Below are positions 1-25,839 of a DNA stretch of 25,839 nucleotides, piece after piece (within the stretch, counting starts at the first letter, position 1; the number at the start of each line of letters is the position of its first letter). The stretch comes from a virus: the IMG/VR virus record IMGVR_UViG_3300020020_000149, positions 1 to 25,839 of that record. One strand, written 5' to 3'. The notes beneath the pieces are model-generated. The model was not told the origin of the DNA. It was given only the letters and a program-made list of their open reading frames with translations, and did not search any database. The translations under genes were made by a program, and so were the position numbers.

Positions 1-54
1 AACTCTTATACTATTGAGGTCGGTACTCAAGAGAATATTCCGCAGGTGGTGTGA
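1..54 (+). CDS. 3' end of an upstream phage gene (partial)
   Basis: Frame 1 is open from the window edge and closes with TGA at 52-54. The last 17 residues end in QENIPQVV. The stop overlaps the next ATG by one base (TGATG), the tight joint used elsewhere in this cluster, which is the main reason to believe the frame. Too little remains to assign a function. Its position suggests a head or head-tail structural gene. Confidence 0.55.
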   Translation, partial: NSYTIEVGTQENIPQVV

Positions 55-584
55 TGGCTAACAAGACAGCAAAATTGTTCCAGACAGTTACGTATCGTAA
101 TGCAGCTGGAGAAACCACCGATGTGGTGGTTACTGGTGTGCAGGGTGGCGCTCCAGCTGCGGGTGATTTTACTGTAACTCCTAGCATTACTGGCGGCACG
201 TTGGCTGCTGCTACGTATTCCTATAAAGTGACTGTGGTAGTTAACGGTGTAGAATCTCCACCAGTTGCTGCGGCAAAAACTGGAGTGGTGGCGTCTGGTG
301 TTACTGGATCAAACACCATCAGCTTTGCTACTGGTTTGGCTTCGTTTCCTACTGCAACGGCGTGGAAGGTTTATGGTCGTACGGGCGGCACGGAATTGTT
401 CATTGCCACAATTACCGCACCAACTAACTCGTACATAGACACTGGCGCGGTCACTCCGCTTGGTGCATTGCCAGCAGCCAACAATGCCGTGAGTTTTAGG
501 AACCGTAGTACAAAGGTTACTCAAGCAAATATAGCAAAGGCTACCACTGCCAAGCAAACTAACGCTTATTTCAAGCGGACGTGA
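54..584 (+). CDS. Virion protein with a fibronectin-III/Ig-like domain
   Basis: 176 residues. The ATG at 54 is preferred over the GTG one codon earlier because it overlaps the upstream stop (TGATG) and follows AGGTGG. Residues about 35-150 read as one beta-sandwich: a GGTLAAATYSYKVTVV strand pair, then TAWKVYGRTGGTELFIATI, then SYIDTG. This is the strand pattern of fibronectin-III/Ig-like domains seen as decorations on phage capsids and tail tubes. The C-terminus is basic and Thr/Lys-rich. It opens the structural run in this window, so a decoration or tube-associated role is the best inference. No signal peptide or membrane segment is visible. The exact role is unknown. Confidence 0.6.
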   Translation: MANKTAKLFQTVTYRNAAGETTDVVVTGVQGGAPAAGDFTVTPSITGGTLAAATYSYKVTVVVNGVESPPVAAAKTGVVASGVTGSNTISFATGLASFPTATAWKVYGRTGGTELFIATITAPTNSYIDTGAVTPLGALPAANNAVSFRNRSTKVTQANIAKATTAKQTNAYFKRT

Positions 585-592
585 GGCACTGA

Positions 593-1063
593 ATGTTTGT
601 ATTTCGTAAACTAGCTGATTACAGTGATGGTTCTACCCGAGTTGCGCGGTACGACCAAATGACTGGTGAGCGTATTTTGGTTGATCCGAAAGATAATCAA
701 CCAAAGCCTTGGCCTACGCTTGGAGTAAAGTTCCAAGACAAGGCTCCCACTAAAGACAAAATTAGTATGGACTATGTGGCCAATGCCGTCACTGAAGGAT
801 GGGCAACATGGGTGAACCACAGGACAGTTCATCGTCCTGGTGGTCCCGAAAACAACCCATGGTCTACTACTCATACCTTCCACCAGGCAGACGAAGTCAT
901 TTTCCACATGTTGGAGGGTGACGACGGCAATATGGTGAAGAAAGACTTCATGTATAAGGTCACCAGACAACCAGATAAGACCCAAAACGCCTCTGGTGAT
1001 TGGGAAGTGGACTGGTGTTTTGAGCTTGAACTGGTGAGCGTTTACGATCGGCCGGTGAAATAA
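593..1063 (+). CDS. Unknown phage structural-cluster protein
   Basis: 156 residues, starting 8 bases after the preceding stop. A globular, aromatic- and charge-rich protein with no signal peptide or membrane segment. The middle has TEGWATWVNHRTVHRPGG and HTFHQADEVIFHMLEG, and the C-terminal half alternates hydrophobic and polar residues, as in beta strands (DWEVDWCFELELVSVYD). I do not recognise a family. Lying between a decoration-like protein and further beta-rich virion genes, upstream of the tail chaperones, it is probably a minor head, connector or tail component. It is followed directly (0 bases) by the secreted moron. Confidence 0.5.
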   Translation: MFVFRKLADYSDGSTRVARYDQMTGERILVDPKDNQPKPWPTLGVKFQDKAPTKDKISMDYVANAVTEGWATWVNHRTVHRPGGPENNPWSTTHTFHQADEVIFHMLEGDDGNMVKKDFMYKVTRQPDKTQNASGDWEVDWCFELELVSVYDRPVK

Positions 1064-1561
1064 ATGGCTAAAAGCTTAAAGAGAAGTTCAGTTATAATTT
1101 TATCTAGTGTACTTTCTGCACTAGCTATTGGGACTTTTGCTTGGGCATCAATTCCGGGAACTAACGGATCAATTAATGGATGCTACAAAAATTCTAATCC
1201 AAACAAAGGCGAACTCATAGTCATAGACTCATTGGAGTCTTGTCCTAATGGATACACGTCATTAAATTGGCAACAGTATCCAAGAACCCAACAATTCAGT
1301 GAAGTAGTTCAGTTTTCGGTAACTGAATCGAATAAGTATTCGCTTGTAGCACAAAAGACTTGTTCGTCTGGACTCTTTGCTACTGGTGGTGGGGCTGACT
1401 TGCAAGTGGATGATCCAAATCAGTTCTTTTTGAAAAAATCACAACCTCTACTGGACAGTGGAGTTCCTGTAGGTTGGAAAGTAACCTACGGTTACTTGGG
1501 GTCGCTCCCAGCTCCGACTTTTGATGTTGGTGTGTTTGTAATATGTACAGTTGGGAGTTAA
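1064..1561 (+). CDS. Secreted protein (moron) with actinobacterial-type N-terminal signature
   Basis: 165 residues. Residues 1-28 form a classical Sec signal peptide: basic KSLKRSS, a hydrophobic core around VIILSSVLSALAIGTF, and an AWA cleavage site before SIPG. The mature start carries a signature I associate with exported actinobacterial proteins and some phage fibres: IPG-x-NGSINGCYK, then a short loop, then LIVIDS-x-ESCPNGYTSLNW. The remainder (about 75-165) is beta-rich with two more cysteines and a GGGAD turn, and is unassigned. It is preceded by GGTGAAATAA and sits flush between two virion genes on the same strand. A signal peptide is out of place for a cytoplasmic virion part, so I infer a cargo gene acting at the host surface, perhaps in superinfection exclusion or receptor masking. 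A Gly-rich virion fibre is the alternative. Confidence 0.65.
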   Translation: MAKSLKRSSVIILSSVLSALAIGTFAWASIPGTNGSINGCYKNSNPNKGELIVIDSLESCPNGYTSLNWQQYPRTQQFSEVVQFSVTESNKYSLVAQKTCSSGLFATGGGADLQVDDPNQFFLKKSQPLLDSGVPVGWKVTYGYLGSLPAPTFDVGVFVICTVGS

Positions 1562-1564
1562 ATA

Positions 1565-2041
1565 ATGCCCAATGTAGTTTTTAATATAGCTAAAGGTCGA
1601 GTGGCAGAGTTCGGTAGCCGAGTCAATGCCAATGATCCTGCCAACTCAATTTTTGTCATTTTGGTGCTGGCCACAACAGGGATCGAGGCCGATGCCACTC
1701 TGATTGACGTGGACACGGTAACTGCACTGGTCGCAGGAACCACTAATGAGGTAACAAACTCTGGTTATGCCAGAAAAACACTCGACAATGCCACTGGTGG
1801 GATAACCGTTACCGTTGACGACACTAACGATCGTACGGATGTTGATGTCCCAGACCAAACGTGGACCGCAGTGGTCGCAGGTGACGGCTGGAATGATGTA
1901 GTTTTTGCCTACGACTCTGATTCTACTGGCGGAACAGACGCTAACGTTGTTCCAATGACACTACATGATTTCGTGGTAACTCCAGATGGTTCTGATATAA
2001 CAGCACAAATTGCTGTGGGTGGATTCTACCGGGCATCATAA
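1565..2041 (+). CDS. Conserved phage structural protein, beta-rich
   Basis: 158 residues, with GGGAGT 8 bases before the ATG. The N-terminus (NIAKGRVAEFGSRV) is followed by NDPANSIFVILVLATTGIEADATL. The centre has GYARKTLDN and DDTNDRTDVDVPDQTWTAV, and the end reads HDFVVTPDGSDITAQIAVGGFYRAS. From memory this organisation (short helix, then an acidic beta-rich body ending GFYRAS) recurs in uncultured-phage structural genes of unassigned detail. No catalytic motif is present. It is placed directly before two large beta-rich proteins, so it may be an adaptor or decoration for them. Confidence 0.6.
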   Translation: MPNVVFNIAKGRVAEFGSRVNANDPANSIFVILVLATTGIEADATLIDVDTVTALVAGTTNEVTNSGYARKTLDNATGGITVTVDDTNDRTDVDVPDQTWTAVVAGDGWNDVVFAYDSDSTGGTDANVVPMTLHDFVVTPDGSDITAQIAVGGFYRAS

Positions 2042-2050
2042 GGAGCGGCA

Positions 2051-4222
2051 ATGCCTCTTTCTCAAGACAGCATTATCCAATCCAATAGCGGCAACTTTTC
2101 TGGCACTAGCGGCTCGGTATCTTTGCCTGCAAGTACAACCTCCGGTAATATGGTGGTTGTACTTGCAGTTGGCACATCTACTGGTGCCACCGATGTGACG
2201 CCAACGGACTTGGACATTACTGGTTTCGATAAGCATGGATTTGCTAGTGCTGATTCTTGGCAGAATGCTTTCATATTCTCAAAGGCTAATGTTGGCGTGG
2301 AGTCGCCTTGGACATTGACCGTTACTGTAAATGGTACTCAGCAGGTTTGTTGGTTCGCCATGGAGGTAGAAGGAGTCGACTACGAAATTTATGATGGAAC
2401 TGGCTTTGCTGGCGGTTACATGATGATTTCTGACTCATCGGTTTATTCCTTGGTGTCTTCGCAACAATTGGTTACTGGAACATCTGGAACCTATGAAGCT
2501 TTGGGTATAGCACTATTTTCTGCATCAGCAGCTGCCGGAGCTATTCCTGACATAGGTGGATATACGAACAACTGGCAAGAACTAGGATCTGTTTCTAGAA
2601 CGAATGGTACCCGGGGCATTCGTATGGCTGCGATAGTAAAGTCTCAGCAGTCTATTGCTCCACTTGATGTGACGGCGACTATTACTCCAGCCTCTCCCAC
2701 AAACAGTATAATGCTCGTCCTTAATGGTGCTACAGCTAAAGAGGCACCTGTTGTTCGAACAATGACTGGATTTGAGTACGGTACTGCCACAACGTTGACT
2801 TCTGTAGGAGTGTCCGGAGATATTGCTGTTGTCGACGAAGTCGTGGGCACTCCCGAAGTAGTATCTACGTTTAAACGATCGGGAACTTATAGTCTTAAAC
2901 TCACTTCGTCTGCCGCCGCCGAAAGTATTGCTTGGCTTGCCGGGTTCAATAAAGGATTAGATGGCGGCGTTGGTGAACCTTTGGTGGCACATCCGAGCTT
3001 TGCCATTTACTTCGATGGTGCCCTACCTGGTGTTGATATAGAACTGGCTTCTGTTGAGGCAGGATCTGCATCTAACAGCGTCAAGGTTTTCTATCGCACA
3101 GCTACGTCAAAAATTGGTGTTAAAGTCGGTACTGGTACTGAGATAGCATCAGACGCGGTGGTTGCCTTCAATAAATGGATAGGTCTTGAACTTCTATACG
3201 ATCCGCGTACTACTACGAATAAATGCGATTGGCAAATAGACTACGACAGCCTTGATGCTACAGTGCCAGTAAGTCAAACTCAGGCTACCAATACTGGTAT
3301 GACTGCTGCTCCGATAAGTAGGTTCCGTTTGGGTTGGCAAACTAGCACTACAGCTACTGTTTATTACGATGATGTCTTCTTCTCTGGGACACGTAAAGCA
3401 TATCCTATGGGATTGGTCAATATTCAGGGTTTGCGACCAGATCCGGGCGGCACTGTTACCACTTCAGGAACTAGTGCGAACTGGAATGTCTTTACTAGCA
3501 ATGGTGGCACACTTACAGCATTTAACTCAGCCAATGCCATTAGTGCTCTAGATGAAATTCCACCTACTATTGGTGCATCTTCTGATGGCTTGGCACAGAT
3601 TACGCTAAACACCAGTAATCTTGCGCGAGTACCACTGGAAACTTATGCTATGGGTGATAACAATGTCATTGGTCGGGCAGTAAGAGTATATGCTTTGGGA
3701 TGGGCAGCATCTACCTCAGCCGCTTCATTGATAGTCCAGGCATATGATGGGACTAATATTCATAGCATGGGTGGACATGTTACCGATGCTAACTTTGATA
3801 ATACCACGTATCGCTGGTTGACCAGAACATTGCGCAACAGTTTCGGTGGTCTTCCCTATGTTGTTACGCAAGCTAAACTCGATGCGCTCGCCGTAGAGTT
3901 TGGTAATTCAGGAGACGCGACTCCAGACGTGGGATTACACTGGATATTCGCTGAGCTTGCTACCCAACCGGCTGTGGCGCACAGTATTATGGAAATTGAA
4001 GATGGTTCGTTTAATGTGTATGCCTACCAAGATGAAATGGCTCAGTCGATTACCAGTCTGTTGGTGACTACTCCGAGCGGGTCTCGTGGTGCCACATTAG
4101 GTTGGACTATTGAAGGGTCGTCTGGTAATCAATATGTTGCGGCCAACACTGTTTGGTCAAAGTCAATTGGTGCCACGGACATTACTCAAGTAACCGAGAT
4201 TAGTTTTACTGCCGACGCGTAA
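2051..4222 (+). CDS. Large virion protein with concanavalin/LamG-like domain
   Basis: 723 residues, with AGGAG five bases before the ATG. Three regions are visible. Residues 1-230 form a beta-sandwich in which a hydrophobic GNMVVVLAV strand is followed by WTLTVTVNG and VCWFAMEVEGV. Residues about 233-455 read as a jelly-roll lectin-like domain: GFEYG at its start, a KRSGTYSLKL strand, FAIYFDG, a KWIGLELLYD strand and a closing YYDDVFFSG, the usual end of LamG/concanavalin folds. Residues 455-723 hold further beta repeats, including NVIGRAVRVYALGW and a GLHWIFAELAT segment. No catalytic residues are evident. It probably forms a carbohydrate-binding spike, fibre or decoration. The cluster position, before the tail chaperones, is early for a tail-tip receptor protein. 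Confidence 0.6.
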   Translation: MPLSQDSIIQSNSGNFSGTSGSVSLPASTTSGNMVVVLAVGTSTGATDVTPTDLDITGFDKHGFASADSWQNAFIFSKANVGVESPWTLTVTVNGTQQVCWFAMEVEGVDYEIYDGTGFAGGYMMISDSSVYSLVSSQQLVTGTSGTYEALGIALFSASAAAGAIPDIGGYTNNWQELGSVSRTNGTRGIRMAAIVKSQQSIAPLDVTATITPASPTNSIMLVLNGATAKEAPVVRTMTGFEYGTATTLTSVGVSGDIAVVDEVVGTPEVVSTFKRSGTYSLKLTSSAAAESIAWLAGFNKGLDGGVGEPLVAHPSFAIYFDGALPGVDIELASVEAGSASNSVKVFYRTATSKIGVKVGTGTEIASDAVVAFNKWIGLELLYDPRTTTNKCDWQIDYDSLDATVPVSQTQATNTGMTAAPISRFRLGWQTSTTATVYYDDVFFSGTRKAYPMGLVNIQGLRPDPGGTVTTSGTSANWNVFTSNGGTLTAFNSANAISALDEIPPTIGASSDGLAQITLNTSNLARVPLETYAMGDNNVIGRAVRVYALGWAASTSAASLIVQAYDGTNIHSMGGHVTDANFDNTTYRWLTRTLRNSFGGLPYVVTQAKLDALAVEFGNSGDATPDVGLHWIFAELATQPAVAHSIMEIEDGSFNVYAYQDEMAQSITSLLVTTPSGSRGATLGWTIEGSSGNQYVAANTVWSKSIGATDITQVTEISFTADA

Positions 4223-4244
4223 TGGAGGTGAGGGGGTGTAATAA

Positions 4245-6071
4245 ATGGCAATTCCAACAGTAGTTGGTGTGGGTGCTGTCATAAGCGGTGCGGCCGGTAT
4301 TACCCCTCCTTATCCCGTTGGTTATACTGCGGTAGCAAATGATGTAGCTTTTACTTTTATTGAATCTGCCACTGGCGATATCATCACGCCTCCTACAGGC
4401 TGGGTACAGGCAGTTCAGGCCAATGTTTCTACGGGTACTGCTCCGACTAAACTCACTGTACTTTGGCGTAGGTTTGCTGGTGGGGAAGCTGCTTCAGCAA
4501 TAGCAGATGCTGGCGACCACATGGTCGCCCGCATGATTGTTCTGAATGGCTGCATTACTACCGGAAACCCTTGGGATTTTGCCACAGCTACTACGGAACT
4601 AGTTGCCGATACTTCAGTATCCATTGCTGCCGGAACAACCCTAGGGGCTAACCGACTTATCTTGGCAGCTTTTGCTACTGGTCAAGATGTAGCTTCCACT
4701 GCGGGTACGTCTACTTGGGCAAATGCTACTTTAGCTAGTGTTACCGAGCGTACGGACAACTGGGTAACTACTGGTGGTGGTGGCGGATTTACCATGATGA
4801 CCGGCACCAAGGCGGTTGCTGGTTCTACTGGAGCTTGTACCTGTACCTTACTTCTGACAGCAAACTTCAAGGCTCAGGTTCTCATAGCAGTTATTGGAGC
4901 TTCGTCTGCACTTTCTGCTACAGTCAATCAAGTTACCAACACCAATACTGCGCAAGCCATAACTAAACTTAAGCGTAAAGCTGTAGGCCAGATAGTTGAG
5001 ACCGATGCAGCGCAGACAATAACTCGACGTAAGACCAGAGCAGTCGGTCAGATAGTAGAAACCCAAACAGCACAGACGGTAACGCGTCGCAAAACAAGGA
5101 CCATTGGTCAGGTCAATGAGATCAATGCATCCAATGCTGTTACTGAGCTTACTGGACAAACCATTGTTTTGGGAATAGCAACACAGACTGATAGTCCCCT
5201 AAATGTTACTGCGAAGAAATCCAGAGCAATTGGTCTAGTTACTCAAACAAATACTGCTCAGACAGTAAATGAAATAAAGTCCAAAGCTATTGGTCTAATA
5301 ACCGAAACAGATCTGGCCCAAGCCTTTACTCGGCGCAAGACCAAGACTGTCGGCCAGGTTGTTCAAACCAATACGGCTCAAGCATTGACCAAGCTTAAGT
5401 TTAAAGCAGTCGGCCGGGTCACTGAAACGCAAATTGCTCAGGCTATAACTCGACGCAAGTCTAGGGCCATAGGACAAGTAACAACTACCGATACTGCAAG
5501 TGCTATAGCCCGTAGCAAGACCAAAGTTATAGGACAAATAACAGAGACGCAGACAGCTCTGAGCATTACTGCTCCAGGATCACCAACTATTGTTGGTCAG
5601 ATAATTGAGTCTGGGTCGGCACGCACTATAACAAGCAGGAAAATAAAAGCAGTATCGCAAATAGTAGAAACTGATGTCTCCAGAGCACTAAGCAAACTAA
5701 AGACTAGGCTTGTTGGGCAGGCATTGTCAGTAGACGTTGCTTGGCAGATAATGGGGTTGACTGTGCCAACGGTTGCTATGGTTAATGAAACGGACCTTGC
5801 CAGGCAGATATCTGGCGGCGTGGCTCCACTAGACATTCACGGTTGGATGCCACTCATAGGGAAACATTGTATCTATCTGAAGCCAAAAACCGTTAACGGT
5901 AACGTAACTTACATTAAGAGAATTAGTGTGATGATTACGGCCTACGCTTCAGACGGTTACCCTATACTCAAAAGTAACGCTTCTGGGGTAACATACGGTA
6001 CCGCGTCCGTGGGGATACGACCAAGATCACATCCGGACGCCAATGAAGTTGACGTATATCAGTCATATTGA
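4245..6071 (+). CDS. Virion protein with about 15 tandem 20-residue VGQ-ETDTAQ repeats
   Basis: 608 residues, preceded by a GA-rich ribosome site. Residues 1-225 are a beta-sandwich (PPTGWVQAVQ, TKLTVLWRRFAGGEA, GDHMVARMIVLNG) resembling the first domain of the preceding protein, so the two may share a duplicated module. Residues about 228-523 are about 15 degenerate 20-residue units of the form VGQIVETDTAQAITRRKTKA, alternating an acidic ETD turn, an AQ-hydrophobic pair and a basic RRK patch. From memory such repeats occur in actinophage minor tail and capsid-associated proteins. The last about 80 residues are a separate small domain (WMPLIGKHCIYLKPK and later ASVGIRPRSHPDANEVDVYQSY). I infer an extended fibre or decoration. 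Unit number could vary between relatives. Confidence 0.6.
   Translation: MAIPTVVGVGAVISGAAGITPPYPVGYTAVANDVAFTFIESATGDIITPPTGWVQAVQANVSTGTAPTKLTVLWRRFAGGEAASAIADAGDHMVARMIVLNGCITTGNPWDFATATTELVADTSVSIAAGTTLGANRLILAAFATGQDVASTAGTSTWANATLASVTERTDNWVTTGGGGGFTMMTGTKAVAGSTGACTCTLLLTANFKAQVLIAVIGASSALSATVNQVTNTNTAQAITKLKRKAVGQIVETDAAQTITRRKTRAVGQIVETQTAQTVTRRKTRTIGQVNEINASNAVTELTGQTIVLGIATQTDSPLNVTAKKSRAIGLVTQTNTAQTVNEIKSKAIGLITETDLAQAFTRRKTKTVGQVVQTNTAQALTKLKFKAVGRVTETQIAQAITRRKSRAIGQVTTTDTASAIARSKTKVIGQITETQTALSITAPGSPTIVGQIIESGSARTITSRKIKAVSQIVETDVSRALSKLKTRLVGQALSVDVAWQIMGLTVPTVAMVNETDLARQISGGVAPLDIHGWMPLIGKHCIYLKPKTVNGNVTYIKRISVMITAYASDGYPILKSNASGVTYGTASVGIRPRSHPDANEVDVYQSY
4926..5813 (+). repeat. 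Degenerate in-frame tandem repeat, about 60 bp period, about 15 units
   Basis: Within the 608-residue virion gene, residues about 228-523 repeat every 20 or 21 codons. The clearest units (at about 4986, 5046, 5286, 5346, 5406 and 5466) share GQ-V/I-x-ET-x-x-AQ-x-I/V-T-R-R-K. Units near 5106-5220 and 5526-5580 are the most diverged, and two have an extra residue. Codon choice differs strongly from unit to unit, so the DNA is no longer a near-perfect repeat. This points to old duplication held by selection on the protein. Confidence 0.8.
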
Positions 6072-6085
6072 TCGGAGGGAACAAA

Positions 6086-6250
6086 ATGGATCCAATTTCC
6101 CTGGTCGCCATGATAGCAATACTCGGCGCAATAGCATGTTTTCTAGTTGAGACTTTCAGAGCACCAGGCTTTAATCTACTTGCTTTCGGTCTAGCACTGA
6201 TGTCTACGTTCTTTCTACTGGCGATTGCTATTCCAGCATTTTCCACATAA
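6086..6250 (+). CDS. Small two-helix membrane protein
   Basis: 54 residues. The ATG at 6086 is chosen because GGAGGG (6074-6079) sits seven bases before it; a TTG at 6068 in the same frame lacks this. Two hydrophobic segments, about residues 4-23 (ISLVAMIAILGAIACFLV) and 32-52 (NLLAFGLALMSTFFLLAIAI), are joined by a short polar ETFRAPGF turn. It is integral to the membrane and otherwise unassigned. Similar tiny membrane proteins occur upstream of tail genes in actinophages. A lysis role is less likely given the separate cassette at 14035-16123. Confidence 0.65.
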   Translation: MDPISLVAMIAILGAIACFLVETFRAPGFNLLAFGLALMSTFFLLAIAIPAFST

Positions 6251-6263
6251 GGAGTTCTTTTCA

Positions 6264-6647
6264 ATGCCTGTTGCAGTTGTTGTTAAAACCTCTAACGAAT
6301 TTAAACTCAAGTCTTGTCAAGGCGGCATCGTAGAGATACGTAGAATGAGTTTTGGCGAATCTCTAATAAGAAAAGATATGATGGCCTCAGTCGCGATGGA
6401 GATGCAGAACAAGTCCAAGGGCTCGGACTCGATGAAGCTCCAAATGGACTTGCTCCAAGAAAAGACCACGCTATGGGAATTTGCCAACCTTATTGTGAGC
6501 CACAATCTCACCGATGCTAATGACAAGCTTCTAGACTTCAAGAACCAAGCACACGTTAAGATGCTTGAAGGTAGAGTTGGTGATGAGATTCAGCAGTACA
6601 TTAATGAGTTGAACTCGTTTGAAGAGGACATCGATATAAAAAACTAG
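6264..6647 (+). CDS. Tail assembly chaperone, short form (lambda gpG-like)
   Basis: 127 residues. The ATG at 6264 is preferred because AAGGAG lies just before it; in-frame codons further upstream overlap the preceding gene. A soluble, helical protein rich in Met, Lys and acidic residues (RRMSFGESLIRKDMMASVAM, LLQEKTTLWEFANLIVSHNL) with an acidic end, NSFEEDIDIKN. Position directly before the tape measure gene, size and the overlapping downstream frame match the G/T chaperone pair of long-tailed phages, which coat the tape measure during tail assembly. The last sense codons before TAG contain the A AAA AAC slippery heptamer, so a share of ribosomes should continue into the -1 frame to make a 200-residue fusion. 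Confidence 0.8.
   Translation: MPVAVVVKTSNEFKLKSCQGGIVEIRRMSFGESLIRKDMMASVAMEMQNKSKGSDSMKLQMDLLQEKTTLWEFANLIVSHNLTDANDKLLDFKNQAHVKMLEGRVGDEIQQYINELNSFEEDIDIKN
6638..6644 (+). promoter_or_regulatory. Programmed -1 ribosomal frameshift site A AAA AAC
   Basis: The zero-frame codons are ATA AAA AAC TAG, so the heptamer A-AAA-AAC fits X-XXY-YYZ exactly and is one codon from the stop. After slipping back one base the frame reads CTA GCA GAC CGG and stays open to 6865. Immediately after the site, TAGCAG (6645-6650) is a perfect inverted repeat of CTGCTA (6663-6668), a possible six-pair stem with a 12-base loop. It starts with no spacer, closer than the usual 5-8 bases, so its role is uncertain. Confidence 0.75.
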
Positions 6648-6865
6648 CAGACCGGCTCAGAACTGCTATCTTGACTAAGGCAAAAAAGGTAGATGTTGAC
6701 GTTGGATTAGTTCTTCAGCTAATCAATGACTGTCAAGAATTCAATACAATGCCTAAACCAGGTGGAATGCTTGAGCAAGATTCGCTTTTCATGCATTTGT
6801 TCCATGGAGTACAAGAAGCTAGGGCAGTTCGAGCCGAGCTGGACAGTAAGAAATCTAATTCTTAA
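6644..6865 (+). CDS. Tail assembly chaperone, -1 frame extension (lambda gpT-like)
   Basis: This is the downstream half of the frameshift product. From the slip at 6644 it adds 73 residues, making a fusion of 200. The frame is open across the junction (LADRLRTAILTKAKK) and continues with VDVGLVLQLINDCQEF and a charged, helical C-terminus, RAVRAELDSKK. The only start codon near its beginning is a TTG at 6671 without a ribosome site, which argues that it is made only as a fusion. In lambda the G-T fusion recruits the tape measure to tail tube subunits. The tape measure gene starts 8 bases after this stop. Confidence 0.75.
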   Translation, partial: LADRLRTAILTKAKKVDVDVGLVLQLINDCQEFNTMPKPGGMLEQDSLFMHLFHGVQEARAVRAELDSKKSNS

Positions 6866-6873
6866 GGTGCTAA

Positions 6874-9405
6874 ATGGCTATAACCCGTGATCTGTGGATC
6901 ATACTTCGTGCAAGGGACGAAGCTAGTAGGATTATACGCTCATTTAGTAATAACGTCTCTGGGGCAGCGGCATCGGCTGCCACAAACATGAGCGCTTTCG
7001 ACCGTAATATGCAGCGGGTAGCATTGACGATGCAGCAATTTGCTATGACGTCAATGCTAGCCGGAACTGCCATGGCCGGTATGGGTGTTGCTGCACTACA
7101 TTTTTTGAAGGGTGCGACTGATGTCGCAGTGGCGTATGAGAAACAAGTTCGAGCCACTAAGACTCAGGTTGATGATATATCTATTAGTCTAGAAGATCTC
7201 GCGGCAGTCGGTCGTAGAGTTGCCCGCGAAGTTGAAGTTCCATTCGAACAAATGCAAGAGACTTTGTTCCTCATCTTCTCATCCATGAATGTGACATTAG
7301 CTGAATCCGAACAGTTACTTAAAGGTTTTGCCAAGGAAGCCGTTGCGGGTCAGACTTCGGTTGAAACTGCTGCCAGATCCAATATTGCTATTCTGAATGC
7401 TTTGGGACTTACCACCAAAGATCTAGGCCGAATTCAGGATGTTCAGTTCCAGGTGGTCCGTAAGGGCGTTATCACCTACGAGGAATTGTCTAACGTTATT
7501 GGTAGAGCGCTGCCCGCAGCGGCCAGGTCTGGACAGTCAATTGAGACTCTGGGCGCTATGCTGGCTTTCCTTACCCGTAATGGTCTGTCCGCTGCCATGG
7601 CGTCTGCGTCAGCAGCTAGAGCTTTGGAATCTTTTGCTCATCCTACGACAGTTAAACGCCTGGAAGAAATAGGGATCAAGGTCAGAGACGCGAAGGGTGA
7701 GTTCTTACCCCTGTTGCAAGTCATGACCCAAATGAATACAAAACTCAAGGACATGGCACAGCCGGAACGTGCTGCATTCTTCCAGGAGTTGTTCAAAGGT
7801 GCAGGTGGTACCATCCAGGCCCGAAGGTTCTGGGATACTGCCTTTAAGAACTTTGGCGACTTCGAAGAAATGATGGGCTTCATGACCAACTCGGCTGGAG
7901 TCTTCGAAAATTCGTACGCTACTATGGCTAACAGCGTGGCAGCTAAGTCTGTATTGTTGGCAAACAAGTGGATGCTCATCAAAGAGGCACTTGGCCGAGC
8001 TGTCATGCCACATTTGATAAAGCTTATGACTCTTTTGGGTCAGGTACTGGACTGGTTTGATCGTTTGCCTGAGCCGACAAAGAACATGATCGCTCAGTTC
8101 CTTCTTTGGGGATCAGTAATCAGTATAGTTGTGGGTGTCCTAGTGATACTCATTGGAGTGTTGGCGTTCTTTATATCTGGCATTATAATGGCCGGAACAG
8201 CTCTGGTAAATATCTTGGTTGCTATAGCTGCCGTTACTGCAATAATTATAGCGCTTGGCGCAGCTCTTTACTTGGCTTGGCAACGTAGTGAAAACTTTAG
8301 GGTACTGCTTCGAAAAATAACTGATATAGCTAAAGAAGTTTGGAAATCGATAGAAACCTTTGCTCAAGGTGTTAAGCAGGCTTTCGATACGGAAGTTCGC
8401 CCTGCCCTAGAAAAGCTAATGACTACATTTGAAACAAAGGTACTGCCTGGAGTATTGAAGTTCGCCGAAGTGTGGAAAGAAGAAGTACTGCCAAAGATAC
8501 AAGAAGCTACGCGCTTTATCTCCCATATAGTTCATGCAGTATTTATTATGGTTTCGGATGTGCTAAACAATATTGTTATTCCTGCAATAGAAAGACTTTC
8601 AGAGTGGTGGAAGCGTAATAGTGACAACATTCGACCATTCCTGGAAATTGGAGCCCAAGTAGTCAAGTGGCTGCTTATATTGGGGGCTGCCCTGATTTTG
8701 GCTCCACTGACAGCTTTTGTTGCTGGACTTGCGGCAGTAATCATAGCAGTAGAGAATTTTATTCTGGCACTCAAGTTCCTCTGGTCTTGGATAGTTATAG
8801 CTTTCAATTTTGTTAAAGATTACTTCGTCGCACTCTTTGGTTTTGCACATAGTATGGGCGAGAAGGTTTTTAATATATTCATTACAGCTTGGCAGAAGTT
8901 GACTGGTGCAGTCAAAGATGGTGTGACTAGAGCTGAAAACTTCATTAGTGGCTTCAAGAATACTATAATAACAATATTCAACAATGCCAAAGACTGGTTG
9001 ATCAACGCAGGCAAGAATATCATTGATGGTTTGATTGATGGAGTCAATAAAGGAATTGAAAAACTGAAGAATGTTCTGAAGAATATCACCGACTTGATTC
9101 CCAAGATTAAGGGACCTAAGTCTGTCGACTTGAAGCTTTTGGTTCCAGTGGGTAAGAATATCATGCAGGGTTTCATGAATGGTATTGAAAGTCAAATACC
9201 AATGATAAGGGCACAGCTTCAAGGATTGACTACTCAGGTGGGACAACTAACATCCCCGAACTTCACTGTTCCTACTCCGTCCTTTGCTGCGGGCGCGCCA
9301 ACTGAGGAACGAAACATAACGCAATACATCACTGTCAATACGCAGGAGATTAACCCTAGAGTCCATGCGGAGGAACTAGGGTTCGAGCTGGGCAACAGAT
9401 TGTGA
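6874..9405 (+). CDS. Tail tape measure protein
   Basis: 843 residues. It sets tail length and is ejected ahead of the DNA. Evidence is its size, its place right after the chaperone pair, and its composition. Residues 1-230 are alpha-helical and rich in Ala, Met and Gln, with the TP901-type region (FEQMQETLFLIFSSMNV, SVETAARSNIAILNALGL, GRALPAAARSGQSIETLGAM). Two hydrophobic blocks follow at about 405-470 (SVISIVVGVLVILIGVLAFF) and 596-655 (WLLILGAALILAPLTAF). The C-terminal third is helical, ending in a Pro/Thr-rich segment and ITQYITVNTQEINPRVHAEE, typical of TMP ends. No lysozyme, M23 or other peptidase motif was seen. At about 0.15 nm per residue the tail would be about 125 nm. That figure is a rule of thumb. 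Confidence 0.9.
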   Translation: MAITRDLWIILRARDEASRIIRSFSNNVSGAAASAATNMSAFDRNMQRVALTMQQFAMTSMLAGTAMAGMGVAALHFLKGATDVAVAYEKQVRATKTQVDDISISLEDLAAVGRRVAREVEVPFEQMQETLFLIFSSMNVTLAESEQLLKGFAKEAVAGQTSVETAARSNIAILNALGLTTKDLGRIQDVQFQVVRKGVITYEELSNVIGRALPAAARSGQSIETLGAMLAFLTRNGLSAAMASASAARALESFAHPTTVKRLEEIGIKVRDAKGEFLPLLQVMTQMNTKLKDMAQPERAAFFQELFKGAGGTIQARRFWDTAFKNFGDFEEMMGFMTNSAGVFENSYATMANSVAAKSVLLANKWMLIKEALGRAVMPHLIKLMTLLGQVLDWFDRLPEPTKNMIAQFLLWGSVISIVVGVLVILIGVLAFFISGIIMAGTALVNILVAIAAVTAIIIALGAALYLAWQRSENFRVLLRKITDIAKEVWKSIETFAQGVKQAFDTEVRPALEKLMTTFETKVLPGVLKFAEVWKEEVLPKIQEATRFISHIVHAVFIMVSDVLNNIVIPAIERLSEWWKRNSDNIRPFLEIGAQVVKWLLILGAALILAPLTAFVAGLAAVIIAVENFILALKFLWSWIVIAFNFVKDYFVALFGFAHSMGEKVFNIFITAWQKLTGAVKDGVTRAENFISGFKNTIITIFNNAKDWLINAGKNIIDGLIDGVNKGIEKLKNVLKNITDLIPKIKGPKSVDLKLLVPVGKNIMQGFMNGIESQIPMIRAQLQGLTTQVGQLTSPNFTVPTPSFAAGAPTEERNITQYITVNTQEINPRVHAEELGFELGNRL

Positions 9406-9413
9406 GGTCATAG

Positions 9414-10274
9414 ATGCCGCTTACAGAAGATCTCACGTTTATGCTTAGCGACACAGGTGTGGTATTAAACAGTGATTCCAGTGGCCTGCCGTTTGTTGAT
9501 GTAATATCCGTGGTGGGATTGGACAACGCACCCTATCGTGAAACCCGTCGTGAGCGTGAAGGCGCAGATGGCGGTTTCATGGATGCAGAGTTTGAGCGTG
9601 GACGTGACTTACTAATAAATGCCGACATCTATGTTGATTCCAGTGTCATGGAGGCTTATCTAGATTCGTTGAAATCTAACTATGCTCCCAGTACGGTTCT
9701 GGTGCCATTCTATTTCAAGTCTCCTGGTGTGGAGGAGCGACTTCTTTTTGTTAAACCATTAGGCTTAAAATACGATTGGGAACAACTAAGAAGGATTGGT
9801 CAAGCACGAGCACAGTTTACGATGTTTGCCGAAGACCCAAGAATATATACGTCAACTCTGACTTCTGTCGATGTGGCATTCTCCCCGGGAGCGTTGACTG
9901 GTTTTGGATTCAACTTAGCCTTCGATTTTGGTTTTGGCGGAGCGGCCACGACCGACGGCACTCTTGTTAATAATTCAGGTAATCGTCCTACTCCACCAAT
10001 ATTTACTATTACTGGACCGTGTACTGATCCTACGATCAGAGATGAAACCTACGGTAACGTACTAGCATTCAGCATAACTCTGGAAGCAGGTCAGACGCTA
10101 GTAATAGATACTAAATACAAGACGGTTAGGTTGGATGGCACTACTAATAGAAGAAATACCATGACGGTTTTTGAATGGTTCATGCTACAACCAGGACAAA
10201 CGTTCATACGTTATGGGGCATCTGTGGGTGTCGGTAGTTCGCTAAATGTAAGTTTCCGTTCGGCTTGGAGATAA
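9414..10274 (+). CDS. Distal tail protein (Dit-like)
   Basis: 286 residues, with GAGGT five bases before the ATG. In siphoviruses the gene after the tape measure usually encodes the distal tail hub. The N-terminal part carries the expected order: FVDVISVVGLDNAPYR, a charged RETRREREGADGGFMDAE loop, then strands RDLLINADIYV and TVLVPFYFKSPG. A motif close to the middle, RIGQARAQFTMFAEDPRIY, is the part I most associate with Siphovirus-type tail components. The C-terminal half is a beta-sandwich: PPIFTITGPCTDPTI, GQTLVIDTKYKTVRLDG, MLQPGQTFIRY. It should form the ring joining the tube to the tip proteins that follow. Confidence 0.8.
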   Translation: MPLTEDLTFMLSDTGVVLNSDSSGLPFVDVISVVGLDNAPYRETRREREGADGGFMDAEFERGRDLLINADIYVDSSVMEAYLDSLKSNYAPSTVLVPFYFKSPGVEERLLFVKPLGLKYDWEQLRRIGQARAQFTMFAEDPRIYTSTLTSVDVAFSPGALTGFGFNLAFDFGFGGAATTDGTLVNNSGNRPTPPIFTITGPCTDPTIRDETYGNVLAFSITLEAGQTLVIDTKYKTVRLDGTTNRRNTMTVFEWFMLQPGQTFIRYGASVGVGSSLNVSFRSAWR

Positions 10275-10275
10275 G

Positions 10276-11355
10276 ATGGCGATAGTAAACCCCCCTGGCT
10301 GGATTCAAGCCTTGAGCACACATACAGCTGCTCAAATGCGCATGTACCACACGATGCTTCAGGCAGGAAACTTCAGCTCGGCTAACACCATACGTGCAAG
10401 GGGTGGTGTTCATCCCAACCTTGGGCAGGAATTTGTAGTAACACAAGCAGGGTCACCAAACATGACTGTGCTTGTGGAGACTGGCTATGCTTCGGTTCCT
10501 GGTACAGAGAGTGCTACGCAAGGTAATTATCTCGCTTGTAATGACGCACAGGTCACTTTGAGCATTGCTGCCGCGCATGCTACTCTTCCACGAATTGACA
10601 TTGTTGTTGTCAATATTCGCGATGCCCAATACAGCGGGGCAAACAATGATGCTCAACTTCAAGTTATTACTGGAACGCCTGCTTCCAGTCCTGTGGCTCC
10701 AGCGGCACCAAGTAATGCAGTAATAATCGCTCAAGTAGCGGTGGCAGCGGCAGCTGCATCAATTACCAACGGTAATATTACTGATACTAGATATTACATG
10801 GCTGCTGCTGGTGGCGTGATTTCAGCACGTTCCGAAGCAACCAGACCAGTAGCTGCGGAAATTGCTGAAGGCCAGCTAGTTTATACCAAAGACAACGACA
10901 AGCTTTGGCTTTATAATGGTACAACTTATCTGGCTTTGATGCCTGAAGATAAAGGCGTAGCTGCTTTTGCTGTAACGGCTGGTGCAGATACGCGAGCCAA
11001 CACGAGCTATGGCAACTTGGCTGGGACTGGTTCACAAACGTCATTTTCCTTTACTAAGGTAGCAGCATCTACTAGAATTTGCGTATCCATACATGCTACG
11101 TTCTTTTCAAATGCAGCTAATACTGGTGCTGCTTTTGGTGTTTTGATAAATGGTACGGATTATGATATTGCTCGGCTGCCTCCGACTCTTGCAGCAAATG
11201 AGCATGTTCAAGTTAGCGGCGTTGCTTATCTACCTGGTATTGCTGCGGGCGCCCATACTGTTCAGGGACGTTGGAAGACTATCACGGGTGGAGGAACAAT
11301 CAGTCGCGATGGTGTAGATTGGCTAGCTATTTCAGCCAGAGAGACACTAACATAA
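10276..11355 (+). CDS. Minor tail / baseplate protein
   Basis: 359 residues. GGAG is five bases before the ATG. The N-terminal region (NPPGWIQALSTHTAAQMRMY, then ARGGVHPN) resembles tail-tip proteins of actinophages, and residues 40-175 form a beta domain with VLVETGYASVPG and LPRIDIVVVNIRDAQYSG. Low-complexity Ala/Pro stretches (PASSPVAPAAPSNAV) link it to a second part with LVYTKDNDKLWLYNGTTYLAL, a motif frequent in fibre and upper-baseplate proteins. A final jelly-roll-like domain of about 130 residues contains GAAFGVLINGTDYDIARL. It is probably part of the tip that contacts the host. Its stop overlaps the next ATG by one base. Confidence 0.7.
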   Translation: MAIVNPPGWIQALSTHTAAQMRMYHTMLQAGNFSSANTIRARGGVHPNLGQEFVVTQAGSPNMTVLVETGYASVPGTESATQGNYLACNDAQVTLSIAAAHATLPRIDIVVVNIRDAQYSGANNDAQLQVITGTPASSPVAPAAPSNAVIIAQVAVAAAAASITNGNITDTRYYMAAAGGVISARSEATRPVAAEIAEGQLVYTKDNDKLWLYNGTTYLALMPEDKGVAAFAVTAGADTRANTSYGNLAGTGSQTSFSFTKVAASTRICVSIHATFFSNAANTGAAFGVLINGTDYDIARLPPTLAANEHVQVSGVAYLPGIAAGAHTVQGRWKTITGGGTISRDGVDWLAISARETLT

Positions 11356-12425
11356 TGACCAACGTATCTTATATTTTTGGCGACATGCTGACTGGAAGGG
11401 TAATCGAAGAGATCGCTCTCCAGGGGGTGTCCATGACCCGTGGATTTGGTCAAGGAGAATTGCGTGGATCATTTCAGTTAGATCAAAGTGGTAAAGACAA
11501 TGATGACTTAAAATCAGCCACTGAAGAGGGAAGAAGCTTTGTCATATGTATTCGCGAAGGCGAACCCATATGGGGAGGCTTTGTCTGGACTAGAACGTAT
11601 CAAAGTCAAGCTAAGATTTACGAGTTGTATTGTAAAGCTTTTGAACACTATCCAGAGTATCGATTGATTCTTAGTGACATCACCATTGCTGCAACTGAGC
11701 AGCGTAATATATTCCGTACCTTGTGGACGACTATGATGGCCGAACCGAACAGTTTTAGTCTAACCTTGCCGTCATCGTTCGACACAGTAGTTCCTAAAGA
11801 CTTGACTGTTAAGTCTGCTGAATTTAAGAAGTATCGTCAGGCAATGGATTCTATTGCCGATGGCGATGATGGATTTGACTGGACTATTGATATAGCTAAG
11901 GTTGATGGAGTATTCATTAAGAGCTTAAGGATAGGGTATCCAATACTTGGCTCGAACGAACCGCTCATATTATTTTATGACGGTGAGATAACTAACTATT
12001 GGAACAATGGAACTATGTCAGGACGAGCAACCAACATTTTCGGTGTTGGAGCGGGCGAAGGTTCTACTATGCTCCAGCAAGAAGTAGAGCATGTAGACTT
12101 ACTTGCAGCTGGGTTTCCTAGGTATGATGTGGCTCTAAGCTATAAGGACATAACTGATCCGGCAATACTTATAAGTTTGACCGCACAAGCAGCTGTATAT
12201 AGAAAAGCTGGCGTGCCAATTTATACTGTCGAAGTTAAAGGCGACTTGGAACCACAGTTTGGTAGCTACGGTTTAGGTGATGCAGTCAAAATATACTTCG
12301 ATGATCCGTCTCACAACCCAACAAATTCTGTCTTCACGTCTAGGATTTTAGGTTGGGAATATTATCCACCCAGTGATGACCATATTGAATATGCTCGATT
12401 GGTATTTGAGGGTGATGTGTCATGA
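11355..12425 (+). CDS. Minor tail protein (tail-tip hub, Gp37-like)
   Basis: 356 residues from the ATG at 11355, which overlaps the preceding stop (TAATG); in-frame codons further upstream lie inside the previous gene and are rejected. The opening YIFGDMLTGRVIEEIALQGV, then GELRGSFQLD and EPIWGGFVWTRTY, is the arrangement I know from a widespread actinophage minor tail family: a ligand-fold N-terminal region followed by a virus-type tip domain. The C-terminal part (VEVKGDLEPQFGSYGLGDAV, then RILGWEYYPPSDDHIEYARLV) is the usual end of that family. It is likely structural, at the tip below the Dit ring. No peptidase motif was found. Confidence 0.75.
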   Translation: MTNVSYIFGDMLTGRVIEEIALQGVSMTRGFGQGELRGSFQLDQSGKDNDDLKSATEEGRSFVICIREGEPIWGGFVWTRTYQSQAKIYELYCKAFEHYPEYRLILSDITIAATEQRNIFRTLWTTMMAEPNSFSLTLPSSFDTVVPKDLTVKSAEFKKYRQAMDSIADGDDGFDWTIDIAKVDGVFIKSLRIGYPILGSNEPLILFYDGEITNYWNNGTMSGRATNIFGVGAGEGSTMLQQEVEHVDLLAAGFPRYDVALSYKDITDPAILISLTAQAAVYRKAGVPIYTVEVKGDLEPQFGSYGLGDAVKIYFDDPSHNPTNSVFTSRILGWEYYPPSDDHIEYARLVFEGDVS

Positions 12426-13162
12426 GCAGATATGGAACTGATCCAACTAGAAAACGTGGTCAGCCGGACATTGTTGATTACATCAAAGATATAAGTGAGC
12501 GGGTAAAGACGGGCGAGGTTGGTTTTCGTATCGGCCATACTGCCATTGAAGATGGAGACCTTGTAGTTCTCAATGGAGATATCAAAGTTAAGGAATCTGA
12601 CGGTACAGCCGTACTAGCCATTTTGCACGGTTCCGTTCCTGAAGTCAGAATGTACCCTCTTGGAGACACTGACACACATCAGGTGGCTCTGTTTGCTTTT
12701 GACTTTGATGTGGGATTTGGGCCAGACCAAGGAGTACAGCTTAACGTTGAATTGGTTGACGCACCTCCTGTTCTTGACGGGGGCAAGCTTCTACTTACTA
12801 GATCCTATGCATATTTGACACACGATCCGAATGACCTTAATGAAACTTCCTTTTGGTGTAATTTTGATCCAGAATTTCCGGAAGTCCTGCTCTGGACAGG
12901 ACGATTGAGAAATCAAATTCAATACAATGATCGTCAGACATTCTATTCTGGATATTTTTCTGCATCAGCTGGGTTTTCCACTTGGACACATACATACTTT
13001 ACTACGTGGTTTGACAATATAATACCAATAGTAAATGTCAATTACAATGGTGCTACTCTTCAATGGAATCTGGACAGTTATACAGTGTCAGATTTTACTG
13101 TAAGATTCGGCACAACTGCATTATCTAAGGACATCACTTTCTTTAATGTGAGGGTAAGCTAA
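12422..13162 (+). CDS. Minor tail protein
   Basis: 246 residues. The ATG overlaps the previous stop by four bases (ATGA), suggesting translational coupling. It starts with a basic, disordered-looking stretch (MSRYGTDPTRKRGQPDIVDY). Then come a beta-rich segment (GEVGFRIGHTAIEDGDLVVL, DIKVKESDGTAVLAILHG) and a strongly aromatic C-terminal beta domain (YFSASAGFSTWTHTYFTTWF, NIIPIVNVNYNGATLQWNLD). The short motif pattern IGHTAIEDGDLVV resembles the last of the tail genes in several actinophages, where it caps the tip or attaches a fibre. It may carry receptor-binding surface, but the sequence alone cannot show this. Confidence 0.65.
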   Translation: MSRYGTDPTRKRGQPDIVDYIKDISERVKTGEVGFRIGHTAIEDGDLVVLNGDIKVKESDGTAVLAILHGSVPEVRMYPLGDTDTHQVALFAFDFDVGFGPDQGVQLNVELVDAPPVLDGGKLLLTRSYAYLTHDPNDLNETSFWCNFDPEFPEVLLWTGRLRNQIQYNDRQTFYSGYFSASAGFSTWTHTYFTTWFDNIIPIVNVNYNGATLQWNLDSYTVSDFTVRFGTTALSKDITFFNVRVS

Positions 13163-13779
13163 TGCAAGAAATGAAAGTAATATGTGCCAAAGTAAATCAA
13201 GAACATCAAAGACTGGAAATCGTTCGGGAAATAATGAATGATAATGGCTCTATAGAATATAATTGCTTGTCCATTCCACAGATTAGGTTGGAATGGATAG
13301 CTGCTGAATATGAAATTGATGATGTTGATGAGCTAGTGGAGATGGTCATCTACGAGTCCTTCTTGCCTAAGCCCAATATTAGAGAAGATGTTGTACTTAC
13401 TAGACAGCGAAGAAGAGCAGATCTTTCTGAGCTGAAGATCCGCCTCGGTTCTATAATACCTAGTATAGATAAAGAGGAACAAAAGGCTAGACTTCGTAAT
13501 GCTGGGATAGCAGATGAATATGTTACCGCAGTTGATAATGATGCAATACAAGTAATTAAACAACGTTGTCGAATAGATCAGCAGTCACTACAAGAAAAAA
13601 GAGAATTTTGTCGAAAGCGTCGCAGGGGGGAGAAGGCTCGATTCCCTGGCAGTCGAGATAGAGAAACTATTCACAAAGAAGAAATGGAAAATGTCAGGCA
13701 GCCAACGGCTGTCCGACAACCAAGAACAGTTGATACGTTAGATAAGATAAGTTTGTCTGGTGGTAAGAGAGTCAGGTGA
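13162..13779 (+). CDS. Unknown basic helical protein after the tail genes
   Basis: 205 residues. The ATG overlaps the previous stop by one base, and GAGGGT lies six bases before it. The first about 80 residues are mixed alpha/beta with an acidic patch (YEIDDVDELVEMVIYES). Residues 85-160 are charged and helical (LTRQRRRADLSELKIRL, then RCRIDQQSLQEKREFCRKRR). The last 45 residues are very basic and probably disordered (RRGEKARFPGSRDRETIHKE). I do not recognise it. It could be a chaperone or a virion-associated nucleic-acid-binding protein, and the sequence does not decide between them. Confidence 0.55.
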   Translation: MQEMKVICAKVNQEHQRLEIVREIMNDNGSIEYNCLSIPQIRLEWIAAEYEIDDVDELVEMVIYESFLPKPNIREDVVLTRQRRRADLSELKIRLGSIIPSIDKEEQKARLRNAGIADEYVTAVDNDAIQVIKQRCRIDQQSLQEKREFCRKRRRGEKARFPGSRDRETIHKEEMENVRQPTAVRQPRTVDTLDKISLSGGKRVR

Positions 13780-13783
13780 TCAC

Positions 13784-14035
13784 ATGTATGAAGGCATGTG
13801 CTTTGGTGGTCCAATGAATAGACTTATTGCTATTAGCCGATTCCCTAAGGGATTCCTCTTGGTCGATAAGCCAAAGGGCCAATGCTGGCTATATGATTGG
13901 GACGACACTACGTCTTCATTTACTGTGCGAAGTGAAGATCCTATGCCAGTTTTGGCTGAAGGTGAAGACAATCGTTTCCGCGCAGCTGAAGAACCATATT
14001 ATGATGTGTTAGCCGCTCCATGGGGTGGTGAGTGA
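13784..14035 (+). CDS. Small unknown protein between tail and lysis genes
   Basis: 83 residues from the ATG at 13784, which sits six bases after AGGTGA and clears the preceding stop. A GTG at 13760 in frame is less likely because it lies inside the previous gene. The protein is a compact beta-rich fold with RFPKGFLLVDKPKGQCWLYD followed by a WDDTTSSFTVRSEDP turn and an acidic end. Its stop overlaps the peptidase start by one base, so it may be co-translated with lysis. No recognised family. Confidence 0.5.
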   Translation: MYEGMCFGGPMNRLIAISRFPKGFLLVDKPKGQCWLYDWDDTTSSFTVRSEDPMPVLAEGEDNRFRAAEEPYYDVLAAPWGGE

Positions 14036-14955
14036 TGTCTACGCTTGCACATGCTGTTACCAGGAGTATTGCACTAAGATGGGATACATTTTATCAATCA
14101 GCAGTATTTTCCGGCATCGTTGGAGATCTTGCCCATAAGCTAAAAGGTGGGTACCACATATCCATTGAAGACCAACCGTCCACTAACTATTCTGTTGTTC
14201 GTCCGTACGACAAGGCTCCGCCCGGTACTTGGCCACGTAATTTGGCTGCTGGCATAGACATGTCGATGAATCCTACGGATATGGCAACATGTAGTTGGCG
14301 TTTGTGGCACGTGTGGAATGACAAGAGTGATCCCAGGCGAGGTTACATCAATGCATTCAATGGATGGTTCAATGATGGCGATGTAGCGAAGCGATATGAC
14401 TATTACAGCAACGTTATTTCCACTACTACATCGGATCACAAATGGCATGTTCATCTTGAGATTCCACGTATGTATGTCGTAAGCACAGAAGCCGCAAATG
14501 CTATTTGTTCAGTGTTAAGCGGAGAAACCAAACAACAATTTTTGGACAGTCTGGTTTTGGGAGGAGAAGAAATGTATGCAAAATGGGGCATGGGCCTAGA
14601 CGGCTCGCCCATTAGCCATGACACAATGTATTTGCAGAATCATATGTTGTTCTTGATTGATCCAGCTCATCCAATTCTACCTGAGCACCCATTGAAAGCA
14701 GATGGGAAGTACGGTGACAATACAGCATATTGGGTTTCGGTCATTCTCACTGGCGGAGATGGCAGAGAGGTTAATGGCGCAGGATTCTCTGATCTGAATA
14801 AGCTAGTGACAGATCGACAGATTAAATTGAATCTAGAAGACTTCGATGGAGGCTCTACTATTGAGTGGCCATTGCAGGCTACGATTAATTTCCCCGGAAC
14901 GACTATTACCATACCAGCTACAAGCATTAAAGCTGACGTAGTAGAGCGGGAGTAA
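14035..14955 (+). CDS. Endolysin: M15-like peptidoglycan peptidase with C-terminal binding segment
   Basis: 306 residues. The ATG at 14035 overlaps the previous stop (TGATG) and follows a GGTGGTGAG ribosome site. The first half matches the M15-like lysins of actinophages: H41 in GGYHISIEDQPS, a DYSV-like NYSVVRPYDK stretch, D75 in AAGIDMSM, and the closing HKWHVHLE with H138 and H140. These would supply the zinc ligands and cleave peptide cross-links. Residues about 220-260 (DGKYGDNTAYWVSVIL) resemble a peptidoglycan-binding repeat (DGxYGxxT). The tail end, ATINFPGTTITIPATSI, is a short beta segment often seen at the end of these lysins. There is no signal peptide, so export should need the holins that follow. 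A virion-associated lysin is an alternative. Confidence 0.75.
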   Translation: MSTLAHAVTRSIALRWDTFYQSAVFSGIVGDLAHKLKGGYHISIEDQPSTNYSVVRPYDKAPPGTWPRNLAAGIDMSMNPTDMATCSWRLWHVWNDKSDPRRGYINAFNGWFNDGDVAKRYDYYSNVISTTTSDHKWHVHLEIPRMYVVSTEAANAICSVLSGETKQQFLDSLVLGGEEMYAKWGMGLDGSPISHDTMYLQNHMLFLIDPAHPILPEHPLKADGKYGDNTAYWVSVILTGGDGREVNGAGFSDLNKLVTDRQIKLNLEDFDGGSTIEWPLQATINFPGTTITIPATSIKADVVERE

Positions 14956-15279
14956 ATGAGTGAGATTCTTAGTATAAGCCCATGGGTAAACCTTGGTGGA
15001 TGGTTATTTGTTATCATGCTGGTTATAGTCAGTTGGGTGCGGGGGTTATTGTATCCTGCCCGACAGGTTGACCAGATCATAAAAGTTTATGAAAAGCTAC
15101 TAGAGGACAAAGACAAACAAATAGCTGATTGGAAGGAGGCATATAGAAACTCTGATGCTAGGGGAGATGTACTTGCGAAGAACCAGGAAGACTTGCTTGA
15201 AGGCGTGAAGACCGTCAGCAAACTAGTGCAGACTGTGGTCTCCGTGGGTTTCCCTAACACAAGGGAGCCTATAAGTTGA
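14956..15279 (+). CDS. Small membrane protein with coiled coil (holin-region)
   Basis: 107 residues, starting directly after the lysin stop. One transmembrane helix at about residues 14-33 (GGWLFVIMLVIVSWVRGLLY) is followed by a long charged helix, KVYEKLLEDKDKQIADWKEA, which looks like a coiled coil facing the cytoplasm. This shape, one helix plus coiled coil right after the lysin, is common in actinophage lysis cassettes. It may be a holin, an antiholin or a membrane anchor. The sequence does not tell which. Confidence 0.65.
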   Translation: MSEILSISPWVNLGGWLFVIMLVIVSWVRGLLYPARQVDQIIKVYEKLLEDKDKQIADWKEAYRNSDARGDVLAKNQEDLLEGVKTVSKLVQTVVSVGFPNTREPIS

Positions 15280-15476
15280 GATTATTTGCGTGGTTAAAGA
15301 TGAGAAGAAGAATAAAATTACCTAATGAAGTTGGTAATGGTCATCAGGCCGAGGAAGCATTGCGTCAATCACAAGGTAAGCTTGATCAGGCCAGAAGTAC
15401 GCAAAGAGAAGTTGAGCGTGTGCGTGACCAGTTCGCTAGATCATTAGAACGTGCGATGCGGAGGTCACATGGATGA
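15276..15476 (+). CDS. Small coiled-coil protein of the lysis region
   Basis: 66 residues from a TTG at 15276, seven bases after GGGAG and overlapping the preceding stop (TTGA). The ATG at 15300 has no ribosome site, so the TTG is preferred. After a basic start (WLKMRRRIKLP) the protein is one continuous heptad-rich helix, EEALRQSQGKLDQARSTQRE, ending in a basic tail. From memory a family of about 60 residues with this shape sits beside actinophage lysis genes. Its function is unknown. Confidence 0.55.
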   Translation: MRLFAWLKMRRRIKLPNEVGNGHQAEEALRQSQGKLDQARSTQREVERVRDQFARSLERAMRRSHG

Positions 15477-15780
15477 GAAGCAAATTCTAGCATATTTACT
15501 ACTGGGTACGTTAATTTTGGGCTTGGTTACGTTTTGTGTTACTTATGCATTTGGATCTAACTGGCGTAGTTACACTGTGGGCAGATACATAATGTACTTT
15601 ATGGCTACCATAGCAGGATCATTCGCGTATATAATGGTTTCTCCTGTTGTTCAAGATTTCTTTTGGAAGCCATATGTAGATTTGGCAGTTCTAATCGCAC
15701 TTAATTACGGGGCATGGAAACTGACTTGGTTATTGCGAAGAATACAGAAGGGAAAGTATCAAGATGAGGATACTGGGTAG
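15469..15780 (+). CDS. Three-helix membrane protein, holin candidate
   Basis: 103 residues from the ATG at 15469, five bases after GGAGG. Three hydrophobic segments are at about 6-28 (LAYLLLGTLILGLVTFCVTY), 38-60 (GRYIMYFMATIAGSFAYIMV) and 68-88 (VDLAVLIALNYGAWKLTWLL), followed by a basic tail (RRIQKGK). A short loop, GSNWRSYTVGR, between helices 1 and 2 matches what I recall for an actinophage membrane family in the same place. The topology (N-terminus out or in not resolved) and size are compatible with a class I holin that would release the lysin. Confidence 0.65.
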   Translation: MDEKQILAYLLLGTLILGLVTFCVTYAFGSNWRSYTVGRYIMYFMATIAGSFAYIMVSPVVQDFFWKPYVDLAVLIALNYGAWKLTWLLRRIQKGKYQDEDTG

Positions 15781-16123
15781 AGAGTTTACTCTATGGTTTG
15801 CTGTTATCGCGGGTGCACTGAATTTCGTTGTTACATTCAACTTGACCTTCCTCTCAGCCGAGCAGGCGGCACTAATAGTGACATTTATCAGTGCTGTTAT
15901 TGGTGCTGTCGCAGCATGGAGAACCCGTCCCATAGCCCCTCAGGTTTTCACTTACGCTGTATCAGCAGCGGCGGCACTCGCAGGCGCTTACGGACTTCAT
16001 TGGGAACAGGCCCAAGTTGGAGGATTCAATTTGCTCCTCTTGTCAGTACTTGCTTTGGCTACGCGTCACCAGGTTTCTCCATCTGAAGATGCACATTTGA
16101 CAGGTGTGTTGGGACCAGAATAA
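15764..16123 (+). CDS. Small hydrophobic protein, holin candidate
   Basis: 119 residues. The ATG at 15764 overlaps the preceding gene by 17 bases. Hydrophobic stretches lie at about 8-27 (TLWFAVIAGALNFVVTFN), 32-52 (AEQAALIVTFISAVIGAVAA) and 63-78, with a further LLLLSVLALATRHQVSP segment. The central TRPIAPQVFTYAVSAAAALA region and the RHQVSP end match a family found last in actinophage lysis cassettes, usually annotated as holin. It is the final gene of the + strand module; the terminator hairpin begins five bases after its stop. Confidence 0.65.
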   Translation: MRILGREFTLWFAVIAGALNFVVTFNLTFLSAEQAALIVTFISAVIGAVAAWRTRPIAPQVFTYAVSAAAALAGAYGLHWEQAQVGGFNLLLLSVLALATRHQVSPSEDAHLTGVLGPE

Positions 16124-16127
16124 AAAT

Positions 16128-16150
16128 TGGCCGGGCATATAGCCCGGCCA
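16128..16150. terminator. Bidirectional intrinsic terminator between convergent modules
   Basis: A perfect nine-pair stem, TGGCCGGGC (16128-16136) with GCCCGGCCA (16142-16150), closes a five-base loop ATATA. On the - strand it is followed by ATTTTTA, an ideal U tract, overlapping the holin stop codon. On the + strand the following GTTCTGTGTTCATTTTA is T-rich but interrupted. It lies where + and - genes meet, so it should protect each transcript from the other. Strongest for - strand transcripts. Confidence 0.85.
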
Positions 16151-16164
16151 GTTCTGTGTTCATT

Positions 16165-16434
16165 TTAGCCACCAACTGGAATGTTTAATGCGTACGAAGA
16201 TGATGTAGTGTATACAATAGTCTTATCTTGCACGTAAACTAGAATTCCTTCAGAAAGATTGATGGCAAAGTAAATATATCCAGCGACATTAAGTTGTCTA
16301 ATTTTGCTCTTAACGTTACACATTTTTTGTATTAGATCTCCGGCGTAGCTTATTGCATCGTTCCTGTTAGCATAGATCAGCAAATCTACTTGATCATTTT
16401 TATGTTCGCTACCTACTACATATACGTTTTGCAT
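16165..16434 (-). CDS. Unknown small protein, last gene of the - strand module
   Basis: 89 residues, with AAGGA seven bases before the ATG. A mixed alpha/beta protein: NVYVVGSEHKNDQVDLLIYA, a helix ISYAGDLIQKM, then strands GYIYFAINLSEGILVYVQD. No motif or membrane segment is recognised. It is the last gene before the shared terminator and follows the RuvC-like gene with a one-base gap, so it belongs to the replication transcript. Confidence 0.6.
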   Translation of the reverse strand: MQNVYVVGSEHKNDQVDLLIYANRNDAISYAGDLIQKMCNVKSKIRQLNVAGYIYFAINLSEGILVYVQDKTIVYTTSSSYALNIPVGG

Positions 16435-16435
16435 G

Positions 16436-16882
16436 TCATTCCTTCAACAGTGTCAGGTCGAACAATTCATTGCGTACCATAAATTGGTAAAGATGGCGCA
16501 TGGCATCCATGGCGTGAGGCCTGCCCGGGAGATATACGTTTAGGCGCTTGAGCTTGTCATTAGTAAAGTAGCCTTTGCCCATTGATGGGCTTTGAAGTAT
16601 GAACGGTATCCTTCGTCGTTCGGCGAACCATCTTCCAAGTCCGATATATTCTATTGCCGTATAGTCGGCCTTGTCCCTGTGGGTAACCAAGAACTTCTCC
16701 ATGACCAGTATATCCGGATAGAACTCATTAAGTTCTTGGAGGAATTGGTCATGGAGAGCGAACTTCTTTTGAAAAGCTTTGTTGTCTGACATGTCTGGCC
16801 CACATGTAGCGAATCCGCAGGTACCTCCAGGATCTATTGCCATAATTCTGGCTCCTGGCTCAATTGGGAATTTTAACTTCAT
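16436..16882 (-). CDS. RuvC-like Holliday junction resolvase
   Basis: 148 residues from the ATG at 16882, which follows AGAGGGAAC. An ATG at 16942 and a TTG at 16948 would add about 20 residues but lack a ribosome site. The RNase H-fold resolvase pattern is clear: ARIMAIDPGGTCGFA with D17, a second acid E62 in DILVMEKF, and D126 in PHAMDAMRHL, the third catalytic acid, in the HAxDAxRH form usual for phage RuvC-like nucleases. It should cut branched DNA made by recombination or replication before packaging. It sits near the end of the - strand operon, downstream of the small cysteine-rich genes. Confidence 0.8.
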   Translation of the reverse strand: MKLKFPIEPGARIMAIDPGGTCGFATCGPDMSDNKAFQKKFALHDQFLQELNEFYPDILVMEKFLVTHRDKADYTAIEYIGLGRWFAERRRIPFILQSPSMGKGYFTNDKLKRLNVYLPGRPHAMDAMRHLYQFMVRNELFDLTLLKE

Positions 16883-16961
16883 GTTCCCTCTAATATCCTG
16901 TGATTTAGTCCAACGTAGAGCCACGATCTGGCGCCGACCCATACCCAAGTATAGGCCGGGA

Positions 16962-17117
16962 TCAAGATCCTTGATCTCTATGCTCCAGATCGACCAGACG
17001 GTTACGAATCTTCACAAGAATTTCAATTCTCATATCAATCCGCTCGATAGCTCGATGGATTATCTTCTTACGCTTAGGACTGAGTGGTTCAGTTCCATCC
17101 ATGCGGACACTTTCCAT
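16962..17117 (-). CDS. Possible 51-residue basic helical protein
   Basis: This small frame fills the space between the resolvase and the cysteine-rich gene and overlaps the latter by 29 bases. Starting at the ATG at 17117 (GGAAG eight bases upstream; an ATG at 17102 is an alternative) it reads MESVRMDGTEPLSPKRKKII and goes on with an amphipathic helix, RIDMRIEILVKIRNRLVDLE, to TGA. The composition is that of a folded, basic helix rather than noise, and without it a gap would open in an otherwise packed operon. No function is known. Confidence 0.4.
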   Translation of the reverse strand: MESVRMDGTEPLSPKRKKIIHRAIERIDMRIEILVKIRNRLVDLEHRDQGS

Positions 17118-17289
17118 GACGATGACTTCCGCACGACACTGGATGAGCTATTGTGCAGGTGATCTCCTGGTTAACGTATTGCATTAATTCGTCGTGTATC
17201 CATCCAACTCTTGGGTACCAAAAAATTGGACGTCTACAGCTGCGGCATGATTTCTCAGCTTGCTCGATTGCTGATGACACATCTGTCAT
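17089..17289 (-). CDS. Small cysteine/histidine-rich protein, probable zinc binding
   Basis: 66 residues from the ATG at 17289, with AGGA six bases upstream. After a short helix the sequence reads SCRSCRRPIFWYPRVGWIHD, then a C..H pair and SCGSHRHGKCPHGWN. The CxxC knuckle plus later Cys and His residues look like a zinc ribbon. The PIFW-x6-WIHDE element recalls short actinophage zinc-ribbon proteins. It starts within the end of the upstream gene (35-base overlap). The role is unknown. It may bind nucleic acid or a host factor. Confidence 0.6.
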   Translation of the reverse strand: MTDVSSAIEQAEKSCRSCRRPIFWYPRVGWIHDELMQYVNQEITCTIAHPVSCGSHRHGKCPHGWN

Positions 17290-17644
17290 TCTCGGTCCTA
17301 TCTTCGAGTTGAAGTAGGGATATTTCCACTAAACTACCTGTACAGAATAGAGGTGGAAGGTAGACCGACTGTGCTTGGTATGTTATACCGTTAACATCAA
17401 AATTATCATAAGGTGGATATTCTATAACAATGAAGTTTGGTGTAAGCTTGAATTCTGGGTCAAGGTATGACAATTTCAAATCAATAGTTCTTTGTGCATG
17501 CTCTACCGATATTGAGGAGTTTGAATAATCTATCTTTACGTTACCTACATCTGTTATGGACACTTCGGTTATTACCAGGAACCAATGATGGAACATAATA
17601 ATTCTTCCAAGAGCAAAGCTCTTGCTATCGAATGGTTGAAGCAT
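17255..17644 (-). CDS. Unknown beta-rich protein of the early module
   Basis: 129 residues from the ATG at 17644, five bases after AAGGA. An ATG at 17677 in frame would overlap the previous gene by 53 bases and has no ribosome site. A mainly beta protein: GRIIMFHHWFLVITEVSITD, VKIDYSNSSISVEHAQRTID, FIVIEYPPYDNFDVNGITYQ. There is no catalytic motif, signal peptide or membrane segment. It overlaps the genes on both sides, so it is probably translated together with them. No family recognised. Confidence 0.55.
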   Translation of the reverse strand: MLQPFDSKSFALGRIIMFHHWFLVITEVSITDVGNVKIDYSNSSISVEHAQRTIDLKLSYLDPEFKLTPNFIVIEYPPYDNFDVNGITYQAQSVYLPPLFCTGSLVEISLLQLEDRTENDRCVISNRAS

Positions 17645-17990
17645 GTCTGTCCTTATAACGTTTAACTGCGCCATCACGAACGGTTATAGGATCAGGCGCA
17701 TGTGGCCGTAGTAGCATGGCGATGAAAAGGCAAGCTGTTTCAGCTCGGCCCTTATCTAGTCCGTCTACAAGCTCTCGTTGTTCAATGATTCGCTCGATGA
17801 TTTCATCAAGCTCTTTCCAGTATTTTTCAATCAACACTTGATTAATCCAAAACAGGTAGGCAGGCTTTTTGCATACGGAGTGAACCCAGAACTGATCGCC
17901 TAGGTTCGTATAGCCCTCATTTTTACCACGGCTGCATCGACAAAAAGGATCAGTCGATGCAGACACGTAGGCGTCCAATCTTTTGTTCAT
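17625..17990 (-). CDS. Unknown protein with a short cysteine motif
   Basis: 121 residues. The start is taken at the ATG at 17990, because it forms an ATGA overlap with the upstream stop and follows AAGGA. An ATG at 18023 sits directly on a GAGGG and is spaced too tightly. The N-terminus has DPFCRCSRGKNEGYTNLGD, then WVHSVCKKPAYLFW, so three Cys and a His could bind zinc. Residues 55-100 form a helix with KYWKELDEIIERIIEQRELV, followed by a helical AETACLFIAMLLRPH and the closing basic segment KRYKDRHAST. Function unknown. Confidence 0.55.
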   Translation of the reverse strand: MNKRLDAYVSASTDPFCRCSRGKNEGYTNLGDQFWVHSVCKKPAYLFWINQVLIEKYWKELDEIIERIIEQRELVDGLDKGRAETACLFIAMLLRPHAPDPITVRDGAVKRYKDRHASTIR

Positions 17991-18199
17991 TTGTCCTTGC
18001 GATTCATTTGACGTTGTCTGCATCCCTCGGAGTGACTGTGTATTTCATATCTCTCCTCGTGCGCATTAGCGCATGGTCTACAGCAATAAAGACTCAGGAT
18101 AGAAGTCTTATTGTCACAGCGATTGTTGATACAGGTGTTTAGAATCTCACCAAATATCTTAGTCACTGCCTGGCTGCTTTCTTTCACTCGGCGGAACAT
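17987..18199 (-). CDS. Small cysteine-rich protein
   Basis: 70 residues from the ATG at 18199 (AGAGGA just upstream; an ATG at 18226 would overlap the previous gene by 68 bases). After an amphipathic helix, SSQAVTKIFGEILN, the sequence carries TCINNRCDNKTSILSLYCCR, then PCANAHEERYEIHSHSEGCR. The six cysteines and three histidines suggest a zinc-binding knuckle. Its TGA lies inside the next gene's start (ATGA), which supports both being real and coupled. Confidence 0.5.
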   Translation of the reverse strand: MFRRVKESSQAVTKIFGEILNTCINNRCDNKTSILSLYCCRPCANAHEERYEIHSHSEGCRQRQMNRKDK

Positions 18200-18569
18200 A
18201 TTCCTCTGCCTTGTTAGATTCGTCATCAGCGGTTATAGATTTCCATGCTGACCACAAAGATCCGTCTTCTAGAGTCTCTCGATGATTAACGCCTTCATGT
18301 CCACGTGCAAGGTTGCAGATGGCATAAATACCATCTCTAATGAGGCATAGTTCTTGATGCTCATTCAGGGTAGCTTCCATCCTATCGGCAATCTCATCAG
18401 GACTGAACAGAAGCAAGCAAGCATTTCCACGATCAGAAACAGCGGGATCGTTAATTGATGCTGCGAAAACAAATTTCTCGTCTGACGATACAGTGAAACA
18501 AAAACCATCGAATGCCACTTCGACCTTCACGCCATTACATTCTACTTCAGCTTTATATGGTTCGTTCAT
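18159..18569 (-). CDS. Unknown conserved-looking phage protein
   Basis: 136 residues, with AGGGA seven bases before the ATG. The N-terminal half is beta-rich (VECNGVKVEVAFDGFCFTVS) and the middle is helical (SPDEIADRMEATLNEHQE). A C-terminal element, ICNLARGHEGVNHRETLEDG then SLWSAW, resembles a short motif with Cys-x4-GHxG-H that I have seen in actinobacterial and phage proteins, possibly metal binding. The last 20 residues are acidic and Pro-rich. It is joined to the upstream gene by an ATGA overlap. Confidence 0.6.
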   Translation of the reverse strand: MNEPYKAEVECNGVKVEVAFDGFCFTVSSDEKFVFAASINDPAVSDRGNACLLLFSPDEIADRMEATLNEHQELCLIRDGIYAICNLARGHEGVNHRETLEDGSLWSAWKSITADDESNKAEEYVPPSERKQPGSD

Positions 18570-18847
18570 GGTAATTCCCTAATGTTCTCATCGGTTATAC
18601 ACGACACACTTGGATGAACGGTGATAAGCGCAAGTAGGCGAGCACCAGAGGGGGTGGGTGGTGGTGCGGGCACAGTTGATGAACTTCCATTAACGATCCC
18701 CACTGCTCCCTTGTTTGCCCACACAGTATCAATGCGAGTAAACACGGGATCGGAGGGAGATATGAAGAAGGTTAATTGATTGTGTATTACTGTGTCTATG
18801 ATGACCGCCATAGTTGGCGGGTTAGTCTGTTTAACTATCCTCATCAT
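18566..18847 (-). CDS. Unknown small protein with a Pro-rich linker
   Basis: 93 residues. Two ATGs in a row (18847 and 18844) follow AAGGAAAG, and the second has the better spacing. The first about 50 residues are beta-rich (TMAVIIDTVIHNQLTFFISP), then a Ser/Pro-rich linker (NGSSSTVPAPPPTPSG) leads to a short C-terminal segment with one Cys. Not recognised. It overlaps genes on both sides. Confidence 0.5.
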   Translation of the reverse strand: MMRIVKQTNPPTMAVIIDTVIHNQLTFFISPSDPVFTRIDTVWANKGAVGIVNGSSSTVPAPPPTPSGARLLALITVHPSVSCITDENIRELP

Positions 18848-19028
18848 CTTTCCTTATCAAAGCCTTGGACATAGCAATGATGCATTCGGCCATGGCATCT
18901 ATCGCTGTGTGGCCAGAACCGTCATAACCTGGTTTGGCATAGCATGACCAGTAACCATTGGGATATTTACTAGATGGATTTGGATCGTAAGACAGTTGAA
19001 AGTGTTCCCAGTCTCTAAGTTCATTCAT
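18831..19028 (-). CDS. Small unknown protein
   Basis: 65 residues from the ATG at 19028, with GGGAAG five bases upstream. It reads MNELRDWEHFQLSYDPNPSS, a short PNGYWSCYAKPGYDGSGHTA turn, and a helix AIDAMAECIIAMSKALIRK. This fold order (aromatic strand, glycine turn, helix with an AMAECI core) recurs in small actinophage proteins of unknown role that I recall only in outline. It overlaps the upstream stop by eight bases. Confidence 0.55.
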   Translation of the reverse strand: MNELRDWEHFQLSYDPNPSSKYPNGYWSCYAKPGYDGSGHTAIDAMAECIIAMSKALIRKDDEDS

Positions 19029-19206
19029 ATTTACTTCCCGTCAGGCGTGCTTTTTGTCGAATGATACAGTCTGAATTGTGCTTTAATGTTGGAACCTTAC
19101 CATCTGCATGACGAACACATCCAGCACAACAGTAGTAATCTGGATGATTCACAACATAATCGCAGTCCTCATTTGGACAAGGCCATAAGGGTGTGATTGG
19201 TTCCAT
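19021..19206 (-). CDS. Small cysteine-rich protein, probable zinc binding
   Basis: 61 residues from the ATG at 19206. A TTG at 19215, close behind AAGGG, is an alternative start. Seven Cys and several His are arranged as CPNEDCDYVVNHPDYYCCAG, then CVRHADGKVPTLKHNSDC. The two CxxxxC/CCxxC groups and the later H-x4-C are what a double zinc knuckle would need. It overlaps the upstream membrane protein by 38 bases. Role unknown. It fits the series of small cysteine-rich genes downstream of the polymerase. Confidence 0.55.
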   Translation of the reverse strand: MEPITPLWPCPNEDCDYVVNHPDYYCCAGCVRHADGKVPTLKHNSDCIIRQKARLTGSKYE

Positions 19207-19390
19207 ATATTTCAATTACCCTTCCGTCACTGGAAACACACATCCAGAATTTGGCATGTATGTACGCAGACCCTCCGGCCGCTTTACAGTCTTTAATAAA
19301 TTCTCTTTGTCGCTCAGTCAACTCAAATATTCCGAAACACAAGAGTATGATTGTAACAGTTATCAATGTTCCAATTAATATTTTCCTCAC
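19169..19390 (-). CDS. Small membrane protein
   Basis: 73 residues from a GTG at 19390 that overlaps the polymerase stop (GTGA) and follows AGGAG. One transmembrane helix near the start (ILIGTLITVTIILLCFGIFE) is followed by a short soluble domain with two Cys (DCKAAGGSAYIHAKFWMCVS), which could form a disulphide outside the cytoplasm. Similar short membrane proteins with a GG-x-CV core occur in many phages. Their function is not known. Confidence 0.6.
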   Translation of the reverse strand: MRKILIGTLITVTIILLCFGIFELTERQREFIKDCKAAGGSAYIHAKFWMCVSSDGRVIEIYGTNHTLMALSK

Positions 19391-21690
19391 AATTCTCCTA
19401 GTCTAAAACCGTATGAAGTGTCCACCTTGAATGGAACGAAGCTTGTATAATCTCGTCCAGACTGCACCATCTCGTGAGTAATTAAATCAATGACGCCTTC
19501 GCGATCTTCGGGCTTACACTCGGCCACGATGTTGTCATGCACTAGCAATTTAATATCTGAATTGAATTCGGACTTAAGTTGCGGCTGAAGTCTGACGGCC
19601 GCCCGCACGCAAATATCCGAGGCGATAGACTGTGGCTTGAAGCTCAAGGCCTCATTGATGACATCTTCAAGATTGTCATTAGTAATGAGATGGAAGGATC
19701 GCTTGCGTCCGAACGGCGTCCATAGCTCTTGCTTTTCAATTACTTCATGTCTGATTGCAGCTTGCCAGGCAACCACGTCGGGAATCAGCTGCTTGAATTC
19801 ATTCATCAAATCTATGGCGTATTCGACTGGTTTCTTGAGTTCTTGAGCAATCGATTTTGCTTTGCGACCGTAAGAGTACCCATAGAAGATAGACTTGATT
19901 GAGACACGATTTTCTTTATCCCAAGAGCCAGTTCCCCAGATGCGATCGCACATATCATTGAAGATATCGATATTTGGATCTGAGAAGACTTTTTGCAAGT
20001 AGGTATCGCGCGCAAGGTCTGCAATGGTCCGTCCTTCTGCTTGGGAATAGTCAGCCTGAACGAGGATCATTCCTTCGTCAGCGGTAAACTGATTCCTGAT
20101 TGGCTTATCCCGCTTGACGTTCTGTTGATTAGGCTTTTTTGATGCCGTCCTTCCACTTGTGGTCGCATGCAGGGAGTAAGTAGTCCGAAGTTTTCCGTCT
20201 TTCACCTTGCGGCGCAGTCCCTTAATATACGTACCATAAGCTTTGGACAGGTTCCGGTTAGTCAGAATTAGATCGATGAATTGTTGAACGTCTGGCTCAC
20301 ACAAAGGATGTATTTTCTTGAGGAATTCCTTGTTCGTGGTCGGTATGGTCATACCTTTACCGGCAAAGTACTTCATAATCTGCATCCACGAACGAGGATT
20401 CAGCTCATAGCCAACGTGATCTTCAATTTTCTTTTGTGAACTGTCTATCTTCTTTAGGTATATTTTCTCTAGTTCAGCGTTCCATTCCAAGTCGAAATTC
20501 AGTGGAGACATCTCCACGCGCATGAGCATGTTAACTGCATCAATAAGAAAAGCGTGGACCTTATGTTGTTCCGGTCCCATCATGAGTTCGAGATATTCCA
20601 TCTCGTCCCAGGTACCGCCACAGTCATAAGCATTGTACTTGTACAGTAGATCCTTAGGAATCTTAGCGAAGCTACCGTCTTTACCTTTAGTGTACTGTGC
20701 TATTTCATCATCATATCGTGGTGCATTCTGGTCTTCGACCAGACGATGCTTCAAGCCATGCTGCCTAGGACGCTCATCCAAGGTATAGGACATAAGCATT
20801 CCGTCAGCATGTGCCTTCATTAATCCGAAGAGTGGTGAGAGTCCAAGGAGGTCAAATTTAACGTTCCATCCATCAATCGGAACAGTATCAAGTAGTGTTC
20901 TAAAGGCGGCGATACAGGCTTGATCTTTGAAAACCTTATCGCCAAAGACCACAACTTGCCGCTTGGCATAAGCAATACCAACGCACAGTAGATCGTAATC
21001 TTCGGGATGAGAATCGTCAATATCTTTATCCGAGGCAGCTTCAATGTCGATGACAATCCGCTTGACCGAACAAAGCCTATTGATAGCCACCAGTGCAGTT
21101 TTTGGATCATTGAAGACTTTATATTCTGGAGGCGTCCACGGAGCCAGTTCTTTTCCAAGTAATTTTCCTACATCATGAACGAACGAAGGGAATGAGTCTG
21201 GTGTTCTTAAACAAAAAGCTGGATGCCAGGTAGAAACGACAGGTCCAAACCGACTTGGCCTAGCTTGACCTATTCTAAGTTTTGATATAGAAGTGCTTTC
21301 GCTCAGTATTGCTTGGGCTCCAGTGCCGCCCACGGCAAGGATGATAGGAGCCTTGGCCCGACGTAAGTCCGACTCCAGGCGCGGCCTACAGGCTGCTATG
21401 GCACCTTTAGGAGGCTTCTCCGTGGGTCCTGAGGGTCGGCACGCGACCGTGTTGATCAGGGCAAGTTCTTTCCTTTTTAGTCCATGATATTCCATCACTC
21501 TTTCGAGCAATTCACCCGATGGACCAGTAAAAGGAATACCAGTCTTGGCCTCATAAGCTCCAGGAGCCTCACCTACAACAGAAACCTTTACTCCAGCCTT
21601 AGGTATCAGGCTAGGAACGTAGGAACCTTCTTCTCTCCATACACAGTCCTCGCAGCGAGCTAAAGGATGTTTCCTATTCGTCTTGTCCAT
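19387..21690 (-). CDS. UDG / 3'-5' exonuclease / family A DNA polymerase fusion
   Basis: 767 residues, with GGAG eight bases before the ATG. Residues 1-185 are a family-4-type uracil-DNA glycosylase: GEAPG (40-44), then GIPFTGPSG (51-59), NTVACRPSG (80-88) and WHPAFCLR (155-162). Cysteines 13, 16, 84 and 101 keep the C-x2-C-x67-C-x16-C spacing of the 4Fe-4S site. Residues 205-360 are a proofreading exonuclease with all motifs: D215/E217, NVKFD (276-280) and YNAYD (351-355). The polymerase follows: motif A DYSQAEGR (547-554), motif B K599 to Y607 with Tyr603 at the E. coli Phe762 position, and motif C VHDN (717-720), where Asn replaces the usual Glu. It should be the replicative polymerase. 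There is no 5'-3' exonuclease. Confidence 0.9.
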   Translation of the reverse strand: MDKTNRKHPLARCEDCVWREEGSYVPSLIPKAGVKVSVVGEAPGAYEAKTGIPFTGPSGELLERVMEYHGLKRKELALINTVACRPSGPTEKPPKGAIAACRPRLESDLRRAKAPIILAVGGTGAQAILSESTSISKLRIGQARPSRFGPVVSTWHPAFCLRTPDSFPSFVHDVGKLLGKELAPWTPPEYKVFNDPKTALVAINRLCSVKRIVIDIEAASDKDIDDSHPEDYDLLCVGIAYAKRQVVVFGDKVFKDQACIAAFRTLLDTVPIDGWNVKFDLLGLSPLFGLMKAHADGMLMSYTLDERPRQHGLKHRLVEDQNAPRYDDEIAQYTKGKDGSFAKIPKDLLYKYNAYDCGGTWDEMEYLELMMGPEQHKVHAFLIDAVNMLMRVEMSPLNFDLEWNAELEKIYLKKIDSSQKKIEDHVGYELNPRSWMQIMKYFAGKGMTIPTTNKEFLKKIHPLCEPDVQQFIDLILTNRNLSKAYGTYIKGLRRKVKDGKLRTTYSLHATTSGRTASKKPNQQNVKRDKPIRNQFTADEGMILVQADYSQAEGRTIADLARDTYLQKVFSDPNIDIFNDMCDRIWGTGSWDKENRVSIKSIFYGYSYGRKAKSIAQELKKPVEYAIDLMNEFKQLIPDVVAWQAAIRHEVIEKQELWTPFGRKRSFHLITNDNLEDVINEALSFKPQSIASDICVRAAVRLQPQLKSEFNSDIKLLVHDNIVAECKPEDREGVIDLITHEMVQSGRDYTSFVPFKVDTSYGFRLGEL

Positions 21691-21867
21691 TCGGTCGCTC
21701 CGGACTCATCGAAACGAAACCATCTGTTGGTAGATTAGCAATCACATAGAGCTGCTCAAGCAAATTGCAAATGTCTGCAATTACTGGTGTAAGTTCAGCA
21801 TAATCTTGAGCACTGTAACGTTCATGCTTGGTAGAGTTTTTGCATCAATACTTGTACTAGGTCCACA
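21674..21867 (-). pseudogene. Apparently frameshifted small gene upstream of the polymerase
   Basis: No single frame is open here, but three consecutive frame pieces read as one protein. A GTG at 21867 (GGGAG five bases upstream) begins VDLVQVLMQ. After the A5 run (21838-21842 on the complement) another frame gives KHERYSAQDYAELTPVI. After the T3 run (21779-21781) a third gives ADICNLLEQLYVIANLP and ends with SPERPNGQDE and TAG, 17 bases inside the polymerase start. Removing one base from each run would restore a 63-residue helical protein. Either the gene is decayed, or the sequence has two homopolymer errors. Function unknown. Confidence 0.4.
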
Positions 21868-22075
21868 TTGGCTCCCAAATATTACGCTGGTGTCGTCCCA
21901 GATAACGCCTACGGTATGAATCACTACGAGCAAACCTGGAAACTACTGCTCCTTCTCGCATGCGATGGTCTCCGCCATGACCTCCAATACGAAGGACGTT
22001 GCGCCCGAATCCAATAGCTGTCAACTTAATCAAGAGCCATATAAACTTAATAATAGAAGGTCTCTTCTTCTCCAT
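21857..22075 (-). CDS. Small basic protein
   Basis: 72 residues from the ATG at 22075. A TTG at 22081 is better spaced from AAGGAG and would add two residues. A hydrophobic N-terminal helix (IIKFIWLLIKLTAIGFGR) is followed by a glycine/histidine stretch (IGGHGGDHRMREG) and a strongly basic end (DSYRRRYLGRHQRNIWEP). The first segment could be a membrane or amphipathic helix. It overlaps the end of the upstream gene by 29 bases, which lowers confidence that this frame is expressed. Confidence 0.4.
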   Translation of the reverse strand: MEKKRPSIIKFIWLLIKLTAIGFGRNVLRIGGHGGDHRMREGAVVSRFARSDSYRRRYLGRHQRNIWEPMWT

Positions 22076-22544
22076 CTTCAACGACATCTCCTTCAATGAT
22101 CTCACCCTTCTCGTCTACATTAGACAGGGTGGTAGCATAGACTTTTTCCCAAGGCTTGGCGCCAGATATTTGAATGTTCATCTGTGGCGGTAGAATGGCA
22201 CCACGAATTTGGGCCTTGAGCTTGAGCGCAGCCAACACGAACTTGGCAGCTTTATCGTTACCAAGTAGAGCAGTTTCCATATAGACGGTCGTGAGATCGT
22301 CTATTTGGCTTTCGATGGTATCGCGTGTTTCTTCAACATTAATAGGCTTGACGTTACGATAAATTCGGTTCAAGATATCAATGACTTCGAACCGATTTTC
22401 GTAGCCTAGTTGCTCTGCTATATCGTCGTAGCCTACACCTCTACGACGAAGGTTCAATACAGCTTTATATTCAGGAGGCAACGATTCTTGCCGACGAACT
22501 GACGGATCGTCGTCTTTCCTTTCCAAACTTCTACCATTATACAT
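22047..22544 (-). CDS. Helix-turn-helix protein, terminase-small-subunit-like
   Basis: 165 residues, with AGGTGG four bases before the ATG. Residues 25-65 read as a helix-turn-helix: YKAVLNLRRRGVGYDDIAEQ, then LGYENRFEVIDILNRIY. Next come long helices, including GNDKAAKFVLAALKLKAQIR, and an acidic tail ending EEETFYY. The order (HTH with RRRG-x-x-YDDIAEQLGY, then a helical block with NDKAAKFVLAALKLKA, then a short linker) is that of small terminase subunits in actinophages. Those usually sit next to the large subunit, which is not seen here. It could equally be a DNA-binding regulator of the early operon. Confidence 0.55.
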   Translation of the reverse strand: MYNGRSLERKDDDPSVRRQESLPPEYKAVLNLRRRGVGYDDIAEQLGYENRFEVIDILNRIYRNVKPINVEETRDTIESQIDDLTTVYMETALLGNDKAAKFVLAALKLKAQIRGAILPPQMNIQISGAKPWEKVYATTLSNVDEKGEIIEGDVVEDGEEETFYY

Positions 22545-22552
22545 ACGGCCAC

Positions 22553-23269
22553 CTACTCGACCAAGTACTCGACGTTGTCGAATACTACAGTGTGATCTGC
22601 TCTTAGCTTTGCCATTCTTTCAACAACGTCAAGCGGATCATCGATGAATTCTTGGTTTATGTCAACTCCATATTCGCCGGTTATTTCTCTCAAGTCGTCC
22701 ATGTTAGAGAACATTGTCGAGTAAACTACTGTGTCTTTTTTGGGATCGTACAAAGCTTCTGGTCGCCACCCATTAATGTAATCTCTTCGCCTAATAGCTG
22801 TGACATTCATCGTCTGTAATTTGGCAATGGCTGCTGCCCGGGATAATGTATTCAGTGTCCACGTTCTGGCTTCGGCATATTCTGAGGCCAGAACGTACGT
22901 AGCTTCAGGAAACTTTAGACTTAAGGCCGAGATATCTTTCTTTCTGAATAGCTTAGTAATTTTATTTAGTTGGTCTTGTTTTACTACGGTATCGTAGACC
23001 ATTGGCGTATCAAGTGTCGCATCAGAGAATATTTGTGTTATTTCATCTAGCTTTAGTTTTGAGCACTTTGTACATGACCATCGCTTACACGTGGTCACCA
23101 TCGCTGCGTGCCGACCCGACTTCCAGATGCAGTATAGCAGGCCAGGACATCCATTCTGCCCCGCTATTTGTGCTGATATTCTGGGCAAATCCGATAAATT
23201 AGGATATCTCGGAAGTACTTCCTGTACAGGGAGTATTTTACCTGGTGGCCAATGGTCTCTTAGGGGCAT
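22553..23269 (-). CDS. Zinc-finger protein, possibly replication-associated
   Basis: 238 residues, with GGGGTGA about five bases before the ATG and a gap of three bases from the helicase stop. Residues 41-75 hold CPGLLYCIWKSGRHAAMVTT, then CKRWSCTKCSKLK, a cysteine set that recalls the CxRWxCxxCxxxK finger at the start of plasmid and phage replication proteins. The rest is mixed alpha/beta: EATYVLASEYAEARTWTLNT, a basic AAIAKLQTMNVTAIRRRDY segment, and an acidic C-terminus, HTVVFDNVEYLVE. I could not find the HUH or tyrosine motifs of a rolling-circle initiator. Its place between the helicase and the HTH gene makes a replication role likely, but the function is open. Confidence 0.5.
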   Translation of the reverse strand: MPLRDHWPPGKILPVQEVLPRYPNLSDLPRISAQIAGQNGCPGLLYCIWKSGRHAAMVTTCKRWSCTKCSKLKLDEITQIFSDATLDTPMVYDTVVKQDQLNKITKLFRKKDISALSLKFPEATYVLASEYAEARTWTLNTLSRAAAIAKLQTMNVTAIRRRDYINGWRPEALYDPKKDTVVYSTMFSNMDDLREITGEYGVDINQEFIDDPLDVVERMAKLRADHTVVFDNVEYLVE

Positions 23270-23272
23270 AGT

Positions 23273-24520
23273 TCACCCCACAAGCAAAAGATTGCGCTTC
23301 GCCCTAGTTATTGCAGTATAAAGCCATCTACTATAAGATTGTCGTCCAAGCCAATTCGCAAACCCTTTGGAAGGCTCAAATATGACTACTGAATCAAACT
23401 CAGATCCCTGTGCGGTGTGACATGTTAGTCCATAGCCAAAGTCCCACTTGTCCAGGTGTTGTCTACCCCAGATTGCTTTGTTGAGACCAAATTGTTCAGC
23501 AGAAATAGTTCCTTCGTATTCGCGACCATCGTCCAAAACCATATTGACATAGTAGGATTCTTTGTCCATAATCTTGAAGTCTTGAACAATGCCCATCGTT
23601 CCTTTGGGAATGCCTATTCTTCTGACATAGTCTCGACAGACTAAACGCTCGCCTAGAGTGGGATGACCAGAAAGACCGAGATTGTTCCGCCACATTCGGT
23701 TAAGGTCAGTGACTGATATTCTTCCTCTGTGTTTCGGATTCTCGTGGTCTACGTTAGCGAAGTATGTTATTCCTACAATGCTAGGATCGTTTGCATCAAA
23801 ATCAAGTTCGTCGCCTATCCTTACTTTTTTGACTCCAGGACCATGCTCGCCAAATTCAATATCGAAGCCCTTCCTGGCTTGATAGGCGACCTTCAATATT
23901 GCTGAGTCCTTGGCCTGCCTCTGTATTTCGGTAAGAGTAAAGTCTGGGTATTGCATGAGGTCGAACTTGCCCAAAACCTTCTGTATTTGACTATCTTCAA
24001 TGGCTTCGAGCTGTCCGTGATCACCAATAAACAGAACCTTTATGTTATTACGTGTGGAATCTAGTAGGTCTTGATATACCTCACGGTTAATCATAGAACT
24101 TTCGTCGCATATGATGAGCTTTATGTTTGAATTAACATTAGCTTTTGTGTGAAAGTCCAAATAGCAACCGCACTTGTTGTAGCCTGACCGACCGTGACAG
24201 ATGTTCCTAAGAGTCTCCGTGAGCGGACAATCATCGCAGTGGCGTTCCTCCTTCATATAGAAGGTTTTGTGTACAGTAAGCGCATTTGCTATAATGCCGT
24301 TTAGGGCCAATCTGTTCTGCACTACCAGTGTAGCCTTGTTTGTTGGTGCAGAATATATAACTTCACTACTACTGATCCCTAGAAATTCATGAATAAAAGG
24401 GATCAGGGAGCTTTTACCTGTGCCTGCGAGACCTCCAAGTTTGAATGTTCTTACTGAAGTTTGGTGGAACCACTTATGAATCAAATTAAGTGCTTCCTCC
24501 TGATCACCTGTAGGAATCAC
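23273..24520 (-). CDS. SF1B helicase, RecD/Dda-like, with a cysteine-rich insertion
   Basis: 415 residues. A GTG start overlaps the primase stop (GTGA) and follows AGGTAGG. All helicase motifs are present: Walker A GGLAGTGKSS (29-38), motif Ia APTNKAT, Walker B ICDESSM (137-143), GDHGQLEAI, TEIQRQ, the CHTAQGSEFDSVVIF motif near the end, and YTAITRAKRNLLLVG. The family unwinds DNA 5'-3' and helps replication restart. Between motif Ia and Walker B lies an insertion with Cys95, 98, 108, 117 and 119 (HCDDCPLTETLRNICHGRSG, then CGCYLDFH), which may hold a zinc or iron-sulphur site. The RecD N-terminal extension is absent. Confidence 0.85.
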   Translation of the reverse strand: MIPTGDQEEALNLIHKWFHQTSVRTFKLGGLAGTGKSSLIPFIHEFLGISSSEVIYSAPTNKATLVVQNRLALNGIIANALTVHKTFYMKEERHCDDCPLTETLRNICHGRSGYNKCGCYLDFHTKANVNSNIKLIICDESSMINREVYQDLLDSTRNNIKVLFIGDHGQLEAIEDSQIQKVLGKFDLMQYPDFTLTEIQRQAKDSAILKVAYQARKGFDIEFGEHGPGVKKVRIGDELDFDANDPSIVGITYFANVDHENPKHRGRISVTDLNRMWRNNLGLSGHPTLGERLVCRDYVRRIGIPKGTMGIVQDFKIMDKESYYVNMVLDDGREYEGTISAEQFGLNKAIWGRQHLDKWDFGYGLTCHTAQGSEFDSVVIFEPSKGFANWLGRQSYSRWLYTAITRAKRNLLLVG

Positions 24521-25560
24521 ATTAACCTACCTCGTTTGCCACGGAGCAATCTTATCGCTCTTATTTCGGAAATCCCCGTTCTTTTAACCAAGAAAGCAAT
24601 TTCAGCTAATAGCGCATCCATTTCAGTTTTGACTTGATTGAATGTTGGTATATCTAGTTCACAAACATCTATTTGACTGGTTTCATTTATGGGAATATTT
24701 GCTAAGGCCCATTCCAACAGGGCATTCCATTCGGCTCCGAGATCACGCGGCCTCGTAGCAGAACAAAAAGTTTGGGACAATTCGTCCAATGCGTCCGATA
24801 CTCCGGCGTGTCCGTTTACTGCTGCCGTAAGCAGGGTGAAAATAACTGATATTCCAGTGTCATGCAGGCCCGTCTCATAGGAGTCAATGAGCTTTTCTTT
24901 GCACATATCCATAAGCATCGACATATAGGTGCAAACTTGATCGTCATTGAAAATCTCCAGACCAAAGTTGTCAACCTCAGAATTGGGGCCAAACACCATT
25001 TGGTCATCCTTTTTGAGAGCAAGTGCCCATTCAATGGGAAGCTCAGCAATGTCATCGATCGATGGTATGGAGTAGTCTGGGATAATATCTCCGCCCAGAC
25101 CTTGATACCACATGTATCTGGATTCAGATTCTCGATTATATGACGGCAGGACCATCACATACCTGTGAGTATGTTGAATTATGGTGATGCCGTTGATATT
25201 GCTGCGCCACCTTTTAGATTGAACCGATTTGGGAATCCTATATAAGAGCTTTCCGCCCTTGCCGCCTCGGGAATCCGAATTCCACGTGATGGGCAGCTGT
25301 CCCAATTCAGCTTCGACTTCCTCTAACCTTTTAAGATCTCCCTTGTAAGCATCTATATCCAATGCTATTACATTCGGCGGTAGTCTTAAGGCTACATTGT
25401 ACGATTTATGTGTATTAAGCCATTTATTTATTTGAGTTATGTTGACTAATGGGTGTCGTCCAGAGGCGTCTTTAACAGCTAGAAGCTTCCCTGATGCTGG
25501 AAGAGGACTAAAACCGGCTCCAAAGTATGCTAATGCACTAACCTCATATGGATTGAACAA
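24517..25560 (-). CDS. Primase/polymerase (AEP Prim-Pol domain)
   Basis: 347 residues from a TTG at 25560 that follows GGTGA; no ATG precedes the domain. Residues 5-160 match the bifunctional Prim-Pol fold: FGAGFSPLPASGKLLAV at the start, the metal-binding D68-x-D70 in NVIALDIDAYKGD, a SRGGKGGKLLYRIP segment, and IIQHTHRYVMVLPS with H132, close to the HHRYxxxxPS element of actinophage members. Classical members have a His in the second motif, and here it reads KLLYR. The remaining 190 residues are helical with no helicase motifs, so unwinding must come from the adjacent SF1 gene. It should lay down primers for the family A polymerase. Confidence 0.8.
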   Translation of the reverse strand: MFNPYEVSALAYFGAGFSPLPASGKLLAVKDASGRHPLVNITQINKWLNTHKSYNVALRLPPNVIALDIDAYKGDLKRLEEVEAELGQLPITWNSDSRGGKGGKLLYRIPKSVQSKRWRSNINGITIIQHTHRYVMVLPSYNRESESRYMWYQGLGGDIIPDYSIPSIDDIAELPIEWALALKKDDQMVFGPNSEVDNFGLEIFNDDQVCTYMSMLMDMCKEKLIDSYETGLHDTGISVIFTLLTAAVNGHAGVSDALDELSQTFCSATRPRDLGAEWNALLEWALANIPINETSQIDVCELDIPTFNQVKTEMDALLAEIAFLVKRTGISEIRAIRLLRGKRGRLM

Positions 25561-25582
25561 CTTTCACCAGGCTAATGTTATA

Positions 25583-25616
25583 CAACCCAGCAAAGTCTTG
25601 CGACTTTACTGGGTTG
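25583..25616. other. 14-pair-arm hairpin in the leader of the Prim-Pol gene
   Basis: CAACCCAG (25583-25590) pairs with CTGGGTTG (25609-25616), one C/A mismatch follows, then AAAGTC (25592-25597) pairs with GACTTT (25602-25607) around a TTGC loop. It sits between the partial upstream gene and the Prim-Pol start. On the - strand no U tract follows, so it is not a good terminator in the gene direction. On the + strand T6 lies about nine bases downstream. It may be a leader structure, an antisense terminator or an origin element. Confidence 0.6.
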
Positions 25617-25633
25617 CAGTGGCTATTTTTTAA

Positions 25634-25839
25634 TTAGGAAGGTATTGGCAACCCACCAGTGTTCTCTTTTTTGTCACTCTTTACCGGACGATACCTGATT
25701 TGGAATTCAGCATATTCACGAGTGCTGCCGTCTCTGCGCTTGGTGTTCTCAGCAAACTTGACACCCTTGATTTTTACGAGCTGGCCAATCCAAGGATCAG
25801 TGTCGGGAGCACCATTTTCCAACGAAGGAAGATTGATTT
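25634..25839 (-). CDS. 3' part of an unidentified early gene (runs off the window)
   Basis: The frame is open to the window edge and reads INLPSLENGAPDTDPWIGQL, then VKIKGVKFAENTKRRDGSTR and YAEFQIRYRPVK, ending GGLPIPS before TAA. A TTG at 25822 could be taken as a start but has no ribosome site, and the frame is already open before it. The segment looks like the end of a beta-rich protein, perhaps of single-stranded-DNA or nucleotide-binding type from its place ahead of the primase, but no motif proves this. The true start lies outside. Confidence 0.55.
   Translation of the reverse strand, partial: INLPSLENGAPDTDPWIGQLVKIKGVKFAENTKRRDGSTREYAEFQIRYRPVKSDKKENTGGLPIPS

Follow-up and report, generated by a model that had tools for sequence, protein, structure and literature searches.

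The window, the whole stretch of 25,839 nucleotides that was analysed, is a complete IMG/VR virus record and probably a genome fragment. Its minus strand carries, at 19387-21690, a single open reading frame of 767 aa with an ATG start and, 7 nt ahead of it, a GGAG; the plus strand across the same interval has many stops. The encoded protein joins a uracil-DNA glycosylase (UDG), a 3'-5' exonuclease and a polymerase in one chain, in the order found in PaBG and SPO1. The gene lies within a minus-strand replication block together with a Prim-Pol type primase and a Dda/RecD-like helicase. The features are as follows.

19387..21690, minus strand: UDG-exonuclease-family A polymerase (UDG-exo-PolA) fusion gene, 767 aa (ORF and translation, Pfam UDG and DNA_pol_A, AlphaFold2)
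21136..21690, minus strand: family-4-like UDG domain, aa 1-185 (PF03167, TIGR00758, fold match to 1ui0)
21643..21654, minus strand: C13-x2-C16, predicted ligands one and two of the 4Fe-4S cluster, unchanged across 42 full-length fusions
21559..21573, minus strand: motif 1 GEAPG, aa 40-44, with E41 equivalent to E41 of Thermus thermophilus UDGa (TthUDGa; pocket role, PMC5387724)
21406..21441, minus strand: motif 3 loop, with C84 as predicted third cysteine ligand and Pro89 where the water-positioning Asn89 would be (sequence comparison)
21388..21390, minus strand: C101, the fourth predicted cluster ligand (sequence comparison)
21205..21225, minus strand: motif 2 HPAFCLR, aa 156-162, with H156 equivalent to TthUDGa H155 and R162 aligned with UdgX R184 (roles, PMC5387724, PMC10359453)
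20575..21126, minus strand: 3'-5' exonuclease domain, aa 189-372, with D215/E217, D280 and Y352/D356 (invariant columns; Klenow fold match)
19390..20523, minus strand: family A polymerase domain, aa 390-767, with motif A D547/E552, motif B K599 and Y603 (the Taq F667 position) and motif C H718-D719 (PF00476)
23273..24520, minus strand: neighbouring Dda/RecD-like helicase (phrog_325, E 3.9e-69; AAA_30)
24517..25560, minus strand: neighbouring Prim-Pol type primase (PF09250, E 7.7e-14; phrog_1156)

Scans of the 25,839-nt window for tRNAs and Rfam families gave no matches. On the plus strand, positions 4245-6071 encode a 608-aa protein with many 'VGQIVETDTAQTITRRKTKAVGQ'-type repeats; it adjoins structural genes and is probably tail or fibre-like.

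Domain searches and structure prediction uphold the view, first taken from the sequence by itself, that this interval encodes a proofreading family A polymerase with a UDG fused to it. Pfam places the UDG (PF03167) at residues 29-166, over the cut-off with E 1.8e-26, and DNA_pol_A (PF00476) at residues 405-762 with E 9.6e-56; the latter match and the presence of catalytic motifs A, B and C assign the C-terminal part to family A. AlphaFold2, given 42 window and locus proteins as input, modelled the full-length chain with a mean pLDDT of 92.5 and a pTM of 0.88. The junction between UDG and exonuclease is confident, so the UDG looks fixed rather than loosely hung. The E-values and the confident model rule out chance as the source of the fusion.

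The exonuclease and polymerase in the same chain appear intact, as had been claimed. Exonuclease residues D215, E217, D280, Y352 and D356, the metal-ligand set, and polymerase residues D547, E552, K599, Y607 and R664 are invariant in the 42 full-length fusions, and D719 is nearly so. In the Pfam search of the window protein, PF01612 did not reach E 1, and a phmmer search of the exonuclease domain by itself against the PDB returned no match. The exonuclease assignment therefore rests on the invariant columns and on the fold, since the exonuclease-polymerase part of the model matches Klenow in Foldseek (1kfs, 616 columns).

The UDG domain retains the features that define family 4, with one exception. 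Its cysteines C13, C16, C84 and C101 follow the spacing C-x2-C-x67-C-x16-C exactly, and GEAPG (aa 40-44) and HPA (aa 156-158) are present, as the sequence-only reading had it. Motif 1 of family 4 is defined as GE(A/G)PG (PMC10359453), which GEAPG fits, and motif 2 reads H156-P-A-F-C-L-R with its histidine aligned to TthUDGa H155. All six positions of the TthUDGa uracil pocket (E41, G/A42, E47, F54, N80 and H155; PMC5387724) are kept in the window UDG, and E41, E47, F54 and N80 even share residue numbers. The exception, missed in the sequence-only reading, is motif 3, in which the expected Asn89 is Pro89. In family 4 the iron-sulphur cluster is proposed to lend stability to the protein and to a substrate-binding loop, and Cys-to-Ser changes cost only ∼40% of activity (PMC5295032). 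The predicted cluster of the window protein is expected to keep the DNA-binding loop stable and to have no chemical role.

Comparison of the UDG part (residues 1-185) with family 4 and family 5 structures, as had been proposed, favours family 4. Modelled alone, the domain is weaker than in the full-length model (pLDDT 76.8). This model matches the family 4 structures 1vk2, 1ui0 and 4zbx with Z of 19.5-19.8 (19.6 to 1ui0, over 170 residues) and the family 5 structure 2d3y with Z of 15.2; the predicted fold is that of family 4. The score against TIGR00758, the NCBIfam model for UDGa, is homologous (91.5 bits, E 4.8e-26) but below the curated cut-off of 125.3, and we therefore term the domain family-4-like. 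UdgX structures match with Z up to 19.9. Covalent uracil binding of the UdgX type was nonetheless rejected: motif 1 is GEAPG and not GEQPG, the loop is RPSGPTEK and not KRRIH, and TIGR03914 gives 73.6 bits against 190.

The change in motif 3 is specific to the clade of the window. The loop CRPSGPTEKPPK has Pro89 where Thermus UDGa has Asn89, a correspondence taken from an alignment of the window with 1ui0 that is gap-free at this motif. The pattern CRPxGPT[EQ]xPPK is found in the window and in every relative at 55-87% identity (L001, L023, L025, L026, L028 and L029), and Asn89 is retained in 86 of 112 fusions that are otherwise intact. In the Thermus enzyme, Asn89 positions the attacking water, and the N89A variant keeps a nearly unchanged Km with a lowered k2, such that k2/Km falls from 2.4e5 to 3.5e4 and about one seventh is left (PMC5387724). 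Because Asn89 is replaced in the window and in all its nearest relatives, turnover is probably reduced. The remaining pocket residues of the window are intact despite Pro89, and the substitution is expected, by inference from the Thermus variant, to leave uracil binding good and to make excision slower.

Linkage of the UDG to the polymerase is nearly universal among relatives. A UDG-seeded search of viral contigs found 80 loci, mostly UDG-exo-pol fusions, with search patterns that demand a GEAPG-like motif. Conservation of GEAPG in that set is partly an effect of the search pattern, and the set seeded with the polymerase was therefore used for conservation statistics. With the polymerase as the only seed, a UDG lies in the same ORF in 76 of 78 new loci, and the two exceptions (L120 and L162) start at a contig end. 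Free variation of the cysteines and the motif 1 glutamate, which the sequence-only reading had named as evidence against it, is not seen. Of 60 non-redundant polymerase-seeded fusions, all 60 retain the four cysteines, 54 retain E41, 57 N80, 55 H156 and 53 all seven residues; across all 126 non-redundant fusions, the corresponding counts are 124, 117, 117, 121 and 112. Both sets of counts cover sequences with every position aligned, and gapped L145, from which the motif and cysteines are gone by deletion, falls outside them.

Within the 42 full-length fusions, E47, F54, N80, C84, C101 and H156 of the UDG are as invariant as the catalytic residues of the exonuclease and polymerase. Estimates of dN/dS against the nearest relative are ∼0.10 for the UDG, 0.06 for the exonuclease and 0.07 for the polymerase, rough values because dS is near saturation. 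Exactly one UDG is present per record in 28 of 28 records of the window's group, window included. A cellular origin or prophage hosts for the fusion were considered in a single scan of genome contigs and set aside: it gave only eight weak matches (27-32% identity), most of them from Lachnospiraceae genomes, and prophages may exist nonetheless.

Catalytic residues have nevertheless changed repeatedly while the module was kept. Mapped on a polymerase-domain tree (114 rows, a quick method with SH-aLRT only, and several long branches), the UDG shows a minimum of nine switches in catalytic state and of three in cysteine state. In the 19-row clade that holds the window, E41, N80 and H156 are kept in every member. 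Elsewhere, catalytically altered fusions mostly retain all four cysteines. These include GGMPS with NPY in L154 and L161, GDAPN in Serratia Serbin and Yersinia P744, and GDSPI in Youna2. SPO1-like phi18, with QENPF and no cluster cysteines, is the only listed altered example without the four. ARSPG or SRSPG with NNPA replaces GEAPG and HPA in L173, L177 and L180, which keep the four cysteines and, judged by these motifs, probably form a non-catalytic UDG clade. No second UDG was found in phages with decayed UDGs except at two tandem-duplicate loci, several of the searched records being short fragments. At these two loci (L074 and L075), two UDG-polymerase genes are adjacent, and the second UDG is decayed (GEFPS, with Thr at position 80).

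On this tree, the UDG module outlives catalysis. Since catalytic residues changed at least nine times with cysteines mostly kept, cluster retention alone is no argument for catalysis; retained cysteines are evidence for a folded module. The retained cluster and active site had been read as signs of a working enzyme. The four cysteines and uracil pocket are indeed intact, but the loss of Asn89 and the history of altered catalysis in relatives weaken that conclusion. Conservation of the fusion, the one altered catalytic residue and repeated catalytic loss in relatives together suggest that the domain does more than repair.

Some loci depart from the common layout. In L066 (IMGVR_UViG_3300043313_000733, ORF 2315-5614), a LAGLIDADG-domain intein lies inside the UDG, with the Fe-S ligand Cys84 directly after the splice point. 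An intein-like insert splits UDG motif 2 of L138 between HPAY and CLR (L138_p2_420, frame 3, 1087 aa), and others lie within polymerase motifs of L040 and L044. A 1280-aa frame at L062:2441-6280 comprises an N6/N4 DNA methyltransferase, a proline-rich linker, a UDG, an exonuclease and a polymerase. At L091:1079-4537 and in L092 (also L182 and L183), a DnaE-type family C polymerase of 1153 aa carries an intact-looking C-terminal UDG. This is an independent fusion, on two contigs of seemingly one virus, and no named phage covering 80% of the L091/L092 protein was found.

Trimmed UDG modules were observed in L145 and L146. In Gordonia phage BillDoor (L195), residues 1-151 match the UDG with an hhalign probability of 84.7 (E 7e-6), and with 98.0 when the profile is rich in intermediates, a profile that itself contains BillDoor; by sequence, this N-terminal region reads as a clear trimmed UDG relic. 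The polymerase of T5 is highly processive, and its N-terminal ∼130 residues form a unique region. For the T5-type N-terminal region, the intermediate-rich profile gives 79% (E 1.5e-5, with shuffled sequences at most 1.7%) and the profile without intermediates 7.8%. Residues 1-140 of L196 and L197 (T5-like and Vibrio D346 polymerases) are the candidates. The T5-type region is a probable UDG relic only under the intermediate-rich profile, and is offered as a lead, not a result.

Gene content does not connect the window clade to uracil or modified-base metabolism. Within the phage group of the window, a trimeric dUTPase was found in 1 of 27 records, ThyX in 1 of 28 and thymidylate synthase in 2 of 28; an endonuclease IV homologue was found in none of the 28 records searched. 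The link is therefore not supported for this clade, and the uracil-pool genes (dUTPase, ThyX and thymidylate synthase) give no support to the explanation preferred below. Six rows of UDG-polymerases form a separate clade (phi18, Serratia Serbin, Yersinia P744 and others; L003, L005, L011, L015 and the records behind L073 and L093) that does have genes for thymidylate synthase-like proteins or pyrimidine hydroxymethylases nearby. Since its UDGs are partly intact and partly decayed, the state of the UDG follows no simple rule with respect to these neighbours.

We suggest, with a probability of roughly 0.55, that the protein serves a tailed phage as its replicative family A polymerase and that its family-4-type UDG is a fixed, conserved module of the replicase, which would hold and scan DNA and recognise uracil, with slow excision in the clade of the window. 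The module would sit beside the polymerase-exonuclease core. Uracil arising from dUMP incorporation or cytosine deamination during replication would be flipped into the UDG pocket and, in intact lineages, excised too. The abasic site would be handed to host enzymes, a step proposed because no endonuclease IV homologue was found in the records searched. In the window clade, Pro89 would slow hydrolysis and largely spare binding, shifting the role to recognition and tethering. The fusion, the residues, their conservation and the repeated loss of catalysis are observed and the fold is predicted, whereas scanning, tethering and slow excision are what we infer for the module. Vaccinia D4, also a UDG, offers a precedent: its support for processive synthesis does not depend on catalysis, and it may inspect newly made DNA for uracil (PMC4450493). 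Abasic sites made next to a replicating polymerase could harm replication, and Pro89 and the subthreshold TIGR00758 score may be signs that the domain has lost its use as a glycosylase.

One alternative is a full uracil-excision enzyme with repair as its main job, which would clear uracil at the fork at the normal speed of family 4 UDGs. Retention of all six pocket positions, the family 4 fold match and the presence of E41, N80, H156 and the four cysteines in 112 of 126 non-redundant fusions are consistent with such an enzyme. We consider it unlikely given the replacement of the water-positioning residue throughout the window clade; moreover, repeated loss of catalysis with the module kept and no other UDG gained shows that repair cannot be the sole use across the family. 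The same losses, at no fewer than nine places in the tree and with cysteines and fusion mostly kept, would be expected of a purely structural domain, a D4-like tether or processivity factor for which uracil recognition is irrelevant in the window protein. Module relics that persist in some phage polymerases and the catalysis-independent essential role of D4 (PMC4450493) point the same way. This reading is at least as doubtful, however, because E41, N80 and H156 are kept throughout the 19-row clade, and because F54, N80 and H156 are as fixed as polymerase catalytic residues, which is unexpected for structure alone.

Archaeal family B polymerases pause at uracil via a different pocket. As a uracil sensor, the UDG would bind uracil in front of the polymerase or in freshly made DNA and, without cutting, pause synthesis. 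The Thermus N89A variant, with its almost unchanged Km and lower k2, offers a parallel to an intact pocket from which the water-positioning residue is gone in the whole nearest clade, and the model places the UDG rigidly; but N89A still cleaves (PMC5387724) and the main catalytic residue, H156, is kept, which makes a sensor of this kind highly improbable. A broader conjecture, also unlikely, makes the UDG fold an ancient and general component of phage family A replicases that holds and scans DNA, with excision as an option lost many times, and has Pro89 turn the UDG of the window clade into a uracil sensor with little cutting. If true, module relics would account for N-terminal regions without an assignment in other phage polymerases, T5 included.

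The UDG-exo-PolA architecture is already known from SPO1-like phages, PaBG gp205 and Thermus phage phiLo, and many annotated phages carry it under the simple name of DNA polymerase. The sequence-only reading had pointed to a UDG-like segment in the SPO1 polymerase and called the theme not new. That holds for the architecture, but the fusion is far wider than SPO1, and in phi18, the one SPO1-like example examined, the UDG is degenerate. Pseudomonas phage PaBG gp205 and its relatives, described in 2020, have an N-terminal UDG, a 3'-5' exonuclease and a family A polymerase in one chain, in the same order as the window, to which we liken them by published description; they are jumbo phages, the PaBG UDG was modelled on 1ui0 and its function is only proposed (PMC7412058). 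Bacillus phage phi18 (L003) likewise has its UDG, exonuclease and polymerase in one ORF, of 939 aa, but unlike the window has QENPF for GEAPG, Ser for Asn80 and none of the four cluster cysteines. The family A polymerase of phiLo has been solved with its N-terminal UDG (PDB 9qhs), which the window UDG matches with Z of 15.6 over 160 residues; it differs in its 1142-aa chain and in a UDG at 24% identity, and a literature search found no paper on it.

Among single enzymes, TthUDGa (1ui0) resembles the window UDG in fold (Z 19.6), at 29% identity, and in the four cysteines, motif 1 Glu, E47, F54, N80 and motif 2 His, but is free-standing and has Asn89 where the window has Pro89. The D4 UDG of vaccinia has no Fe-S cluster, and its polymerase partner belongs to family B. 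With A20 and E9 it forms part of a viral replicase, as proposed for the window UDG, but it is a family 1 UDG and a separate subunit joined via A20 (PMC4450493). The PolA proteins of Arthrobacter phage Anansi and Curtobacterium phage Yappy are among the nearest named-phage matches to the exonuclease-polymerase part (∼30% identity) and have only ∼96-103 aa ahead of the exonuclease. With no recognisable UDG, they indicate that the UDG is dispensable for the polymerase core in other lineages; a reading of their N-termini as UDG relics is not supported (hhalign probability 0.8). The fusion is a natural case of a uracil glycosylase and a replicative polymerase in a single chain; elsewhere, such a link is known from vaccinia. 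Relatives with intact, altered and trimmed UDGs form a ready series for telling apart uracil action, processivity or both, and polymerases that see uracil would be useful as reagents. What the window adds to the known UDG-exo-PolA kind is the clade-specific change in motif 3.
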